Assembly: GCF_012927245.1 (NCBI RefSeq)
Contig: NZ_JABBGE010000011.1
Location: forward strand, 1-64,000
Source of the DNA: Streptomyces sp. R302
GTDB lineage: Bacteria; Actinomycetota; Actinomycetes; Streptomycetales; Streptomycetaceae
DNA: 64,000 nucleotides
Reading direction: 5' to 3'
Shown piece after piece: positions 1-64,000 of this stretch (position 1 is the first letter of the stretch; every line of letters starts with the position of its first letter). A program made the position numbers and the translations under genes. Under the pieces are notes generated by a model that worked only from the letters and a program-made list of their open reading frames with translations, did not search any database and was not told the DNA's origin.

Positions 1-196
1 CGAGGCCTTCGCCGATGACGGGCAGGGCGACGTTGAGGATGGAGAAGTCCACCGCGAGCATGAACTGCGCGACGAGCAGGACGACCAGGACGAGCTTGAG
101 CCGGCCGTCCAGCCTCTCCGGTACCGGGCCACCGGCACCACCACTCGCCGACGCGCTCGCACCCGAACCCGGACGCGCACTCTCGACAACCGACAT
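1..196 (-). CDS. MFS drug-efflux transporter, N-terminal fragment (runs off the window)
   Basis: The reverse strand from the ATG at 196 encodes a short Gly/Ala/Ser-rich cytoplasmic leader and then a first membrane helix with LVAQFMLAVDFSILNVALP. That is the TM1 motif of 14-TM EmrB/QacA (DHA2) proton-driven efflux pumps (established family knowledge), including the membrane Asp. Only about 65 residues are present, so the substrate cannot be judged. It is divergent from the XRE regulator at 377, and the 180-bp gap must hold both promoters. Regulation by that XRE protein is possible but is an inference from position only. Confidence 0.8.
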   Translation of the reverse strand, partial: MSVVESARPGSGASASASGGAGGPVPERLDGRLKLVLVVLLVAQFMLAVDFSILNVALPVIGEGL

Positions 197-376
197 GACC
201 AAACCAGCCTTTCCGGAGAGGGGGGTGAACGGCCCCGGCGGGCCTTCCGGAAACGACTCTGCTGCGGTCGGAGCGGCTTACCCAGCCCTGTGGTTTCGCC
301 AGCGCCGCGGAAGCTAGCACTCACAAGGCCACCTTCGGCTCCCCGCCCGGTGCGCGGTCCCGGCACACTGGGGGGC

Positions 377-1246
377 ATGGACACCCCCACCGCTCTGGGC
401 GAATTCCTCCGCAACCGCCGTGCGCAGCTGAGGCCCGAGGACGTCGGTCTGCCGGCGCACGGCCGCCGCCGGGTGCCGGGGCTGCGCCGGGAGGAGCTGG
501 CGCTGATCGCCGGGGTCAGCATCACGTACTACACGCACCTGGAGCAGGGGCAGAGCACCAATGCCTCGGACAGCGTCCTCGACGCGCTGGGGCGGGCCCT
601 GCGGCTGACTCCGGACGAGCACACGCATCTGCGGAACCTGGCCCGTCCGCCGCGTACGCACCGGGTGGCGTCGTCGGCGCCGGAGCGGGTGCGGGAGACG
701 ACCCGCAGGCTGCTGCGGGGGATGCCGGACGTGCCGGCGGTGGTCCTGGACCGGCGCAACGAGGTGCTGGCGTGGAACGCGCTCGGGCACGCGCTGCTCG
801 CCGGTCATCTCGACCCGGCGAGCCCGGAGGACCCGGAGAACCGGCCGAACCTCACCCGGATGCTGTTCCTCGACCCGCACACCCGTGACCTGTACGTGAA
901 CTGGCGGGACGAGGCCCGGATCGCGCTGGCCGCGCTGCGGCTGGTGGCCGGGCGCTGCCCGGAGGACCGGGCGCTGGCGGAGCTGATCGGCTCGCTGATG
1001 ATGCAGAGCGAGGACTTCGCGGACCTGTGGGCCGAGCATCCGGTGCGGGACTGCACGACGGGTTCGCGGGCCCTGCGGCACCCGGTGGTGGGGGCGCTGA
1101 CCCTGGACTTCGAGAACCTGCGGCTCAGCGACGGCACGGGGCACCGCATGCTCGTGTACACCGCCCCGGAGGACTCGCCCGCGGAGGCGGCGCTGCGGCT
1201 GCTGTCCACGACCCTGCGTCCCGAGGCGCTCGGTGAGGGCCGGTGA
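377..1246 (+). CDS. XRE-family regulator with MmyB-like ligand-binding domain
   Basis: The protein has 289 residues. An N-terminal helix-turn-helix (about residues 36-60, GLRREELALIAGVSITYY then LEQG) is followed by a C-terminal domain of the MmyB type, recognisable by DRRNEVLAWNALGHAL and the NWRDEARIALAALRL stretch. Such proteins are cytoplasmic DNA-binding regulators, common in Streptomyces next to oxidoreductases or pumps. The ATG at 377 was chosen because the HTH protein begins there; the longer upstream frame is low-complexity and overlaps the divergent promoter region. The stop overlaps the GTG of the acyl-CoA ligase by 4 bp, so the two genes are probably cotranscribed. The inducing ligand is unknown. 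Confidence 0.85.
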   Translation: MDTPTALGEFLRNRRAQLRPEDVGLPAHGRRRVPGLRREELALIAGVSITYYTHLEQGQSTNASDSVLDALGRALRLTPDEHTHLRNLARPPRTHRVASSAPERVRETTRRLLRGMPDVPAVVLDRRNEVLAWNALGHALLAGHLDPASPEDPENRPNLTRMLFLDPHTRDLYVNWRDEARIALAALRLVAGRCPEDRALAELIGSLMMQSEDFADLWAEHPVRDCTTGSRALRHPVVGALTLDFENLRLSDGTGHRMLVYTAPEDSPAEAALRLLSTTLRPEALGEGR

Positions 1247-2886
1247 GGGCGGAGGTCGGGCGGCTGAGCGCGCCCGGGGGGCCGTTCGAGGCGGAGGACG
1301 GGGTGTACGCGCGGGGGCCGAGGACGCTGCGGGAGTTCGTGGAGGCGGTCTGGGCCTTCGGGGACCGGGTGTTCCTGGTCTCGGAGGACGGCGCGGTCAC
1401 CTACCGGGAGTTCTTCGACGAGGCCTGCGGCCTGGCGCGGCGGCTCGTGGGGGAGTACGGGCTGCGGCGCGGGGACCGGGTCGTGGTCGCGATGCGGAAC
1501 GTGCCGGAGTGGCAGGTGGCGTTCTGGGCCGTGCAGTTGGCGGGTCTTGTCGCCGTGCCGCTGAACTCCTGGTGGCGGGAGGGGGAGTTCGCGCACGCGC
1601 TGGACGACTGCGGACCCCGGCTGTTGCTCGTGGACGGCGAGCGGGCGGAGCGCGTACGGGCGTGGGCGGCGGCGGCCGGGGTGCCGGGGATCGTGTTCCG
1701 GGGCGAGGCGCGGCCGGGTTCCGGTGCCGTGCCCGGTTTCGTCGCGTACGAGGCCGATGACGACCCGCTGCTCGGGCCGCCCGACGTCGAGGTGTCCGGC
1801 GAGGACGACGCGACGATCTTCTACACCTCGGGGACGACGGGCCGGCCGAAGGGTGCCGTCGCCACGCACCTCGCGCAGGCCGGTGCCGCCGTCCACCCGC
1901 GCTACTTCGCGGCGGCGGCGGCCGTGGCGCGGGGGGAGCGGCCGGGCGGCGGGGCGCCGGTCGTGTCGCTGACGACGTATCCGTTCTTCCACGTGGCCGC
2001 GTTCACTGCGCTGTACGGCGTGATGGCGGGCGGCGGGACGCTGGTGATGATGCGGAAGTGGGACGCCGGGCGGGCCCTGGAGCTGATCCGGGAGCACCGG
2101 GTCACCCACTACGCGGGGGTTCCGACGACCGCGCTGCAGCTGCTCGCGCTGGCCCGCGAGACGGGTGACCCGCTGGAGTCGCTGGTGCAGTTGAGCACCG
2201 GCGGGGCGGCGGCGCCGCCGGGGATCGCGGCCAGCCTTGCGGAGGCGTACGGGGAGCGGATCCAGCCGCGGAACGGGTACGGGCTCACCGAGACCTGCGG
2301 CGGGATCTTCGCGCACACGGGTGCCGAGTACCGGGAGCGTCCGGGGAGCGTGGGGTGGCCGTCGCCGACGACGGAGGTGCGGGTCGAGGCGCCGGGCGCC
2401 GACGGCGTCGGCGAGCTGTGGGTGCGGGGGCAGTCGCTGTTCCGGGGGTACTGGCGGAACGAGGAGGCGACCCGGGCCGCGTTCGCGCCCGGCGGCTGGT
2501 TCCGTACCGGCGACCTGGCGCGGAGGGACGCGGACGGGCGGGTGTCGATCGTCGACCGGCTCACCGACATGGTGGTCAGGGGCGGCGAGAACGTGTACTG
2601 CGTCGAGGTCGAGGGGGTGCTCCAGGGGCATCCGGACGTGGTCGACGCGGCCGTCGTCGGGGTGCCGCACCCGCTGCTCGGCGAGGAGGTCGGGGCGGTC
2701 GTGCGGCTCCGGCCGGGGGCGGCGGCGGGCGCCGGGGAGCTGCGGGCGCACGTGGCGGAGCGGCTCGCCGCCTTCAAGGTGCCCGCGCACGTCCTCGTAC
2801 GGGACGAGCCGCTGCCGCGGAACGGCGGCGGGAAGGTACTCAAGGGCGAGCTGCGGGCACTGCTCGCGCCGCCCGGGAGGGTGTGA
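1243..2886 (+). CDS. Class I adenylate-forming enzyme (acyl-CoA synthetase / AMP-binding)
   Basis: A 547-residue ANL-superfamily enzyme that would activate a carboxylic acid with ATP to acyl-AMP and then acyl-CoA. Visible motifs are the P-loop-like TIFYTSGTTGRPKG (about 191-204), YGLTETCG in the middle, GWFRTGDLARRDADG with the hinge, and NGGGKVLKG near the end, containing the catalytic A10 lysine (about Lys531). Length fits medium/long-chain fatty acyl-CoA ligases. It starts at a GTG inside the stop of the XRE gene, which implies translational coupling. It converges on the metalloprotease gene with a 12-bp gap. Substrate chain length or aromatic specificity cannot be read from sequence. Confidence 0.88.
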   Translation: MRAEVGRLSAPGGPFEAEDGVYARGPRTLREFVEAVWAFGDRVFLVSEDGAVTYREFFDEACGLARRLVGEYGLRRGDRVVVAMRNVPEWQVAFWAVQLAGLVAVPLNSWWREGEFAHALDDCGPRLLLVDGERAERVRAWAAAAGVPGIVFRGEARPGSGAVPGFVAYEADDDPLLGPPDVEVSGEDDATIFYTSGTTGRPKGAVATHLAQAGAAVHPRYFAAAAAVARGERPGGGAPVVSLTTYPFFHVAAFTALYGVMAGGGTLVMMRKWDAGRALELIREHRVTHYAGVPTTALQLLALARETGDPLESLVQLSTGGAAAPPGIAASLAEAYGERIQPRNGYGLTETCGGIFAHTGAEYRERPGSVGWPSPTTEVRVEAPGADGVGELWVRGQSLFRGYWRNEEATRAAFAPGGWFRTGDLARRDADGRVSIVDRLTDMVVRGGENVYCVEVEGVLQGHPDVVDAAVVGVPHPLLGEEVGAVVRLRPGAAAGAGELRAHVAERLAAFKVPAHVLVRDEPLPRNGGGKVLKGELRALLAPPGRV

Positions 2887-2898
2887 AGGGCGACCGGG

Positions 2899-4170
2899 TC
2901 ACCCCCGGCTGACGCGGACGCGGTAGTTGCCCGCCGCGTCCTCGTCGAGGACGCCTATCCGGATGCCGTTGGTGCGGTCGGTGAAGGTCTCGCCGGGGCC
3001 GAAGGGGGCGTCGGAGAGTTCGGCGTGGACGTTGGGGCGGCGGGTGCAGCCGCCGCTGGCGCGGTCGCTGTCGGCGACGGTGACGGGGCCGTGGCCGGTG
3101 TCGACGTCGGCCTCGACGCGGTAGACGAGGACGCCGGGTTCGCAGACGGCCTCGTCGTTGCCCTCGCGGGTGCGGACCTCGACGGCGTATCCGGTGGTGT
3201 CGGAGAGCGGGACGAAGACCAGCTTGGGGCCGCCGGCGAGGGCCAGCGGGGTCAGCAGGTGCTCGCTGGTGCCGGTGGCGGAGGCGCAGCGGATCTGGTC
3301 GTTGTCGAGCCAGCCGAGCTTCCACTTGTGCCAGCCGAGGAGGTCGTTGTTGGCGCCCCAGTCCTCGGACATGATGTCCCAGTGGCCGACCGTGCCGCCG
3401 CCGTCGGCGGTGTAGAGGTCGGGCAGGCCGAAGACGTGCCCGTTCTCGTGGGGCAGGACGCGGTAGCCGGTCTCGGGGTAGCTGCCGGAGCCGTCGTCCT
3501 GGCGGCTGTAGACGAAGGACGTGTTGGCGAGCGGGACGCCGTCGGCGTAGGGGGCGTCGTCGTTCCCGGAGAAGGTCACGGAGAGGACCGTGTCGAGGGC
3601 GGAGGGGCCGGCGTTCGGCGTGACCAGGACGTTGACCAGGTCGTAGGCGCTGAAGTCGACCTTCGGGTCGGCGGCCTTCACGATGTCCTCGACGAAGGAG
3701 CGGTAGCCCGGCTCGTAGGGGGCGCCGCGCTCGATCCCGTACGAGGAGAACGGCCGCGGCATCCGCAGCCAGTCGGCTATCGGGGTCTCGGCCTCGTACC
3801 GGAGCCGGCCGTAGGAGCTGACGCGGAACCAGTCGGAGGTCTGCGGGAAGAACTCGCGGAAGCGGGCCATCGCCGTGCCCTCGCCGCGGGCGTCGGGGAA
3901 GTCGACCATGAGCGTCAGCGCGCGGAGCCGGCCGGTGGAGCGGGCGTACCCGGGGGCGGTCGGCAGCCCTTCCGACATCTGCACACCGAGGGTGGTGGCG
4001 ATGCGGCACGGCCCGAGCCGGGTGGTGTCCGGCGCGGCGGCCACCGGGCCGGCCGAGGCCGGGGCGGGCCCGGGGAGCGTGGTGCTCGCCGAGACGAGCA
4101 CGGTGAGCAGCAGGGCCGAGGTCGCCGCGAGGGCGACCGGTCTGCGTATCCGCCGGCGGGTGTGCTGCAT
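2899..4170 (-). CDS. Secreted M6-like zinc metalloprotease
   Basis: A 423-residue protein with an Arg-rich N-terminus, a hydrophobic helix (about 11-30) and an Ala-rich cleavage zone near 40, so it is predicted to be Sec- or Tat-secreted. The catalytic signature HENGHVFGLPD (His241, Glu242, His245 and downstream Asp) fits the HExxHxxGxxD motif of M6/immune-inhibitor-A-type and metzincin-like peptidases, followed by a WDIMSE turn resembling their Met-turn. The C-terminal part looks like a beta-rich accessory domain. It faces the TetR gene at 4414 divergently, and the 243-bp spacer carries a Crp-like palindrome (4295-4310). Its substrate is unknown. Confidence 0.85.
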   Translation of the reverse strand: MQHTRRRIRRPVALAATSALLLTVLVSASTTLPGPAPASAGPVAAAPDTTRLGPCRIATTLGVQMSEGLPTAPGYARSTGRLRALTLMVDFPDARGEGTAMARFREFFPQTSDWFRVSSYGRLRYEAETPIADWLRMPRPFSSYGIERGAPYEPGYRSFVEDIVKAADPKVDFSAYDLVNVLVTPNAGPSALDTVLSVTFSGNDDAPYADGVPLANTSFVYSRQDDGSGSYPETGYRVLPHENGHVFGLPDLYTADGGGTVGHWDIMSEDWGANNDLLGWHKWKLGWLDNDQIRCASATGTSEHLLTPLALAGGPKLVFVPLSDTTGYAVEVRTREGNDEAVCEPGVLVYRVEADVDTGHGPVTVADSDRASGGCTRRPNVHAELSDAPFGPGETFTDRTNGIRIGVLDEDAAGNYRVRVSRG

Positions 4171-4294
4171 GCGGTCGCCTTCCGGTCGGGGGCCAGGTCA
4201 GCGGCGTGGTGTGCCGTGCGATCAGCCTGTGCGGAGCGGGGCGGGGGCGCGCGCCGGGTGGACCGATCGTGGGTATCCGCCCACGGAACGCTGT

Positions 4295-4310
4295 TGTGAC
4301 TCAGGTCACA
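4295..4310. promoter_or_regulatory. Crp-like palindrome between metalloprotease and tetR
   Basis: TGTGACTCAGGTCACA is a perfect 6-bp inverted repeat with a 4-bp spacer. It fits both TGTGA-N6-TCACA and the Streptomyces Crp consensus GTG-N6-GNCAC (established). It lies 125 bp upstream of the protease start and 104 bp upstream of the tetR start, so it could act on either. Binding is inferred only. Confidence 0.5.
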
Positions 4311-4328
4311 GGAGGGCGTGAAATAACC

Positions 4329-4382
4329 GGGGATTCCTTCCCCGTTTAGGAGAGAGTCCGACGAAGTGGGGACTGTTTCCCC
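4329..4382. promoter_or_regulatory. Paired GGGGA-N5-TCCCC operators upstream of tetR
   Basis: Two copies of the same palindromic pattern lie at 4329-4343 (GGGGATTCCTTCCCC) and 4368-4382 (GGGGACTGTTTCCCC), 39 bp apart and ending 32 bp before the TetR GTG. Repeated palindromes with identical arms and different spacers are typical of a dimeric repressor. The obvious candidate is the TetR product of 4414 acting on its own gene (inference). Confidence 0.5.
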
Positions 4383-4413
4383 GGATGGCTCGAAAGGCCG
4401 AGGAGGTCGTGGC

Positions 4414-5097
4414 GTGATCCGCACCGACGCAGAAGCCCCCGAGGCGCAGGACGCGACCGGGGAGACCCCCGCGCGCCGGGTGCCCCGGCCCCGCGCCGAC
4501 GCGCTGCGCAACCGCGAGCGGCTGGTGTCCGCGGCCCGCGAGATGTTCGTGGAGTTCGGCTGCGCCGTGCCCTACGACGAGATCGCCCGCCGCGCCGGCG
4601 TCGGCAACGCCACGCTCTACCGGAACTTCCCCGAGCGCCCCGAGCTCGTCCACGAGGTCGTCCTCTCGATCCTCGGCCGGCTCACCGAGCGGGCCGAGCG
4701 GGCGGCCGCCGAGGAGAGCGACACCTTCGCCGCCGTCGCCCGCTTCGCGCACGAAGCGGCCGACGAGCGGGTCGGCGCGCTCTGCCCCATGCTCGACGGC
4801 ACCTTCGACAAGGACCATCCCGACCTGGTCGTCGAGCGCGAGCGCCTGGAGGAGGCCGTCGAGGGCCTCGTCCGGCGGGCCCAGGCGGCCGGCCGGCTCC
4901 GTACCGACATCGCCGTCAGCGACCTGATGATCGGCGTCTCCCAGCTGACCCGCCCCCTGCCGGGCAGCGGCTGCGAGGACTTCGCCCCCTTCGTCCACCG
5001 CCACCTCCAGCTCTTCCTCGACGGCCTGGAGGCGCCCGCCCGCTCCACCCTGGAGGGCGCGCCGGCGACCCTGGGAGACCTGCGACGAGACGCGTGA
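4414..5097 (+). CDS. TetR-family transcriptional repressor (of the adjacent MFS pump)
   Basis: A 227-residue protein with the N-terminal TetR helix-turn-helix (about 57-72, IARRAGVGNATLYRNF) and an all-helical C-terminal ligand domain. The GTG at 4414 was chosen because AGGAGG at 4401-4406 sits 7 nt before it; a longer ATG-initiated frame begins at 4366 but lacks a ribosome site. The gene is codirectional with the DHA2-type MFS gene at 5255, the classic arrangement of a self-regulated efflux pair. Two identical palindromes upstream (4329-4382) are plausible operators. The ligand is unknown. Confidence 0.87.
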   Translation: MIRTDAEAPEAQDATGETPARRVPRPRADALRNRERLVSAAREMFVEFGCAVPYDEIARRAGVGNATLYRNFPERPELVHEVVLSILGRLTERAERAAAEESDTFAAVARFAHEAADERVGALCPMLDGTFDKDHPDLVVERERLEEAVEGLVRRAQAAGRLRTDIAVSDLMIGVSQLTRPLPGSGCEDFAPFVHRHLQLFLDGLEAPARSTLEGAPATLGDLRRDA

Positions 5098-5116
5098 CGC
5101 CAGGCCTCCGCCGAGC

Positions 5117-5182
5117 TTTCGAGTCCTCGAAGACTCCTCTTTCGAGTCTTCGGAGGCTCCTCTTCAGAGGCTCCTCCGAAGA
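5117..5182 (+). promoter_or_regulatory. Repeat-rich stem-loop region between tetR and the MFS gene
   Basis: The TTTCGAGTC repeat occurs at 5117-5125 and 5140-5148. The first copy belongs to a small hairpin (TTCGAG-TC-CTCGAA, 5118-5131). The second leads into a long hairpin, with arms TCTTCGGAGG (5147-5156) and CCTCCGAAGA (5173-5182) and an inner stem CCTCT-TC-AGAGG (5159-5170). There is no T-tract. It could be an attenuator, processing site or partial terminator that sets pump expression relative to tetR, or an operator array. Confidence 0.5.
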
Positions 5183-5254
5183 GCCCTGACGGCTCCCCGA
5201 ACTTCTCCAGAACGTCCTTTTTCTTCACCTACGCACCAAGAGGTGGCTACCCCC

Positions 5255-6796
5255 ATGCCCGAAACCGCCGGCGCTCCCCGGTCGACGGTCGCTTCCCAGC
5301 CCGACCCCGGCCGCTGGAAGGCACTCGTCTTCATCGCCCTCGCCCAGCTGATGGTCGTGCTCGACGCGACCATCGTGAACATCGCCCTCCCCTCCGCCCA
5401 GGAGGACCTCGGCATATCGGACGGCAACCGCCAGTGGGTCATCACGGCCTACGCCCTCGCCTTCGGCGGCCTGCTGCTCTTCGGCGGCCGCATCGCCGAC
5501 CTCTGGGGCCGCAAGCGCACCTTCGTCGTCGGACTGATCGGCTTCGCCGCCGCGTCCGCCCTCGGCGGCGCCGCCACCGGCGAGGCCATGATGCTCGGGG
5601 CCCGCGCCCTCCAGGGCGCCTTCGGCGCGCTGCTCGCGCCCGCCGCGCTCTCGCTGCTCGCGGTCACCTTCACCGACGCCAAGGAGCGCGCCAAGGCCTT
5701 CGGCATCTACGGCGCGATCGCCGGTGGCGGCGGCGCCGTCGGCCTGATCCTCGGCGGCTTCCTCACCCAGTACCTGAACTGGCGCTGGACCTTCTTCGTC
5801 AACATCCCGTTCGCGATCGTCGCCGCCGTCGGCGCGTACCTGGTGATCCGCGAGCCGGCCGGCGGCCGCAACCGCTCCGCGCTCGACATCCCCGGCGTGA
5901 TCCTCTCCACCCTGGGTCTGGTCGCGCTCGTCTACGGCTTCACCCGCGCCGAGTCCGAGGGCTGGAGCGACGCCGGCACGATCGGCATGTTCGTCGGCGC
6001 GGTGGTGCTCCTCGGCGCCTTCGTGCTCGTCGAGGCGAAGGTCAGGAGCCCGCTGCTGCCGCTGCGCGTCCTCACCGAGCGCAACCGTGGCGGCGTCTAC
6101 CTCTCGCTCGGCCTCGCCATCATCGCGATGTTCGGCCTCTTCCTCTTCCTGACCTACTACCTGCAGGTCGTGAAGGGCTACTCGCCGGTCATGACGGGCT
6201 TCGCGTTCCTGCCCATGATCGCGGGCATGATCATCGGCTCGACCCAGATCGGCGCGCGCCTGATGACCCGGGTCCCGCCGCGGATGCTCATGGCCCCCGG
6301 CTTCCTGACCGCCGCCGTCGGCATGCTGCTCCTGACGCAGCTGGAGGTCGGCACCTCGTACGCCGGTCTGATCCTGCCGGCGCAGCTGCTGCTCGGCCTC
6401 GGCATGGGCACCGCCTTCATGCCGGCCATGTCGCTCGCCACGCACGGCGTGGACCCGAAGGACGCCGGTGTGGCCTCCGCGATGGTCAACACCTCGCAGC
6501 AGGTCGGCGGCGCCATCGGTACGGCCCTGCTGAACACGATCGCCGCCTCGGCGACGACCGCGTACCTCACCGACCACGCGGCCGGCGCCACCACCCCGGC
6601 CGCCCAGCAGCTGCTCCAGCTCCAGAGCATGGTCGAGGGCTACACCGCCGCGATCTGGTGGGCGGTCGGCATCCTGGCGGTCTCCGCGGCCCTCGCGGCC
6701 GTCCTGATCACCACCGGGAAGCCGGACACGGGCGTGGTCGCCGGCTCCGGCGCGGGCGCGGACGACGAGGTGAAGGTCCCGGTCATCGCCCACTGA
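5255..6796 (+). CDS. DHA2-family MFS multidrug efflux transporter
   Basis: A 513-residue integral membrane protein with about 14 hydrophobic segments. TM1 carries LMVVLDATIVNIALPSAQ, and the loop 2-3 motif GGRIADLWGRKR is the MFS signature; a motif C-like glycine-rich stretch (GAIAGGGGAVGLILGG) marks drug/H+ antiporters. The ATG at 5255 was preferred because AGAGGTGG lies 8 nt upstream; a GTG at 5243 in the same frame is the alternative. It follows the TetR regulator by 157 bp, separated by a stem-loop. It converges on the marR gene over a bidirectional hairpin. Substrate is unassigned. Confidence 0.88.
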   Translation: MPETAGAPRSTVASQPDPGRWKALVFIALAQLMVVLDATIVNIALPSAQEDLGISDGNRQWVITAYALAFGGLLLFGGRIADLWGRKRTFVVGLIGFAAASALGGAATGEAMMLGARALQGAFGALLAPAALSLLAVTFTDAKERAKAFGIYGAIAGGGGAVGLILGGFLTQYLNWRWTFFVNIPFAIVAAVGAYLVIREPAGGRNRSALDIPGVILSTLGLVALVYGFTRAESEGWSDAGTIGMFVGAVVLLGAFVLVEAKVRSPLLPLRVLTERNRGGVYLSLGLAIIAMFGLFLFLTYYLQVVKGYSPVMTGFAFLPMIAGMIIGSTQIGARLMTRVPPRMLMAPGFLTAAVGMLLLTQLEVGTSYAGLILPAQLLLGLGMGTAFMPAMSLATHGVDPKDAGVASAMVNTSQQVGGAIGTALLNTIAASATTAYLTDHAAGATTPAAQQLLQLQSMVEGYTAAIWWAVGILAVSAALAAVLITTGKPDTGVVAGSGAGADDEVKVPVIAH

Positions 6797-6819
6797 CCCC
6801 CGCGATCCCCCGGAGGTCC

Positions 6820-6854
6820 CCTGCCCTGGTTCCGCTCAGCGGAGCCAGGGCAGG
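6820..6854. terminator. Bidirectional hairpin overlapping the marR stop codon
   Basis: Arms CCTGCCCTGGTTCCGC (6820-6835) and GCGGAGCCAGGGCAGG (6839-6854) pair over 16 bp with a single G-U wobble around a 3-nt loop. The loop TCA is the reverse complement of the marR TGA stop, so the last five codons of marR form one arm. It should stop convergent transcription from the MFS and marR genes. Confidence 0.75.
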
Positions 6855-7348
6855 TCCGCGTCCGGGCCCACCGGTTCGAGGCCCTCGGCCATCACCCGCA
6901 TGATCGTCCCGAGCTGTTCGACCTGCTCCGGGCTGAGCCGGTCGAACATCGCCTGCCGCACCGCCTCCACGTGCCCGGGGGCGGTGCGCCGCAGCACCTC
7001 CACGCCCTCGTCGGTGAGGAGCGCGAACTGGCCGCGCTTGTCGGACGGGCACTCCTCGCGCCGGACCCAGCCGTTCTTCTCCAGGCGGGCGATCGCGTGC
7101 GAGAGCCGGGAGCGGGTGATCTTGGCGCTCCTGGCGAGCTCGGTCATCCGGAGCCGGCGGCGCGGGGCCTGGGCGAGCTGGACGAGCAGGCCGTAGTAGA
7201 CGTGCGGCATGCCCGCGTCGCGCTGCAACTGGCGGTCGAGGTGATCCTCCAGGAGCGTGGTGGCGTGGAGGTACGAGCGCCAGACGCGCTGTTCGCCCTC
7301 GCTGAGCCAGCGGGGTCCCGTGTCGGTCCTGTCTCCCATGTCACCCAT
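6836..7348 (-). CDS. MarR-family transcriptional regulator
   Basis: A 170-residue winged-helix protein with the MarR core: MTELARSAKITRSRLSHAIARLE (recognition helix region) and the wing RREECPSDKRGQFALLTDEG. It is divergent from the class III dioxygenase gene at 7452. The 103-bp gap contains TTGAA-type repeats and a near-perfect palindrome at 7402-7417, which makes it the likely regulator of the dioxygenase and itself. An in-frame ATG nine bases further in (7339) is an alternative start. Members often sense phenols, quinones or oxidants; the ligand here is unknown. Confidence 0.87.
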   Translation of the reverse strand: MGDMGDRTDTGPRWLSEGEQRVWRSYLHATTLLEDHLDRQLQRDAGMPHVYYGLLVQLAQAPRRRLRMTELARSAKITRSRLSHAIARLEKNGWVRREECPSDKRGQFALLTDEGVEVLRRTAPGHVEAVRQAMFDRLSPEQVEQLGTIMRVMAEGLEPVGPDADLPWLR

Positions 7349-7362
7349 CGTACGACCCGTCC

Positions 7363-7417
7363 TTGAAAGTTGAACTATGTAGGGTTTACGCTGCCCAGAG
7401 AGCTTGAAACTTCAAGC
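7363..7417. promoter_or_regulatory. Candidate MarR operators (TTGAA/TTCAA repeats)
   Basis: GCTTGAAACTTCAAGC (7402-7417) has 7-bp inverted arms around AC. A second element at 7363-7376 contains TTGAA twice in direct orientation and the small palindrome AGTTGAACT. Both lie between divergent marR and the dioxygenase gene, where a MarR dimer would be expected to bind. Confidence 0.5.
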
Positions 7418-7451
7418 GTCTGTCGAACCGGCCGTGAAACGGAGGCCCGCC

Positions 7452-8243
7452 ATGGACACTGCCCCCGACGTGCGGATGCCCGCGCTCTACCTGTCCCACG
7501 GCGCCCCGCCGCTCGCCGACGACCCGGTCTGGCCCGGCGAACTCGCCGCCTGGTCCGCCGGGCTGCCCCGCCCCAAGGCGATCCTCATGGTCTCCGCCCA
7601 CTGGGAGGAGGCCCCGCTCGCCCTCGGCGCCACCGGGACGGTCCCCCTCGTCCACGACTTCTGGGGCTTCCCCGAGCACTACTACCGCGTCCGGTACGAC
7701 GCCCCCGGCGCACCCGCGCTCGCCGCGCAGGTCCGCGCGCTGCTCCGCTCGCCCGGCACCCCCGTGCAGGACATCCCCGACCGGGGCCTCGACCACGGCG
7801 CGTACGTCCCCCTCGTCGAGATGTACCCCGACGCCGACATCCCGGTCCTGCAGATCTCCATGCCCACCCTCGACCCGCGCCGGCTCATGGACATCGGCCG
7901 CAAGCTGGCCCCGCTGCGCGACGAGGGCGTCCTGATCGTCGGCAGCGGCTTCTTCACCCACAACCTCGCCGCTCTCCGCCACACCGGCGGCGGGGTGCCC
8001 GGCTGGTCCGCCGAGTTCGACGCCTGGGGCCACGAGGCCCTCGCCGCCCGGGACGTGGACGCCCTGCTCGACTTCGAGCACAAGTCCCCGGCCGGCCGCC
8101 TCGCCCACCCCCGCACCGAACACTTCGCCCCGCTCTTCGTCACCATGGGCGCGGCGGACGCGGCCGGCGACCTCGACGCCGAGCGCTCGGTGATCGACGG
8201 CTTCTGGATGGGCCTCGCGAAGCGCTCCGTCCAGTTCGGCTGA
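7452..8243 (+). CDS. Class III extradiol ring-cleavage dioxygenase (DODA/LigB type)
   Basis: A 263-residue cytoplasmic enzyme of the LigB fold. Conserved histidines are visible in YLSHGAPP (His16), SAHWEE (His50), LDHGAYVPL (His115) and GSGFFTHNL (His170), the usual Fe/Zn ligands and acid-base residues of the DODA group that opens catechol-like rings or acts on quinone adducts. GGAGG at 7441-7445 sits 6 nt before the ATG at 7452, which settles the start. The divergent MarR regulator and the operator-like repeats suggest induction by an aromatic or quinone signal. The natural substrate is not deducible. Confidence 0.87.
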   Translation: MDTAPDVRMPALYLSHGAPPLADDPVWPGELAAWSAGLPRPKAILMVSAHWEEAPLALGATGTVPLVHDFWGFPEHYYRVRYDAPGAPALAAQVRALLRSPGTPVQDIPDRGLDHGAYVPLVEMYPDADIPVLQISMPTLDPRRLMDIGRKLAPLRDEGVLIVGSGFFTHNLAALRHTGGGVPGWSAEFDAWGHEALAARDVDALLDFEHKSPAGRLAHPRTEHFAPLFVTMGAADAAGDLDAERSVIDGFWMGLAKRSVQFG

Positions 8244-8265
8244 GCGCGGGCCGAGCACCAGCCGA

Positions 8266-9291
8266 TCACTCTCCGTACGCCGGCGGGTTCAGCTCCACCG
8301 ACCGGACGGCGGCGGCCAGCGCGAGCGGCCCGCCCACGTCGAGGGCGGTGTCGGTGAACTTGATCGTGTGGTCGTCGCCGTGCGCCGCCGCCCGCGCGAA
8401 CACCTCCTCCGGCGCGAGCCCCGTCCCGGCGTACGGGGCGGCCTCCCGCGGCGCGTACGCGGCCGTCACCGCCGCCGAGGCCGCCCACGCCGCCGCCAGA
8501 CTCGGCACCCACAGGTCGCGGGGCAGCGCGGGCAGCGTCCGCAGCACCGCGTTGGGCGCCGTCGCCGCGTGCACCAGCATGATCGGCTCCCCGTGCCCGT
8601 GCGTCGCGTACCGGTGCACGGCCGCCGCCACCAGCTCGCCGAGCAGCGCCCGCGCCGCCTCCGGGTCCGCGGCCCCGCCCCAGACGGGGAAGGCCGACAG
8701 CTGCGCCAGCCGCTCCCGGATCCCGCCCTCCCGCACCGGAACCGGCGGTACGGCGGCGAGCGCGGCGGCCGCGTCCGGGGCGGCGGCCAGCGGGGCGAGC
8801 GGCGGCAGCGGCTGGTGGCGGGCGGCCCAGTAGCCGAGCGCGTGCGCCAGCTCCGCCCGCCGGGGCGCCGTCTCCCCGCCGGGCGCCAGCAGGGTCCGTA
8901 CGGCGTGCCCGGTGCGGATCACCGGATGCGTGGCGCTGCCCGCGATGCCGGGCAGCAGCCGGGGCCACCACTCCGCGAGCACCTCCCGCCACGGCCGGTC
9001 CGCCAGCTCCCGGCCGAAGAACCGGGTCCAGTCCGTGATCCGGACCGGATCGCCCAGCGCCTCCCGCCAGTTCGCGGCGGTCACCGGGGCGTACGGCGCC
9101 GGCGACTCCTCCAGCTTCGCCGCGTACCCGTCCAGCCAGCGGTGCACGGCCGCCGCGTGCCCGTGCCGGGCCAGTGCCTCCACCGCCATCGGCGCGTGAT
9201 TGGTGAGCCACCCGTGCCGCTCGGGACCGGTGGAATGGAGCCGTTCGAGCGCCTCGTCGAGGATGCCGGTGGTGTCCGTGTCGGTGTCCAT
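8266..9291 (-). CDS. Questin-oxidase-like family protein
   Basis: A 341-residue helical protein whose N-terminal pattern (LDEALERLHSTGPERHGWLTNHAPM stretch split around conserved GWLTNHAPMAVEAL) and internal HGHGEPIMLVHAATAP and DDHTIKFTDTAL motifs match the questin oxidase-like family (related to fungal anthraquinone Baeyer-Villiger enzymes). In actinobacteria the family has no established substrate. The ATG at 9291 begins the conserved part; the frame stays open further upstream but lacks conservation features. It ends 22 bp after the dioxygenase stop on the other strand, so the two are convergent. It may be part of an aromatic/quinone-detoxification neighbourhood (inference). Confidence 0.7.
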   Translation of the reverse strand: MDTDTDTTGILDEALERLHSTGPERHGWLTNHAPMAVEALARHGHAAAVHRWLDGYAAKLEESPAPYAPVTAANWREALGDPVRITDWTRFFGRELADRPWREVLAEWWPRLLPGIAGSATHPVIRTGHAVRTLLAPGGETAPRRAELAHALGYWAARHQPLPPLAPLAAAPDAAAALAAVPPVPVREGGIRERLAQLSAFPVWGGAADPEAARALLGELVAAAVHRYATHGHGEPIMLVHAATAPNAVLRTLPALPRDLWVPSLAAAWAASAAVTAAYAPREAAPYAGTGLAPEEVFARAAAHGDDHTIKFTDTALDVGGPLALAAAVRSVELNPPAYGE

Positions 9292-9631
9292 GAGCGGGAC
9301 GGTAGGCCGGGAAGGGCGGGGCGGGTAACGGCCGAGCGACCTACACCGCAGGGCGGAGGCAACCTGAGGCCGGGGAAGCAGCGTCGTAAACAGTGTGACC
9401 CCCCTCTCACCGACAGCGAGGTCGGAAGCCCGGGAGTTCTCAGGGGCACGCCTCTGACCTGCGGATCCCCGTCGACGGCGGTCCGCCGGACGGGGTGGGG
9501 GCCGCGCAGGATACTGCATGATCGCGAAAATCCTGAGCCTCCTGGGAATTCTGTCCCGATTCCGGTCGTTGTTTCCGTCGGATGCAGGGCACCCGCAAGG
9601 GTGTCGCGACCTACTCAGCAAGGGAGCACGC
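9292..9631. other. Divergent promoter region upstream of hrdD (340 bp, no gene)
   Basis: This spacer between the questin-oxidase-like gene and hrdD has short open frames only, none with a plausible ribosome site. The recognisable element is the sigma-R-type promoter at 9544-9571. No long repeats or hairpins stand out in the remainder. Confidence 0.6.
9544..9571 (+). promoter_or_regulatory. Sigma-R-type promoter of hrdD
   Basis: GGGAAT (9544-9549), an 18-nt spacer and GTTG (9568-9571) exactly match the GGGAAT-N18-GTT consensus of the thiol-oxidative-stress sigma factor SigR. hrdD is a known SigR target in S. coelicolor (established), so the location supports both gene and promoter. The transcript would start about 55 nt before the ATG. 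Confidence 0.8.
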
Positions 9632-10633
9632 ATGGCAACCCGTGCCGTCGCCCGTCGTCAGTCCACCGCCAAGAGCGGGGACGGCCGGGCAAGCAGCGTT
9701 CGCGCCGTGGGCGGGGAGATCGCCGACCGCGACCTGGTCGGCATGTACCTCGACGAGATCGCGCGCACGCCCCTGCTCGACGCCGCCAAGGAGGTCGAGC
9801 TCTCCCAGACGATCGAGGCGGGCGTCTACGCCCGGCAGATCCTCGACGGGGCGGCTGAGACCGAGGCCGGCGGGGCGACCCGCGAGGAGCTCGAAGCGCT
9901 GGTCGCGGAGGGCGAGCGTGCCAAGGACCTCTTCATCAAGTCCAACCTGCGGCTCGTCGTGGCCGTGGCCCGGCGCTACCCGCGCAGCGGGCTGCCCCTG
10001 CTCGACCTGATCCAGGAGGGGAACGCGGGCCTGGTGCGCGCCGTCGAGAAGTTCGACTACGCGAAGGGCTTCAAGTTCTCCACGTACGCCACGTGGTGGA
10101 TCCGCCAGGCCATCACCCGGTCCATCGCCGACCAGTCCCGCACCATCCGGCTCCCCGTCCACCTGGTGGAGGAGCTGGGCCGGATCCGCCGCGTCCAGCG
10201 CGAGTTCAACCGCGAACACGGCCGCGAGCCCGAGCCCGCGGAGGTCGCGGAGGAGCTCGGCTCCACGCCGGAGCGGGTCACGGACGTCCTGGACTGGGCG
10301 CGCGACCCGGTCTCCCTGAACATGTCGGTGGACGACGAGGGCGAGACCCAGTTCGGCGACCTGCTCGAGGACACCTCCGCGATCTCCCCCGAGCAGTCGG
10401 TCCTCACCCTCCTCCGCAGCGAGGAACTGGACGACCTCATCGACAAGCTCGACAACCGCACCGCCTCGATCATCCGCATGCGGTACGGCATCGAGGACGG
10501 CCGCGAGCGGACCCTCACGGAGGTCGGCAAGGAACACGGCCTCACCCGCGAGCGCATCCGCCAGATCGAGAAGCACGCCCTCCTGGAACTGAAGAAAATG
10601 GCCAGGGACACGGGCTTCGACGCGGTCGCGTAA
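9632..10633 (+). CDS. hrdD: Principal-like RNA polymerase sigma factor HrdD
   Basis: A 333-residue group 1/2 sigma-70 factor. Region 1.2 (DLVGMYLDEIARTPLLD), region 2 with the core-binding and -10 recognition helices (LLDLIQEGNAGLVRAVEKFD, then FKFSTYATWWIRQAITR), region 3 and region 4 (TLTEVGKEHGLTRERIRQIE) are all intact. The short N-terminus beginning MATRAVARRQ and the overall length fit HrdD of Streptomyces rather than the much longer HrdB. AGGGAG at 9621-9626 precedes the ATG. A sigma-R promoter upstream fits its known stress induction. HrdD is dispensable in S. coelicolor; target promoters overlap those of HrdB. Confidence 0.9.
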   Translation: MATRAVARRQSTAKSGDGRASSVRAVGGEIADRDLVGMYLDEIARTPLLDAAKEVELSQTIEAGVYARQILDGAAETEAGGATREELEALVAEGERAKDLFIKSNLRLVVAVARRYPRSGLPLLDLIQEGNAGLVRAVEKFDYAKGFKFSTYATWWIRQAITRSIADQSRTIRLPVHLVEELGRIRRVQREFNREHGREPEPAEVAEELGSTPERVTDVLDWARDPVSLNMSVDDEGETQFGDLLEDTSAISPEQSVLTLLRSEELDDLIDKLDNRTASIIRMRYGIEDGRERTLTEVGKEHGLTRERIRQIEKHALLELKKMARDTGFDAVA

Positions 10634-10682
10634 CCCCGGCGAGGACGCGGGCGGCCGCGCCCACCACCCCCACGGGCACCCG

Positions 10683-10703
10683 CCCCGGGCCCCGTGCCCG
10701 GGG
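10683..10703 (+). terminator. Hairpin downstream of hrdD
   Basis: CCCCGGGC (10683-10690) and GCCCGGGG (10696-10703) form an 8-bp GC stem around CCCGT, 50 bp after the hrdD stop. There is no U-tract, as is usual for streptomycete terminators. It lies between convergent hrdD and the WYL regulator. Confidence 0.55.
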
Positions 10704-10826
10704 ACTGCGCCCGCCGTCCCCGCAGGCAGGCGTCCCGCTGGGCGGCGCCCACCCGCAGGCCCGGCTCGGGGGCCGGCGCCGGCGCGGGGCCGCGCCCGCC
10801 GTGCCCGCAACGGAACGGCGGTCGCG

Positions 10827-11795
10827 TCAGATCGTCGCGTTCGTCAGGCGGGTCGCCAGGAGGCTCAGGCGGTCGCGGAGGGACGTCGGCGCGTGGATGG
10901 TGAAGTCGAGGCCGACGAGGGCCAGGCGGACGGCGAGCCAGTCGACGGAGTCGGTGACGCGGGCCCGGAGCCGGCAGGAGTCGGGCCCGGTCGCGACCGG
11001 CACGAGGTGCGACGGCAGGACCGCGACCACCTTCTCCAGCGGCGCGGCGAACGCGACGTCCAGTTCCACCTCCCGCTCCCCCTCCCCGTACGCCCGCGCC
11101 ATCGACCGCACCAGATACGCCCCCGCGTCCCCCTCCGGCAGCTCCCGCGGAGCGAACCGCGCGCCGGTCGCGAGCGGATCCGACACCCGGTCGACCCGGA
11201 ACGTACGCCAGTCCTCGCGCCCGAGGTCGTACGCGACCAGGTACCAGCGGCTGCCCGTCGACACCAGCCGGTACGGCTCGACCAGCCGCTTCGACTCCTC
11301 CCCGGCCCGCGCCCGGTACCCGAACCGCAGCCGCTCGTGCCCGGTGACCGCGCCGGCGAGCGCCGTCAGCGTGGACGGCGCGACGGTCGCCCCGTCCCCC
11401 CGGGTCAGCGGCAGCGTCGCCGCCTGGAGCGTGGAGACCCGGTGCCGCAGCCGCGCCGGCAGCACCTGCTCCAGCTTCGCCAGGGCCCGTACCGACGCCT
11501 CCTCGACGCCTTCGACGGCGTGCCCCGCCCCGGCCCGCAGGCCGACGGCGATGGCGACGGCCTCCTCGTCGTCGAGGAGCAGCGGCGGCATGGCCGCACC
11601 GGCGACGAGCCGGTAGCCGCCCACCGCCCCCTTCGTCGCCTCCACGGGATAGCCCAGCTCCCGCAGCCGATCGATGTCGCGCCGGATCGTGCGCGCGGAG
11701 ACCGCGAGCCGTTCGGCGAGCTCGCTGCCGGGCCACTCGCGCGGCGTCTGGAGGAGCGAGAGCAGGGTCAGGAGTCGTGCCGGAGTGTCCGTCAT
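10827..11795 (-). CDS. WYL-domain transcriptional regulator (HTH_11-WYL)
   Basis: A 322-residue regulator. The N-terminal winged helix (TPARLLTLLSLLQTPREWPG, then ELAERLAVSARTIRRDIDRL) is followed by a WYL ligand-sensing domain with SRWYLVAYDLGREDWRTFRV and a C-terminal WCX extension. It is divergent from the MFS pump at 11859, with only a 63-bp gap, so it is the likely local regulator. The ATG at 11795 gives MTDTPARL; an in-frame ATG at 11807 would add four residues. A much longer in-frame extension over the MFS gene is an antisense artefact. The WYL ligand is unknown, with nucleic-acid or nucleotide sensing known for relatives. Confidence 0.87.
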   Translation of the reverse strand: MTDTPARLLTLLSLLQTPREWPGSELAERLAVSARTIRRDIDRLRELGYPVEATKGAVGGYRLVAGAAMPPLLLDDEEAVAIAVGLRAGAGHAVEGVEEASVRALAKLEQVLPARLRHRVSTLQAATLPLTRGDGATVAPSTLTALAGAVTGHERLRFGYRARAGEESKRLVEPYRLVSTGSRWYLVAYDLGREDWRTFRVDRVSDPLATGARFAPRELPEGDAGAYLVRSMARAYGEGEREVELDVAFAAPLEKVVAVLPSHLVPVATGPDSCRLRARVTDSVDWLAVRLALVGLDFTIHAPTSLRDRLSLLATRLTNATI

Positions 11796-11858
11796 GCCCA
11801 CCAGCATGAGGCAGAAATAGGACGCAACCTGACCTACATGGCTTCTATGGTTCCTTCC

Positions 11859-13412
11859 ATGAGCGCACACGAGACCGACGCCGCCACGGGGGCGGACAGC
11901 ACCACCACGGGGGACAGCAGACGCTGGATCGCCCTGGCCATCGTCATGACGGCCGCCTTCATGGACCTGGTCGACGCCACGATCGTGAACATCGCGATCC
12001 CCAGCATCGAGCACGACCTCGGCGCCGGCTTCGGCGCGATCCAGTGGATCACCGCCGGCTACGCGCTGGCCTTCGCCGCCGGCCTGATCACCGGCGGCCG
12101 CCTCGGCGACATCTACGGCCGCAAGCGGCTCTTCCTCCTCGGCACCGCGGGCTTCACGCTCGCCTCCGCCCTGTGCGGCCTGGCCGCCAACCCGGAGATG
12201 CTGGTCGCCTCCCGCCTCCTCCAGGGCGCCGCGGCGGCGATGATGGTGCCGCAGGTGCTGTCGATCGTCCACGTCACCTTCCCCGCGCACGAGCGCGGCA
12301 AGGTCTTCGGCATGTTCGGCGCGGTCGTCGGTCTCGGCGCGGTCTCCGGCCCGCTGCTCGGCGCGCTGCTCACGGAGTGGAACATCGCGGGCCTGGAGTG
12401 GCGCCCGATCTTCCTGATCAACCTTCCGGTCGGCATCGCCGCCCTGATCCTCGGCCGGAAGTACATCATCGAGTCGAAGGCGCCGAAGGCGCTCCGCCTC
12501 GACCTGGTCGGCGTCGTGCTCGTCACGGCCGCGCTGCTCCTGCTGATCTACCCGCTGACCCGGGGCCGCGAGCTGGACTGGCCGCTGTGGGGCCACCTGA
12601 TGATGGCGGCGAGCCCGCTGGTCTTCGGCGCCCTCGTCGCGTACGAGCGGTACAAGACGCGGAAGGACGGCTCCCCGCTGGTCGAGCTGTCGCTGTTCCG
12701 CGTGAAGTCCTTCGCCGCCGGCATCGCCGTACAGCTGACCTTCGGCATCGTCCTCGGCATCTTCTTCCTGGTGTGGACGCTCTACATGCAGATCGGCCTC
12801 GGCTGGACCGCCCTCAAGGCGGGTCTGACCGGCGTGCCGTTCTCGATAGCGGTCTCGATGGCGGCCGGCATGTCGGTCCAGCTCCTCGTGCCGCGCTTCG
12901 GCCGCAAGGTGCTCCAGGCGGGCGCGCTGACGATGGTCGCGGGCATCCTGCTCTACTTCTTCCTCGCGGGCCGGTACGGGGCGGGGATCTCGCCCTGGCA
13001 GATGATCCCGGCGCTGGTGGTGATGGGCCTCGGCATGGGCCTGATCGTGGCGCCGCTGACGGACGCGGTGCTCTCGGAGGTCCCGAAGGAGCACGCGGGT
13101 TCGGCGTCCGGCCTGATCAACACGACGGGCCAGATGGGCAACGCGATCGGTCTCGGCCTGGTCTCCGTGGTCTTCTTCGGCGTGATCGACGACCGGGGCC
13201 CGACCAGGGTCCCGGCGGAGGTCACGGACGCCTTCGTCGACGCCTTCCGCAACTCCCTCGGCTGGGTCGCGGTGGTCCTCGCCGGCATCTTCCTGGTGAT
13301 GTTCGCCCTGCCGGCCAAGCCCAAGCAGCACCTGGAGGGCGGGGACACGGACGGCGCGGACTCCTCCGAGCCGGACGGCCTGGTGGAGAAGGCCCCGGCG
13401 CTCGCCTCCTGA
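11859..13412 (+). CDS. DHA2-family MFS efflux transporter
   Basis: A 517-residue, roughly 14-TM transporter with FMDLVDATIVNIAIPSIEHD in TM1 and GGRLGDIYGRKRLFLLG in loop 2-3. Three in-frame ATGs (11838, 11847, 11859) lack any Shine-Dalgarno. 11859 was chosen because TATGGT at 11846-11851 stands 7 nt before it, the geometry of a leaderless promoter, and the protein then begins MSAHETDA. The divergent WYL regulator likely controls it. A strong hairpin terminator follows at 13478. It is a drug/proton antiporter by family, with unknown substrate. Confidence 0.85.
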   Translation: MSAHETDAATGADSTTTGDSRRWIALAIVMTAAFMDLVDATIVNIAIPSIEHDLGAGFGAIQWITAGYALAFAAGLITGGRLGDIYGRKRLFLLGTAGFTLASALCGLAANPEMLVASRLLQGAAAAMMVPQVLSIVHVTFPAHERGKVFGMFGAVVGLGAVSGPLLGALLTEWNIAGLEWRPIFLINLPVGIAALILGRKYIIESKAPKALRLDLVGVVLVTAALLLLIYPLTRGRELDWPLWGHLMMAASPLVFGALVAYERYKTRKDGSPLVELSLFRVKSFAAGIAVQLTFGIVLGIFFLVWTLYMQIGLGWTALKAGLTGVPFSIAVSMAAGMSVQLLVPRFGRKVLQAGALTMVAGILLYFFLAGRYGAGISPWQMIPALVVMGLGMGLIVAPLTDAVLSEVPKEHAGSASGLINTTGQMGNAIGLGLVSVVFFGVIDDRGPTRVPAEVTDAFVDAFRNSLGWVAVVLAGIFLVMFALPAKPKQHLEGGDTDGADSSEPDGLVEKAPALAS

Positions 13413-13477
13413 GCCGCCTGAGCCTCCTGAGCCCCCTGACCTCCTGAGCCCCTGACCTCCTGACCGCGCGCACGGCG

Positions 13478-13520
13478 CGAAGGGCCCCGGTCCTCGGATC
13501 TCCGAGACCGGGGCCCTTCG
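13478..13520 (+). terminator. Strong hairpin terminator after the MFS gene
   Basis: CGAAGGGCCCCGGT (13478-13491) pairs perfectly with ACCGGGGCCCTTCG (13507-13520). Inside, CTCGGA and TCCGAG (13493-13506) extend the stem past a single unpaired C to a 2-nt turn. It separates the efflux gene from the fructose operon. Confidence 0.85.
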
Positions 13521-13583
13521 TCATGCCCGCGCGGGCCGATCGACCCCGATGTCCGTTCATGCCCGCTTGAATGCCCGAATCCG

Positions 13584-13642
13584 TTTACTTCGCGGAGAGA
13601 TGGGCGTAGCCTGGCACCGAAACCACAGGTTCGGGCACCGAA
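13584..13642 (+). promoter_or_regulatory. fru operon promoter with repeated GGCACCGAA elements
   Basis: TTTACT (13584-13589), 17 nt and TAGCCT (13607-13612) resemble a housekeeping promoter. GGCACCGAA occurs at 13613-13621 and 13634-13642, exactly 21 bp (two helical turns) apart, the second copy being part of the palindrome TTCGG-GCA-CCGAA (13630-13642). Overlap with the predicted start site makes them candidate FruR operators. Confidence 0.5.
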
Positions 13643-13658
13643 CGGACACATACCCACC

Positions 13659-14420
13659 ATGTACGCACCCGAGCGACAGCAAGAGATCCTCCGGCTCGCC
13701 CGCGAGAGCGGCCGCGTCGACGTCCTCTCCCTCGCCGAGGAGTTCCAGGTCACCGCCGAGACCGTACGGCGCGACCTCAAGGCCCTCGACCGGGCCGGGC
13801 TCGTCCGCCGGGTGCACGGCGGCGCCATCCCCGCCGGCCGGCTGGACTTCGAACCCGACCTCGCCGAGCGCGAGGCGGTCGCCGCCGACGAGAAGGACCG
13901 CATCGTCGCCGCCGCCCTCGCCGAACTGCCCCGCGAGGGCAGCGTCGTCCTCGACGCCGGCTCCACGGTCGCCCGCCTCGCCGCCGCCTTCCCCCTCGAC
14001 AGCGCGCTCACCGTCGTCACCCACGCGCTGCCCGCCGCCGCCCGGCTCGCCGACCACCCCGGCATCGACCTGCACCTGGTCGGCGGCCGCGTCCGCCACC
14101 GCACCCGCGCCGCCGTCGACGCCTGGGCCCTGCGCGCGTACGGCGAGATCCGCGCCGACGTCGCCTTCGTCGGCGCCAACGGCTTCTCCGCCGCGCACGG
14201 CCTCACCACCCCCGACCTCGCCGAGGCCGCCGTGAAGCGGGCCGTCCTCGGCTCCGCCCGCCGGGTCGTCCTCCTCGCCGACTCCGCCAAGCACGGCCAG
14301 GAGCACTTCGCCCGCTTCGGCGCCCTCACCGACGTCGATCTGATCGTCACCGACAGCGGCCTCGCCCCCGAGACCGCCGCGGCCATCGAGGCCGCCGGAA
14401 CGGAAGTCGTCCGCGCATGA
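13659..14420 (+). CDS. fruR: DeoR-family repressor of the fructose operon
   Basis: A 253-residue DeoR/GlpR-type regulator. The N-terminal winged HTH (RQQEILRLARESGRVDVLSL, then FQVTAETVRRDLKAL) and VRRVHGGAI motif precede the sugar-phosphate-sensing domain with VVLDAGSTVARLA and RADVAFVGANGF. It is the first gene of fruR-fruK-fruA, overlapping fruK by 4 bp (ATGA). DeoR regulators of this operon respond to fructose 1-phosphate (established). The repeated GGCACCGAA elements upstream are the probable operators, giving autoregulation. No clear ribosome site precedes the ATG. Confidence 0.9.
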   Translation: MYAPERQQEILRLARESGRVDVLSLAEEFQVTAETVRRDLKALDRAGLVRRVHGGAIPAGRLDFEPDLAEREAVAADEKDRIVAAALAELPREGSVVLDAGSTVARLAAAFPLDSALTVVTHALPAAARLADHPGIDLHLVGGRVRHRTRAAVDAWALRAYGEIRADVAFVGANGFSAAHGLTTPDLAEAAVKRAVLGSARRVVLLADSAKHGQEHFARFGALTDVDLIVTDSGLAPETAAAIEAAGTEVVRA

Positions 14421-15370
14421 TCCTCACCGTCACCCCCAACCCCTCCCTGGACCGCACGTACGAGGTCCCCGCCCTCGACCGCGGCGAGGTGCTGCGCGCC
14501 ACCGCCGAGCGCGTCGACCCCGGGGGCAAGGGCGTCAACGTCTCCCGGGCGGTCGCCGCCGCCGGCCGCCGCACCGTCGCCGTCGTCCCGCTCGGCGGCG
14601 CCCCCGGCGCCCTCGTCGCCCAGCTCCTCTCCGGGCAGGGCATCGAGGTGGCCCCGGTCCCCGTCACCGGCCAGACCCGCTCCAACATCGCCCTCGCCGA
14701 ACCCGACGGCACCCTCACGAAGATCAACGCCCCCGGCCCCGAACTCACCGCCGAGGAGGCCGAGTCCCTCCTCGCCACCGTCGGCGCCCACTCTCCCGCC
14801 GCCGCCTGGATCGCCTGCTGCGGCAGCCTCCCGCGCGGCCTCGCCCCCGAGTGGTACGCCCGCCTCGTCACCCGCGCCCACGGCGCCGGCGCCCGGATCG
14901 CCCTCGACACCTCCGGCCCCTCCCTCCTCGCCGCCCTCACCGCCCGCCCCGACGTCGTGAAGCCCAACGCCGACGAGCTCGCCGAGGCCGTCGGCCGCCC
15001 GCTGCGCACCGTCGGCGACGCCGTGAAGGCCGCTGAGGAGGTACGGGAACGGGGTGCGGGCGCGGTCCTCGCCAGCCTCGGCGCCGACGGGCAGCTCCTC
15101 GTCACCGCCGCCGGCACCTGGTTCGGCTCGGCCCGCGTCCCCGCCGTCCGCTCCGACGTCGGCGCGGGCGACGCCTCCCTCGCCGGCTTCCTCGCCGCCG
15201 GCGGCGAGGGCCCGGAGGCGCTGGCCGCGGCCGTCGCCCACGGCGCCGCCGCCGTCCAGCTGCCCGGCAGCCAGATGCCCACCCCGGCGGACCTCGACCC
15301 GGCCGCCGTCACCGTCACCCCCGACGTACCCCTGGACACCGTCCTCAGCGAGCAAGGGAGCCCGCGATGA
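14417..15370 (+). CDS. fruK: 1-phosphofructokinase
   Basis: A 317-residue PfkB-family kinase converting fructose 1-phosphate to fructose 1,6-bisphosphate in the cytoplasm. Family motifs are MILTVTPNPSLDRTYEV at the start, DPGGKGVNVSRAVA for substrate binding, and SDVGAGDASLAGFL with the GAGD catalytic Asp/anion hole. Its place between fruR and the fructose-specific PTS EII, with 4-bp overlaps on both sides, fixes the pathway role. Confidence 0.93.
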   Translation: MILTVTPNPSLDRTYEVPALDRGEVLRATAERVDPGGKGVNVSRAVAAAGRRTVAVVPLGGAPGALVAQLLSGQGIEVAPVPVTGQTRSNIALAEPDGTLTKINAPGPELTAEEAESLLATVGAHSPAAAWIACCGSLPRGLAPEWYARLVTRAHGAGARIALDTSGPSLLAALTARPDVVKPNADELAEAVGRPLRTVGDAVKAAEEVRERGAGAVLASLGADGQLLVTAAGTWFGSARVPAVRSDVGAGDASLAGFLAAGGEGPEALAAAVAHGAAAVQLPGSQMPTPADLDPAAVTVTPDVPLDTVLSEQGSPR

Positions 15371-17337
15371 GCACCATGATCACCGCGGACCTGGTCGACC
15401 TCGACCTGTCCGCCGCCACCAAGGAGGCGGCCGCCCGCTCGCTCGCCGAGCGCATGGCCGCCCTCGGCCGGGTCACCGACCTCGACGGCTTCCTCGCCGA
15501 CGTCGCCGCCCGCGAGGCGCAGATGCCGACCGGCCTCGACGGCGGCATCGGCATCCCGCACTGCCGCAGCGCCCACGTCACCGAACCCACCCTCGCCTTC
15601 GGCCGCTCGGCCGCCGGCATCGACTTCGGCGCCCCCGACGGCCCCGCGGACCTGATCTTCCTGATCGCCGCCCCGGCCGGCGCGGACGACGCCCATCTGA
15701 CGATCCTGTCCTCGCTGGCCCGCCAGCTGATGGACGAGGAGTTCACCGCCGCGCTGCGCGCTGCGACCTCCCCGGCCGAGACGGCGGCGCTGATCGCGGG
15801 CGAGGAACTCCCGGCATCAGCACCCGAGTCGGCCCCCGAGGCGGAGGTCGCGGAAGCCGCGCCCTTCCGGATCGTCGCCGTCACCTCCTGCCCCACCGGC
15901 ATCGCGCACACCTACATGGCCGCCGAGGCGCTGGAGAAGGCCGGGCGGGAGGCGGGCGTCGAGCTCGTCGTGGAGACGCAGGGCTCGGCAGGCTTCACCC
16001 GGCTCGACCCGGCGGCCGTCGCGGCCGCCGACGGCGTGATCTTCGCCCACGACGTGCCCGTCCGGGAGAAGGAACGGTTCGCCGGGAAGCCGACCGTCGA
16101 CGTCGGCGTCAAGGCCGGCATCAACCGCCCCGCCGAACTGATCGCCGAGGTCCGCGGCAGGGCGGAACGCGGCGGGACCACCGTGGCCGCCGCGCCCACC
16201 CCCGTCGAGAAGGCGGGGGAGCCTGCGGAGGGGTACGGCACGAAGCTGCGCAAGTGGCTGATGTCCGGCGTCAGTTACATGGTGCCGTTCGTCGCCGCCG
16301 GCGGTCTCCTCATCGCCCTGGGCTTTGCCCTCGGCGGCTACGACATCGACAAGGCCCCGTCCGTCGCCGAGCACTTCGCCTGGGGACAGCTCGACAGCTG
16401 GGCCGCGCTGATGTTCCAGATCGGCGGGCTCGCGTTCGCCTTCCTCGTCCCCGTCCTCGCCGGCTACATCGCGTACGGGATGGCCGACCGGCCCGGTCTC
16501 GTCCCCGGCTTCGTCGGCGGCTCCATCGCCCTCACCATCGACGCCGGCTTCCTCGGCGGCCTCGCCGCCGGTCTCCTGGCGGGCGGCACCGTCCTCGCGA
16601 TCCAGAGGGTGCGGGTCCCCGCCGCGCTACGGGGCATCATGCCGGTGGTCGTGATCCCGCTGCTGTCGTCGATCGCCGTCGGCTTCCTCATGTTCCTGGT
16701 GGTCGGCAAGCCGATCGCGAGTCTCCAGTCCGCGCTCACCGAATGGCTCTCCGGCCTCTCGGGCGCCAACGCGGTCATCCTCGGCGTCATCCTCGGCCTG
16801 ATGATGTGCTTCGACCTCGGCGGCCCGCTGAACAAGGTCGCGTACGCCTTCGCCGTCGGCGGCCTCGCCACCCCCAACGAGGGCTCCCTCAAGGTCATGG
16901 CCGCGGTGATGGCCGCCGGCATGGTCCCGCCGCTGGCGATGGCCCTCGCCACCGCCGTCCGCGGCCGGCTCTTCACCCGGACCGAGCGCGAGAACGGCAA
17001 GGCCGCGTGGGTGCTCGGCGCCTCCTTCATCACGGAGGGCGCGATCCCCTTCGCCGCCGCCGACCCGCTGCGGGTCATCCCGGCCGCGATGGCGGGCGGC
17101 GCCGTCACCGGCGCCCTGTCGATGGCCTTCGAGTGCACCCTGCGGGCCCCGCACGGCGGCGTGTTCGTGATCCCGCTGATCGGCAACCCGTTCCTGTACC
17201 TGCTCGCGATCGCCGCGGGCGTCCTGGTCAGCGCCGGCCTTGTGATCCTCCTGAAGAGCGCCCGCAAGAGCCCCGCCGGTACGGACGGGGCGGCGGACCG
17301 GACCGAGGCCGGGGCGGCGGTGACCGTCGCGGCCTGA
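15367..17337 (+). CDS. fruA: Fructose-specific PTS enzyme IIABC
   Basis: A 656-residue three-domain permease. EIIA (about 1-145) has the phosphorylated histidine in GIGIPHCRS (His65). EIIB (about 167-270) has the phospho-Cys in VTSCPTGIAHTYMAA (Cys175). EIIC (about 290-640) is the multi-span membrane channel with GGPLNKVAYAFAVGG and EGAIPFAAADP. It imports fructose and releases fructose 1-phosphate for FruK, drawing phosphate from HPr. Its ATG overlaps the fruK stop. A strong terminator follows. The A-B-C fusion order is typical of actinobacterial FruA. Confidence 0.94.
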   Translation: MSTMITADLVDLDLSAATKEAAARSLAERMAALGRVTDLDGFLADVAAREAQMPTGLDGGIGIPHCRSAHVTEPTLAFGRSAAGIDFGAPDGPADLIFLIAAPAGADDAHLTILSSLARQLMDEEFTAALRAATSPAETAALIAGEELPASAPESAPEAEVAEAAPFRIVAVTSCPTGIAHTYMAAEALEKAGREAGVELVVETQGSAGFTRLDPAAVAAADGVIFAHDVPVREKERFAGKPTVDVGVKAGINRPAELIAEVRGRAERGGTTVAAAPTPVEKAGEPAEGYGTKLRKWLMSGVSYMVPFVAAGGLLIALGFALGGYDIDKAPSVAEHFAWGQLDSWAALMFQIGGLAFAFLVPVLAGYIAYGMADRPGLVPGFVGGSIALTIDAGFLGGLAAGLLAGGTVLAIQRVRVPAALRGIMPVVVIPLLSSIAVGFLMFLVVGKPIASLQSALTEWLSGLSGANAVILGVILGLMMCFDLGGPLNKVAYAFAVGGLATPNEGSLKVMAAVMAAGMVPPLAMALATAVRGRLFTRTERENGKAAWVLGASFITEGAIPFAAADPLRVIPAAMAGGAVTGALSMAFECTLRAPHGGVFVIPLIGNPFLYLLAIAAGVLVSAGLVILLKSARKSPAGTDGAADRTEAGAAVTVAA

Positions 17338-17363
17338 CCCGGGCCCCTGACAGGAGGGGCCCC

Positions 17364-17400
17364 GGAGGGGCGGCGCGCACCGCGAGCGCGCCGCCCCTCC
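17364..17400. terminator. Bidirectional hairpin after fruA
   Basis: GGAGGGGCGGCGCGC (17364-17378) and GCGCGCCGCCCCTCC (17386-17400) form a perfect 15-bp stem with a 7-nt loop. It lies between the convergent fruA and collagen-like genes and can serve both. Confidence 0.85.
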
Positions 17401-17410
17401 GCCGTTTCCG

Positions 17411-18334
17411 CTAGCGGTTGACGCCGCCGTGCCTCAGGTCGCCCTTGAACTCCATCGCGCGCATCGCGAGCGGAGTCGGGGTGGCCTGCTGCACCCACGG
17501 CTCGTCCCAGACGAACGTGCCGCCCATGATGTCGCCGTGGGTCTGCCAGACCGCCCCGGTCGGCGTGATCACCTTCACGAAGGCGTCGTTGCCCTGGGCC
17601 TCGATGGCGATGCCGCAGGCGGTGGCCGGATAGTTCGGGTTGGCCGGGTCCGTCATGGTCGCCGTCGTGTTGGTGAGGTCCTGCCAGACGATCTCCCCGC
17701 CGGGGGTGGCCGCCTTGCCGACGAACGCGTTGCCGCCGTAGAGCGCGGCCTGGAAGTCCTCGGTGTTGGACGGGCTGTAGGTGTCGATGTCGACGCAGGG
17801 GCCGGCGGGGCCGGTGTCGCCCTTCGGGCCGGTGTCGCCGGTGTCGCCCTTGGGGCCGGCGGGGCCGGTGTCGCCGGTGTCGCCCTTCGGGCCCGCGGGG
17901 CCCGTCGCGCCCGTGTTGCCCTTGTCGCCCTTGGGCCCCTTCGGGCCCTGGGGGCCGGTGGGGCCTGTGGGGCCGGTCTTCCCCTTGTCGCCCTTCGGCC
18001 CCTTCGGGCCCTTGGGGCCGGTCGGGCCGGTCGGGCCCTTGCAGCCGGTGGTCGGAGCGGCCGCCGTGCGCGGGTCGGCGGTGGCGTCCTGCTGTGCCAG
18101 GGCCTCCTCGGAGGAGGCGGCCTCGGCGCCCGGGAGCGCCCGGTGCTTGCAGCCCGTCGTCGGGTTCGACACCGCCGCCTCGGGGGCCGGGGCCTGCGGG
18201 GTGCCCCAGGCCGAGGCGGTCGGCGCGAAGCCGGTGAGGACGAGCGCGACCGAGGCGAGCGTGCCGCCGCCGAGCCAGACGCGACGCCGGGCCAGCGGGC
18301 CGAGCGGGGACCGGGTCCTGGTGTCAGGACGCAT
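17411..18334 (-). CDS. Secreted collagen-like (Gly-X-Y) repeat protein
   Basis: A 307-residue protein. An Arg-rich N-region, a hydrophobic core and PTASA-W around residues 38-43 form a signal peptide. After a linker with two PTTGCK motifs (about 58-63 and 94-99) come about 27 uninterrupted Gly-X-Y triplets (residues 100-180), mostly [12 protein letters not shown] and GPA, ending in GPC. A 127-residue globular C-terminal domain follows. Bacterial collagen-like proteins trimerise into triple helices without hydroxyproline (established). The Cys residues bracketing the helix could form inter-chain disulfides (inference). It is divergent from a glycosyltransferase. No LPXTG anchor is seen, so it is probably released or wall-associated. 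Confidence 0.88.
17795..18037 (-). repeat. Collagen-type Gly-X-Y coding repeat (about 27 triplets)
   Basis: A 9-bp-periodic region encoding [12 protein letters not shown]-type triplets. The longer [12 protein letters not shown] block occurs twice near the C-terminal end, indicating internal duplication. Lys and Asp alternate in Y and X positions, the salt-bridge pattern that stabilises bacterial triple helices. Confidence 0.9.
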
Positions 18335-18640
18335 GAGAGTGCTCCTTCCTCCGCCGGCGCCCAGCGGCGCCGGCGCGAGTGCCGGTGGGGGAATCCGAGG
18401 CGGGACCGCGACGGATCCGGGTTTCGAAGTGGGATGAACTTCCCATCAGGTCATCGGCCCGCCGCCGCGCCGCCTTGACGGCTGCCGGGGCACTCTCAGC
18501 GCACTGGCGTAGCGGTGCCAGCCGAACGGATGCGTACACGACGGGGAACGCGGAACCCCCTGTCGGCGCGCCGTCGCCGTGCCCGTACCGGCCCGTGCCT
18601 ACCGTCGCCCCCCGACCGAACCGCGAGAAGTGGTGTTGCC
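18335..18640. other. Divergent promoter region, collagen-like gene / glycosyltransferase
   Basis: This 306-bp spacer contains no supported gene. At 18426-18445 there are two interleaved inverted repeats, GAAGT-N7-ACTTC and TGGGA-N6-TCCCA, suitable as a shared operator for the two divergent genes. No convincing -35/-10 pair was recognised. Confidence 0.45.
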
Positions 18641-19726
18641 ATGCGGCCGTCCCTCTGCTTGTGCATGATCGTCAAGAACGAGTCCTCGGTCATCGAGCGG
18701 TGCCTCGCCTCCGTACGCGACCTCGTCGACACCTGGGTCGTCTCCGACACCGGCTCCACCGACGGCACCCAGGACCTGGTCGGCAAGGCCCTCGCGGGGA
18801 TCCCGGGGGAGCTGGTGGAGGAGCCCTGGGTGAACTTCGGACACAACCGCAGCCTGAACATCGCCCGGGCCCGCGCCCGCGGCGCCGACTACCTGCTGCT
18901 CCTCGACGCCGACCACGTCCTCCGCCAGGACGGGCCGCTGCCGGAGCTGACGGCCGACGCGTACATGCTGCGCCACGAGGGGGAGGTCGAGTACCGGATC
19001 AAGCGGCTGGTCAGGGCGAGCCTGCCGTGGCGGTACGAGGGCGTCACCCACGAGTACCTCACCGCGGACCGCGACCACGAGCAGCGGAACCTGGACGCGC
19101 TCGTCATCGAGGACCACGCCGACGGCGGCTCGCGGCACGACAAGTTCGAGCGGGACGCCCGGCTCCTCGGCGCCGAACTCGTCCGCGACCCGGGCAATCC
19201 GCGGACCGTCTTCTACCTCGCCCAGACCATGCGCGACATGGGCCGTACGGGGGAGGCGATCGGGCTCTACGAGCGGCGCGCGGCCATGGGCGGCTGGGTC
19301 GAGGAGGTGTACTACGCGCTGCTCCAGGCCGGGGTCCTCGCCGCCGAGGCGGGCGACTGGCCGGCCGCGCAGGACGCCCTGGTCCGCGCCTGGGAGGCCC
19401 GGCCGGAACGCCTGGAGGCGGTGTACGAGCTGGCGTCGCGGCTGCGCGTGGCCGAGCGGCACCACACCGCGCACGCCCTGCTCTCCACCGTCCTCGACCG
19501 GCCCGCGCCCGCCGAGGACCTGCTCTTCGTCCAGCCGTGGGTGTACCGCTGGGGGCTGCTCTTCGAGTACTCGGTCACCGCCTACTGGGTCGGCGACCAC
19601 GCGGCCGCGCTCGACGCCTGCGACCGGCTCCTCGCCCTGCCCGACCTGCCCGCGCCGTACCGCGAGCAGACCACCGCCAACCGCGAGTTCGCGATCCGCG
19701 CCCTCGGGGTGCCGGCCCAGGTCTGA
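18641..19726 (+). CDS. Family 2 glycosyltransferase with C-terminal TPR-like helices
   Basis: A 361-residue cytoplasmic enzyme. The GT2 core is at the N-terminus: LCLCMIVKNESSVIERCLAS, the nucleotide-binding SDTGSTDGTQD, and LLLLDADH, the DxD-type metal site. The rest is helical with TPR-like repeats (TVFYLAQTMRDMGRTGEAIG, DWPAAQDALVRAWEARPE). The ATG at 18641 is preceded by GAGAAG. GT2 enzymes with TPR tails modify proteins or make cell-surface glycans. The divergent collagen-like protein is rich in Thr at Y positions, the type of site O-glycosylated in other bacterial collagens, so it is a candidate acceptor (inference). Confidence 0.85.
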   Translation: MRPSLCLCMIVKNESSVIERCLASVRDLVDTWVVSDTGSTDGTQDLVGKALAGIPGELVEEPWVNFGHNRSLNIARARARGADYLLLLDADHVLRQDGPLPELTADAYMLRHEGEVEYRIKRLVRASLPWRYEGVTHEYLTADRDHEQRNLDALVIEDHADGGSRHDKFERDARLLGAELVRDPGNPRTVFYLAQTMRDMGRTGEAIGLYERRAAMGGWVEEVYYALLQAGVLAAEAGDWPAAQDALVRAWEARPERLEAVYELASRLRVAERHHTAHALLSTVLDRPAPAEDLLFVQPWVYRWGLLFEYSVTAYWVGDHAAALDACDRLLALPDLPAPYREQTTANREFAIRALGVPAQV

Positions 19727-19751
19727 GCCGGCGCCCCGGGGCGACGGGGGG

Positions 19752-20528
19752 TCAGCGGACCCGGGAGCGGGCCTCCATCGCCCCGCGGGCCGCGGCCTCC
19801 GACTCGTACACCTCGCACATGTGCCGGCCGTCCGGGGTGGCCGTGTGCTCGACCTCCCACAGGCTCAGCTCGCTGCCGTCGAGCAGCAGGAACTGGTGCT
19901 CGTAGAGGGTGAAGCCGGCGTCCCGGCCGCCCTCCACCGGGCAGTTGCGGCCGAAGACCTGGGTGATGTGGTGGGCGAAGGCGATCCGCAGCCGGCGGGC
20001 GGTCCGCTCGCCCGGCCGGTCGCCGTTCTCCGCGCGCCGCAGGACGCGGCGGGCGTGGTCCGCGGAGTTGTCCGGCACGTACATCCGGGGCTGGGCCGGT
20101 ATCGGACGGGCGAGGAGCGCGCCGAGCGCCGCCAGGTCGTCGTCCTCGTCGAGCGGACGCCCGTCGGACCGCTCCACCGTCCACCCCGGCAGCGGGCCCG
20201 ACGGCAGCCGGGACGCGGCGAGCCGGGCCTCGGCCTCCTCCGTGTACAGCTCGTGCTGCTCGGCGCCGTCCCGGCCCGCGTTGTGCGCGAGCTCCCACAG
20301 GACGAGGGCGCTGCCGTCGGCGAGTAGATACGTGTGGCGGTAGGTGGTGCGGTTCAGGGTGGAGCTGTGGTGCGAGGAGTGCAGCGCGGTGGAGTGGGCG
20401 AGCGCCGACTCCAGGCGCTCCACCGTCGCGTCGGGCAGGTCGAAGGAGTTGAGCGCCCGGCCGAGGAGCCGCTCGACGTGCGTCTCGGTCGTCTCGTACG
20501 GATCGAGGTGATCCCGCGGATCGTTCAA
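19752..20528 (-). CDS. DUF6227-type conserved Streptomyces protein
   Basis: A 258-residue soluble protein of unknown function. It has an N-terminal helical part (VERLLGRALNSFDLPD, ALAHSTALHSSHHSSTLNR) and two related beta-rich halves, each with a pattern like HTYLLADGSALVLWELAHN and HQFLLLDGSELSLWEVEHT, which indicates internal duplication. It resembles the DUF6227 family as I recall it. The start is a TTG at 20528 with GGAG 6 nt upstream; no ATG or GTG fits. It converges on the glycosyltransferase gene. Function cannot be assigned. Confidence 0.7.
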   Translation of the reverse strand: MNDPRDHLDPYETTETHVERLLGRALNSFDLPDATVERLESALAHSTALHSSHHSSTLNRTTYRHTYLLADGSALVLWELAHNAGRDGAEQHELYTEEAEARLAASRLPSGPLPGWTVERSDGRPLDEDDDLAALGALLARPIPAQPRMYVPDNSADHARRVLRRAENGDRPGERTARRLRIAFAHHITQVFGRNCPVEGGRDAGFTLYEHQFLLLDGSELSLWEVEHTATPDGRHMCEVYESEAAARGAMEARSRVR

Positions 20529-20696
20529 GAGGGTCTCCAGGCTCCAGGCCGTCGCCGCATGTCACGTGGTGCTTGCTTAACGTAGTCCCTGGGTCCGACA
20601 ACGGGGTCGGGGTTACGGAAAACGAGGGGCCCGCGGAGGAAGTTCCCGCGATCGCGCGCTTCCCAACTCCCTTTTGGTTACCGGGAGTACATCCGT

Positions 20697-21752
20697 CTAT
20701 CCCCTCCCGTACAGCTCCCCGTACGAGGGAAAGTCGCCGCCCGGCCCCCGCCGCCCGCCCGGCGCCGCCAGGACCGCCCGGACGATCGCGCGGGTCACCA
20801 GGTCGGCACCGGCCGCCAGGATCTCGTTCAGGGCGAGCGGCCCCGGCCCGGCGGGCAGTTCGCGGGCGCCGGTGGCCAGCGCGAAGACCGTGTCGCCGTC
20901 GTTCATGAGGTGCACCGGCCGGATCGCCCGCGCGATCCCGTCGTGCGCCGTCCCCGCCACCTTCTGCGCCTGCGCGCGCGTCAGGACCGCGTCCGTGGCC
21001 ACCACCGCCAGCGTGGTGTTCATCGGAGGAGCGGCGGAGGTCGCGCGGGCCTCCGCCAGCCGCCGGGCCGCCGCCGCCCGTACCTCCGCCGGCGGTGGCA
21101 CGGGCAGCCCGCCGCCCTCGAAGAGGCTGCCGTACAGGACCCCCGTCTCCGGATCGAACGCCGAACCCACCGCGTTCACCACCACCAGCGCGCCCACCGT
21201 GATCCCCGACCCCAGCCGGACGCTCGCCGTGCCGACGCCGCCGCGCACCCCGCCGACCACCGCCCCCGTGCCGGCCCCGACCGCACCCGTCTCCACGCGC
21301 GCGTGCTCCCCCGACTCCGCCGCGGCCTCCACCGCCGCCCGCCCCGTGGCCGCGTCCGGACGCGCCGCGAAGTCGCCGCCCCGGCCCAGGTCGAAGACGC
21401 ACGCCGCCGGCACCACCGGCACCACGTGCGCCGGATCCGGCCCCACCCGCACCCCGCGCCGCCGCTCCTCCAGCCAGGCCATCACCCCGGCCGCCGCCTC
21501 CAGGCCGTACGCGCTGCCCCCGGTCAGGACGAGCGCGTCGATCCGCTGCACCAGGTTCCTCGGATCCAGCGCGTCCGTCTCCCGGGTGCCGGGCCCCCCG
21601 CCCCGTACGTCCACGGCGGCCACCGCCCCGCCCTCCGGCGCGAGCACCACCGTCGTCCCCGACAGCGCCCCCGCCCCCGCCACGCGCGCGTGCCCCACGC
21701 GGAGGCCGGGCACGTCGGTCAGACCGTCGGGAGAGAACGAGGCGGCTGTCAT
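20697..21752 (-). CDS. P1-family (S58/DmpA-like) aminopeptidase
   Basis: A 351-residue N-terminal-nucleophile peptidase. Family hallmarks are GLTDVPGLRVGHA at the start, LTGGSAYGLEAAAGVM, GVGTASVRLGSG, and PPMNTTLAVVATDA, where the autocatalytic cleavage before a Thr/Ser would generate alpha and beta chains. Relatives cleave N-terminal residues from peptides or D-amino acid amides. It is cytoplasmic as no signal is present. It follows the ltrA-like gene by 14 bp on the same strand, so the two probably form an operon. Confidence 0.85.
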   Translation of the reverse strand: MTAASFSPDGLTDVPGLRVGHARVAGAGALSGTTVVLAPEGGAVAAVDVRGGGPGTRETDALDPRNLVQRIDALVLTGGSAYGLEAAAGVMAWLEERRRGVRVGPDPAHVVPVVPAACVFDLGRGGDFAARPDAATGRAAVEAAAESGEHARVETGAVGAGTGAVVGGVRGGVGTASVRLGSGITVGALVVVNAVGSAFDPETGVLYGSLFEGGGLPVPPPAEVRAAAARRLAEARATSAAPPMNTTLAVVATDAVLTRAQAQKVAGTAHDGIARAIRPVHLMNDGDTVFALATGARELPAGPGPLALNEILAAGADLVTRAIVRAVLAAPGGRRGPGGDFPSYGELYGRG

Positions 21753-21766
21753 GTCCCCTTCCTACC

Positions 21767-22945
21767 TCAGGACGGGCGGGCCGTCCTGGTGGCCGGGTTG
21801 TGTGCGGTGAGCGTCACGCCCACCGCCACCGCCGCCGCCGCCACGAGCCCCGCCGCCGGCACCGCCCAGCGGCCCGCGAACGAGCACAGCAGGATCGCCA
21901 GCGCCGCCCCCGGCAGCACCGCCTGCTGCGCCGGCCCCACCTTGAAGTACCGGGCGTGCAGCAGCCACACCGACAACAGGAACACCGCCGACGGGATCGT
22001 CACCGACGCCGACGCCGCCAGGGTGCTGATGTGGGCCTTCCCCACCGCCTGCTCGACCGCGATCTCCAGACCCGCGCCGATCGCCGCCGCCGACATGAAG
22101 ATCACATAGTGGCCGTACCCCCACAGGAACCCCTGCCGGCTGTCCGTCAGCCGGTCGTGCGCCGGCACCACGAAGTACACCCACCACGCCGCGAAGACGA
22201 TCAGCAACCCGCCCACCGCGATCGGCAGCAACTCGTTCAGCGCGTCGTTCTCCACCACCCCCGACTTCACCGCCACCGTCGCCGCCGCCACCGACTCGCC
22301 GAGCACGATGATCGTGAACAGGCCGTACCGCTCCGCGATGTGATGCGGATGCCAGGTGCTCGGCGCGTCCTTCTCCGCGTACACCGGCACCGCCAGCTCC
22401 GCCAGCGCCATCACCAGGAACACCCACGGCTGCGCCCCCTCCGGCACGAACAACAGCGCCAGCCAGCCGACCTGCACGGTCAGCACCCCGCCGGCGTACC
22501 GCCGGCACATCGTCCGCTCCTCCGCCGACGCGGCGTGCCGCGCCGCCCGCAGCCACTGCGTCGCCAGCGCCACCCGCATCACCAGATAGCCGAGGTAGAC
22601 GACGAGGAACTCGTGCTCCTCGAAGGCGCGCGAGACACCCGCCGCCAGGATCAGCACACCCGCGATCTGCACCAGCGTCACGACCCGGTACAGGACGTCG
22701 TCGTTGTCGTACGCCGAGGCGAACCACGAGAAGTTCATCCACGCCCACCAGATGGCGAAGAAGACCATCGCGTAACTCACGACGCCCTCGCCCGCGTGCC
22801 CCTCGGCGACCGCGTGCACCAGCGACGCCCCCGCCTGGGCGACGGCGACCACGAAACACAGATCGAAGAAGAGCTCCAGAGGCGTCGCGGTCCGGTGCGC
22901 CTCCTCCCGGGAGCGCGCGGTGAGCGGCAGAAAAGGTTGTGTCAT
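21767..22945 (-). CDS. Low-temperature-requirement A (LtrA) family membrane protein
   Basis: A 392-residue polytopic membrane protein with the N-terminal family motif TPLELFFDLCFVVAVAQ, then a dozen or so hydrophobic segments and the GLFTIIVLGESVAAATVAV motif with a membrane Glu. These identify LtrA (named from Listeria; biochemical role not established). It is first in a two-gene operon with the P1 peptidase and divergent from narK at 23220. Regulation by the elements near 23041-23077 cannot be excluded but they point more naturally at narK. Confidence 0.85.
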   Translation of the reverse strand: MTQPFLPLTARSREEAHRTATPLELFFDLCFVVAVAQAGASLVHAVAEGHAGEGVVSYAMVFFAIWWAWMNFSWFASAYDNDDVLYRVVTLVQIAGVLILAAGVSRAFEEHEFLVVYLGYLVMRVALATQWLRAARHAASAEERTMCRRYAGGVLTVQVGWLALLFVPEGAQPWVFLVMALAELAVPVYAEKDAPSTWHPHHIAERYGLFTIIVLGESVAAATVAVKSGVVENDALNELLPIAVGGLLIVFAAWWVYFVVPAHDRLTDSRQGFLWGYGHYVIFMSAAAIGAGLEIAVEQAVGKAHISTLAASASVTIPSAVFLLSVWLLHARYFKVGPAQQAVLPGAALAILLCSFAGRWAVPAAGLVAAAAVAVGVTLTAHNPATRTARPS

Positions 22946-23040
22946 CCCCCCAGCACAGCAGAGCCCCCACCCCGCCTCCCCGAGCCACGCGGAACGGTAC
23001 GGCCTCCGGGCGGTACCCCTGACGGGCCGTCCGCCGGGAC

Positions 23041-23077
23041 GGGACCTAAGGCCGCCCGAGCAGCCGACCTAGGCCCG
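23041..23077. promoter_or_regulatory. Two DevR/DosR (OsdR)-like boxes upstream of narK
   Basis: GGGACCTAAGGCCG (23041-23054) and CCGACCTAGGCCCG (23064-23077) lie 23 bp apart, about 143-179 bp before the narK ATG. The first is identical at 12 of 14 positions to GGGACCTTGGGCCG upstream of pflB (24695). The pattern GGGACcNNNGgCC resembles the hypoxia-response box of DevR/DosR and its Streptomyces counterpart OsdR (established consensus GGGAC-centred palindrome). Two boxes spaced about two helical turns apart is normal for that regulator. Binding is inferred. Confidence 0.55.
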
Positions 23078-23146
23078 CCCCGCTCGCGACCATCGGCACT
23101 GATCACCCCCTGCCCCGAGGAGCAGCCTGGAAAGGCAAGGAAGAAG

Positions 23147-23214
23147 CCTCGAAAGGCCTCGAAGGGCCTCGAAGGGCCTCGAAAGGGCTTGAAAACGTCA
23201 GGGAAGTCAGGGAA
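23147..23214 (+). repeat. 10-bp tandem repeat array in the narK leader
   Basis: CCTCGAARGG is repeated four times head-to-tail (23147-23186), followed by a diverged fifth unit GCTTGAAAAC (23187-23196) and then two copies of GTCAGGGAA (23197-23205, 23206-23214), the last carrying the AGGGAA ribosome site 5 nt before the ATG. The 10-bp period equals one DNA turn. Slippage could change leader length in steps of 10. Confidence 0.8.
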
Positions 23215-23219
23215 GCGCC

Positions 23220-24641
23220 ATGAGTTCCGTAGTCCAGGGCAGCAGGGCCACGGGCGGGTCACCCGCCTCGTACGACACGGAGCAGTACCGTCCCGGCCAG
23301 GCCATCACCGACTGGGAGCCGGAGAACGAGCTCTTCTGGAAGGCGATCGGCGGGAAGGTCGCGAACCGCAACCTGTGGATCGCGGTCCCGGCGCTGCTCG
23401 TCGCCTTCGTCGTCTGGCAGGTCTGGTCGGTCACCGCCACCAACCTCGCGGACGTCGGCTTCACCTTCTCGACCTCGCAGCTCTTCTGGCTGACCGCCGT
23501 CCCCGGCCTGACCGGCGGCACCGCCCGGATCCTCTACACCTTCCTCGGCCCGATGATCGGCCAGCGGCGCTTCACCGCCCTGTCGACGGCCGTCCTCGTC
23601 GTGCCGCTGATCTGGCTCGGCATCGCGATCCAGGACCCGGCGACCCCGTACACGGTGATGGTCGTCATCGCCGCCCTCTGCGGCATCGGCGGCGCGAACT
23701 TCGCCTCCTCCCTCGCCAACATCGGCTTCTTCTTCCCGAAGGCGAAGAAGGGCAGCGCGACCGGCATCAACGGCGGACTCGGCAACCTCGGCGTCTCCGT
23801 CGTCCAGCTCCTCACCCCGATCGTCATCACCTGGTCGACGATCGCGATCGGCTCCGCCCAGCACAAGGCCGACGGCACCCCCGTGTACCTCCAGAACGCC
23901 GCCTTCGTCTGGGTCCCCGTCATCCTCGCCCTGGCCGCCGTCGCGTGGTTCGGACAGAACGACCTCAAGGTCGCCTCCACCCCGTTCAAGCAGCAGAAGG
24001 TCATCTTCACGCGCAAGCACAACTGGCTGATGACCTGGCTGTACGTCGGCACCTTCGGCTCCTTCATCGGCTTCGCCGCCGCCCTGCCGATGCTGATCAA
24101 GACCACCTTCCCGGACTACTCGGTCGCCACCTACGCCTGGATGGGCCCCGCCGTGGGCGCGCTCGCCCGCTGGGCCGGCGGCTGGATCGCGGACAAGTGG
24201 GGCGGAGCCCGGGTCACCATCCTCTCCTTCGTCGGCATGGCCCTCTCGATCGTCGGCGTCATCGACTTCCTGCCGTCGGGCGGTGACGGCGGCGACTTCT
24301 ACGGTTTCTTCTTCTGCTTCCTCGCCGCGTTCTTCTTCTCCGGCATCGGCAACGGCTCCACCTTCCGCCAGATCCCGGTCATCTTCCGCGGCACCCACCT
24401 GAAGGGCCTCGCCGAAGGCACCCCCGAACACGCCAGGGCCCTCAAGCAGGCCGAAATGGAATCGGGCGCCGTCACCGGCTTCACCTCCGCGACAGCCGCC
24501 TACGGATTCTTCTTCATCCCGGCGCTCTTCGGCTCGGTCGCCGTCACCAGCGCCATGTGGGGCTTCGTCGCCTTCTACGCCAGCTGCACGGTCGTGACCT
24601 GGTGGTTCTACGCCCGCAAGGGCGCCGAGGCGCCCAGCTAG
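23220..24641 (+). CDS. narK: NarK-type nitrate/nitrite transporter
   Basis: A 473-residue, about 12-TM MFS protein of the nitrate/nitrite porter family. Signature glycine-rich helices GIGGANFASSLANIGFFFP and GINGGLGNLGVSVVQ and conserved arginines (GTARILYTF, NGSTFRQIP) define the NarK substrate path. It exchanges or imports nitrate and exports nitrite across the membrane. The leader holds a tandem repeat and an AGGGAA site; DevR-like boxes lie further upstream. A terminator follows at 24655. Its closeness to the molybdoenzyme at 29 kb suggests a nitrate link, but no narGHJI is in the window. Confidence 0.92.
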   Translation: MSSVVQGSRATGGSPASYDTEQYRPGQAITDWEPENELFWKAIGGKVANRNLWIAVPALLVAFVVWQVWSVTATNLADVGFTFSTSQLFWLTAVPGLTGGTARILYTFLGPMIGQRRFTALSTAVLVVPLIWLGIAIQDPATPYTVMVVIAALCGIGGANFASSLANIGFFFPKAKKGSATGINGGLGNLGVSVVQLLTPIVITWSTIAIGSAQHKADGTPVYLQNAAFVWVPVILALAAVAWFGQNDLKVASTPFKQQKVIFTRKHNWLMTWLYVGTFGSFIGFAAALPMLIKTTFPDYSVATYAWMGPAVGALARWAGGWIADKWGGARVTILSFVGMALSIVGVIDFLPSGGDGGDFYGFFFCFLAAFFFSGIGNGSTFRQIPVIFRGTHLKGLAEGTPEHARALKQAEMESGAVTGFTSATAAYGFFFIPALFGSVAVTSAMWGFVAFYASCTVVTWWFYARKGAEAPS

Positions 24642-24654
24642 ACCACGTCTCCGA

Positions 24655-24680
24655 AGGGCCCCGCCGCGGCGGGGCCCTTT
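24655..24680 (+). terminator. Hairpin terminator after narK
   Basis: AAGGGCCCGCCG (24655-24666) pairs with CGGCGGGGCCCTT (24667-24679) with one bulged G, followed by T. It separates narK from the pflB promoter region. Confidence 0.75.
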
Positions 24681-24694
24681 CGCATGCCCGGAAC

Positions 24695-24708
24695 GGGACC
24701 TTGGGCCG
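24695..24708. promoter_or_regulatory. DevR/DosR (OsdR)-like box upstream of pflB
   Basis: GGGACCTTGGGCCG matches the narK-upstream element GGGACCTAAGGCCG except at two central bases. It lies 62 bp before the leader ORF at 24757 and 114 bp before pflB. Sharing of this unusual element by two anaerobic-metabolism genes is the main evidence for common control. Confidence 0.55.
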
Positions 24709-24756
24709 TCGGAAGGTGACCATTGCCGCCCGAAACGATCGATCAGAAGGAGTGGA

Positions 24757-24828
24757 ATGAAGGCAGCCAACGACGCGATCGAACGAATCGAAGAAGGCGG
24801 TGCGGGAAGTGACGGCGACCCCTGCTGA
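24757..24828 (+). CDS. Short leader ORF (23 codons) overlapping the pflB start
   Basis: ATG at 24757 is preceded by AAGGAG (24747-24752) at 5-nt spacing, by far the best ribosome site in the region. The peptide begins [15 protein letters not shown] and ends in DPC before TGA at 24826-24828. It overlaps the pflB GTG (24809) in another frame by 20 bp. The likely role is translational coupling, with ribosomes ending here re-initiating on pflB, which has a weak site of its own. A genuine small protein is the alternative. Confidence 0.45.
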
Positions 24829-27079
24829 GACCACGGTGACCGAGCGGGCCTGGAAGGGCTTCAAGGGCGGACTCTGGCGCGACGCCATCGACGTCCGCGA
24901 CTTCATCCAGCGGAACTACACCCCGTACGAGGGCGACGGCTCCTTCCTCGCGGGCCCCACCGAGCGGACCACCGCCGTCTGGCGGGCGCTCACGGACAAG
25001 TTCCCCGAGGAGCGCGCCAAGGGCGTGTACGACGTCGCGTACGACATCCCCTCCACCATCACCGCCCACGCCCCCGGGTACATCGACCGCGACAAGGACC
25101 TGATCGTCGGCCTCCAGACCGACGCCCCGCTCAAGCGGGCGATCATGCCCTACGGCGGCTGGCGCATGGTCGCCGGCGCCCTGGAGACCTACGGCTACCC
25201 GGTCTCCGCGGACCTCGAGAAGGTCTTCACCGCATACCGCAAGACCCACAACGCCGGCGTCTTCGACGCCTACACCCCCGAGATCCGCGCCGCCCGCAAG
25301 GCCGGCATCGTCACCGGCCTCCCGGACGCCTACGGCCGCGGCCGCATCATCGGCGACTACCGCCGCGTCGCCCTCTACGGCGTCGACCGCCTCATCGAGG
25401 CCAAGAAGGAGGAGAAGGCCGAACTCGACGTCCTCCCGGCCGGCCACCGCTCCCTGGAGGAGACCATCCGGCTCCGCGAGGAGCTGTCCGAGCAGCTCCG
25501 CGCCCTCGGCGAACTGAAGGCCATGGCCGCCTCGTACGGCCACGACGTCTCCGGCCCCGCCACCACCGGCCGCGAGGCGATCCAGTGGCTGTACTTCGCC
25601 TACCTGGCCGCCGTGAAGGAGCAGAACGGCGCCGCGATGTCCCTCGGCCGCACCTCCACCTTCGTCGACGTCTACCTCCAGCGCGACATCGAGGCGGGCC
25701 TCCTCACCGAGGAGCAGGCCCAGGAACTCGTCGACGACTTCATCATCAAGCTCCGCATCGTCCGCTTCCTGCGCACCCCCGAGTACGACGAGCTGTTCTC
25801 CGGCGACCCGACCTGGGTCACCGAGTCCCTCGCCGGCATCGGCGAGGACGGCCGCCCGCTCGTCACGAAGACGTCCTTCCGCTACCTCCAGACCCTCTAC
25901 AACCTCGGCCCGGCCCCCGAGCCCAACATGACCGTCTTCTGGTCGCCGCGACTGCCGCAGGGCTTCAAGGAGTTCTGCGCGAAGGTCTCCATCGACACCT
26001 CGTCCGTGCAGTACGAGTCCGACGAGCTGATGCGCCCGCGCTTCGGCGACGACACCGCCATCGCCTGCTGCGTCTCCGCGATGCCCGTCGGCAAGCAGAT
26101 GCAGTTCTTCGGCGCCCGCGTGAACCTCGCCAAGACCCTCCTGTACGCGATCAACGGCGGCCGCGACGAGAAGTCCGGCGCCCAGGTCGGCCCCGCCACC
26201 GGCGCCCTCACCTCCGAGGTCCTCGACTACGACGAGGTCATGGCCAGGTTCGACGAGCAGATGGAGTGGCTCGCGAACGTCTACGTCCACGCGCTCAACG
26301 TCATCCACTACATGCACGACAAGTACGCGTACGAGCGGATCGAGATGGCCCTCCACGACCGCGACGTCCGCCGCACCATGGCCTGCGGCATCGCCGGCCT
26401 CTCCGTCGCCGCCGACTCCCTCGCCGCCATCAAGTACGCCAAGGTCACCCCCGTACGCGACGAGACCGGCCTCGCCACCGACTACCTGATCGACGGAGAC
26501 CACCCGGCCTACGGCAACAACGACGAACGGGCCGACGAGATCGCCGTCCGGCTCGTCGAGGAGTTCATGAGGAAGGTGCGCAAGCACCCCACCTACCGGA
26601 ACGCCGAGCACACCCAGTCCGTCCTCACCATCACCTCGAACGTCGTCTACGGCAAGAAGACCGGCAACACCCCCGACGGCCGCCGCGCCGGCGAACCGTT
26701 CTCCCCGGGCGCCAACCCGATGAACGGCCGCGACACCCACGGCTACGTCGCCTCCGCCCTGTCGGTCGCCAAGCTGCCGTACGAGGACGCCGAGGACGGC
26801 ATCTCGCTCACCAGCACCGTCACCCCCGACGGCCTCGGCCGCACCCCCGAGGAGCGGATCAGGAACCTCGCCGGCGTCCTCGACGGCTACATGGCGAGCG
26901 ACGGCTTCCACATGAACGTCAACGTCCTCGACCGCGACGTCCTCATGGACGCCATGGAGCACCCCGAGAACCACCCTCAGCTCACCATCCGCGTCTCCGG
27001 CTACGCGGTCAACTTCGTCCGCCTGACGCGCGAACAGCAACTCGACGTCCTGAACCGCACCTTCCACGGCGCGCTGTAG
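24809..27079 (+). CDS. pflB: Pyruvate formate-lyase (formate C-acetyltransferase)
   Basis: A 756-residue glycyl-radical enzyme converting pyruvate and CoA to acetyl-CoA and formate. The catalytic cysteine pair lies in [11 protein letters not shown] (about 420-421) and the radical glycine in [13 protein letters not shown] near the C-terminus (about Gly731). YGGWRMV and [12 protein letters not shown] are further PFL-specific stretches, and length matches E. coli PflB. GTG at 24809 was chosen; GTG at 24800 is an in-frame alternative. pflA follows 10 bp later. Because the radical is destroyed by oxygen, presence in a strictly aerobic lineage implies a role under oxygen limitation (inference). Confidence 0.93.
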
Positions 27080-27089
27080 AGGTCCCGCC

Positions 27090-27926
27090 ATGGCCACGCT
27101 TCTCCCTCCGGACATCCCGGCCCGTCCCGCCGCGCAGAGCCGTCCCGCCGCCCCGGTCCGGGCCGTCACGCCGGCCGCCGCCGCGACCCACCGTCCGTCC
27201 GAGGGCTCGGTGCACTCCTGGGACCTCTCCACCGGTGTCGACGGGCCCGGCACCCGCTTCGTCACCTTCCTCTCCGGCTGCCCGCTGACCTGCCTCTACT
27301 GCCACAACCCCGACACGTGGCGGATGCGGAACGGGAAGCGGACCTCCGCCGACGACGTGATCGCCGAGGCGTCCAAGTACGTCCGCTTCATCTCCGCCTC
27401 CGGGGGCGGCGCCACCGTCTCCGGCGGCGAACCGCTCCTCCAGCCCGTCTTCACCGGCGAGCTGCTGCACCGCATGAAGCACGAGCTGGGCCTGCACACC
27501 GCCCTCGACACCTCCGGATTCCTCGGCGCCCGCGCCACCGACGCCCTGCTGCGCGACACCGACCTCGTCCTCCTCGACATCAAGTCCTGGGACCCGGACA
27601 CCTACCGGAAGGTCACCGGCCGGCCGCTGAAGCCGACCCTGGACTTCGCCCGGCGCCTCGCCGAGCTCGGCCAGGACGTGCACGTCCGGTACGTCCTCGT
27701 CCCCGGCCTCACCGACGACCCCGCCGACGTCGAGGGCGTCGCCGCCTTCGCCGGCGGCCTCGGCAACGTCTCCCGCGTCGACGTCCTCCCCTTCCACAAG
27801 CTGGGCGAGGCCAAGTGGCAGGCCCTCGGCATGCCCTTCACCCTCCACGACACCCCGTCGCCCACCCCGGAGCAGATGGCGGCCGTCCGCGAGGTCTTCC
27901 GGAGCCACGGTCTGTACGCGGTCTGA
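27090..27926 (+). CDS. pflA: Pyruvate formate-lyase activating enzyme (radical SAM)
   Basis: A 278-residue radical-SAM protein that installs the glycyl radical on PflB. The CxxxCxxC cluster motif is in SGCPLTCLYCHNPDTW (Cys64, Cys68, Cys71), followed by the SAM-binding GGGATVSGGEPLLQ and the DTSGFL and DIKSWDP elements usual for PflA. About 35 extra N-terminal residues, Ala/Pro-rich, precede the conserved core that starts at SVHSWDLSTGVDGPGTR. It sits 10 bp downstream of pflB, so they are cotranscribed; a hairpin at 27952 ends the unit. Confidence 0.93.
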   Translation: MATLLPPDIPARPAAQSRPAAPVRAVTPAAAATHRPSEGSVHSWDLSTGVDGPGTRFVTFLSGCPLTCLYCHNPDTWRMRNGKRTSADDVIAEASKYVRFISASGGGATVSGGEPLLQPVFTGELLHRMKHELGLHTALDTSGFLGARATDALLRDTDLVLLDIKSWDPDTYRKVTGRPLKPTLDFARRLAELGQDVHVRYVLVPGLTDDPADVEGVAAFAGGLGNVSRVDVLPFHKLGEAKWQALGMPFTLHDTPSPTPEQMAAVREVFRSHGLYAV

Positions 27927-27951
27927 CGCCCGCCCCGCCTCCCCTCCCAGA

Positions 27952-27982
27952 GCCCGGCGACACGTTCACTCGCGCGCCGGGC
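27952..27982 (+). terminator. Hairpin between pflA and the molybdoenzyme operon
   Basis: GCCCGGCG (27952-27959) and CGCCGGGC (27975-27982) form a perfect 8-bp stem with a 15-nt loop. It lies 26 bp after the pflA stop and 41 bp before the next GTG, so some readthrough into the downstream operon is possible. Confidence 0.55.
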
Positions 27983-28022
27983 ATAACGGGCTCAAAGGGT
28001 ACATACGTCCTACCGTGGCCCC

Positions 28023-29147
28023 GTGACCGAGCCACCCCAGACCGCCGAGCCCACCGCTCCCGAGCCGGAGGCTCCCGCCCCGGTCCCGGACGGCCACGCG
28101 CACCGGACCCCCGCCGCCGTCCGCCGACGCGCACTCCTCGCCGGCACCGCCGTCTCCACCCTCCTGATCCTCGCGATCGTCTTCGGCAGCCGGCTGCTCC
28201 GCGACTTCGACTCGGCCCTGCTGCCCTATGCCGTCGCCACCGTCTTCCTCGCCTTCGGCGTCGCCTACCGCTACACCGTCTGGATCTCCGCCCCCGGCGC
28301 CAGGCGCCTCTTCCGCCAGGGCTGGCGCTCCTTCTTCTCCGCGGCCAACTTCCGCAAGGCGCCCACCGCCCTGCCGAGGATGATCGCCACCTATCTCGGC
28401 TTCCAGAAGTTCCTCGGCGCCCGCTCGCACGCCCGCTGGGCCGCTCACCAGCTCCTCTTCTGGGGCTGCGTCCTCGCCGCGCTCATCACCTTCCCCCTCA
28501 CCTGGGGCTGGTTCACCTTCACGTCGGGCACCGGCGACGGCCCCGGCTACGAGATGCGGATCTGGGGCTTCAAGGTCCTCGGCTTCGACTCGCTGAACAT
28601 CCTCGGCTGGCTCATGTTCCACGGCCTGGACATCGCCGCCGTCCTCGTCATCGCCGGCGCCTCCTTCTTCCTGTGGCGGCGCATGAAGGACCGCGGCGCC
28701 ATCACCGGCCAGCGCTTCGCCTACGACCTGATCCCGCTGATCGCCCTCGTCGTCATCTCGGTCACCGGCCTGCTGCTCACCTTCTCCTCGATCTTCCTGC
28801 ACGGCGGCGGCTACGAGTTCCTGGCCGTCCTCCACATGGTCTCGGTCGTCTTCACCCTCATCTACATCCCCTTCGGGAAGTTCTTCCACATCGTCCAGCG
28901 GCCCGCCGCCGTCGGCATGCAGCTCTTCAAGTACACCTCCCGCCGCAAGGACGGCGCCGCCGAGGAACTCCAGGCCTGCCGCCGCTGCCACGAGCCCATC
29001 GACACCCCCGACTACGTCGAGAACCTCCGCGGCACCATGAGGGACCTGAAGCTCGACTTCGACGAATGGGCCGAGTACTGCCCGCGCTGCAAACGCGTCC
29101 TCCGCGGCAACGCCTACCTCACCCACGTCAAGAAGGGTTTCCAGTAA
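28023..29147 (+). CDS. NarI-like membrane cytochrome b subunit with Cys-rich C-terminus
   Basis: A 374-residue membrane protein, first gene of a five-gene set. After a Pro/Glu-rich leader there are about six hydrophobic helices. Histidines within them (His142, His200, and His271/His289 in VLHMVSVVFTLIYIPFGKFFH) match the bis-His heme b pattern of NarI/HdrE/DsrM quinone-linked cytochromes. The tail has CRRCH (319-323) and CPRC (353-356), either a zinc ribbon or, if exported, a CxxCH heme c site. I see no MFS motif, although length and helices could mislead automated annotation. It would pass electrons between quinone and the molybdoenzyme (inference). The stop abuts the next GTG. Confidence 0.7.
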   Translation: MTEPPQTAEPTAPEPEAPAPVPDGHAHRTPAAVRRRALLAGTAVSTLLILAIVFGSRLLRDFDSALLPYAVATVFLAFGVAYRYTVWISAPGARRLFRQGWRSFFSAANFRKAPTALPRMIATYLGFQKFLGARSHARWAAHQLLFWGCVLAALITFPLTWGWFTFTSGTGDGPGYEMRIWGFKVLGFDSLNILGWLMFHGLDIAAVLVIAGASFFLWRRMKDRGAITGQRFAYDLIPLIALVVISVTGLLLTFSSIFLHGGGYEFLAVLHMVSVVFTLIYIPFGKFFHIVQRPAAVGMQLFKYTSRRKDGAAEELQACRRCHEPIDTPDYVENLRGTMRDLKLDFDEWAEYCPRCKRVLRGNAYLTHVKKGFQ

Positions 29148-31460
29148 GTGACCGCGACCGACCCGTCCCGTGCGCTGCCGCTCGATCCGTCCGTCGCCCC
29201 GCCCGGGACGCGGAACTTCCGGGACGCCGGGGGGATCCCCGCCGACCGGTGGCACGCCGACCAGAACGGGGAGACGCTCGTCCCCACCCACTGCTGCTTC
29301 TGCGGGGTGCAGTGCGGCATGTACCTGCGGGTCGACCGCGGAGGCAAGGTGTTCGGGGTGGAGCCCCGGAACCACGACATCAACCGGATGCGGCTCTGCC
29401 CCAAGGGCATCAACGCCTACCAGCAGGTCAACCACCCCGACCGGCTGACGTCGCCGCTGATGCGGCGCAACCGGGACGAGGAGTTCCGGCCGGTCGGCTG
29501 GGAGGAGGCGCTCGACCACACCGTCGCCGAGATCCGCCGCATCCAGGGCGAGTACGGCAACGACGCCTTCGGCCTGCTCGGCGGGGCCAGCCTCTACTCC
29601 GAGAAGACGTACCTCGTCGGGAAGTTCGCGCGGGTCGCGCTCAGGACCAGGCACGTCGACTACAACGGGCGCCTCTGCATGGTCTCCGCCGCCGGCGCCA
29701 ACAAGCTCGCCTTCGGCATCGACCGCGCCGGGAACCCCTTCTCCGACATCCTCCTCACCGACTGCCTCCTCATCGCCGGCTCCAACGTCGGCGAGTGCTT
29801 CCCGGTGATGACCCAGTACCTGTGGGGCGCCCGCGACCGGGGTGCCTCGCTGATCGTGGTGGACCCGCGGCAGACCGCCATCGCGCGCACCGCCGACGTC
29901 CACGTCGCCCTCAAGCCGGGGACCGACTCGGCGTTCTTCAACGCCGTGCTGCACGTCATCGTCGCCGAGGGGCTCACCGACGAGGCGTACCTCGCCGCGC
30001 ACACCACCGGCTGGGAGGAGGTCAAGAAGACCGTCGCCGACTACCCGCCCTCCCGGTCCGCCGCGATCTGCGGCGTCCCCGAGGAGCAGATCGTGCAGGT
30101 CGCCCGGATGTTCGCGGGCGCGGGCAGGGCCATGGCCTGGCACGCCCGGGGCGTCGAGCACCACTCGCAGGGCGTCGAGAACTGCCTCACCATCATCAAC
30201 CTCTGCGTCGCCACCGGGAACATCGGCAGGCCCGGTGCCGGCTACGGCACCATCACCGGGCAGGGCAACGGGCAGGGCGGCCGCGAGCACGGCCAGAAGT
30301 CCGACCTCCTCCCCGGCGGCCGCTCCATCTCCAACCCCGAGCACCGGCGGCAGATCTGCGAGATCTGGGGCATCGAGGAGTCCGAACTCCCGCCCGCCGG
30401 CACCTCCATGATGGAGATGGTCTGGCAGATGCAGCGCGCGGAGATCCGCGGCCTCATCGGCATCTGCAACAACCCCTTCGTCTCCCTCCCGAACTACGCC
30501 ACGGTCAAGGAGGGGTACGACGCCCTCCAGTTCCACGCCCAGTTCGACTTCTTCCTCTCCGAGACCGCCGCCAACGCCCACGTCGTCTTCCCCGTCACCG
30601 TCTGGGCCGAGGACGAGGGCGTCATGGCCAACGCCGAGGCCCGCGTCGTCAAGCACAACAAGGCCCAGGAGCCCCCGGCCGGGGTCCGCACCGACACCTG
30701 GGTGATGTGCGAGCTCGCCAAGCGGCTCGGCGCCGGCGACAAGTTCGCCTTCCCCGACTCCCGCTCCGTCTTCGACGAGCTGCGGATCGCCTCCGCCGGC
30801 ACCGTCAACGACTACTACGGCATCACCTACGAGCGCCTGGAGGAGACCGGCGGCATCGCCTGGCCCTGCCCGACCACCGACCACCCCGGCACCCCCCGCC
30901 TCTTCGAGGACGGCCGCACCTACCACTCCGACGGCAGGATCCACATGCAGGTCGTCGAGTGGCACCCGCCGATGGACCCGTACAGCGAGGAGTTCCCGCT
31001 CTCGCTCACCACCGGCCGGACCGTCGCCCACTTCCTGTCCGGGAACCAGACCCGCCGGCTCGGCGCGCTCGTCGAGCAGACGCCCCGGCCCTGGGTGGAG
31101 GTCCACCCCTCGCACGGCTTCCGCAACGGCGACCCGGTACGCGTCGTCACCCGGCGCGGCAGCGAGGTCTTCCCCGCCCTCGTCACCGAGGCCATCCGCC
31201 CCGACACCGTCTTCGTCCCCTACCACTGGCCGGTCCCCACCGCCGCGAACGCGCTCACCATCGACGCCCTCGACCCCCGCTCGAAGATCCCCGAGTACAA
31301 GGTCTGCGCGGCCCGCATCGAGGCCGCCGAACGCGTCGACGAGGTCCCCGCGCCGCCGACCGCCCCCGGGCAGCCCGCCTACCCCGAGACGCAGGTCTCC
31401 CGCACCGACCCCCTGCCCCCCACGTCCCCGCAGGGCCGTGGCACCGCGGAGAGGAGCTGA
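29148..31460 (+). CDS. Molybdopterin-bis-PGD oxidoreductase, Nap/Nas-like catalytic subunit
   Basis: A 770-residue cytoplasmic member of the DMSO-reductase superfamily. The N-terminal [4Fe-4S] motif is THCCFCGVQCGMY with LCPKG (Cys49, 52, 56, 84). The probable Mo ligand is Cys177 in NGRLCMVSAAG, the C-M-x-S-A context seen in NapA/NasC nitrate reductases. LLIAGSNVGECFP and TGQGNGQGGREHGQK bind the pterin. There is no Tat signal. Formate dehydrogenase-type C/U-H-S/G is absent, so nitrate-like oxyanion reduction is favoured over formate oxidation, but the substrate is unproven. It is translated directly after the cytochrome gene (0-bp gap). Confidence 0.85.
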   Translation: MTATDPSRALPLDPSVAPPGTRNFRDAGGIPADRWHADQNGETLVPTHCCFCGVQCGMYLRVDRGGKVFGVEPRNHDINRMRLCPKGINAYQQVNHPDRLTSPLMRRNRDEEFRPVGWEEALDHTVAEIRRIQGEYGNDAFGLLGGASLYSEKTYLVGKFARVALRTRHVDYNGRLCMVSAAGANKLAFGIDRAGNPFSDILLTDCLLIAGSNVGECFPVMTQYLWGARDRGASLIVVDPRQTAIARTADVHVALKPGTDSAFFNAVLHVIVAEGLTDEAYLAAHTTGWEEVKKTVADYPPSRSAAICGVPEEQIVQVARMFAGAGRAMAWHARGVEHHSQGVENCLTIINLCVATGNIGRPGAGYGTITGQGNGQGGREHGQKSDLLPGGRSISNPEHRRQICEIWGIEESELPPAGTSMMEMVWQMQRAEIRGLIGICNNPFVSLPNYATVKEGYDALQFHAQFDFFLSETAANAHVVFPVTVWAEDEGVMANAEARVVKHNKAQEPPAGVRTDTWVMCELAKRLGAGDKFAFPDSRSVFDELRIASAGTVNDYYGITYERLEETGGIAWPCPTTDHPGTPRLFEDGRTYHSDGRIHMQVVEWHPPMDPYSEEFPLSLTTGRTVAHFLSGNQTRRLGALVEQTPRPWVEVHPSHGFRNGDPVRVVTRRGSEVFPALVTEAIRPDTVFVPYHWPVPTAANALTIDALDPRSKIPEYKVCAARIEAAERVDEVPAPPTAPGQPAYPETQVSRTDPLPPTSPQGRGTAERS

Positions 31461-31466
31461 CCGCAC

Positions 31467-32066
31467 ATGATGGGCCGCACGATCTTCATCGACCCGGGCC
31501 GCTGCATCGGCTGCCAGGCCTGCGTCTCCGCCTGCCGCGAATGCGACTCGCACCGCGGCAAGTCGATGATCCACCTCGACTACCCCGACGAAGGCCACTC
31601 CGTCGCCTCCCTTCCCACCGTCTGCATGCACTGCGAGGACCCCGTCGCCCCCTGCGCCGAGGTCTGCCCCGCCGACGCGATCCTGGTGACCGCCGACGGC
31701 GTGGTGCAGCAGGCCGACACCACCCGCTGCATCGGCTGCGCCAACTGCGTCAACGCCTGCCCCTTCGGCGTCCCGAAGATCGACCTCCAGGCCAAGCTGC
31801 AGATGAAGTGCAACCTCTGCTACGACCGCACCGCCTACGGCCTCGCCCCGATGTGCGCGACCGTCTGCCCCACCGGCGCCCTCTTCTACGGCACCCTCGA
31901 CGAACTGCGCGCCGAGCGCCCCGGCGTCCAGGTCGCCGACTCCTTCACCTTCGGCTCCACGACCGTCACCACCGGTGTGGCGATGGTCGTCCCCGCCGAC
32001 AAGGTCCAGTGGCCCGTGCCCGGCGGTCTGCCGGTCGTCGAGATCAACGGAAGGGACGTCCGATGA
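31467..32066 (+). CDS. Four-cluster [4Fe-4S] electron-transfer subunit
   Basis: A 199-residue ferredoxin-like protein of the DmsB/NrfC/FdnH type. Four Cys groups are visible: CIGCQACVSAC (from Cys13), CMHCEDPVAPCAEVCP, CIGCANCVNACP, and CNLCYDRTAYGLAPMCATVCP, enough for four cubane clusters. It would wire the molybdenum subunit to the membrane cytochrome. GAGGAG at 31451-31456 precedes the ATG at 31467 (an ATG three bases later is possible). It overlaps the Rieske gene by 4 bp. Confidence 0.9.
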   Translation: MMGRTIFIDPGRCIGCQACVSACRECDSHRGKSMIHLDYPDEGHSVASLPTVCMHCEDPVAPCAEVCPADAILVTADGVVQQADTTRCIGCANCVNACPFGVPKIDLQAKLQMKCNLCYDRTAYGLAPMCATVCPTGALFYGTLDELRAERPGVQVADSFTFGSTTVTTGVAMVVPADKVQWPVPGGLPVVEINGRDVR

Positions 32067-32716
32067 GCGTCACCGACCCGCAGCCGCCCGCGCCGGACGC
32101 CGGCGCCGACGCGGCGCAGGAGGCGCTCCGCGACCGGATCGCCGCCGACTCCCTCACCACCCGCCGCGACTACCTGCGGATCGTCGCCACCGTCTCCGGC
32201 GGTCTCGCGGTCGGCGGCGTCGCCGTCGCCTCCGGCATCCTGCACCGGCACGGCGACCCCGACGGCACCCCCGAGGTGAAGAGGATCGCCGACGCGATCC
32301 TGCCCGGGGAGTCCCTCGCCTTCCGCTACCCGGGCGACGAGGACCGGGCGATCGCCGTCCGCATGGACGACGGCACCCTCGCCGGCTACTCCGCCGTCTG
32401 CACCCACCTGGCCTGCGCCGTCCTGTGGCGCAAGGACCGGGGCAGCGAGGGCGAGCTGTACTGCCCCTGCCACGAGGGTGTCTTCGACGCCCGTACGGGA
32501 GAGGTGACGGCCGGCCCGCCGCCGCGCGGGCTCCCGAAGGTGATCCTGGTCGAGCAGGTCGACGGCAGCGTCTGGGCCATCGGCACCGCCCGCTCGGGGG
32601 AGAGCCTCCAGGAGGGCTACTGCCGCCAGCGCGGCGCCGGCACCCCGCCCTGCGAGGCCCTCAAGGGCGGCGCCCCCGCCGGCCGGCCCGGCACCGAGAG
32701 GAGCGAGCGCGCATGA
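32063..32716 (+). CDS. Tat-targeted Rieske [2Fe-2S] protein
   Basis: A 217-residue protein. A twin-arginine segment TTRRDYLRI (Arg34-Arg35) precedes a hydrophobic anchor (41-60). The Rieske domain has CTHLACAV (ligands Cys113, His115; Cys118) and CPCHEGVFD (ligands Cys134, His137; Cys136), including the disulfide pair, so a high-potential Rieske centre facing outside is expected. A Rieske subunit joined to a Nap/Nas-type molybdoenzyme, a dicluster-type ferredoxin and a NarI-like cytochrome is not a complex I recognise. It overlaps neighbours by 4 bp on both sides, implying tight stoichiometry. Confidence 0.9.
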   Translation: MSVTDPQPPAPDAGADAAQEALRDRIAADSLTTRRDYLRIVATVSGGLAVGGVAVASGILHRHGDPDGTPEVKRIADAILPGESLAFRYPGDEDRAIAVRMDDGTLAGYSAVCTHLACAVLWRKDRGSEGELYCPCHEGVFDARTGEVTAGPPPRGLPKVILVEQVDGSVWAIGTARSGESLQEGYCRQRGAGTPPCEALKGGAPAGRPGTERSERA

Positions 32717-33084
32717 CGACCGAGAACCCGCTCCCGGAGCGCCCCGCGTACCACCCGGGCAGCGCGCAGCCGCGGCTGAACCGTCCGGTGCACGAGCGCT
32801 ATCCGCAGATCCGGCCCACGAGCGGGTACGGCGACCCGCGGATCCGGCACACGGGGCCGGGCCCGGGGGCGGGCACGGAGCAGGAACCGGAGCGCTCCTC
32901 GAAGCTGTCGGCGCGGCTGGCGCTGGCGCTCACGGTGGTGATCGGCCAGCTGTGGGGGCTGACCATCGTGGTGGACGAGTGGATGTCCGGCGACACCGGC
33001 ACGGCCTGGTGGGGCGCGGGATTCCTCGTCCTGTCGTTCCTGGTGGTCCTCGGCCTGTGGGCGCTGGACCCGAAGGACCGGTGA
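32713..33084 (+). CDS. Small two-helix membrane protein of the molybdoenzyme operon
   Basis: A 123-residue protein with a Pro-rich cytoplasmic N-terminus of about 65 residues and two C-terminal hydrophobic helices (LALALTVVIGQLWGLTIVV and WGAGFLVLSFLVVLGLWAL). The ATG overlaps the Rieske stop by 4 bp. No cofactor motif is visible. Its fixed place suggests an assembly or anchoring subunit of the complex (inference from position). Confidence 0.75.
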   Translation: MTTENPLPERPAYHPGSAQPRLNRPVHERYPQIRPTSGYGDPRIRHTGPGPGAGTEQEPERSSKLSARLALALTVVIGQLWGLTIVVDEWMSGDTGTAWWGAGFLVLSFLVVLGLWALDPKDR

Positions 33085-33156
33085 GGGGAGGGCAGGCCGT
33101 CAGGGTGCCGGTGATCGGGCCGGTCAGGGGCGGGGGAGCGGGCGTACCCTGAAGAC

Positions 33157-33375
33157 ATGAGCACCGCCCCCGCCCACGGACCGCGAGACGCGAAGCCGAA
33201 CGGCATTCGGTCGAATTCCCAGACCCCTCCGAAGCCGGTGATCGTCTTCGACGATCCGCTGGACACGCAGTCCGCGGACGACACGGACCGCGGGTGGGGC
33301 GAGCGGCCTCCGGCCGGCGGCGCCGCCGCCGACCTCGCGCGCTTCCTCGACGAGAAGCCGCCGCACCACCTCTGA
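33157..33375 (+). CDS. Small conserved hypothetical protein, leaderless
   Basis: A 72-residue hydrophilic protein with VIVFDDPLDTQSAD in the middle and a C-terminal DLARFLDEKPPHHL. TACCCT at 33145-33150 stands exactly 6 nt before the ATG with no ribosome site, the geometry of a leaderless transcript. Codon usage is normal for the region. It converges on mscL with a 19-bp gap containing a short hairpin (CCGGAG/CTCCGG, 33378-33394). Function unknown. Confidence 0.6.
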   Translation: MSTAPAHGPRDAKPNGIRSNSQTPPKPVIVFDDPLDTQSADDTDRGWGERPPAGGAAADLARFLDEKPPHHL

Positions 33376-33394
33376 CGCCGGAGCGTCCCTCCGG

Positions 33395-33883
33395 TCAGGA
33401 GGTGGAGTGCGTCCCCTTGCCGCTGCTGGGCCCGCGCTGCGAGATGAGGTGGTCGCGGATCTCCTTGAGCACCTCCAGCTCGCTGACCTCCAGGACCTCC
33501 TCCACACCCTCCTTCGCCTTGTCGTGCGCGGCACGCCTGGCGAGGACCTTGGCCATCGGCAGCACCATCAGGAAGTAGACGACGGCCGCGGTGATGAGGA
33601 AGCTGAGGACCGCGCTGAGGACGGTGCCCCACATGATCGGGATGCCGGTGACCACGTTGCCGGCGTCGTCGATCTGGCAGGGGCCCTTGAGACAGGACCG
33701 GTAGCTCTCCAGGTCCTTGGTGCCGAAGGCACCCACCAGCGGGTTGATGACTCCCTTGACCACCGAGTTCACGATGTTGGTGAACGCGGCACCGATGACG
33801 ACCGCCACCGCGAGGTCGATCACGTTCCCGCGCATCAGGAAGGCCTTGAAGCCCTCCATCACGCTTTCCTTCTTCTCGGCCAC
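33395..33883 (-). CDS. mscL: Large-conductance mechanosensitive channel
   Basis: A 162-residue inner-membrane channel that opens on hypo-osmotic shock. EGFKAFLMRGNVIDLAVAVV is the MscL N-terminal helix/TM1 motif, and IGAAFTNIVNSVVKGVINPL contains the pore constriction. A periplasmic loop with one Cys pair (SCLKGPC), TM2 and a charged C-terminal helical bundle (LEVLKEIRDHL) follow. The start is the GTG at 33883 with AAAGG 7 nt upstream; an in-frame TTG lies one codon further out. Confidence 0.93.
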   Translation of the reverse strand: MAEKKESVMEGFKAFLMRGNVIDLAVAVVIGAAFTNIVNSVVKGVINPLVGAFGTKDLESYRSCLKGPCQIDDAGNVVTGIPIMWGTVLSAVLSFLITAAVVYFLMVLPMAKVLARRAAHDKAKEGVEEVLEVSELEVLKEIRDHLISQRGPSSGKGTHSTS

Positions 33884-33997
33884 CAAGGTGCCTTTCTACG
33901 GGTGCGCTGCTGTGTGCGCAGCCATTAGGCCGTGAAGGGCGCAAGGTCGTCCAATCCGTACACACGGGACGGTGACTTGACAGCGAGTCAGTGCGAA

Positions 33998-34564
33998 TCA
34001 GCACAGTGTCACCGCCAGTTGGGACGTGACACCGGCACCTGCCAGCGCCGTGGCGGTCGCCCGGGGCACGGACAGGACGATCAGCGCCCCGCCGTCGGCA
34101 CGAGCCTCCCCCGGGCGTGGGACCTCGGCCACCCGGGCGGCCCGCGCCACCACCCGCACCGCGCTGTCGCCGTTCCCCAGCGGGGAGTTGGCGACGGGCG
34201 CGGCGATGACGTCCACGCGGTCGCCGGCGCGCAGGAGCCGTACGGCCTCCGCGTCGGCGATCCGCACCGGCGCGGACACGAGCCGGACGGGCGCGGGGGG
34301 AGGAACGGGCGCGGGCGCGCGGGCCGCGGCCGCGGGCGCGGTGGCGGGGACGGGCCGGGCGACGGCGGTCAGTGCGAGGGCCGCCGCCGTGAGCAGGAGG
34401 AGCGCGCCGGGCGCGCGGCGCAGCCGGGGCCGGAGCCGTCCGCCGCGGACCCGCAGCGGCGGGAAGTCCGGCACTTCGCAGGGCCCGGGCACGGGTCCGG
34501 TGTTGGCAGTACGTGCGCGGCCCGCACGCGTCACATGGGCAGCGTTCATGTGCGTCGTGTTCAT
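33998..34564 (-). CDS. Membrane-anchored SAF-domain (CpaB/RcpC-like) protein
   Basis: A 188-residue protein. A basic N-terminus (RLRPRLRRAPG) is followed by a single hydrophobic helix (about 53-70), an Ala/Pro-rich linker and a SAF-like beta domain (VRIADAEAVRLLRAGDRVDVIAAP, then ALIVLSVPRATATALAGAG). This layout is that of CpaB/RcpC pilus-assembly or FlgA-like proteins, whose SAF domain may bind glycans. No pilus genes are nearby, so the role is open. DnaA-box-like sequences occur just upstream (34605-34631). Confidence 0.7.
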   Translation of the reverse strand: MNTTHMNAAHVTRAGRARTANTGPVPGPCEVPDFPPLRVRGGRLRPRLRRAPGALLLLTAAALALTAVARPVPATAPAAAARAPAPVPPPAPVRLVSAPVRIADAEAVRLLRAGDRVDVIAAPVANSPLGNGDSAVRVVARAARVAEVPRPGEARADGGALIVLSVPRATATALAGAGVTSQLAVTLC

Positions 34565-34604
34565 GCGGCCACTGTGGCGTCACCTTCGCGATCCCGCTCC
34601 GGCC

Positions 34605-34631
34605 TGTGGACAACCAGCCGCCTGTGAATAA
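34605..34631. promoter_or_regulatory. Two DnaA-box-like nonamers
   Basis: TGTGGACAA (34605-34613) is the exact reverse complement of TTGTCCACA, the favoured Streptomyces DnaA box. TGTGAATAA (34623-34631) is the complement of TTATTCACA. They are 18 bp apart in the same orientation, between the FmdB and SAF-protein genes. Chance occurrence of one box is easy; a phased pair is less so. Confidence 0.35.
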
Positions 34632-34711
34632 CTCGGCCACACCTCAGCCCGGCCACACCTCAGGGGCTTCGGCGATGCTACGTGCTACGTGCTGCGTACT
34701 GCGGGTCTGCC

Positions 34712-35038
34712 TCAGGCGGCCGGCGTCGAGCTGGACGACGTCGAGCTGGACGTCGACGTGCTCGTCGACGAGGCCGGCTTCGCGTCCGAGCCGGACGACG
34801 AGGAGGTGGACGTCGTCGAGGACGTCGAGCTCTTCGCGGCCGGGGAGCTGCTGGACGAGGCGCCGCGGCTGTCGTTCCGGTAGAAGCCGGAGCCCTTGAA
34901 GACGATGCCGACGGCGGAGAACACCTTCTTGAGGCGGCCGTGGCAGGCGGGGCACTCGGTCAGCGCGTCGTCCGTGAACTTCTGGACCGCCTCAAGGCCC
35001 TCGCCGCACTCGGTGCACTGGTACTGGTAGGTCGGCAC
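34712..35038 (-). CDS. FmdB-family zinc-ribbon protein with Ser/Thr-rich tail
   Basis: A 108-residue protein. The N-terminal zinc ribbon is YQYQCTECGEGLE with CPACHGRLKK (two CxxC pairs), then VFSAVGIVFKGSGFYRND, the family's conserved end. The remaining half is almost only Ser, Thr, Ala and Asp. The GTG at 35038 was chosen because GGAGG lies 7 nt upstream; a GTG at 35056 is in frame but overlaps that site. FmdB was first seen in formamide/formate operons but its molecular role is unknown. Confidence 0.85.
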   Translation of the reverse strand: MPTYQYQCTECGEGLEAVQKFTDDALTECPACHGRLKKVFSAVGIVFKGSGFYRNDSRGASSSSSPAAKSSTSSTTSTSSSSGSDAKPASSTSTSTSSSTSSSSTPAA

Positions 35039-35106
35039 TAGTCTTCCTCCTGGCACTCACACTCATCGAGTGCTAACGACGATCCATAGTGACGTATTCC
35101 GTCGGT

Positions 35107-36399
35107 TCAGTCCACCGCCACCGGCACGCGGTGACCGATGCCACGTGCCGCGGCCCGTGCCGCGACCCGGCTCGCCTCGCGCGGCTTGAGCCGCGAACGC
35201 AGGGCGATCAGCGTGACGAAGGCGAGCGCGGTGCCCGCGGCGGGGACGAGGAATCCGGCGCCGGAGCCGTGGGCGTCGGCGAGGCGGCCGGCGACCGTGA
35301 CGGCGAGGGCCTGGCCGAGGGCGACGGCGCCGGTGAGCCAGGTGAAGGCCTCGGTGCGGGCGGTGGCCGGGATCAGGGTCTCGACGATGGTGTAGCCGGT
35401 GATCAGGGCCGGGGCGATGCACAGGCCGACGACGAGGCCGAGGGCGCCGAGCAGGAGCACCGAGTGCGTGGTCCACAGCAGGGACGCGGCGACGGTGAGG
35501 CCGGCGTAGCCCAGGATCAGGCGGCGGCGGGGGCCGGTCTTCCAGGCGATGGCGCCCATGGCGATGCCGGCGAGCATGTTGCCGGCGGCGAAGACGCCGT
35601 AGAGGAGGCCGTTGGCGCCGGGGTTGCCGATCTCCTCGCTGAAGGCGGTGAGGGAGACCTGCATGCCGCCGAAGACGGCGCCGATGCCGAGGAAGGCGAC
35701 GATCAGGACGCGGACGCCGGGGACGGAGAGCGCGGAGCGGCGCGGCTCGGCGCCTTCCCGGCCCGCGGCGGCGAGCGCGCCGAAGGCGGGCTGGGTGGCG
35801 CGCTGGGCGGCGAAGAAGAGGCCGCCGACGAGGGTGAGGGCGGCTTCGGTGATCAGGCCGGCGGCCGGGTGGACGCCGGTGGAGAGGGCGGTGGCGAGGA
35901 CCGGGCCGACGACGAAGGTGAACTCGTCGGTGACGGACTCGAAGGCCGCGGCGGTCGGCATCAGCGGGGTGCCGTCGAGCTTGGCCGCCCAGCGGGCCCG
36001 GACCATGGGGCCGACCTGCGGGACGGAGGCGCCGGCGGGCACGGCGGCGAGGAACAGCGCCCACAGCGGGGCGCCGGCCAGCGCGAGCACGACGAGCAGG
36101 GAGACGGCCGCGGAGTGGACGATGACGCCCGGGACGAGGACGGCGCGCTGGCCGAAGCGGTCGGCGAGCTTGCCGCTCTGCGGGGCGAAGAGCGCCATGG
36201 AGACACCGGTGACGGCGGCGACGGCGCCTGCGCTGCCGTAGGAACCGGTGGTGTGCTGGACGAGCAGGACGATGCCGATGGTCAGCATCGCGAACGGCTG
36301 CCGGGCGGCGAAGCCGGGGATCAGGAAGGAGAGCGCACCGGGGGTGCGGAGCAGCTGCCCGTAGCCGGGCCGCTTCTCGGAGACGACCGTGGACGCCAC
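35107..36399 (-). CDS. MFS transporter
   Basis: A 430-residue, about 12-TM permease with SGKLADRFGQRAVLVPG in loop 2-3 and a matching signature in the second half. There is no close match to a substrate-defined group; it resembles the small-molecule exporter/YbfB-like MFS proteins frequent in Streptomyces. The start is GTG at 36399. The upstream 272-bp spacer carries a CTCTGC-GTCAG-GCAGAG hairpin (36546-36562). Confidence 0.82.
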   Translation of the reverse strand: MASTVVSEKRPGYGQLLRTPGALSFLIPGFAARQPFAMLTIGIVLLVQHTTGSYGSAGAVAAVTGVSMALFAPQSGKLADRFGQRAVLVPGVIVHSAAVSLLVVLALAGAPLWALFLAAVPAGASVPQVGPMVRARWAAKLDGTPLMPTAAAFESVTDEFTFVVGPVLATALSTGVHPAAGLITEAALTLVGGLFFAAQRATQPAFGALAAAGREGAEPRRSALSVPGVRVLIVAFLGIGAVFGGMQVSLTAFSEEIGNPGANGLLYGVFAAGNMLAGIAMGAIAWKTGPRRRLILGYAGLTVAASLLWTTHSVLLLGALGLVVGLCIAPALITGYTIVETLIPATARTEAFTWLTGAVALGQALAVTVAGRLADAHGSGAGFLVPAAGTALAFVTLIALRSRLKPREASRVAARAAARGIGHRVPVAVD

Positions 36400-36545
36400 G
36401 GTCCTGGCCTTTCTGCCGCCTGGTAGCGCGCGGGCACGGTGGTGCCGGTCTCGCCGAGAGCTGTCCTCATGCGCGGAACTGCGGTAGATACCGGGAGGGC
36501 CCCACTGCGGGAGGGGGCGCCGCGGCCGCCATACGGTCGCGCCAG

Positions 36546-36562
36546 CTCTGCGTCAGGCAGAG
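36546..36562 (-). terminator. Small hairpin between antiporter and MFS genes
   Basis: CTCTGC (36546-36551) and GCAGAG (36557-36562) pair around GTCAG. It follows the antiporter stop (36672) on the minus strand by 110 bp and precedes the MFS start. It may be a weak terminator or an operator. Confidence 0.4.
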
Positions 36563-36671
36563 TTGGTTCGATCAAGTGTGCCTTCATGGTACAGGGAGGA
36601 GTGCTCTCCCGCCTGTGATTCCACTGGGGAGAACGCTCCTGGCCCCGAAATGATCGCGATAATCCCGTCGA

Positions 36672-38264
36672 TCAGCGGCTCGTCGGTCCGGGGTCGGCCG
36701 GCGGCGGCGCGTTCTTGCCCGTCATGGAGGCCGGCCGGTGGAAGCGGGTCGCCGTCGTGGTGACCGCCTTCCGTCCGTCCCCGGTGCCGAGCCAGCCGGC
36801 GAGCTTGCCGCCCTGGCCGACCGCGCGCAGCCGCCGCTCGGTGGCGTCGCGCACCGGGTCGGTGGCGACGACGAGCAGCTCGTCGCCCTTGCGCAGCACG
36901 GTCGCGGGGCCCGGTACGAAGCTGGCTTCGTCCCGTACGACGAGGGTGACGGCGGCGCCGGCCGGGAGGCGCAGTTCGGCGACCTCGACGCCGTGCATCT
37001 TGGAGCCGGGCGGGATGGCGACGGAGAGCAGGTGGCCGCGGAGCCGTTCCAGCGGGGCGGACTCGACGCCGAGGTCGGCGGCGCCGGCGGTGTCGCCGAG
37101 CTTCAGCGCCCTGGCCAGGTAGGGGAGGGTCGGGCCCTGGACGAGGGTGTAGACGACGACCAGGACGAAGACGATGTTGAAGATCCGTTCGCTGCCGTCG
37201 ATCTGCCCCACCATCGGGATGGTGGCGAGGATGATGGGGACGGCTCCGCGCAGGCCGGCCCAGGACATGAGGGCCTGTTCCTGCCAGGGGATGCGGAAGG
37301 GCAGCAGGCTGACCAGGACCTCCAGGGGCCGGGCGACCGTGGTGAGGACGAGGCCGATGACGACGGCCGGCCAGAAGTCGTTGACGAGCTCGTGCGGGGT
37401 GACGAGCAGGCCGAGCAGGACGAACATGCCGATCTGGGCGATCCAGCCGAGTCCCTCGGCGAAGCCGCGGTTGGCGGGGGCGTGCGGCAGCTTGGCGTTG
37501 CCGAGGATCATCGAGGCGAGGTAGACGGCGAGGAAGCCGGAGCCGTGGGCGAGGGCGCCGGCCGCGTAGGCGGTGACGGCGATGGCCATGACGGCGATCG
37601 GGTAGAGGCCGGAGGCGGGCAGGGCGATGTGCTTGAGCCCGTACGCCCCGAGGAAGCCGACGGCGAGGCCGACGGCGGCGCCGATGGCGAGCTCCAGGGC
37701 GATCTCGCCGACGAGGACGTACCAGTGGTCGACGGGTCCCGCGGTGGAGAAGGCGACGACGAGGATGACGACGGGGGCGTCGTTGAAGCCGGACTCGGCT
37801 TCGAGCACGCCGGTGACCCGGGCGGGCAGCGGCACCTTGCGCAGTACGGAGAAGACGGCGGCGGCGTCGGTGGAGGAGACGACGGCGCCGATGATCAGCG
37901 CCTGGCGCCACTCCAGGCCGACGAGGTAGTGGGCGCCGGCGGCGGTGACGCCGACGGAGACGGCGACGCCGACGGTGGAGAGGACGACCGCGGCCGGCAG
38001 GGCCGGCCTGATCTCCTTCCACTTCGTGCCGAGACCGCCCTCGGCGAGGATGACGACGAGGGCCGCGTAGCCGATGACCTGGGTGAGTTCGGCGTTGTCG
38101 AAGGCGACGCCGCCGATGCCGTCCTGCCCGATGGCGACGCCGATGCCGAGGTACAGCAGAAGGCTGGGGAGCCCGCTCCGGGACGAGATCCGCACGGCGG
38201 CGACCGCGATCAGCAGCACCAGCGAGCTGATCAGCAGGAGTTCGTTGAGCTCGTGGACAGTCAG
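36672..38264 (-). CDS. K+/H+ antiporter with C-terminal TrkA-C domain, CTG start
   Basis: A 530-residue CPA1-type cation/proton antiporter. Membrane part: GLPSLLLYLGIGVAIG, ALIIGAVVSSTDAAAVFSVL, and the ion-binding ESGFNDAPVVILV. The C-terminal 100 residues form an RCK_C/TrkA-C domain (IPPGSKMHGVEVAELRLP, DELLVVATDP). Conserved N-terminal sequence TVHELNELLLISSLVLL continues upstream of the GTG at 38219 to a CTG at 38264 that has AAGGAA at suitable spacing; an in-frame TAA lies further up and no ATG/GTG/TTG intervenes. The likely role is K+ or Na+ extrusion and pH control. Confidence 0.85.
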   Translation of the reverse strand: MTVHELNELLLISSLVLLIAVAAVRISSRSGLPSLLLYLGIGVAIGQDGIGGVAFDNAELTQVIGYAALVVILAEGGLGTKWKEIRPALPAAVVLSTVGVAVSVGVTAAGAHYLVGLEWRQALIIGAVVSSTDAAAVFSVLRKVPLPARVTGVLEAESGFNDAPVVILVVAFSTAGPVDHWYVLVGEIALELAIGAAVGLAVGFLGAYGLKHIALPASGLYPIAVMAIAVTAYAAGALAHGSGFLAVYLASMILGNAKLPHAPANRGFAEGLGWIAQIGMFVLLGLLVTPHELVNDFWPAVVIGLVLTTVARPLEVLVSLLPFRIPWQEQALMSWAGLRGAVPIILATIPMVGQIDGSERIFNIVFVLVVVYTLVQGPTLPYLARALKLGDTAGAADLGVESAPLERLRGHLLSVAIPPGSKMHGVEVAELRLPAGAAVTLVVRDEASFVPGPATVLRKGDELLVVATDPVRDATERRLRAVGQGGKLAGWLGTGDGRKAVTTTATRFHRPASMTGKNAPPPADPGPTSR

Positions 38265-38489
38265 TGCGCCGTTCCTTCCCCTCGTCCGCGCCGGATCGTT
38301 CCTCCAGCGGGCGGTACTTCGTTACCTTACCTAATCTTTAACGCTTTCTTGACGCCCCCCTCGCGGCCTCCGCTTCCCCGATGCGGTCATCAGTGCGGTT
38401 CCTCCCTGACACCGAGTCCAGGGCGCCCAGGGGCTGCGCCTAAGGTTGCTCCCGTACTCCAGGACCACCCTGCCCCTCGAAGGACAGCG

Positions 38490-41219
38490 ATGCCCTCCAA
38501 CACGACCGCGCCCCCCGCCAAGAAGAAAGGCAGGCGCGCCCGCCTGATCGTCCTGCTCCTGGTCCTCGCGCTGGTCGGGGCCGTCGCCTTCGGCGGCTGG
38601 TGGGGAGTCGGCACCGTCCGCGCCTCGTTCCCGCAGACCACCGGCGAGGTCAGGATCGACTCCCTCTCCGGCGGCGTCGAGGTCAAACGGGACGCCCACG
38701 GCATCCCGCAGATCTACGCGGACAACGAGACCGACCTCTTCCGCGCCCAGGGCTACGTCCAGGCGCAGGACCGCTTCTACGAGATGGACGTCCGCCGGCA
38801 CCTCACCGCCGGCCGCCTCTCCGAGATGTTCGGCGAGGGCCAGGTCGAGACCGACGCCTTCCTGCGCACCCTCGGCTGGCGCCGGGTCGCGCAGCAGGAG
38901 TACGACAAGGTCCTGGCGCCGGAGACGAAGAAGTACCTCCAGGCGTACGCGGAGGGCGTCAACGCCTATCTGAAGGACCGGGAGCCGAAGGACGTCTCCG
39001 TCGAGTACGCGGCCCTCGCCTTCACCAACGACTACACGATCGAGCCGTGGACCCCGGTCGACTCGGTCGCCTGGCTCAAGGCCATGGCCTGGGACCTGCG
39101 CGGCAACATGCAGGACGAGATCGACCGCTCGCTGCTCACCAGCCGGCTGACCCCGGCCCAGATCAAGCAGCTGTACCCGGCGTACCCGTACGAGCTCCAC
39201 CAGCCGATCGTCGATCGCGGCGCGGTCGACCCGGTGACGAAGAAGTTCGACCCGAAGGCCGGCGCGGACGAGGAGTCCGAGGACGGTACGGGGACGGGTG
39301 CGGGCTCCGGCGGCGCGAGCCCCCAGCTCGCCGCGCTCGCCGGCCTCTCCGAGGTCCTCGACTCCGTCCCGGCCCTGCTCGGCCCCAACGGCAACGGCAT
39401 CGGCTCCAACTCCTGGGTCGTCTCCGGGAACCTCACCACCTCCGGCAAGCCGCTGCTCGCCAACGACCCGCACCTCGCGCCGATGCTGCCGTCCCTCTGG
39501 TACCAGATGGGCCTGCACTGCCGCTCGGTCTCCGCGACCTGCCGCTACGACGTCGCCGGCTACACCTTCTCCGGCATGCCCGGCGTGATCATCGGCCACA
39601 ACGACTCCATCGCCTGGGGCCTCACCAACCTCGGCGCCGACGTCACCGACCTCTACCTGGAGAAGGTCAGCCCCGACGGCTACCTCGTCGACGGCAAGGT
39701 CAAGCCGTTCGACACCCGCGAGGAGGTCATCAAGGTCGCCGGCGGCCGCGACCGGCCCATCACCATCCGCTCCACCGAGCACGGCCCGCTGGTCTCCGAC
39801 CGCTCCGCCGAGCTGGAGAAGGTCGGGCAGACCGCCCCCGTCGGCAACTCCGCCCCCGACCGCTCCACCGGCTACGGCGTCTCCCTCCAGTGGACCGCCC
39901 TGACGCCCGGCAAGTCCATGGACGCGATCTTCGCGATCGACCGCGCCAAGAACTTCAAGCAGTTCCGGGCCGCCGCGAAGAACTTCGAGGTCCCCTCGCA
40001 GAACCTCGTGTACGCCGACACCGAGGGCCACATCGGCTACCAGTCGCCCGGCAAGATCCCGCGGCGCACCAAGGGCGACGGCACCCTGCCAGCGCCGGGC
40101 TGGGACTCCTCGTACAAGTGGAAGGGGTACATCCCCTTCGAGCAGCTGCCGTACGAGTACGACCCGGAGCGCGGCTACATCGTCACCGCCAACCAGGCCG
40201 TGATCTCCCCGCAGCAGTACCCCGACCTGCTCACCAAGGACTGGGGCTACGGCTCCCGCAGCCAGCGGATCAACGACCTCATCGAGTCGAAGACCAAGGA
40301 CGGCGGCAAGATCTCGCCGGACGACATGCGGACCATGCAGACCGACAACCGCAGCGAGATCGCCACCCTGCTCAACCCGCTGCTGCTGAAGATCGACATC
40401 TCCGACCCGTACGTCCGCGAGGCGCAGAAGCTCCTCGAAGGCTGGGACTACACCCAGGAGCCCGACTCGGCCGCCGCCGCGTACTTCAACGCGGTGTGGC
40501 GCAACGTCCTCAAGCTCTCCTTCGGCGACAAGCTGCCCAAGGAGGTGCGCACCGAGGGCGACTGCATCAACGTGCGCCCGGTCGACGCCACCGGCCCGGT
40601 CGACGAGCAGAACAAGCTGGTCCGCGAGTGCGGCGAGCGCGACCCCGACTCGGCGCAGCCGGACGGCGGCGACCGCTGGTACGAGGTGGTGCGCCCGCTC
40701 CTCAAGCAGGAGGAGAGCGCGTGGTGGAAGACGCCCGCCACCCGCACCGACCCGGCCACCGAGACCCGCGACCAGCTGCTCGCCCGGGCCATGAAGGACG
40801 CCCGCTGGGAGCTGACCGCCAAGCTCGGCAAGGACGTCTCCACCTGGAGCTGGGGCCGGCTGCACCAGCTGACCCTGGAGAACCAGACCCTCGGCACCGC
40901 CGGTCCCGGCATGGTGCGACGGCTGCTCAACCGCGGCCCGTGGAACCTCGGCGGCGGCGAGGCGGCCGTCGACGCCACCGGCTGGAACGCGGCCGGCGGC
41001 TACGAGGTCATCTGGGTGCCGTCGATGCGGATGGTCGTGAACGTCGGCGACTGGGACAAGTCCCGGTGGATCAACCTGACCGGCGCCTCCGGCCACGCCT
41101 TCCACGACAACTACACCGACCAGACGGACGCCTGGGCGAGCGGCGAGCTGTACGACTGGGCCTACGGCAAGGCGGCGGTCGACGCGGCGGCGAAGGACAC
41201 GCTGACGCTCAAGCCGTGA
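38490..41219 (+). CDS. Penicillin acylase family (Ntn) amidohydrolase
   Basis: A 909-residue precursor with a Lys/Arg-rich N-terminus and a hydrophobic signal or anchor (about 18-45), so it acts outside the membrane. VEVKRDAHGIPQIYADNETD and QGYVQAQDRFYEMDVRRH are typical alpha-chain motifs. The autocatalytic nucleophile is Ser306 in GIGSNSWVVSG, preceded by a spacer peptide rich in Gly/Glu. The beta chain includes NDPHLAP. Family members hydrolyse penicillins, acyl-homoserine lactones or cyclic lipopeptides; specificity is not readable. AAGGA precedes the ATG by 5 nt. It ends directly against the convergent folate gene. Confidence 0.87.
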   Translation: MPSNTTAPPAKKKGRRARLIVLLLVLALVGAVAFGGWWGVGTVRASFPQTTGEVRIDSLSGGVEVKRDAHGIPQIYADNETDLFRAQGYVQAQDRFYEMDVRRHLTAGRLSEMFGEGQVETDAFLRTLGWRRVAQQEYDKVLAPETKKYLQAYAEGVNAYLKDREPKDVSVEYAALAFTNDYTIEPWTPVDSVAWLKAMAWDLRGNMQDEIDRSLLTSRLTPAQIKQLYPAYPYELHQPIVDRGAVDPVTKKFDPKAGADEESEDGTGTGAGSGGASPQLAALAGLSEVLDSVPALLGPNGNGIGSNSWVVSGNLTTSGKPLLANDPHLAPMLPSLWYQMGLHCRSVSATCRYDVAGYTFSGMPGVIIGHNDSIAWGLTNLGADVTDLYLEKVSPDGYLVDGKVKPFDTREEVIKVAGGRDRPITIRSTEHGPLVSDRSAELEKVGQTAPVGNSAPDRSTGYGVSLQWTALTPGKSMDAIFAIDRAKNFKQFRAAAKNFEVPSQNLVYADTEGHIGYQSPGKIPRRTKGDGTLPAPGWDSSYKWKGYIPFEQLPYEYDPERGYIVTANQAVISPQQYPDLLTKDWGYGSRSQRINDLIESKTKDGGKISPDDMRTMQTDNRSEIATLLNPLLLKIDISDPYVREAQKLLEGWDYTQEPDSAAAAYFNAVWRNVLKLSFGDKLPKEVRTEGDCINVRPVDATGPVDEQNKLVRECGERDPDSAQPDGGDRWYEVVRPLLKQEESAWWKTPATRTDPATETRDQLLARAMKDARWELTAKLGKDVSTWSWGRLHQLTLENQTLGTAGPGMVRRLLNRGPWNLGGGEAAVDATGWNAAGGYEVIWVPSMRMVVNVGDWDKSRWINLTGASGHAFHDNYTDQTDAWASGELYDWAYGKAAVDAAAKDTLTLKP

Positions 41220-41825
41220 TCAGGAACGGCCGAAACGGGTCGCCCCGTCCGGGGTGACCACCGCGTGCACGGGGTGGTCGTGCGGTTCCTCCGGGACCCG
41301 CGCGACCACCTCGTCCGCGTAGAGGAGCACCACCAGGGCCGGGTCCTTCCCGGCCCGCGCGAGCCGGGCGAGGACCCGGTCGTACGAGCCGCCGCCCCGG
41401 CCGAGGCGCATGCCGCGCGCGTCCACCGCGAGCCCCGGCAGCAGCACCGCGTCCGCCGTGCACACGGCGTCCGGTCCGAGCCGCGGGCCGGTCGGTTCGA
41501 GCAGGCCGCGGCCGGCCTTCGCGAGCGCCCCGGGCCCTTCGTACGCCGCCCAGTCCAGGTCGTTGTCGGGCAGCAGGACCGGCAGCAGGACCCGCACCCC
41601 GCGCGCGTGGAGCGCGTCGAGGAGGGCGCGGGTGCCGGGTTCGCGGCCGACGGAGACGTATGCGGCGACGGTGGCGGCCCCGGACAGTTCGGGCAGGTCG
41701 ACGCCGTGGGAGGCCAGCGCCCCGGCGGTCCGCGCGAGGGCCTCGGGGGAGAGGGCGGCGCGCGCGTCGAGCAGCCGGCGGCGCAGCAGGGCCTTTTCGG
41801 ACAAGTCGGGATTCTCTTTTCGCAC
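41220..41825 (-). CDS. 5-formyltetrahydrofolate cyclo-ligase
   Basis: A 201-residue enzyme converting 5-formyl-THF with ATP to 5,10-methenyl-THF. SEKALLRRRLLDARAALSPE at the N-terminus, VAAYVSVGREPGT, and the ATP/Mg loop GMRLGRGGGSYDRVL are family signatures. The GTG at 41825 starts the conserved part. Its stop touches the stop of the penicillin-acylase gene without any gap. It is divergent from galU with a 96-bp promoter region. Confidence 0.9.
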   Translation of the reverse strand: MRKENPDLSEKALLRRRLLDARAALSPEALARTAGALASHGVDLPELSGAATVAAYVSVGREPGTRALLDALHARGVRVLLPVLLPDNDLDWAAYEGPGALAKAGRGLLEPTGPRLGPDAVCTADAVLLPGLAVDARGMRLGRGGGSYDRVLARLARAGKDPALVVLLYADEVVARVPEEPHDHPVHAVVTPDGATRFGRS

Positions 41826-41921
41826 GGTGGTCCCTTAGGAATCTCACGTAACAGTCTTTATGCGGGGAAAGTTAATCGGAAGCACATCTTTGTCTCATTC
41901 CCTAGCGGTTAAGGTGCCTGC

Positions 41922-42833
41922 ATGAATCAGTCGTTTCCGCGGCTCGGTCGGATCAGCAAGGCTGTCATCCCGGCCGCCGGCCTCGGCACCCGCTTTCTTC
42001 CGGCGACGAAGGCGACACCCAAGGAGATGCTCCCGGTCGTCGACAAGCCGGCGATCCAGTACGTCGTCGAGGAGGCCGTCGCCGCCGGTCTCTCCGACGT
42101 GCTCATGATCACCGGCCGGAACAAGCGTCCGCTGGAGGACCACTTCGACCGGAACTACGAGCTGGAGGAGGCGCTGATCCGCAAGGGCGACGACGAGCGC
42201 CTCTCCAAGGTCCAGGAGTCCAGCGACCTCGCCACCATGCACTACGTGCGCCAGGGCGCCCCCCGCGGCCTCGGCCACGCGGTGCTGTGCGCCGCCCCGC
42301 ACGTCGGCGACCAGCCCTTCGCGGTCCTCCTCGGCGACGACCTGATCGACCCGCGCGACCCGCTGCTCGCGCGGATGGTGGAGGTCCAGGAGCGCCACGG
42401 CGGCAGCGTCGTCGCGCTGATGGAGGTCGAGCCCTCCCAGATCCACCTGTACGGCTGCGCGGCGGTCGAGGAGACCGTCGACGGAGACGTGGTGCGGGTG
42501 ACGGACCTGGTGGAGAAGCCGGACCCGGCCGAGGCGCCCAGCAGCTACGCGATCATCGGCCGCTATGTGCTCGACCCGGCGATCTTCGGCACGCTGCGGG
42601 AGACCGAGCCGGGCCGGGGCGGCGAGATCCAGCTCACCGACGCCCTGCAGAAGCTGGCGGGCGACGAGAGCCTCGGCGGTCCGGTGCACGGCGTCGTCTT
42701 CAAGGGCCGCCGCTATGACACCGGCGACCGCGGTGACTATCTGCGTGCCATTGTCAGACTCGCGTGCGAACGTGAGGATCTGGGACCGGACTTCCGGGAC
42801 TGGCTCCGGAGATACGTCAACGAGGAGATGTAG
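41922..42833 (+). CDS. galU: UTP-glucose-1-phosphate uridylyltransferase
   Basis: A 303-residue enzyme making UDP-glucose. KAVIPAAGLGTRFLPATKA is the nucleotide-binding signature, with ATPKEMLPVVDKPAIQYVV and a GGEIQLTDALQ motif. TAAGGT at 41910-41915 stands exactly 6 nt before the ATG and no ribosome site is present, so the transcript is predicted leaderless. It begins the run galU-glp-moaC-mog-rimJ; the galU-glp gap is 4 bp. galU next to glp is the arrangement described for the actinobacterial division gene pair. Confidence 0.93.
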   Translation: MNQSFPRLGRISKAVIPAAGLGTRFLPATKATPKEMLPVVDKPAIQYVVEEAVAAGLSDVLMITGRNKRPLEDHFDRNYELEEALIRKGDDERLSKVQESSDLATMHYVRQGAPRGLGHAVLCAAPHVGDQPFAVLLGDDLIDPRDPLLARMVEVQERHGGSVVALMEVEPSQIHLYGCAAVEETVDGDVVRVTDLVEKPDPAEAPSSYAIIGRYVLDPAIFGTLRETEPGRGGEIQLTDALQKLAGDESLGGPVHGVVFKGRRYDTGDRGDYLRAIVRLACEREDLGPDFRDWLRRYVNEEM

Positions 42834-42837
42834 GACC

Positions 42838-44232
42838 TTGAGCAGCGACACGGCACCGTCCCAGGACCCCCGGGACCCCCAGGACGCCCGGGACCACGGT
42901 CATGGCCACGACCACGGTCACGACCACGCCGTGGGCGACCCCTGCGCGGGGCCGGCCCGCGGCCTGTGGTCGGTCGACGAGCACCTGGCCGACATCCTGG
43001 CGACCGTCCGCCCCCTCGACCCGATCGAGCTGCAGCTGCTCGACGCCCAGGGCTGCGTCCTGGTCGAGGACGTGACGGTGCCGGCGGCGCTGCCGCCGTT
43101 CGACAACAGCTCCATGGACGGGTACGCGGTCCGGGTCGCCGACGTCGCGGGCGCGACCGAGGAGTACCCGGCGGTCCTCACCGTCATCGGCGACGTCGCC
43201 GCGGGTGCCGACGGCCTGCCGGAGGTCGGCCCCGGGCAGGCCGCCCGGATCATGACCGGCGCCCCGCTGCCGCCCGGCGCCGAGGCCGTCGTCCCCGTCG
43301 AGTGGACCGACGGCGGCGCGGGCGAGGGCGCGGCGACCGGCATGCGGGCCGCGAGCAGCGCCCCCGAGGGCGCCGCCGGCGAGGTGCGGGTGCACCGCGC
43401 GGCGGAGGCCGGCGCCCATGTCCGCCGGGCCGGCAGCGACGTGCGGGCCGGGGAGCTGGCCCTCGCCGCCGGCACGGTCCTCGGTCCGCCGCAGCTCGGC
43501 CTGCTCGCCGCGATCGGCCGCGGCACGGTCACCGTCCGCCCCCGCCCGCGCGTGGTGGTCCTCTCCACGGGCAGCGAACTCGTCCAGCCCGGCGAGGAGC
43601 TGGGCCCCGGCCGGATCCACGACTCCAACAGCTTCGCGCTCGCCGCCGCCGCCCGCGACGCCGGCGCGCTCGCCTACCGGGTCGGCGCGGTCGCCGACGA
43701 GGCCGAGTCGCTCCGCGCCACCATCGAGGACCAGCTCATCCGGGCCGACCTCGTCGTCACCACCGGCGGCGTCAGCGTCGGCGCCTACGACGTGGTCAAG
43801 GAGGCGCTGACCGCCGACGGCCGGGTCGACTTCCGCAAGCTCGCCATGCAGCCGGGCAAGCCGCAGGGCTTCGGCACGGTCGGCGCCGAGCAGATCCCGC
43901 TCCTCGCCCTGCCGGGCAACCCGGTCTCCTCGTACGTCTCCTTCGAGCTGTTCGTGCGGCCCGCCATCCGCGCCCTGATGGGCCTGGAGGACCTGCACCG
44001 CCCGGTCGTCCGCGCCGCACTGAAGGCCGACGCGCCGCTCTCCTCTCCGTCCGGCCGCCGCCAGTACCTCCGGGGGACGTACGACGCCGAGTCCGGCACC
44101 GTCACCCCCGTGGGCGGAGCCGGCTCGCACCTGATCGCCGCCCTCGCCCACGCGGACTGCCTGCTCGTCGTCCCGGAGGACCGCGACACGGCCGCCCCCG
44201 GCGACGAGCTGGACGTGGTCCTTCTCGGCTGA
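42838..44232 (+). CDS. glp: Gephyrin-like molybdotransferase Glp (MoeA family)
   Basis: A 464-residue MoeA-family protein, which in Moco synthesis inserts molybdate into adenylylated molybdopterin. PPFDNSSMDGYAVR, IMTGAPLPPGAEAVVPVE, VVVLSTGSELVQPGEELGPG and LVVTTGGVSVGAYD are MoeA motifs. An unusual N-terminal stretch DHGHGHDHGHDH could bind metals. The start is TTG at 42838 with AGGAG 10 nt upstream. In Corynebacterium the paralogue between galU and rimJ is Glp, which binds FtsZ/SepF and a membrane receptor (established). The same gene order, ending in the receptor gene at 46143, argues for that role here; the neighbouring moaC and mog keep catalysis plausible too. Confidence 0.85.
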   Translation: MSSDTAPSQDPRDPQDARDHGHGHDHGHDHAVGDPCAGPARGLWSVDEHLADILATVRPLDPIELQLLDAQGCVLVEDVTVPAALPPFDNSSMDGYAVRVADVAGATEEYPAVLTVIGDVAAGADGLPEVGPGQAARIMTGAPLPPGAEAVVPVEWTDGGAGEGAATGMRAASSAPEGAAGEVRVHRAAEAGAHVRRAGSDVRAGELALAAGTVLGPPQLGLLAAIGRGTVTVRPRPRVVVLSTGSELVQPGEELGPGRIHDSNSFALAAAARDAGALAYRVGAVADEAESLRATIEDQLIRADLVVTTGGVSVGAYDVVKEALTADGRVDFRKLAMQPGKPQGFGTVGAEQIPLLALPGNPVSSYVSFELFVRPAIRALMGLEDLHRPVVRAALKADAPLSSPSGRRQYLRGTYDAESGTVTPVGGAGSHLIAALAHADCLLVVPEDRDTAAPGDELDVVLLG

Positions 44233-44291
44233 GGGGGACGGCGCGGGGGTACGGTGTGTCGTCCCACACAGCGACCGGGAGTGTCACGGCG

Positions 44292-44789
44292 ATGAGCACG
44301 CAGCAAGGTCTCACCCACATCGACGAGGCGGGCGCGGCCCGCATGGTCGACGTCTCGGCGAAGGACGTCACGTCCCGCACGGCGCGCGCGAGCGGGCGGG
44401 TGCTCGTCTCGCCGCGCGTGATCGAGCTGCTGCGCGGCGAGGGCGTGCCGAAGGGCGACGCGCTGGCCACCGCCCGGATCGCCGGGATCATGGGCGCCAA
44501 GAAGACCCCGGACCTCATCCCGCTCTGCCACCCGCTGGCCGTCTCCGGCGTGACGCTCGACCTCACCGTCGCGGACGACGCCGTGGAGATCCTGGCGACC
44601 GTGAAGACGACGGACCGCACGGGCGTGGAGATGGAGGCGCTGACCGCCGTGTCGGTGGCCGCGCTGACCGTCGTGGACATGGTGAAGGCCGTGGACAAGG
44701 GCGCGGTCATCTCCGACGTACGGGTCGAGGAGAAGACCGGCGGCAAGTCGGGCCACTGGACCAGGACGGACGCGGAGGGCACGGCGTGA
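44292..44789 (+). CDS. moaC: Cyclic pyranopterin monophosphate synthase MoaC
   Basis: A 165-residue enzyme of the first Moco step, acting on the MoaA product to give cPMP. LTHIDEAGAARMVDVSAKD, GIMGAKKTPDLIPLCHPL and TGVEMEALTAVSVAALT carry the conserved active-site residues. GGGAG precedes the ATG. A TACGGT element and GTGTG/CACAC inverted repeat in the 59-bp gap from glp could give it its own promoter. It overlaps mog by GTGA. Confidence 0.92.
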   Translation: MSTQQGLTHIDEAGAARMVDVSAKDVTSRTARASGRVLVSPRVIELLRGEGVPKGDALATARIAGIMGAKKTPDLIPLCHPLAVSGVTLDLTVADDAVEILATVKTTDRTGVEMEALTAVSVAALTVVDMVKAVDKGAVISDVRVEEKTGGKSGHWTRTDAEGTA

Positions 44790-45346
44790 CGCGCGGCGGC
44801 CGGGTCGCGGGCGCCCACGAGGGGCACGGCGGCCCTGCGACGGCTCCGTACGCGGCGCTCGTCGTCACCGCCTCCAACCGGGCCTCCGCCGGGGTCTACG
44901 AGGACAAGGGCGGCCCGCTGATCGCCGAGGGCCTGCGCGCCCTGGGCTTCGCCGTCGACGGGCCGCAGGTCGTCCCCGACGGGGCGCCCGTCGAGGCGGC
45001 GCTGCGGGCCGGGGTCGCGGCCGGGTACGACGTGATCCTCACGACCGGCGGCACCGGCATCTCGCCGACCGACGAGACGCCCGAGGTCACCGCCCGGGTC
45101 CTGGACCGGCACATCCCCGGCATCCCGGAGGCGATCCGGGCGTACGGCCGGGAGAAGGTGCCGACGGCGGCGCTCTCGCGCGGCCTCGCCGGGGTCGCGG
45201 GAGGCACGCTGATCGTGAACCTGCCGGGTTCGACCGGCGGGGTACGGGACGGGCTCGCCGTCCTGGAGCCGCTGCTGCGGCACGCCGTGGACCAGATCCG
45301 CGGCGGCGACCACCCGAGACCGGCGGAAGCGGGCCCGGCGTCATGA
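44786..45346 (+). CDS. mog: Molybdopterin adenylyltransferase (MogA/MoaB type)
   Basis: A 186-residue protein that adenylates molybdopterin before MoeA-type metal insertion. VILTTGGTGISPTDETPEVT is the family signature, with VVTASNRASAGVYEDKGG and VNLPGSTGGVRDGL. It carries an N-terminal extension of about 20 residues containing HEGHGG. GTG start overlaps the moaC stop and the stop overlaps rimJ, so moaC-mog-rimJ are translationally coupled. Confidence 0.9.
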   Translation: MTRGGRVAGAHEGHGGPATAPYAALVVTASNRASAGVYEDKGGPLIAEGLRALGFAVDGPQVVPDGAPVEAALRAGVAAGYDVILTTGGTGISPTDETPEVTARVLDRHIPGIPEAIRAYGREKVPTAALSRGLAGVAGGTLIVNLPGSTGGVRDGLAVLEPLLRHAVDQIRGGDHPRPAEAGPAS

Positions 45347-45963
45347 GCACGGCCTGGCCGGCCGTCCTCGCCGACGGAGACGTGGTGCTCCGCCCGATAA
45401 GGATGCGCGACCAGCGGGAGTGGCGGGAGGTGAACCGCCGCAACCGCGAGTGGCTGCGCCCCTGGGAGGCGACGGTGCCGCCGCCCGCGCCCGGCATGCC
45501 GCCCGCGCAGCGCCCCACGTACCGTCAGATGGTGCGCCATCTGCGGTCGGAGGCGCACGCCGGTCGGATGCTGCCGTTCGTCATCGAGTACCGGGGCCGG
45601 ATGGCCGGGCAGCTGACGGTCGCCGGGATCACCTGGGGCTCGATGTGCTCCGGGCACGTGGGCTACTGGGTGGACAGCGAGGTCGCCGGGCGCGGGGTGA
45701 TGCCGACGGCGGTCGCGCTCGCCACCGACCACTGCTTCCGCACGGTGGGCCTGCACCGGATGGAGGTGTGCATCCGGCCGGAGAACGGCCCCTCGCGGCG
45801 CGTGGTGGAGAAACTCGGCTTCAGGGAAGAGGGGGTGCGGCCGCGCTATCTCCACATCGACGGCGCCTGGCGGGACCACCTGGTCTTCGCGCTGACGGCG
45901 GAGGAGATCCCGGAGGGGCTGCTGGCCCGCTGGCACCGCACGCGACGCAGGGACGCCGCCTAG
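45343..45963 (+). CDS. RimJ/RimL-type GNAT acetyltransferase
   Basis: A 206-residue GNAT with GDVVLRPIRMRDQREW at the N-terminus and the acetyl-CoA-binding region HVGYWVDSEVAGRGVMPTAV, then RMEVCIRPENGPSRRVVEKL, typical of RimJ-like N-alpha-acetyltransferases. It lies between mog and the sepX/glpR gene; rimJ occupies the same slot in the corynebacterial galU-glp-rimJ-glpR cluster. It ends before an AT-rich 179-bp spacer. Confidence 0.88.
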   Translation: MSTAWPAVLADGDVVLRPIRMRDQREWREVNRRNREWLRPWEATVPPPAPGMPPAQRPTYRQMVRHLRSEAHAGRMLPFVIEYRGRMAGQLTVAGITWGSMCSGHVGYWVDSEVAGRGVMPTAVALATDHCFRTVGLHRMEVCIRPENGPSRRVVEKLGFREEGVRPRYLHIDGAWRDHLVFALTAEEIPEGLLARWHRTRRRDAA

Positions 45964-46142
45964 CCCTGCACGAGCCGGCCCTTCACGCCACCAGGATTCA
46001 CATAACTGTTCGAATTCCAGCGGCATATGAACAGCGATCGATCTGAACAATCACAAAAAAGTTCAGTGATATCAGCCAGATCGTGCGACACACCGGGCCA
46101 ATTGGCCGATGCCCCGTCGCGAACCCCTCTACCGTGTGAGGC
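45964..46142. other. AT-rich spacer upstream of sepX/glpR
   Basis: This 179-bp interval is markedly poorer in GC than its surroundings between about 45990 and 46090, including a run of six A. CTGAAC and GTTCAG flank the A-run as inverted repeats, and ATCAC/GTGAT overlap them. A GACAC pentamer (46087-46091), the WhiA/WhiB core motif, is present but could be chance. TACCGT at 46130-46135 stands 7 nt before the GTG of the next gene. Confidence 0.5.
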
Positions 46143-47165
46143 GTGAGCAGCAGCGGCCTCATCTACGCAGTCATCGTCGGGGCCTGGGCCGCCTACCTGG
46201 TGCCGATGTGGCTCCGCAGGCAGGACGAGCTGAACGAGGCCCGTCCGACGGAACGCTTCAGCACCGCCATCCGGCTCCTCTCCGGACGGGCGGGGATGGA
46301 GCGCCGGTACGCCAAGGAGCTCCGCGAGCGGGACCGTACGGCCCAGGACGCGGCGACCGACGTCGACCCGGACGCGGCGACCGAGCACCTGAGCTCGGTC
46401 GACGTCCGGGCCTTCGCCGCGCCCCCGGCCAGGACCGAGGCGCGCCTCGAACTCCCCGAACCCGCCCCGCAGCCCGAGGCCGCGCCCGCCCCGGCGGCCC
46501 GCGCCGCCGCCGAGCGCGCCCGCCGCGGCAAGGCCCTGGCGCGCCGCCGGCGCACCACCATCGTGCTGTTCTCCGCCTTCACCCTCGGGGCCGTCGTCGC
46601 CGCGGTCGGCGGCGTCGCCTTCCTGTGGGCGCCCGGCGTGCCCGCCGTCCTGCTCAGCGCCTACATCGTCCACCTGCGCGGACAGGAGCGCCGCCGCTTC
46701 GTGTACGTGATGGACCGGCGCCGCGCCGAGGCCGCCGCCGCCCGGCTCCGCGAGTCCCGCCGGGCCGCCGCGCCCGAGCCCGAGCCGTCGCCCGCGCCCC
46801 CGGTCTCCCCGCAGGAGGCCGACCGGCGCGCCCTGGTCGAGCAGACCGACCACGCCGAGTGGGTGGACCAGCAGCGCGAGCGCGGCCCGGCCCGCGGCGA
46901 CAGCTGGGACCCGGTGCCGGTGCCGCTGCCCACGTACGTCACCGCGCCGGTCGCCCCGCGCGCCTCCAACGGCGTGGACGTCACCGACCCGGAGACCTGG
47001 AGCGCGGCCCGCTCCTCCACCGCCGAGCAGCCCCCGGCCGCCTCCCCGGCGCCGCGCCGCCGCCCGGCCCCGCCGCGCCGCGGCCGGGACCACGGCCGCA
47101 CCCCGCTCTTCGACCAGTACGCCGACCACGCGGACGACGAGCGCCCCCGCGCCGCCAACGAATGA
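46143..47165 (+). CDS. sepX: Divisome membrane protein SepX / Glp receptor GlpR
   Basis: A 340-residue membrane protein. The N-terminus SSSGLIYAVIVGAWAAYLVP is a transmembrane helix followed by the conserved MWLRRQDELNEARPTERFST. A basic segment (RGKALARRRRTTIVL) precedes a hydrophobic hairpin (about 138-180). The C-terminal half is Pro/Arg-rich and disordered-looking, ending in LFDQYADHADDERPRAANE. This topology and location match GlpR of Corynebacterium and, I believe, SepX of Streptomyces, which act with FtsZ/SepF in septation (established for those species). The GTG seems leaderless. Confidence 0.8.
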   Translation: MSSSGLIYAVIVGAWAAYLVPMWLRRQDELNEARPTERFSTAIRLLSGRAGMERRYAKELRERDRTAQDAATDVDPDAATEHLSSVDVRAFAAPPARTEARLELPEPAPQPEAAPAPAARAAAERARRGKALARRRRTTIVLFSAFTLGAVVAAVGGVAFLWAPGVPAVLLSAYIVHLRGQERRRFVYVMDRRRAEAAAARLRESRRAAAPEPEPSPAPPVSPQEADRRALVEQTDHAEWVDQQRERGPARGDSWDPVPVPLPTYVTAPVAPRASNGVDVTDPETWSAARSSTAEQPPAASPAPRRRPAPPRRGRDHGRTPLFDQYADHADDERPRAANE

Positions 47166-47186
47166 GAGACCCCCGCACGGGGCCTC
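47166..47186 (+). terminator. Weak hairpin after sepX/glpR
   Basis: GAG-A-CCCC and GGGG-C-CTC pair with an A/C mismatch around CGCAC immediately after the stop. It separates the divisome gene from the tRNA promoter, which has TAATGT at 47234-47239. Confidence 0.5.
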
Positions 47187-47253
47187 ATCTGACCTGCGGC
47201 GTAAGCGATTTTTCTTCTCGGCGACCGGGATGCTAATGTTTCACACGTCGCAG

Positions 47254-47330
47254 GGGCCTGTGGCGCAGTCCGGTAGCGCACCTCGTTCGCATCGAGGGGG
47301 TCAGGGGTTCGAATCCCCTCAGGTCCACCA
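47254..47330 (+). tRNA. tRNA-Ala (anticodon CGC), CCA encoded
   Basis: Acceptor arms GGGCCTG and CAGGTCC pair with a G3-U70 wobble, the alanine identity element. The D stem is GCGC/GCGC, the anticodon stem CCTCG/CGAGG encloses TTCGCAT, giving anticodon CGC for GCG codons, and the T arm is AGGGG-TTCGAAT-CCCCT. CCA follows at 47328-47330. TAATGT at 47234-47239 is the probable -10 element. Confidence 0.95.
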
Positions 47331-47364
47331 GCGACTGTTCTTGAGTTCGCTCAGGAAGAGTTCA

Positions 47365-47403
47365 CGAGATCCCGTCCGATCTGATTGATCGGACGGGATC
47401 TCG
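47365..47403 (+). terminator. Long perfect hairpin downstream of tRNA-Ala
   Basis: CGAGATCCCGTCCGATC (47365-47381) and GATCGGACGGGATCTCG (47387-47403) form a 17-bp perfect stem with loop TGATT, 35 bp beyond the tRNA. It is a transcription terminator. Confidence 0.85.
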
Positions 47404-47489
47404 GCGTTTCCGGGGTCTGTACGAGGTGCGTCCGAACGAGGTCGACGCTGGGGACGGGTGTCTTGCGGTCGTCGGCCTGAAGTTTCGGG

Positions 47490-47678
47490 GTCGAGCCCGG
47501 CGGTCGTACGGGCCAGTGCGGCCGGCATGGCGGGACAGGCCAGGGTGCCGTCGACGAGGAGGGCACCTTGGTGGGTGCCCTGGACGCCCCGGTGCTGCTG
47601 CATGGGGCATCGAAGCTCCCGCTTGGCGTGTTCACAGGCCTGAGGATGAGGATCACCAACTTCAGGGGCAAGGGCCAA
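47490..47678 (-). pseudogene. Possible decayed reading frame (transposase-like fragment)
   Basis: The reverse strand reads HPQACEHAKRELRCPMQQHR and VDGTLACPAMPAALARTTAG before losing protein character. The VDGTLxCPxMPxAL phrase recalls a segment of actinobacterial DDE-transposase-like proteins, from memory and unverified. No start, no catalytic motif and no terminal repeats were found. It may equally be noise. Confidence 0.25.
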
Positions 47679-47698
47679 GAGCGCCCTGACCTAGAGTC

Positions 47699-48541
47699 AT
47701 GGCCGTGGCCGAACCCCTTTCGAGCGAGACCCTGAAGGAATTCCTGGGCATCATACGAGTCGGCGAAGTCCGTACCGGCCGCGTCATGAGCATCGAGGAC
47801 CGGGAGGTGCTCGTCGAACTGGACGGGTTCTCCGGTCCCGGGAAAGCAGTGGGGCGTATCCCGCGTGGTGATCTGACCCGCAAGGCAATCGAGCATCCAT
47901 CCGAGGCTGTGAGCATCGGGCAGCGGCTCGCCTTCGAAGTGATAGCCGTCGACTGGCATCAGGAGCGTGTCTGGGCCTCCGCTTCAGCGTGTGAGGACCC
48001 GGCTCTGCGAGCGTTTCTTCTTGGCCTTCGGTGCGGCGCAACACACCAAGGTCAGGTGCAGAGCGTCCACAACTTCGGTGTGTTCGTGAACCTCGACGGC
48101 GAACCGGTCGATCAGTGCACCGGGTTCATCAGGGGCCCCGAACTGAGCTGGCTGCGGATCGACCATCCCGCAGACGTCGTCACTACGCGCCAGCGGGTCG
48201 TGGGCGAGATCATCGACGTAGACACCCGGCGTGGACAGGTTCAGCTGTCGCTGAAGGCTCTCCAGAAGGACCCGCTCGTTCCCTTCACGGACCAGGTAGG
48301 CATCATCACGACCGGGCAGGTCACCAGGCTGATCCCCTTCGGAGCCTTCGTCCGCATCGCCGACGGCGTCGAGGGCCTCGTGCACAACACCGAGTTCCGT
48401 GACGAGCCCGTCGAGCACCCCGGCCAGATGGTGAGCGAGGGTGACGGGATCACCGTACGGATCGTCGAGGTCGACCTCGCGCGGCGCCGCCTCACCCTGT
48501 CCGCCAGAAATCTGCCTCAGGAGGGGCAGGGGCCCTTCTGA
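47699..48541 (+). CDS. Triple S1-domain RNA-binding protein
   Basis: A 280-residue cytoplasmic protein made of three OB-fold S1 units, about 19-95, 103-182 and 197-275. Each has the G-x-V, F/V-x-L-G and H-P-V/G-D-x-V elements (for example GQVQSVHNFGVFVNLDGEPV and GQVTRLIPFGAFVRIADGVE). It is shorter than ribosomal protein S1 and lacks its N-terminal ribosome-docking part; the third unit is the most canonical. Codon use is slightly less GC-biased than neighbours. Being next to a tRNA and a DUF5958-type gene, it may be an accessory translation or RNA-stress factor (inference). Confidence 0.8.
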   Translation: MAVAEPLSSETLKEFLGIIRVGEVRTGRVMSIEDREVLVELDGFSGPGKAVGRIPRGDLTRKAIEHPSEAVSIGQRLAFEVIAVDWHQERVWASASACEDPALRAFLLGLRCGATHQGQVQSVHNFGVFVNLDGEPVDQCTGFIRGPELSWLRIDHPADVVTTRQRVVGEIIDVDTRRGQVQLSLKALQKDPLVPFTDQVGIITTGQVTRLIPFGAFVRIADGVEGLVHNTEFRDEPVEHPGQMVSEGDGITVRIVEVDLARRRLTLSARNLPQEGQGPF

Positions 48542-48564
48542 GGAACCAAACCGGCTGTGAGCAG

Positions 48565-48963
48565 TCAGCCAGCGGCAGACAGATGGTGCCACCAGTGGAC
48601 ACAGCCGCCGGAGCAGAAGCGCTCGCGGCGCCGTCCGTCGGCGACCGCGAGCACTGCGATCAGCAGCTTGAACGCCTTACGGCGTTCATCGACAGGCGTG
48701 AGGCCGGCGATCTTTCCCAGTTGCATGTCGATCCGGCCCCGTGAGATCAGCACCGCGGGCGTATGCGTCGGGCGCAGCCCAGAACGGCGGATGCTCTTCG
48801 AGGCATCCTCGGCGACAGCGCGCGCTTGGACGCAGTGATGACACAGGAACCGCAGCACCTCGGACTGTTTTTCCTGGCCGAGGCCGTCGAACCACTCGAT
48901 GCCTTCGGACGTGGGGCGCAGACCCTGGGCGAGTTCGTTCAGCAGGACGTCCCGTTCGTTCAC
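48565..48963 (-). CDS. DUF5958-type protein
   Basis: A 132-residue protein, recognised from NERDVLLNELAQGLRP, IEWFDGLGQEKQSEVLRFL, HHCVQARAVAED and RRRERFCSGGCVHWWHHLSA, with a C-terminal Cys/His group that could bind metal. The start is the GTG at 48963 with GGGGAG 6 nt upstream; the frame remains open a little further but without that site. It converges on the S1-domain gene with a 23-bp gap. The family has no known function. Confidence 0.7.
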   Translation of the reverse strand: MNERDVLLNELAQGLRPTSEGIEWFDGLGQEKQSEVLRFLCHHCVQARAVAEDASKSIRRSGLRPTHTPAVLISRGRIDMQLGKIAGLTPVDERRKAFKLLIAVLAVADGRRRERFCSGGCVHWWHHLSAAG

Positions 48964-49189
48964 GACTGCTCCCCAGGAGATCAGACGGCACTCGGCCGCA
49001 GAGTCGGCACGGACCCACATCTGCCACGTGAGCATGCCCACGCCCACTGACCACGCCACTCTGCCGTGCGCGGCCGCTCGAACACCAACCCATTACGAGC
49101 GGCATGGGCGCAGTGTCGGGAAACGATCTCCAGTCAGACGGGAAGCGATCTTCGTCGTTCACGGCTTTTCCGGGGCGAGGGCCGACAAG

Positions 49190-49225
49190 GCGACGGCCCC
49201 GGCGAAGGATCGCCGGGGCCGTCGC
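49190..49225 (-). terminator. Strong hairpin terminator of the GNAT gene
   Basis: GCGACGGCCCCGGCG (49190-49204) and CGCCGGGGCCGTCGC (49211-49225) form a perfect 15-bp stem, 6 bp past the GNAT stop on the minus strand. Confidence 0.85.
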
Positions 49226-49231
49226 GGGCGG

Positions 49232-49717
49232 TCAGGCCAGCGGCTTCACGAAGCAGAGGCTGCTGTCGTGGTGGCGGTAGTGGCCGAACTTGTTCGGGCT
49301 GGGCTCGTAGCCGCTGGAGGTGTAGAGGGCGATGGCCTCGGGCTGTTCGGTGCCGGTCTCCAGGACCATGCGGGTGCGGCCGGCGGCGCGGGCGTCGTCC
49401 TCCAGGAGGGCCAGGATGCGGCGGGCCAGGCCCAGGCCGCGGGCCTCGGGTATGACGTACATGCGCTTCAGCTCGGCGTCGCCGTCCGCGTACCCCTCCT
49501 CGTTCTCCTCCTGACCGCGCCAGGCGCCGCTGGCGACCGGGCGGCCCTCGGGGTCGTACGCGAGGAGGTAGAGGCCCCGCGGCGGGGTGAACATCGAGGC
49601 GTCGAGCGGGGTGGCGTCGCCCTCGCCGTCGCCGTAGCGGACGACGTACTCGGCCAGCACCTCGTCCTGCAGTTTCACGGAGTCGGGGTGGTCGTAGGGG
49701 GTGGGCTCGATGCGCAT
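49232..49717 (-). CDS. GNAT acetyltransferase
   Basis: A 161-residue single-domain N-acetyltransferase. The acetyl-CoA-binding motif A is ELKRMYVIPEARGLGLARRIL, followed by motif B MVLETGTEQPEAIALYTSSGY. The substrate is unknown. It is divergent from the exonuclease III gene with a 50-bp gap. Confidence 0.88.
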   Translation of the reverse strand: MRIEPTPYDHPDSVKLQDEVLAEYVVRYGDGEGDATPLDASMFTPPRGLYLLAYDPEGRPVASGAWRGQEENEEGYADGDAELKRMYVIPEARGLGLARRILALLEDDARAAGRTRMVLETGTEQPEAIALYTSSGYEPSPNKFGHYRHHDSSLCFVKPLA

Positions 49718-49767
49718 GGCGTCGATCGTACGTGTATGCGAGCGGTGGGTGTCGGTATTCTCCCGGG

Positions 49768-50571
49768 ATGTTCACTGTCACCAGCGCGAACGTCAACGGT
49801 CTCCGCGCCGCCGCCAAGAAGGGCTTCGTCGAGTGGCTGGCGGAGACCTCCGCCGATGCCGTCCTGCTCCAGGAGGTGCGCGCCGAGGAGGCGCAGCTGC
49901 CCGAGGAGGTCCGGACCCCCGAGGGCTGGTTCACCGCCCACGCCCCCGCCGCCGCCAAGGGCCGCGCCGGCGTCTCGCTCTATCTGCGGCGCGAGCCCGA
50001 CGCCGTCCGCGTCGGCTTCGGCTCGGCCGAGTTCGACGGCTCCGGCCGCTACATCGAGGCGGACCTGCCCGGTGTCACCGTCGCCAGCCTCTACCTGCCC
50101 TCCGGCGAGGCCGGGACGGAGAAGCAGGACGAGAAGTACCGCTTCATGGGCGAGTTCCTGCCCTACCTCAAGGAGCTGCGGGTCCGCGCCGCCGCCGACG
50201 GCCGCGAGGTCGTGGTCTGCGGCGACTGGAACATCGCCCACCAGGAGGCCGACCTCAAGAACTGGCGGGGCAACCGCAAGAGCGCCGGCTTCCTCCCCGA
50301 GGAGCGGGAGTGGCTCTCCCGGGTCCTGGCGGAGACCGACGGCGGGTACGTGGACGTGGTGCGGGCCCTCCACCCGGAGCAGGAGGGGCCGTATTCCTGG
50401 TGGTCCTACCGCGGCCGGGCCTTCGACAACGACACCGGCTGGCGGATCGACTACCACATGGCCACGCCGGGCCTGGCGGCGAAGGCCGTGAAGGCGTACG
50501 TGGAGCGGGCGGCCACCCATGCGGAGCGGTGGAGCGACCACGCGCCCGTCACCGCCGTGTACGAGCTGTAG
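49768..50571 (+). CDS. xth: Exodeoxyribonuclease III (AP endonuclease)
   Basis: A 267-residue EEP-superfamily nuclease for base-excision repair. The catalytic set is visible: SANVNGLRAA, LQEVRAEEAQ (metal-binding Glu), VVCGDWNIAHQEADLKNW (Asp/Asn), WRIDYHM and WSDHAPVTAVYEL (terminal Asp-His). TATTCT at 49756-49761 is exactly 6 nt before the ATG, with no ribosome site, so the transcript is predicted leaderless. Confidence 0.92.
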   Translation: MFTVTSANVNGLRAAAKKGFVEWLAETSADAVLLQEVRAEEAQLPEEVRTPEGWFTAHAPAAAKGRAGVSLYLRREPDAVRVGFGSAEFDGSGRYIEADLPGVTVASLYLPSGEAGTEKQDEKYRFMGEFLPYLKELRVRAAADGREVVVCGDWNIAHQEADLKNWRGNRKSAGFLPEEREWLSRVLAETDGGYVDVVRALHPEQEGPYSWWSYRGRAFDNDTGWRIDYHMATPGLAAKAVKAYVERAATHAERWSDHAPVTAVYEL

Positions 50572-50602
50572 GGCGCCATATAGCCGTCCCGCCGTCCCGC
50601 CG

Positions 50603-51265
50603 TCAGGCTCCCGGGTCGCGCAGGCGGCGGTCGAGGGCGAGGGAGAGCTCGGCGTCCACGACGGCCTTGGCGAGGGGGCGCAGGCGCTGGATGTCGGCGC
50701 CCTTCACGTGGGGGCCGAGGGCCTCGGTGAAGAGCTCCGCGAGGGCCTCGGCGTGCTCGCGGACGCGGGCGCCGGCCTTCAGTACCTCGGCGAGGGGGAC
50801 GCCCTCGCGGACCAGGGCGGCCGAGACGTCGAGCAGGCGGCGGCTGATGTGGACGATCTCCTCGCCGTCGGTCGCCAGATAGCCGAGGTCGAGGGCGGCG
50901 GCGAGGTTCTCGGGGGTGACCTCGCCGTCGAAGTGGTCGGCGAGCTCCTCGGGGGTGAGGCGGACCGGTTCCTCCTCGGTGGGGGAGCCGAGTTCGAGGA
51001 CCTCGCCGACGTCCCGGCCCGATTCGAAGGCCGTGGTGAGGTCGGCGATGCCGGTGAGGGTGTGGCCGCGTTCGAGCAGGGCGGCGATGGTGCGCAGGCG
51101 GGCCAGGTGGCGGTCGTCGTACCAGGCGATGCGGCCCTCGCGGCGGGGCGGCGGGATCAGGCCGCGCTCGCGGTAGAAGCGGAGCGTGCGGACGGTGATG
51201 CCGGCCGCCTCGGCCAGCTCCGTCATCCGGTACTCGTGGGGCGGGTTCCCTGATCGTTCTGCCAC
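50603..51265 (-). CDS. MerR-family regulator (of the BVMO operon)
   Basis: A 220-residue regulator. The MerR winged HTH is YRMTELAEAAGITVRTLRFYRERGLIPPP with IAWYDDRHLARLRTIAALLERGHTLTGI; the C-terminal part is a helical effector domain without the Cys cluster of metal sensors. It is divergent from the monooxygenase operon. The palindrome TACCGCCGGTA (51284-51294) lies 19 bp upstream of its GTG. TAGGCT (reverse strand, 51273-51278) stands 7 nt from the start, so it seems leaderless. An organic effector such as a ketone is likely (inference). Confidence 0.85.
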   Translation of the reverse strand: MAERSGNPPHEYRMTELAEAAGITVRTLRFYRERGLIPPPRREGRIAWYDDRHLARLRTIAALLERGHTLTGIADLTTAFESGRDVGEVLELGSPTEEEPVRLTPEELADHFDGEVTPENLAAALDLGYLATDGEEIVHISRRLLDVSAALVREGVPLAEVLKAGARVREHAEALAELFTEALGPHVKGADIQRLRPLAKAVVDAELSLALDRRLRDPGA

Positions 51266-51283
51266 ACCCGCCAGCCTATGTTG

Positions 51284-51351
51284 TACCGCCGGTAACTTTC
51301 CCTCGCCCGACCCCTACCGCTCGGTATGGAGCTGCTCTACAGTCCGACTGT
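51284..51351. promoter_or_regulatory. Palindromes between merR and the BVMO gene
   Basis: TACCG-C-CGGTA (51284-51294) is next to the merR promoter and ACAGTC-C-GACTGT (51339-51351) is 47 bp before the monooxygenase ATG. Both are perfect palindromes with a 1-bp centre and are candidate operators for the MerR protein or another dimer. Confidence 0.45.
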
Positions 51352-51397
51352 GCCAGTGATTGCTGGCGGAATCTTGGCCGGGCGCACGGGAGGCGGC

Positions 51398-53002
51398 ATG
51401 GCGAAGCACGAGCACGTTCGGGTGGCGGTGATCGGATCGGGGTTCGGTGGACTCGGGGCCGCCGTCCGGCTGCGCCGCGAGGGGATCACCGACTTCGTCG
51501 TCCTGGAGCGGGCCGACTCCGTGGGCGGCACCTGGCGCGACAACAGCTACCCCGGGTGCGCCTGCGACGTGCCCTCGCACCTCTACTCCTTCTCCTTCGC
51601 GCCCAACCCCGACTGGCCCCGCACCTTCTCCGGGCAGCGCCACATCCGGGCCTACCTGGAGCACGTCACCGACACCTTCGGGCTCCGGCCGCACCTGCGC
51701 TTGAACCACGAGGTCATGAAGGCGGCCTGGAACGAGGACGAGCTGCGCTGGGACATCGAGACCAGCCGCGGCAGCTTCTCCGCCGACGTCGTCGTCTCCG
51801 CCACCGGGCCGCTCTCCGACCCGAAGATCCCCGACATCCCGGGGCTCGACGGCTTCACCGGCAAGGTCTTCCACTCGGCCCGCTGGGACCACGACTACGA
51901 CCTGCGGGGCAAGCGGGTCGCCATGGTCGGCACCGGCGCCTCCGCCATCCAGATCGTGCCCTCCATCCAGCCCGACGTCGCCCGGCTCACCCTCTTCCAG
52001 CGCACGCCCCCGTGGGTCATGCCCCGCGTGGACCGCGCCATCAGCGGCCCCGAGCGCTGGCTGCACCGCAAGCTGCCCGCCACCGCCACCCTGCGCCGCG
52101 GCATCCTGTGGGGCATCCGCGAGCTCCAGGTCGGCGCCTTCACCAAGCACCCCGGCGAGCTCGGCCTGGTCGAGAAGCTCGCCAAGGCGAACATCGCCCG
52201 GTCGGTCAAGGACCCGGTGCTGCGGGCCAAGCTCACGCCCACGTACCGCATCGGCTGCAAGCGGATCCTGCTCTCCAACGCCTACTACCCGGCCCTCGCC
52301 CAGCCCAACGTCGACGTCGTCGCCGGCGGTCTGAAGGAGGTCCGCGGCAACGTCGTCGTCGGCTCCGACGGCACCGAGACCGAGGTCGACGCGATCATCT
52401 TCGGCACCGGCTTCCACGTCACCGACATGCCGATCGCCCCGCGCGTCATCGGCGCCGACGGGCGCTCGCTCGCCGAGGTCTGGAAGGGCGGCATGGAGGC
52501 GCTGCGCGGCGCCACCGCCGCCGGTTTCCCCAACTGGATGACGATCATCGGGCCCAACACCGGCCTCGGGAACTCCTCCATGATCCTCATGATCGAGTCC
52601 CAGCTGAACTACCTGGCCGACTACCTCCGCCAGCTGAACGTGCTGGGCGGCCGGGCCGCCCTCGCCGTCCGCCCCTCCGCCGTCAACGCCTGGAACCGCA
52701 AGGTCCAGAACCGGATGGAGCGGACCGTCTGGAAGGCCGGCGGCTGCGACAGCTGGTACCTCGACGCCAACGGCCGCAACACCACCCTCTGGCCGGGCAC
52801 CACCGGCGAGTTCCGCCGCGAGACCCGGCGGGTCGACCTCTCCGAGTACGAGGTCCTCCGCGCCCCGAAGCCGTTGAAGGCCGTCCCCGAGCCGGCGAAG
52901 GCCGCTCCCGAGCCGGCGAGGGCCGTCCCCGAGCCGGCGAAGGCCGCCGAGCCCGCCAAGGCCGCCGCCCGCGGCGCCGCCAAGAAGGAGGCCGCCTCGT
53001 GA
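51398..53002 (+). CDS. Flavin-containing Baeyer-Villiger-type monooxygenase
   Basis: A 534-residue FAD/NADPH enzyme. The FAD Rossmann motif is VAVIGSGFGGLGAA (Gly13, 15, 18). The BVMO fingerprint is FTGKVFHSARWDHD (FxGxxxHxxxW), followed by the NADPH motif VAMVGTGASAIQIVPSI. It should insert oxygen next to a ketone to give an ester or lactone. The last 40 residues are a low-complexity tail of PEPAKAA-like repeats ending in basic residues, absent from typical BVMOs. GGGAGG precedes the ATG at 51398. The hydrolase gene overlaps its stop. Confidence 0.88.
   Translation: MAKHEHVRVAVIGSGFGGLGAAVRLRREGITDFVVLERADSVGGTWRDNSYPGCACDVPSHLYSFSFAPNPDWPRTFSGQRHIRAYLEHVTDTFGLRPHLRLNHEVMKAAWNEDELRWDIETSRGSFSADVVVSATGPLSDPKIPDIPGLDGFTGKVFHSARWDHDYDLRGKRVAMVGTGASAIQIVPSIQPDVARLTLFQRTPPWVMPRVDRAISGPERWLHRKLPATATLRRGILWGIRELQVGAFTKHPGELGLVEKLAKANIARSVKDPVLRAKLTPTYRIGCKRILLSNAYYPALAQPNVDVVAGGLKEVRGNVVVGSDGTETEVDAIIFGTGFHVTDMPIAPRVIGADGRSLAEVWKGGMEALRGATAAGFPNWMTIIGPNTGLGNSSMILMIESQLNYLADYLRQLNVLGGRAALAVRPSAVNAWNRKVQNRMERTVWKAGGCDSWYLDANGRNTTLWPGTTGEFRRETRRVDLSEYEVLRAPKPLKAVPEPAKAAPEPARAVPEPAKAAEPAKAAARGAAKKEAAS
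52875..52965 (+). repeat. Tandem PEPAKAA-coding repeat at the BVMO C-terminus
   Basis: A GAGCCGGCGAAGGCC-like unit recurs at about 24-bp intervals (three copies, then a shortened one), coding for PEPAKA(A/V). It is a flexible Lys/Pro/Ala tail, prone to copy-number change. Confidence 0.8.
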
Positions 53003-53892
53003 ACGCCCGTACCCTGACCGTCCGTTCCGCCGACGGCGCCGAGCTGCACGCCGAGGTGTACGGCCCCGAGGGCGCGCCCGCCGTCGTCCTCGCCCACGGC
53101 TGGACCTGCTCCACCGCCTTCTGGGCCGAGCAGATCCGGGACCTGGCCGTCGACCACCGGGTCGTCGCCTACGACCAGCGCGGCCACGGACGCTCGCCCG
53201 TCCCCGCCGACGGCGGCTACTCGACCACCGCCCTCGCCGACGACCTGGAGGCGGTGCTCGCCGCCACCCTCGGACCCGGCGAGCGGGCCGTGATCGCGGG
53301 CCACTCCATGGGCGGCATGACGATCATGGCCGCGGCGGCCCGGCCCGGCTTCGTCCAGCACGCCGCCGCCGTCCTGCTCTGCTCCACCGGCCCGTCCCGG
53401 CTCACCTCCGAGTCCACCGTCGTGCCGCTGCGGCCCGGCGGCCTGCGGACCCGGCTCACCGGCGCCGTCCTCGGCTCGAAGGCGCCGCTCGGGCCGGTCA
53501 ACGGGATCTCGAAGAAGGTCCTCAAGTACGCCACCATGGGCCCCGGTTCGGCACCCGGCCGGGTCGACGCCTGCGCCCGGATCGTGCACGCCTGCCCGCG
53601 CCCGTCCCGCTACGGCTGGTCGCAGGTGCTCGCCCACCTCGACCTGGAGGCGGGCCTGCGCGACCTGCGGGTCCCGGCCGCCGTCCTCGTCGGCACCGCC
53701 GACCGGCTCACCCCGCCCGTCCACTCCCGGGCCATGGCCGAGGCGCTGCCGCACTGCACCGGGCTCACCGAACTGGCCGGCATGGGCCACATGACGCCGG
53801 TCGAGGCCCCGGAGGCCGTCACCGCGCAGATCCGCGAACTGACGCTCACCTATCTCGGAGCGCGTCCCACCGGCAAGGAGGCAGGGGTATGA
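52999..53892 (+). CDS. Alpha/beta hydrolase (probable ester/lactone hydrolase)
   Basis: A 297-residue alpha/beta-hydrolase. The nucleophile is Ser103 in VIAGHSMGGM; VVLAHGWTCS forms the oxyanion region, VLVGTADRLTPP supplies the Asp and GMGHMTPVE the His. Lying between a BVMO and an SDR, it would open the BVMO ester or lactone product (inference from operon logic). GTG start overlaps the BVMO stop by 4 bp and its own stop overlaps the SDR ATG. Confidence 0.88.
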   Translation: MNARTLTVRSADGAELHAEVYGPEGAPAVVLAHGWTCSTAFWAEQIRDLAVDHRVVAYDQRGHGRSPVPADGGYSTTALADDLEAVLAATLGPGERAVIAGHSMGGMTIMAAAARPGFVQHAAAVLLCSTGPSRLTSESTVVPLRPGGLRTRLTGAVLGSKAPLGPVNGISKKVLKYATMGPGSAPGRVDACARIVHACPRPSRYGWSQVLAHLDLEAGLRDLRVPAAVLVGTADRLTPPVHSRAMAEALPHCTGLTELAGMGHMTPVEAPEAVTAQIRELTLTYLGARPTGKEAGV

Positions 53893-54770
53893 GCAGGGTC
53901 AGCCTGGAAGGACAGGTCGCGGTCGTCACCGGCGGCGCCCGCGGCGTGGGCGAGCTGCTCGCCCGCAAGCTCTCCGCGCGCGGCGCGAAGATCGCCCTCG
54001 TCGGCCTGGAGCCCGAACTCCTCAAGGAGGTCGCCGGCCGGCTGCACACCGAGGCCGACTGGTGGGAGGCGGACGTCACCGACCACGAGGCGATGGCCCG
54101 GGTCGCCGCCGAGGTCAAGGAGCGCTTCGGGAAGGTCGACATCGTCGTCGCCAACGCGGGCGTCGCGGCCGGCGGCCCGTTCGTCGAGTCCGACCCGGTC
54201 GCCTGGCGGCGGGTCATCGAGGTCAACCTCATCGGCGGGGCGGTCACCGGCCGCGCCTTCCTGCCGGTCCTCATGGAGTCCCGGGGGTACTTCCTCCAGA
54301 TCGCCTCGCTCGCCGCGATCACCCCGGCCCCGATGATGACCGCCTACTGCGCCTCCAAGTCCGGCGTCGAGGCCTTCGCGCACAGCCTGCGCGCCGAGGT
54401 CGCCTACAAGGGCGTGAAGGTCGGCGTCGGCTACCTCTCCTGGACCGACACCGACATGGTGCGCGGCGCCGACCAGGACGACGTGATGAAGGAGCTGCGG
54501 CAGCGGCTGCCGTGGCCGTCGAACCGCACGTACCCGCTCGGCCCGGCCGTCGACCGGATCGTCGAGGGCATCGAGCGCCGCTCCGCCCATGTGTACGCCC
54601 AGTGGTGGCTGCGCGGGATGCAGTCGATCCGCGGCTATCTGCCGGGCCTCATCGCCACCGTCGGCAAGCGCGAGGTGGCCCGCTTCGAGCCCCGCCTCTC
54701 CACGGTCTCCAAGGGCCTGGTGGGTGCGGGCGGCGCGGCCGACGAACAGGCCCGCACCGGGAAGGCGTGA
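53889..54770 (+). CDS. Short-chain dehydrogenase/reductase
   Basis: A 293-residue SDR. The cofactor motif is VAVVTGGARGVGELLA (TGxxxGxG), with VVANAGVA and the catalytic Tyr-Lys in TAYCASKSGVEAFA, Ser in IASLAAI. The C-terminal extension (about 240-293) is typical of the SDRs that sit with FMO/BVMO enzymes. It may oxidise an alcohol to the ketone substrate of the BVMO. Last gene of the three-gene operon. Confidence 0.88.
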   Translation: MSRVSLEGQVAVVTGGARGVGELLARKLSARGAKIALVGLEPELLKEVAGRLHTEADWWEADVTDHEAMARVAAEVKERFGKVDIVVANAGVAAGGPFVESDPVAWRRVIEVNLIGGAVTGRAFLPVLMESRGYFLQIASLAAITPAPMMTAYCASKSGVEAFAHSLRAEVAYKGVKVGVGYLSWTDTDMVRGADQDDVMKELRQRLPWPSNRTYPLGPAVDRIVEGIERRSAHVYAQWWLRGMQSIRGYLPGLIATVGKREVARFEPRLSTVSKGLVGAGGAADEQARTGKA

Positions 54771-54783
54771 GGCCGGCGCCCAC

Positions 54784-54808
54784 GGAACGTGACTGATCGA
54801 AATGCGTG
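54784..54808 (+). promoter_or_regulatory. ECF-sigma-type promoter candidate for the CsbD-like gene
   Basis: GGAAC (54784-54788), 16 nt and CGTG (54805-54808) fit the generic ECF pattern GGAAC-N16/17-CGT, about 85 nt before the CsbD-like ATG. One match in this GC context is only suggestive. Confidence 0.35.
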
Positions 54809-54891
54809 GAATGTTCGCTCGTGCAAGGCTGGTCGAGGCCCTGGGGCACGCCGCCCCGCACCCCTCGCACCCTTACTAGGAGTGAACCTTC

Positions 54892-55074
54892 ATGGGCATC
54901 AAGGACCAGTTCCAGGACAAGGCGCAGGAGCTCCAGGAGCGCGCCAAGAAGGCCATGGGCAATGCCAAGGACGAGGCCTCCGAGCGCGCCAGGCAGGAGC
55001 GCGAGGGCTCGCAGGAGGCCAAGGAGCGCGGGCAGCAGGAGCTGCGCGAGCGCACCGGCCGCGACGAGGCCTGA
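54892..55074 (+). CDS. CsbD-like small stress protein
   Basis: A 60-residue, highly charged helical protein (GIKDQFQDKAQELQERAKKAM, then DEASERARQEREGSQEAKERG) of the CsbD/YjbJ type. In other bacteria such proteins are induced by general stress; the biochemical role is unknown. AGGAG about 10 nt upstream sets the ATG. A GGAAC-N16-CGTG element upstream may be an ECF promoter. A perfect terminator follows. Confidence 0.8.
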   Translation: MGIKDQFQDKAQELQERAKKAMGNAKDEASERARQEREGSQEAKERGQQELRERTGRDEA

Positions 55075-55089
55075 CGCCCGTCCTGTGAC

Positions 55090-55123
55090 GGAAGGCGCAC
55101 CCGGTCCGCCGGGTGCGCCTTCC
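55090..55123 (+). terminator. Hairpin terminator after the CsbD-like gene
   Basis: GGAAGGCGCACCCGG (55090-55104) and CCGGGTGCGCCTTCC (55109-55123) pair over 15 bp around TCCG. Confidence 0.88.
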
Positions 55124-55208
55124 GCGTGTGGGCGCACGACCGGTCGGCGCGTGGCCGGAACTGCTCAACTCGCGGGCGCCCGCGCGTGGATCTTCGTACG
55201 CTCCCCTC

Positions 55209-55733
55209 ATGTCCGTCGTACTCGAACGCCTCCGTCCCGACCACGCGCCCGCCCTGCTCGCCTTCGAGCGGGAGAACCGCGCCTACTTCGCCGCCACCGT
55301 GCCCGACCGGGGGGACGCGTACTTCGCCGACTTCGCCGCCCGCCACCAGGCCCTCCTCGACGAGCAGGAGGAGGGGACCGTCCGCTTCCACGTCCTGGTG
55401 GCGGAGGACGGGCGGATCGTCGGCCGGGTCAACCTCATCGACGTCGCCGACGGCGCGGCCGAACTCGGCTACCGGATCGCGGAGTCGGCCGCCGGCCGGG
55501 GCCTCGCCACCCGGGGCGTGCGGGAGGTGTGCCGGCTCGCCGTGGACGAGTACGGGCTGCGCCGGCTGTACGCGAAGGCGTCGCCGGAGCACGCCGCGTC
55601 CCGGGCGGTGCTCGCCCGGGTCGGCTTCGGGGCGGTCGGCAGGGAGCGGTTGAGGACCGGGGAGTCCGCGATCGCCTACGAGCTGGATCTCGGCGGCAGT
55701 TTCGGGCGGGAGCGGTCCGGCACGGACTCGTAG
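55209..55733 (+). CDS. RimJ-type GNAT acetyltransferase
   Basis: A 174-residue GNAT with LRPDHAPALLAFERENRAYF at the start and the CoA-binding LGYRIAESAAGRGLATRGV, then RLYAKASPEHAASRAVLARVG. TACGCT (55197-55202) stands 6 nt before the ATG and no ribosome site is visible, so it is predicted leaderless. Its last 58 bp overlap the 3' end of the convergent Tricorn gene, so both proteins' C-termini share DNA. Confidence 0.86.
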   Translation: MSVVLERLRPDHAPALLAFERENRAYFAATVPDRGDAYFADFAARHQALLDEQEEGTVRFHVLVAEDGRIVGRVNLIDVADGAAELGYRIAESAAGRGLATRGVREVCRLAVDEYGLRRLYAKASPEHAASRAVLARVGFGAVGRERLRTGESAIAYELDLGGSFGRERSGTDS

Positions 55734-58700
55734 CCGGGCGGGCTCGACGCGGGCGCCGCTTCGAGCAGGGCGAGGGCCCGGTGGACGGCGTCGTCGAGCT
55801 GGGCGTGCCGGCCCTCGGCCCAGTCGAGCGGGGTGCGCAGGACGGCCAGGTCGGGTTCGACGCCGTGGTTCTCCACGGACCAGCCCCAGTCGGAGAACCA
55901 GGCGGCGTTCATGGGGACGGTGATCCGGGTGCCGTCGCCGAGCTTGTGGCGGCCGGTCATGCCGACGACCCCGCCCCAGGTGCGCTGGCCGACGACGGGG
56001 CCGAGGCCGAGGAGCTTGAAGGCGGCGGTGATCATGTCGCCGTCGGAGGAGGTGGCCTCGTCGGCGAGGGCGACGACGGGGCCGCGCGGGGCGTTGGAGG
56101 CGTAGCTGACGGGCTGGGCGTTGCGGGTGAGGTCCCAGCCGATGATCTTCCGGGTGAGGGTCTCGACGACGAGTTCGCTGATGTGGCCGCCGGCGTTGCC
56201 CCGGACGTCGACGATGAGGGCGGGCCGGGAGACCTCCATCCGCAGGTCGCGGTTGAACTGGGCCCAGCCGGAGCCGCCCATGTCGGGGATGTGGAGGTAG
56301 CCGCAGCGGCCGCCGCTCAGCTCGCGGACGACGGCCCGGCGTTTGGCCACCCAGTCCTGGTAGCGCAGCGGACGCTCGTCGATCAGCGGGACGACGGCGA
56401 CGCGGCGCGAGCGGCCCTCGCCGCCGGCGGGGGTGAAGGTGAGCTCGACGGTGGTGCCGCCGGTGCCGGCGAGCAGCGGGTAGGGGCCGGCGACGGGGTC
56501 GACGGGCCGGCCGTCGACGTGGGTGAGGGCGGCGCCCTCGCGGATGCCGGTGCCGGCGAGCGGGGAGCGGGCCTTGGAGTCGGAGGACTCGCCGGGCAGG
56601 ATCCGCTTCACCACCCAGCCGCCGTCGCGGGGCACGAGGTTGGCGCCGAGGAGGCCCTGGGGGCGCTGGTAGTGCGGCGGTCCCTCGTTGCGCCGGGCCG
56701 GGGTGACGTAGGCGTGGGAGGTGCCGAGCTCGCCCATGACCTCGCGGAGCAGGTCGGCGAACTCGTCGGGGGAGGCGACCCGTTCGAGCAGGGGCCGGTA
56801 CTGGTCGAGGATCGCGTCCCAGTCGACGCCGCCCATGCCGGGCTCCCAGAAGTAGGCGCGGACGATCCGCCCGGCCTCCTCGTAGGCCTGGCGCCATTCG
56901 GCGCCGGGGTCGGCGTCGTGGAGGATGCGCCGCAGGTCGAGGTAGACGGTGGAGTCGCCGTCGCCGGCCTCGGTGGCGGGGACGGCCCGCAGCTCGCCCT
57001 CGTCGAAGACGACGAGCCGGGTGCCGTCGCCGCTGACGGCGAACCAGTCGAGGTCGCGGGCGAGTTCGGTGCGGCGGGCCTTGGTGACGGAGAAGTGCTC
57101 CAGGGTGGGCCGGCCCGAGGTGTCGGCGGGGTTGGCGAAGGTCTCGCCGAGGGCGCCGGAGATGGGCCAGCGCAGCCAGACGAGGCCGCCGCCGGTGACG
57201 GGGGCGAGCGCCGAGTACTTGGAGGCGGCGACCGGGAAGGGGGTGACCCGGTCGGGCAGGCCCTCGATCTCCACGGTGACCGTGCCGTCGCCGCTGTCGG
57301 CGCCGTCGTCGGCGGGGTCGAGGCCGCCGGCCGCCGGGCGCCCGTCGGGCAGCAGCGCGAAGGGGGAGGGGGTCGCGGAGGAGAGCGGCACCAGGTAGGG
57401 GCGGCAGCCGAGGGGGAAGGACAGGTCGCCGGTGTGGACGTCGTACACCGGGTCGAAGCCGCGCCAGGAGAGGAAGGCGAGGTAGCGGCCGTCGCTGGTG
57501 AAGACCGGGTTCTCGTCCTCGAAGCGGCCGTTGGTGACGTCGATGACGGTGCGCGGGCCCGGTCCCGAGATGCGGACGAGCTTGATGGAGCGCAGGGAGC
57601 GGCCGATGCCGGGGTGGGACCAGGTGAGCCAGGCGCCGTCGGGGGAGAAGGCGAGGTCGCGGACGGGGCCGTTGACGGAGCGGATGAGCTCGGTGACCTC
57701 GCCGTTGGAGTCCTCGGTCGCGTCGATGAGGAGGAGCCGGCCGTCGTTGGAGGCGATGGCGAGCCGCTCGCCTTCGGGGTCGGCGACGAGCTCCTCGACG
57801 CGGCCGAGCTCCCCGGCGGCGAGCCGGCGCGGCGGCCGGTCGCCGCTGGCCCGGGGCAGGTAGGCGATCTCGACGGCGTCGTCGCCCTCGGCGTCGGTGA
57901 CGTAGGCGATCTGGCCGCCGCTGCCGAGCATCTCGGGGAGCCGGACGCGGACGCCGGGGGTGTCGGTGATGGCCCGGGCGGGCCCGTCCCGGTGCGTCAG
58001 CCAGTACAGGCTGCCGCGCACGCCGACGGCGCTGGCCCGGCCGGTCTCGTCGACGGAGAGCGCGTCGACGTGCTGGGCGGCGGGCACCTGGTAGGGGCGG
58101 CGGCCGGCCCGCTGTCCGCCGAGCCGGACCTGCAGGCGGCGGGGTTCGGCGCCGGCGCCGAGGTCGTCGGCGATCCACAGCTCGCCGGCGCACTGGTAGA
58201 CGATCCGGCGCCCGTCGGAGGAGGCGTGCCGGGCGTAGAAGTCGGCGTGGTCGGTGTGGCGGCGCAGGTCGGTGCCGTCGGGGCGGCAGGAGTACAGGTT
58301 GCCGATGCCCTCGTGGTCGGAGAGGAAGGCGATCCGGTACCCGTCCTCGCCGGGCGGCGCGGCGACGAACATGGGGTCGGCGAGGTGGCCGCAGAGGTCG
58401 GGCAGGAGCCGCTCGCCGTGGAGCCAGAGGCGGCCCGTGGCGCCGCCCCGGTACCGCTTCCAGGCGGCCGGTTCGTGCGGCGGGGTGCCGGTGAGCAGGA
58501 GCGTGCGGCGCTCGCCGTCGACGTCCCGGACGGCGATGTCGGAGACCGGCCCCCAGGGCATCTTGCTGCCGGGCGAGCCGTCGGTGGCGACGGTGTAGGC
58601 CCAGGAGAAGTACGAGAAGGGCTGCCCCTGGGAGGAGACGGCGAGGATGTCGGAGCGGCCGTCCTTGTCCGGGGGCGACCAGCCGCAGACCCGGGTGTCG

Positions 58701-58981
58701 GTGGAGCCCCAGTGGGTGAGCTGGCGGGCGTGGCCGCCGTCGACCGGCACGAGGTGGATCTCGGGGTCGAGGCTGCGCCAGTTCGTGTAGGTGATGTGGC
58801 GGCCGTCGGGGGAGAAGCGGGGGTGCCCGGCCCGGGTGCGGTCGACCGTGAGCCGCCAGGCGCGGCCGGGGCGATGGCCCTCGGGCACGAGCGGGGCGAT
58901 CCAGAGGTCGTCCTCGGCCGTGAAGCACAGCAGGTCGTCGTGGAGGTGCGGGAAGCGGAGGTAGGCCACGTCGTCACTCAC
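55676..58981 (-). CDS. Tricorn-type S41 protease
   Basis: A 1101-residue cytoplasmic protease. The N-terminal 600 residues are beta-propeller repeats with SPDG motifs (RFSPDGRHITYTNW, AFSPDGAWLTWSH). A PDZ-like domain and the S41 core follow. Catalytic elements match archaeal Tricorn: GTSHAYVTP (Ser-His), DEATSSDGDM (nucleophile Ser) and NHGVEPDLAV (Glu). RGNAGGHISELVVE is also conserved. It degrades peptides released by the proteasome or other proteases. The start is GTG at 58981; a divergent TetR/MMPL locus lies upstream. Confidence 0.92.
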   Translation of the reverse strand: MSDDVAYLRFPHLHDDLLCFTAEDDLWIAPLVPEGHRPGRAWRLTVDRTRAGHPRFSPDGRHITYTNWRSLDPEIHLVPVDGGHARQLTHWGSTDTRVCGWSPPDKDGRSDILAVSSQGQPFSYFSWAYTVATDGSPGSKMPWGPVSDIAVRDVDGERRTLLLTGTPPHEPAAWKRYRGGATGRLWLHGERLLPDLCGHLADPMFVAAPPGEDGYRIAFLSDHEGIGNLYSCRPDGTDLRRHTDHADFYARHASSDGRRIVYQCAGELWIADDLGAGAEPRRLQVRLGGQRAGRRPYQVPAAQHVDALSVDETGRASAVGVRGSLYWLTHRDGPARAITDTPGVRVRLPEMLGSGGQIAYVTDAEGDDAVEIAYLPRASGDRPPRRLAAGELGRVEELVADPEGERLAIASNDGRLLLIDATEDSNGEVTELIRSVNGPVRDLAFSPDGAWLTWSHPGIGRSLRSIKLVRISGPGPRTVIDVTNGRFEDENPVFTSDGRYLAFLSWRGFDPVYDVHTGDLSFPLGCRPYLVPLSSATPSPFALLPDGRPAAGGLDPADDGADSGDGTVTVEIEGLPDRVTPFPVAASKYSALAPVTGGGLVWLRWPISGALGETFANPADTSGRPTLEHFSVTKARRTELARDLDWFAVSGDGTRLVVFDEGELRAVPATEAGDGDSTVYLDLRRILHDADPGAEWRQAYEEAGRIVRAYFWEPGMGGVDWDAILDQYRPLLERVASPDEFADLLREVMGELGTSHAYVTPARRNEGPPHYQRPQGLLGANLVPRDGGWVVKRILPGESSDSKARSPLAGTGIREGAALTHVDGRPVDPVAGPYPLLAGTGGTTVELTFTPAGGEGRSRRVAVVPLIDERPLRYQDWVAKRRAVVRELSGGRCGYLHIPDMGGSGWAQFNRDLRMEVSRPALIVDVRGNAGGHISELVVETLTRKIIGWDLTRNAQPVSYASNAPRGPVVALADEATSSDGDMITAAFKLLGLGPVVGQRTWGGVVGMTGRHKLGDGTRITVPMNAAWFSDWGWSVENHGVEPDLAVLRTPLDWAEGRHAQLDDAVHRALALLEAAPASSPPGYESVPDRSRPKLPPRSSS

Positions 58982-59063
58982 CCGTTCATGCTTTCCGTGC
59001 GGACGGGGTGCGGCAACCTGTGGACGCGAACCTGTGGATGACCGCGTGTGTCCCAGGCCACGT

Positions 59064-59133
59064 ACGAAACGGTTTCGTTTCGCTGCGGGTGGGGGTACCT
59101 TCGTACCGTACGAAGAGTACGAAACCGTTTCGT
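59064..59133. promoter_or_regulatory. TetR operator set upstream of tetR/MMPL
   Basis: ACGAAACGGTTTCGT (59064-59078) and ACGAAACCGTTTCGT (59119-59133) are exact reverse complements of each other, both 15-bp near-palindromes, 55 bp apart. Between them lies another perfect palindrome, CTTCGTACCGTACGAAG (59099-59115). The second copy ends 7 bp before the GGAGG ribosome site of tetR. They are strong candidates for autorepression and control of the MMPL gene, possibly by DNA looping or a shared dimer-of-dimers. Confidence 0.7.
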
Positions 59134-59151
59134 TCGGTCCGGAGGTATGGC

Positions 59152-59724
59152 ATGGCCCGCAGCAGACTCACCCCCGAGCGGGAGTCCGAGCTGTACGCGG
59201 CCGTGCTCGACCTCCTCCGCGAGGTCGGCTACGACGCCCTCACCATGGACGCCGTCGCCGCCCGCACCCACTCCAGCAAGGCCACCCTCTACCGCCAGTG
59301 GGGGAGCAAGCCGGAGCTGGTCGCCCGGGCCCTGCGCCACAACAAGCCCGTCAGCCTCACCGAGATCGACACCGGCTCGCTGCGGGGCGACTTCCAGGCC
59401 CTCATGGCGCTCACCGACGACTGTCAGATGGAGAAGGACACCGCGCTGATGCGGGGTCTGGCCCATGCCGTCCACGACAACCCGGACCTGCACCGGGCCC
59501 TGCGCGAGCTGCTCATCGAACCCGAGCTGAACAGCTTCGACGAGGTCCTCGCCCGCGCGGTCCGACGGGGTGAGGTCGCCCCGGACAATCCGGCGCTCAA
59601 GCTCGTCCCGCACATGCTGATCGGGGCGTTCGTCGCCCGCCCGCTGGTCGACGACCAGCCGGTCGACCACGCCTTCCTCAGCGCCTACGTCGACGCCGTC
59701 GTGCTCCCCTCACTCGGCGCCTGA
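59152..59724 (+). CDS. TetR-family repressor (with MMPL exporter)
   Basis: A 190-residue regulator. The HTH is LTMDAVAARTHSSKATLYRQW (about 30-50), with a helical ligand-binding C-terminus. GGAGG (59141-59145) fixes the ATG at 59152; the longer open frame before it covers the operators and is not coding. It is followed 116 bp later by the MMPL transporter, which it presumably represses. Confidence 0.88.
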   Translation: MARSRLTPERESELYAAVLDLLREVGYDALTMDAVAARTHSSKATLYRQWGSKPELVARALRHNKPVSLTEIDTGSLRGDFQALMALTDDCQMEKDTALMRGLAHAVHDNPDLHRALRELLIEPELNSFDEVLARAVRRGEVAPDNPALKLVPHMLIGAFVARPLVDDQPVDHAFLSAYVDAVVLPSLGA

Positions 59725-59840
59725 CCCCCCGTACGACCCGTACGACCCGTAAGTCCCCTGCTCCACCTGACTGCGCACCGCTCACGCCGTCGGGCCGGCT
59801 CCCCATGCCCTGTCCCGCCCCACAATGGGAGTACGCACCC

Positions 59841-62000
59841 GTGGCCACCTTCCTGTACAAGCTGGGCCGCACCGCCTTCCGGCGCCGACGGCTCGTCGCC
59901 CTCCTCTGGGTGGCGCTCCTCGCGCTCGCCGGAGTCGGCGCCGCCACCGCGCCCGCCGCGACCTCCAGCTCCTTCTCCATCCCCGGCACCGAGGCCCAGC
60001 GCGCCTTCGACCTGCTCGAAGAGCGCTTCCCCGGCGCCGGCGCCGACGGCGCCACCGCCCGGGTCGTCTTCAAGGCCCCCGACGGCGCGAAGATGACCGA
60101 CGCGGCTTCCAAGGCCGTCGTCGAGGAGACCGTCTCCGCGCTGAAGTCCGGCTCGGACCAGATCGTCTCCGTCACCGACCCGTACACGGCGCAGGCCGTC
60201 TCCCGGGACGGCTCCACCGCCTACGTCTCCGTCGCCTACAAGGTGAACGCGATGGAGCTGACCGACGAGACCCGTGAGGCCCTCAAGCAGGCCGGTCACG
60301 CGGCCCAGGGCAAGGGCCTGACCGTCGAGCTCGGCGGCGACGCCCTCCAGTCCATGCCCGAGACCGGCGCCGGCGAGATCGTCGGCGTGGTCATCGCCGG
60401 CATCGTCCTCGTCATCACCTTCGGCTCGCTCGTCGCGGCCGGACTGCCGCTGCTGACCGCGATCATCGGCGTCGGCATCGGCGTCTCCACGATCACCGCG
60501 CTCGCCAACGTCCTGGACCTCGGCTCCACGACCTCCACGCTCGCGATGATGATCGGCCTCGCCGTCGGCATCGACTACGCCCTCTTCATCGTCTCCCGCT
60601 ACCGCTCCGAGCTGGCCGACGGGCGCAGCGGGGAGGAGGCCGCGGGCCGCGCCACCGGCACCGCCGGATCGGCCGTCGTCTTCGCCGGACTCACCGTCGT
60701 CATCGCCCTCGTCGGCCTCGCCGTCGTCAACATCCCGATGCTGACGAAGATGGGCTTCGCCGCCGCCGGCACCGTCGTCATCGCCGTCCTGATCGCCCTC
60801 ACCCTGATTCCGGCGCTGCTCGGCTTCGCCGGCGACAAGGTGATCGGCCGCAAGCAGCGCAAGGGCACCGCCGACCCGGAGAAGGCCGCCAAGCCGAACG
60901 CCGGCACCCGCTGGGCCCGCTTCGTCATCCGCCGCCCGCTCTTCGTGCTCCTCGCCGGTGTCATCGGCCTCGGCGCCATCGCGATCCCGGCCGCCTCCCT
61001 GGAGATGGGCCTCCCGGACGACGGCGTGAAGCCGGTCTCCGCGACCGAGCGCCGCGCCTACGACCTGCTCTCCGACGGCTTCGGCCCCGGCTTCAACGGC
61101 CCGCTGCTCGTCGTCGTCGACGGCGACAGGGCCACCGCCGACCGGACCGTCTCCACCATCAAGGGCCTCGACGGCATCGCCGCCGTCACCCCGGCCACCC
61201 CCAACAAGGCCGGCGACGCCGCCATGATCACGGTGATCCCGAAGGACCGCCCGTCCTCCGGCGCCACCGAGGCCCTCGTCCACGACATCCGGGACGCCAC
61301 CGGCGACGACGTCCTCGTCACCGGCGCCACCGCGATGAACATCGACTTCTCGCAGAAGATGAACGACGCCCTGGTGCCCTACCTGGCCCTCGTCGTCGGC
61401 CTCGCCTTCGTCCTGCTGACCGTGGTCTTCCGCTCGATCCTGGTGCCGCTCAAGGCCGCCCTGGGCTTCCTGCTCTCGGTGGTCGCCGCCCTCGGCGCCG
61501 TCGTCGCGGTCTTCCAGTGGGGCTGGCTGGGCAGCCTGTTCGGCGTCGAGCAGACCGGCCCGATCATGTCGATGATGCCGATCTTCATGGTGGGCGTGGT
61601 CTTCGGCCTCGCGATGGACTACGAGGTCTTCCTCGTCACCCGGATGCGCGAGGCGTACGTCCACGGCGAGCGGCCCGGCGAGGCGATCGTGACCGGCTTC
61701 CGGCACAGCGCCCGGGTGGTCACCGCCGCCGCGGTGATCATGATCGCGGTCTTCTCCGGCTTCATCGGGATGACCGACCAGATGATCAAGATGATCGGCT
61801 TCGGCCTCGCCGTCGCCGTCCTCTTCGACGCCTTCGTCGTCCGCATGGCGATCGTCCCGGCCGTCCTCGCGCTCCTCGGCCACAAGGCCTGGTGGCTGCC
61901 GAAGTGGCTGGACAGGGCGCTGCCCAACGTGGACGTGGAGGGCGAGGGGCTCGCCGCCCACGACGCCGGGACCGCGGTGAAGGACCTCGTGAAGGCCTGA
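59841..62000 (+). CDS. MMPL (RND-superfamily) transporter
   Basis: A 719-residue membrane protein with two halves, each a TM helix, a large extracytoplasmic domain (about 40-165 and 385-520) and five TM helices. MMPL motifs are GLAVGIDYALFIVSRYR and MDYEVFLVTRMREAY, containing the proton-relay Asp-Tyr pairs. It would export lipids or hydrophobic compounds. GTG at 59841 was chosen over an upstream ATG because the conserved N-terminus starts there and GGGAG precedes it. The CCCGTACGA sequence is tandemly repeated at 59728-59745 in the gap after tetR. Confidence 0.88.
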   Translation: MATFLYKLGRTAFRRRRLVALLWVALLALAGVGAATAPAATSSSFSIPGTEAQRAFDLLEERFPGAGADGATARVVFKAPDGAKMTDAASKAVVEETVSALKSGSDQIVSVTDPYTAQAVSRDGSTAYVSVAYKVNAMELTDETREALKQAGHAAQGKGLTVELGGDALQSMPETGAGEIVGVVIAGIVLVITFGSLVAAGLPLLTAIIGVGIGVSTITALANVLDLGSTTSTLAMMIGLAVGIDYALFIVSRYRSELADGRSGEEAAGRATGTAGSAVVFAGLTVVIALVGLAVVNIPMLTKMGFAAAGTVVIAVLIALTLIPALLGFAGDKVIGRKQRKGTADPEKAAKPNAGTRWARFVIRRPLFVLLAGVIGLGAIAIPAASLEMGLPDDGVKPVSATERRAYDLLSDGFGPGFNGPLLVVVDGDRATADRTVSTIKGLDGIAAVTPATPNKAGDAAMITVIPKDRPSSGATEALVHDIRDATGDDVLVTGATAMNIDFSQKMNDALVPYLALVVGLAFVLLTVVFRSILVPLKAALGFLLSVVAALGAVVAVFQWGWLGSLFGVEQTGPIMSMMPIFMVGVVFGLAMDYEVFLVTRMREAYVHGERPGEAIVTGFRHSARVVTAAAVIMIAVFSGFIGMTDQMIKMIGFGLAVAVLFDAFVVRMAIVPAVLALLGHKAWWLPKWLDRALPNVDVEGEGLAAHDAGTAVKDLVKA

Positions 62001-62096
62001 TCCGTCACTGGACCCCGGGGCCGCCCCTGAGCGGGGGGTGCGCCCCGGATCGCGCCGGGACCTGTGGGGACGGGGAGCCGACGCGGCCGTACGCCG

Positions 62097-62447
62097 TCAG
62101 CGTGTCGTGAGCGACGACGCGCCGGCGGCGTACGTGTGTTCCAGGAACCGGGTCAGGGCGGCGTTGTCGAACTGGACGACGGCGACCGCCTCCCGGCCGT
62201 GGAACTCGACCACCGTCTGCACCCGCCCGCACGGCCAGACCGCGATGTCGCCCCGGTGCGCGGGCTCGTGCAGCCCGTCCTCCAGGAGGGCGCGGGGGAA
62301 GGACCATTCGACCCCGCCGGGAAGCACGAAGCGGACGGTGGCGGGGGAGAAGCCGGGGTCGTAGCGGAGGGCGACCGGGACGGCCCGGGTGACCGGGCCG
62401 TCGTCGCTGATCAGGCGGCCTCGGGCGTGGTCCTCGACGGCGCGCAT
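62097..62447 (-). CDS. SsgA-like protein (SALP), sporulation/cell-division regulator
   Basis: A 116-residue protein of the actinomycete-only SsgA family: VPVALRYDPGFSPATVRFVL, VEWSFPRALLEDGLHEPA and GDIAVWPCGRVQTVVEF are the family's beta-barrel strands. SALPs such as SsgA/SsgB position FtsZ and control septation in sporulating hyphae (established); which paralogue this is cannot be told. Divergent from the ECF transporter genes. Confidence 0.87.
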   Translation of the reverse strand: MRAVEDHARGRLISDDGPVTRAVPVALRYDPGFSPATVRFVLPGGVEWSFPRALLEDGLHEPAHRGDIAVWPCGRVQTVVEFHGREAVAVVQFDNAALTRFLEHTYAAGASSLTTR

Positions 62448-62572
62448 GGAGTGGCTCCTCGGGTCGTGGTCGAGTGCGTTTTGTTGCTCAATGCCTGATT
62501 CTTCCCCCGTAGTCGCGTGGTCACTCGCGACGTGTCCGGCCTCACATCCGGTGTCTTGTCATCCCGGCGCTC

Positions 62573-62589
62573 TTGCAAGTCTTTTGCAG
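62573..62589 (+). promoter_or_regulatory. Nur-box-like site upstream of the ECF metal transporter
   Basis: TTGCAA-GTCTT-TTGCAG matches the Streptomyces Nur box (tTGCaa-N5-ttGCAA, established for the nickel-responsive Fur-family repressor) with one mismatch. It ends 20 bp before the CbiM GTG, where a repressor would block transcription. Confidence 0.65.
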
Positions 62590-62609
62590 CTGCGCTCATC
62601 ATTCGGTAC

Positions 62610-63656
62610 GTGCACGTACCTGACGGATTCATCAACGCCCCCGTTTCGGCCGCAGCCGGCGTCGTCGCCGCGGCGGCCGTCGCCGTGAGCCTGCGCGGCG
62701 CGAGGAAAGAGCTCGACGAGAAGGCCGCCCCGCTCGCGGGCCTCGTCGCGGCCTTCGTCTTCGCCGTCCAGATGCTCAACTTCCCCGTCGCGGCCGGAAC
62801 CAGCGGCCACCTCCTCGGCGGGGCGCTCGCCGCGATCCTCGTCGGGCCGTGGACCGGAGTCCTGTGCATCGCCGTCGTCCTGCTCATGCAGGGCGTCCTC
62901 TTCGCCGACGGCGGCCTCACCGCGCTCGGCGTCAACATCACCGTCATGGGCGTGGTGACCGTCGTCACCGCCCACGTCCTCTTCCGCGGCCTGCGGCTCG
63001 TGCTGCCCCGCACCCGGGGCGGCGTGACCGCCGCGACCTTCGTCGCCGCGCTCGTCTCCGTACCGGCCTCGGCCGCCGCCTTCACCCTGATCTACGCGAT
63101 CGGCGGCACCACCGACGTGCCGATCGGCAAGGTCCTCACCGCGATGCTCGGCGTCCACGTCCTCATCGGCGTCGGCGAGGCCGTCATCACCGCCCTCACC
63201 GTCGGCGCCGTCCTCGCCGTCCGCCCCGACCTCGTCCACGGCGCCCGCGGCCTGACCGCCCCGCTGAAGCTCCGCGTCGACGGCGAACTGGTCGACGCCG
63301 CGCCCGCAGGGCCGGCAGCCCCCGCCGCCTCGAAGAGCCCGAGGAAGGTCTGGATCGGCGGCCTCGTCACCGCCCTCGTCCTCGCCGGCGTCGTCTCCTT
63401 CTACGCCTCCGAAAGCCCCGACGGCCTGGAGAAGGTCGCCGCCGACCAGGGCATCGACGCCAAGGCCGAGGAGTACGAGCACGCCACCGCCGACTCCCCG
63501 CTCGCCGACTACGGCGTCGCGGGCGTCGACTCCGACCGGATCTCCGGCGGCCTCGCCGGCGTCATCGGCGTCGGCCTCACCCTCGCCGTCGGCACCGGCG
63601 CCTTCTGGGCCGCCCGCCGCCGGCGTACGGGGGACGCCGGCGGGGCCCGGGTCTGA
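62610..63656 (+). CDS. ECF transporter substrate-capture protein, CbiM/NikM with fused PDGLE (CbiN/NikN-like) domain
   Basis: A 348-residue membrane protein. It begins VHVPDGFINAPVSAAAG (the N-terminal metal-binding histidine in HVPDGF), with six or so helices and GGALAAILVGPWTGVL and GVNITVMGVV. From about residue 245 a linker and SESPDGLEKVAADQG introduce a PDGLE domain with a final TM helix, corresponding to the separate CbiN/NikN subunit. GTG at 62610 is chosen so that His is residue 2, as needed for metal coordination. The Nur-like box upstream favours nickel over cobalt; no cobalamin riboswitch is evident. Confidence 0.87.
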   Translation: MHVPDGFINAPVSAAAGVVAAAAVAVSLRGARKELDEKAAPLAGLVAAFVFAVQMLNFPVAAGTSGHLLGGALAAILVGPWTGVLCIAVVLLMQGVLFADGGLTALGVNITVMGVVTVVTAHVLFRGLRLVLPRTRGGVTAATFVAALVSVPASAAAFTLIYAIGGTTDVPIGKVLTAMLGVHVLIGVGEAVITALTVGAVLAVRPDLVHGARGLTAPLKLRVDGELVDAAPAGPAAPAASKSPRKVWIGGLVTALVLAGVVSFYASESPDGLEKVAADQGIDAKAEEYEHATADSPLADYGVAGVDSDRISGGLAGVIGVGLTLAVGTGAFWAARRRRTGDAGGARV

Positions 63657-63657
63657 C

Positions 63658-64000
63658 ATGGGAGCGGGCCACGCGCACCGGCTGTACCGGCGGGGGGACT
63701 CGCCGGTCCACGGCCTGCCCCCGCACACCAAGCTCGTCGCCGTCCTCGGCTTCGTCCTGGTCGTCGTCACCACGCCCCGCGAGGCCGTCTGGGCCTTCGC
63801 CTGCTACGCGGCCCTGCTCGGCGCGGTCGCCGCGCTCGCCCGCGTACCGGCCGGCTTCCTGCTCCGCCGGCTCGCGATCGAGATCCCCTTCGTCGCCTTC
63901 GCCGTGCTCATGCCCTTCGTGGTCCCCGGCGAGCAGACGACCGTCCTCGGCGTCTCCCTGAGCGTCCCCGGCCTCTGGGGCGCCTGGAACATCCTCGCCA
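63658..64000 (+). CDS. ECF transporter transmembrane (T) component CbiQ, N-terminal part
   Basis: 114 codons from the ATG at 63658 to the window edge. HRLYRRGDSPVHGLPPHTKL at the N-terminus followed by hydrophobic helices (LVAVLGFVLVVVTTP; CYAALLGAVAALARVPAGF) and LRRLAIEIPFVAFAVLMPF is typical of CbiQ/NikQ. It starts 1 bp after the CbiM stop. An ATPase gene (CbiO/NikO) would be expected just outside the window. Confidence 0.85.
   Translation, partial: MGAGHAHRLYRRGDSPVHGLPPHTKLVAVLGFVLVVVTTPREAVWAFACYAALLGAVAALARVPAGFLLRRLAIEIPFVAFAVLMPFVVPGEQTTVLGVSLSVPGLWGAWNILA

Follow-up and report, generated by a model that had tools for sequence, protein, structure and literature searches.

A probable membrane-bound nitrate reductase of Streptomyces sp. 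R302 that joins a Nas-type catalytic subunit to a Rieske protein

The window analyzed here is a stretch of 64,000 nucleotides of DNA of the soil bacterium Streptomyces sp. R302. Within it, five adjacent genes (positions 28,023–33,084) encode a cytochrome-b-like membrane protein, a molybdenum-containing catalytic subunit, a 4x[4Fe-4S] protein, a Rieske protein, and a DUF6755 protein. We consider it probable that these genes specify a membrane-bound nitrate reductase resembling NarGHI in function but assembled from different parts. Nitrate is the most likely substrate, since the active-site residues (Cys-Met and Thr) and the neighboring genes point there, and it would presumably be the compound used in vivo.

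The nitrate reductase classes are Nar, Nap, Nas, and the archaeal pNar. If our reading is true, the set, in which a quinol-linked membrane module and a Rieske protein serve a Nas-type catalytic subunit, would add one more architecture to these. The papers searched contained no description of the five-subunit set and no characterized enzyme of such composition, in agreement with the first-pass annotation of this DNA. Public records call the membrane subunit 'MFS transporter' and the catalytic subunit 'molybdopterin oxidoreductase family protein', so name-based surveys for narG, napA, or nas would miss the set.

Gene order and recurrence of the set

The five frames are tightly packed at the positions first assigned to them, with junctions of 0, +6, -4, and -4 bp. 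Of 67 streptomycete loci that are well flanked (by at least 6 kb), 66 have all five genes in this order, and the grouping is therefore not a matter of chance. In other actinobacterial classes, 19 of 20 loci preserve the first four genes in this sequence, the 20th being cut by its contig end, and all five were present on two Deinococcus plasmids. The set thus spans deep actinobacterial lineages and Deinococcus plasmids besides Streptomyces. The Rieske gene, whose connection to the set had been presumed, was present in every fetched locus uncut by a contig end, with the exception of one streptomycete locus (L167). The earlier view of one conserved multi-gene membrane molybdoenzyme, with a Nas/Nap-type catalytic subunit inside and the Rieske protein outside, as predicted from the genes, could be retained, and the five proteins probably form one complex.

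Table 1. Features of the five-gene set and its neighbors in the window
Feature	Position	Strand	Basis
NarK-type nitrate/nitrite transporter, neighbor	23220..24641	+	TIGR00886 308 bits (cut-off 311.7); PRK15034 NarU 440 (cut-off 836)
Pyruvate formate-lyase (PFL), neighbor, no subunit	24800..27079	+	TIGR01255 over cut-off
Pyruvate formate-lyase activase, neighbor, no subunit	27090..27926	+	TIGR02493 over cut-off
Candidate six-helix NarI/EtfD-like cytochrome b, C-terminal four-Cys site	28023..29147	+	Conserved residues, structure model
His142 codon, proposed inner heme b ligand (with His289)	28446..28448	+	27/27 homologues
His200 codon, proposed outer heme b ligand (with His271)	28620..28622	+	25/27 homologues
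His271 codon, proposed outer heme b ligand	28833..28835	+	27/27 homologues
His289 codon, proposed inner heme b ligand	28887..28889	+	27/27 homologues
Catalytic subunit, Mo-bisPGD and one [4Fe-4S], Nas/Nap-type nitrate reductase	29148..31460	+	NasC score, clade
Mo ligand Cys177 and Met178	29676..29681	+	Cys-Met 24/24; aligned with FdhF Sec140-His141
4x[4Fe-4S] electron-transfer subunit, DmsB/FdhB/NrfC-like	31467..32066	+	Fer4_11 and others; Cys count
Twin-arginine bc-type Rieske [2Fe-2S] subunit	32063..32716	+	PF00355
Twin-arginine codons of Tat signal (R34-R35)	32162..32167	+	Invariant in 23/23 aligned
Small two-helix membrane protein, DUF6755	32713..33084	+	PF20540 27.3 bits (cut-off 27); two hydrophobic segments

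The catalytic subunit and its substrate

The catalytic subunit (770 aa) scored 764.7 bits with the NasC model (cut-off 1100, not reached) and 567.7 bits with the Fdh-alpha model (cut-off 666.25, not reached); the window genome's own sister-clade enzyme also lies under the NasC cut-off, at 824 bits. The NarG model TIGR01580 gave only 21.4 bits (cut-off 1084) and the AioA family model 139.1 bits (cut-off 359.05). In the tree, the catalytic subunits of the set formed a clade of their own beside the actinobacterial NasA-type enzymes and not nested in them (SH-aLRT 99). We take this sister clade to be that of SCO2473 NasA; its active-site residues are the same as those of the set. The three neighbors scanned around one sister-clade member (L039) were unrelated genes, with no membrane, FeS, or Rieske partner. 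The partners of the set (66 of 67 and 19 of 20 loci) are membrane, FeS, and Rieske genes and not the ferredoxin, NirBD, or flavoprotein of the NasA/NasC systems. SCO2473 is termed a putative nitrate reductase in the portion of the source available (PMC10704036).

The Mo-ligating Cys177 stands in a C-M-V-S-A context, as first annotated, and aligns with Sec140 of E. coli FdhF. The N-terminus of the window protein carries no twin-arginine signal, which agrees with the cytoplasmic location initially assigned to it. A loose RR pattern was seen in four of 29 homologous catalytic N-termini (L034, L035, L077, and L082), with no hydrophobic stretch evident by eye after it.

Since the kinship of the catalytic subunit is assimilatory, the same membrane enzyme might work in redox disposal or in nitrogen assimilation rather than in respiration, delivering quinol-linked nitrite to NirA or NirBD. 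NirA-type genes do lie near three deep loci, L077, L080 (by Pfam), and L081 (by similarity). However, L039 is a second NasA-type gene of the window's genome, which carries NIR_SIR-domain genes elsewhere, the linkage to PFL and the avoidance of NarG described below fit a respiratory role, and we know of no Nas system that needs membrane and Rieske partners of such kind. We therefore regard assimilation as unlikely.

Relatives in the superfamily act on many oxyanions, and the catalytic clade stands apart from characterized enzymes, as would be expected if chlorate, selenate, or iodate were reduced and nitrate were incidental. The neighbors make this very unlikely. NarK lies inside the flanks of 35 of the 67 streptomycete loci, and a NarK-, HPP-, or NirA-type gene is near 19 of the 20 deep actinobacterial loci: an HPP gene in ten (PF04982 in all ten) and a NarK-family gene in seven (eight proteins), NirA-type genes supplying two further loci (L080 and L081). 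For all eight NarK-like proteins, a nitrate/nitrite transporter model was the top hit in NCBIfam, over the cut-off in one and under it in seven.

The first-pass annotation had also listed formate as a candidate on a par with nitrate and an open set of oxyanions, a parity that the active site and the neighbors do not uphold. A formate dehydrogenase (FDH) could oxidize the formate of the neighboring PFL and pass the electrons to quinone; PFL and its activase lie upstream in the window, the Fdh-alpha score is as given above, and the top-scoring solved relatives of the catalytic subunit are FDHs. Nevertheless, 24 of 24 alignment rows have Met and Thr where FDHs have His and Arg, whereas the Arg is kept in all seven FDH- or YdeP-type rows. 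The missing His alone is weak evidence, because ForC-type FDHs have Gln in its place, according to the part of PMC8808070 that was available; the ForC-type Pantoea row keeps the Arg. Moreover, PFL accompanies the set in 35 of the 67 well-flanked loci and is absent from 32, 40 of the same loci have the activase nearby (partial remnants counted), partial activase matches precede intact sets in L124, L149, L159, and L165, and at both Deinococcus loci NarK adjoins and no PFL is listed. An FDH is thus most improbable.

The membrane, iron-sulfur, and Rieske subunits

The description of the membrane subunit as a NarI-like cytochrome was upheld only in part. The best structural rows for the model (pLDDT 79) were EtfD, the top one, and NarI, both at a Z of about 10 (9.4-9.9 for the NarI rows); such a Z is under the tool's safe range for helical bundles, and an unrelated GPCR row reached 9.5 over 85 residues. 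A Foldseek search with the model gave no row at E <= 0.001. The protein matched no Pfam family, and its NCBIfam matches to QmoC, TmcC, and HmcE were weak and far under the cut-off, with no family reached. QmoC, TmcC, HmcE, and EtfD have other partners and other substrates than the set.

The cytochrome would bind two hemes b, with His142 and His289 as the putative inner pair. This pairing presumably follows NarI, and we take the spacing of 18 residues between His271 and His289 to equal that of NarI His187 and His205. Replacement of His200 by Arg in L072 and L083 counts against the outer-heme proposal. Cys319, Cys322, Cys353, and Cys356 are kept in 27 of 27 homologues. A CxxCH in this protein was rejected as a heme c site, because its His is kept in only three of 27.

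Among 29 homologues of the FeS protein, 28 contain 17 or 18 Cys, a number sufficient to ligate four [4Fe-4S] clusters; only L082, which is broken into two frames, departs from this. The twin Arg, both ligand boxes (CxHxxC and CPCH), and both disulfide Cys of the Rieske protein, of which the first two had been noted in the window, were present in 28 of 28 actinobacterial proteins and in both Deinococcus proteins. The assignment of the fifth gene to DUF6755 refines the earlier annotation.

AioAB is a Mo enzyme with a Tat-exported Rieske subunit, without a cytochrome b or a four-cluster FeS subunit, and AioA belongs to another family than the catalytic subunit of the set (139 bits vs 765 with NasC). 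Operation in the oxidizing direction as in arsenite oxidase, from Mo through FeS, heme, and Rieske to the cytochrome bcc-aa3 chain, is scarcely to be expected: the Rieske protein does match AioB (1e-7), but among solved chains it lies closest to the Rieske proteins of bc complexes (1.8e-12), the active site is of the nitrate reductase type, and electrons from nitrite, oxidized near +0.42 V, would have to run uphill to reach a Rieske center.

For the preferred nitrate reductase, menaquinol would give up its electrons on the outer side of the NarI-like cytochrome, and the two hemes b would carry them across the membrane to the cytoplasmic 4x[4Fe-4S] subunit. From there they would pass to the [4Fe-4S] and Mo centers of the catalytic subunit, which would reduce cytoplasmic nitrate to nitrite, both ions being moved by NarK or the HPP-family protein. 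The Rieske protein would be exported folded via Tat, keep its signal helix as an anchor, and take its place where quinol or electrons enter on the outer side of the complex, possibly secured there by DUF6755. We infer the quinol donor, the direction of electron flow, and every Rieske step.

Relation to known nitrate reductases

The haloarchaeal pNar operon (narB Rieske, narC cytochrome b, narGH) likewise encodes a Rieske protein and a cytochrome b alongside a nitrate reductase. Its catalytic subunit is exported and of the NarG type, and its cytochrome is of the bc1 type, whereas the set has a cytoplasmic Nas-type subunit and a NarI/EtfD-like cytochrome. Q-cycle coupling is suggested for pNar in the part of PMC2483277 available. 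An own Q-cycle of the set is doubtful; the two electrons of menaquinol would part at an outer Qo-like site, one going by way of the Rieske protein to bcc-aa3 and the other via the hemes b to cytoplasmic nitrate. If so, one enzyme would divide electrons between oxygen and nitrate.

Nar1 is also a streptomycete nitrate reductase, of the NarGHI type and without a Rieske subunit of its own. In the text accessible from PMC7931247, Streptomyces Nar1 relies on a high-potential chain (the bcc-aa3 supercomplex). A link of the set to that chain is possible, and the set makes the connection of streptomycete nitrate reduction to it directly testable.

Like NarGHI, the set has a cytoplasmic Mo subunit, an FeS subunit with four clusters, a candidate cytochrome b in the membrane whose His residues lie close to either face, and a NarK neighbor. 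It differs in its Nas-type catalytic subunit, in the added Rieske and DUF6755 proteins, in a cytochrome without a Pfam NarI match, and in that no NarJ was seen in the set. With the cytochrome gene as marker, the set was found in 49 of 199 sampled Streptomyces (about a quarter). NarG occurred in six of these 49 genomes, the only ones with both genes, vs 60 of the 150 others (Fisher p 2.2e-4, ignoring kinship). The set thus seems to replace NarGHI in many Streptomyces, and we read it as a putative quinol-linked nitrate reductase able to stand in for NarGHJI. Of the 19 Streptomyces genomes with both PFL and the set, 17 have the two side by side; of the 32 with PFL and narG, nine have them within 60 kb of each other.

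Layout and distribution of the five-gene set

The five genes are tightly packed on one strand, with junctions of 0, +6, -4 and -4 bp, as the first-pass annotation had described. The fifth, which encodes a protein of the DUF6755 family (Pfam), closes the set, and genes for a NarK-type transporter, pyruvate formate-lyase (PFL) and the PFL activase lie upstream.

Positions of the five genes and of nearby features in the Streptomyces sp. R302 sequence
Feature	Position	Strand	Remark
NarK-type transporter gene	23220-24641		upstream of the five-gene set
Pyruvate formate-lyase gene	24800-27079		upstream of the five-gene set
PFL activase gene	27090-27926		upstream of the five-gene set
Membrane cytochrome subunit gene	28023-29147	+	
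Mo catalytic subunit gene	29148-31460	+	
FeS subunit gene	31467-32066	+	
Rieske subunit gene	32063-32716	+	
DUF6755 gene	32713-33084	+	
Tandem repeat	23124-23194		directly upstream of NarK
23-codon ORF	24758-24826		overlaps the annotated PFL start
Codons C319-C356	28977-29090		end of the cytochrome subunit

When genome contigs were scanned with the cytochrome subunit, at least 455 relatives were found, of which the best 80 were kept; all were streptomycete, one being titled [Kitasatospora] papulosa, and the nearest among the matches listed was that of S. roseolus JCM 4411 (96%). The scan is accordingly little informative for other phyla. Sixty-seven of these best 80 loci had flanks of 6 kb or more to either side, and 66 of the 67 contained all five genes in order. 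The sole exception, L167, lacked matches to the last three subunits and carried a partial activase. The upstream neighbours were found less regularly in the same 67 loci (NarK in 35, PFL in 35, activase or part of it in 40). The five genes were also in order in seven of seven long Streptomyces loci examined, four of which carried both PFL genes.

Across the phylum, the Rieske protein was found at E 1e-20 or better in 23 of 396 sampled genomes (15 of 236 genera). Outside Streptomyces there were 21 places in 20 genomes, and 20 places from 19 genomes (all but G618) were fetched as the deep loci. The catalytic, FeS and Rieske genes matched in 20/20 and the cytochrome gene in 19/20 of these, in the same order; in L071, the one locus without a cytochrome match, the contig ends inside the catalytic gene, and in L082 the catalytic and FeS genes are split over two frames. 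DUF6755 was detected in 13/20 deep loci by tblastn, and a Pfam search added L087 and L089; in L077 the gene lies 1.7 kb away. Independently found Pfam matches to DUF6755 occurred in 7 of 296 genomes at eight places, one being the window, and all adjoin the same genes. No paper mentioning the name DUF6755 was found in the literature searched. The spread outside Actinomycetota was sampled through plasmid records: the cytochrome was present on four plasmids, all from Deinococcus, and both of the two examined carry the five genes and an adjoining NarK. The linkage of the five genes is thus far beyond chance.

The catalytic subunit and its probable substrate

The catalytic subunit contains the Molybdopterin, Molydop_binding and Fe4S4 domains (Pfam). 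No export signal was found in the window protein, and its Cys177-Met178, taken to be nitrate-reductase-like in the first-pass annotation, aligned with Sec140-His141 of E. coli FdhF; both observations agree with that annotation. In a catalytic-subunit tree of the kind that it had proposed, 24/24 five-gene enzymes formed one clade (SH-aLRT 99) alongside 13 actinobacterial enzymes, in a quick-method analysis of 52 Mo enzymes with several long outgroup branches. The 13 sister enzymes share 42-48% identity with the window protein, and the only one scanned by profile, L039 from the window genome, scored best with NasC. Both clades lie on the Nas/Nap side of the tree, away from the formate dehydrogenases.

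For other systems the tree has 15 rows, taken from plasmids, E. coli and the window genome. Sister-clade loci read for the tree were L010-L014, L017, L019, L022, L025 and L028-L030; L016, L020 and L027 were dropped. The five-gene-set loci L031, L032, L035, L038, L071, L074 and L082 are absent from the tree.

All 24 five-gene catalytic subunits have Cys-Met together with Thr at the position of FdhF Arg333. This pattern is shared with the NapA rows, two proteobacterial NasA rows, L040 and the 13 sister rows, and Arg occupies the latter position in 7/7 FDH- or YdeP-type rows. An annotated nitrate reductase of Deinococcus aetherius shows neither pattern (Cys-Thr, Asn). The locus L040 (2325-6686, contig C23 of the window genome) is itself a single 1454-residue frame in which a Nas-like Mo domain is fused with a CysJ-like flavoprotein, and its product is a candidate self-contained NAD(P)H nitrate reductase.

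The neighbours of the deep loci were also examined. An HPP-family gene lies downstream of the set in 10/20 (L071, L072, L073, L076, L082-L085, L087 and L089), with PF04982 over the cut-off in 10/10, and no NarK-family gene was found at these ten. NarK-family genes, encoding eight proteins in all, lie near 7/20; TIGR00886 was in the top two matches of 8/8 and over the cut-off in one, from L079. NirA-type genes are near 3/20, in L077 and L080 by Pfam and in L081 by similarity, one of them together with NarK. Only L074, which is cut by a contig end, has no HPP, NarK or NirA-type neighbour. It looks as though HPP and NarK transporters stand in for one another. Some HPP proteins are nitrite transporters, according to PMC8774688 citing Maeda 2014, and an HPP gene also occurs in another type of nitrate reductase cluster from Deinococcus.

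Nitrate and formate had both been named as possible substrates in the first-pass annotation. Because of the tree position, the active-site residues and the HPP, NarK and NirA-type neighbours, nitrate is the best supported substrate. The formate part did not hold: a formate dehydrogenase was rejected, since the active-site residues differ and PFL is absent from many loci.

No description of the five-gene enzyme was found in the titles and starts of abstracts of the papers listed by the literature searches, which covered few subscription journals. A 2025 NapA phylogeny (PMC12769810) accepted a Rieske protein among operon partners and required a twin-arginine catalytic subunit, so that the survey would miss this enzyme. 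In Gaiella occulta, narK adjoins Gocc_2855-2859, called narGHIJ in PMC6741124; Gocc_2854-Gocc_2859, NarK and five genes, may be the five-gene set under another name.

Membrane and electron-transfer subunits

The cytochrome subunit has six hydrophobic segments, modelled as long helices. Three His are kept in 27/27 homologues and a fourth in 25/27; His271 and His289 have the same 18-residue spacing as the NarI haem ligands His187 and His205. The top structural match of the model was M. smegmatis EtfD (Z 10.1 over 221 residues at 4.2 Å); E. coli NarI gave Z 9.9 over 171-179 residues at 5.2-5.4 Å, values in the range that helical bundles reach, a GPCR row also having Z 9.5 over 85 residues. In this comparison (VIA), rank 9 and ranks 11 and beyond were unrelated helical proteins, mostly receptors. 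A Foldseek search with the model gave no row at E ≤0.001, and the sequence matched solved structures only at E 0.63-0.99. Haem c was rejected, the His of CxxCH being present in just 3/27 homologues. A C-terminal four-Cys site is kept in 27/27 homologues. This conserved C-x2-C ... C-x2-C domain (C319-C356), which closes the subunit on the predicted inner side, may be a zinc ribbon or a rubredoxin-like site contacting the FeS subunit. In public records the cytochrome subunit of L170 (11917-13029) and L171 (9917-11029) is named 'MFS transporter', which is probably a misannotation.

In 28/29 homologues the FeS subunit contains 17 or 18 Cys. The twin Arg of the Rieske subunit and its two ligand pairs, reported in the first-pass annotation, recur in 28/28 actinobacterial homologues, the pairs as C-x-H-L-x-C and C-P-C-H boxes. 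A GPP loop is present in all 23 aligned proteins (alignment A2, 23 of 30 available), including two from Deinococcus, and among solved chains the nearest are those of bc-complex Rieske proteins. That almost all complete loci have the Rieske protein speaks for its being a real subunit.

We propose that menaquinol would be oxidised on the outer side, with electrons entering haems b and reaching the Mo centre and nitrate by way of the 4x[4Fe-4S] subunit; nitrate would thus be reduced inside and quinol oxidised outside, as in NarGHI. The Rieske protein could be the first to accept electrons from quinol, in a Q-cycle-like split such as was suggested for haloarchaeal Nar (PMC2483277). It could also be the entry point for electrons out of the bcc-aa3 chain; a precedent is S. 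coelicolor Nar1, which depends on that chain (PMC7931247). Or it could be a structural or regulatory part.

Association with PFL and NarG, and upstream features

With the cytochrome as marker of the five-gene set, 199 genomes of the genus were sampled. The cytochrome was found in 49, NarG in 66 and both in 6; 65 of the NarG were over the cut-off, and a split NarG below it (G017) was counted in. NarG was present in 12% of genomes with the cytochrome versus 40% of those without (Fisher p 2.2e-4, genome kinship ignored), and none over the cut-off was found in the window genome. PFL, present in 62/199, was enriched with NarG (32/66 vs 30/133, p 3.1e-4, kinship ignored) and not significantly with the five-gene set (19/49 vs 43/150, p 0.21, kinship ignored). 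PFL and cytochrome lie within 8 kb in 17 of the 19 genomes with both; PFL and NarG lie within 60 kb in 9 of the 32 that hold those two. In the association of PFL with the set, only their adjacency is striking. From the avoidance between NarG and cytochrome and the adjacency or enrichment of PFL, we read these genes as one low-oxygen module, in which the nitrate reductase is either NarGHJI or the five-gene enzyme.

Partial activase matches without PFL precede intact sets in L124, L149, L159 and L165 (near 7.3-7.9 kb of these loci), and PFL has thus probably been lost repeatedly; in L160 the activase is nearly full-length and PFL is gone. Since the sets are intact where PFL is gone, formate is, judged from gene content, dispensable for their function.

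The stretch between NarK and PFL contains a GC-rich hairpin with just three T behind it, so these genes may be separate units; the hairpin was not among the matches of a terminator scan. A sigma-70-type promoter scan of 23000-33600 found none. No Rex-like site was found near the genes, the single match, with two mismatches, being at 4295, and an OsdR/DevR-like pattern gave 2 matches versus 9.5 expected, one at 23041 upstream of NarK. The tandem repeat before NarK has a 10-base unit in about 5 copies. The 23-codon ORF at the PFL start has a good ribosome-binding sequence; by a narrow pattern, a leader ORF precedes PFL in 2/35 upstream regions, that of the window and, alone of 34 relatives, L090.
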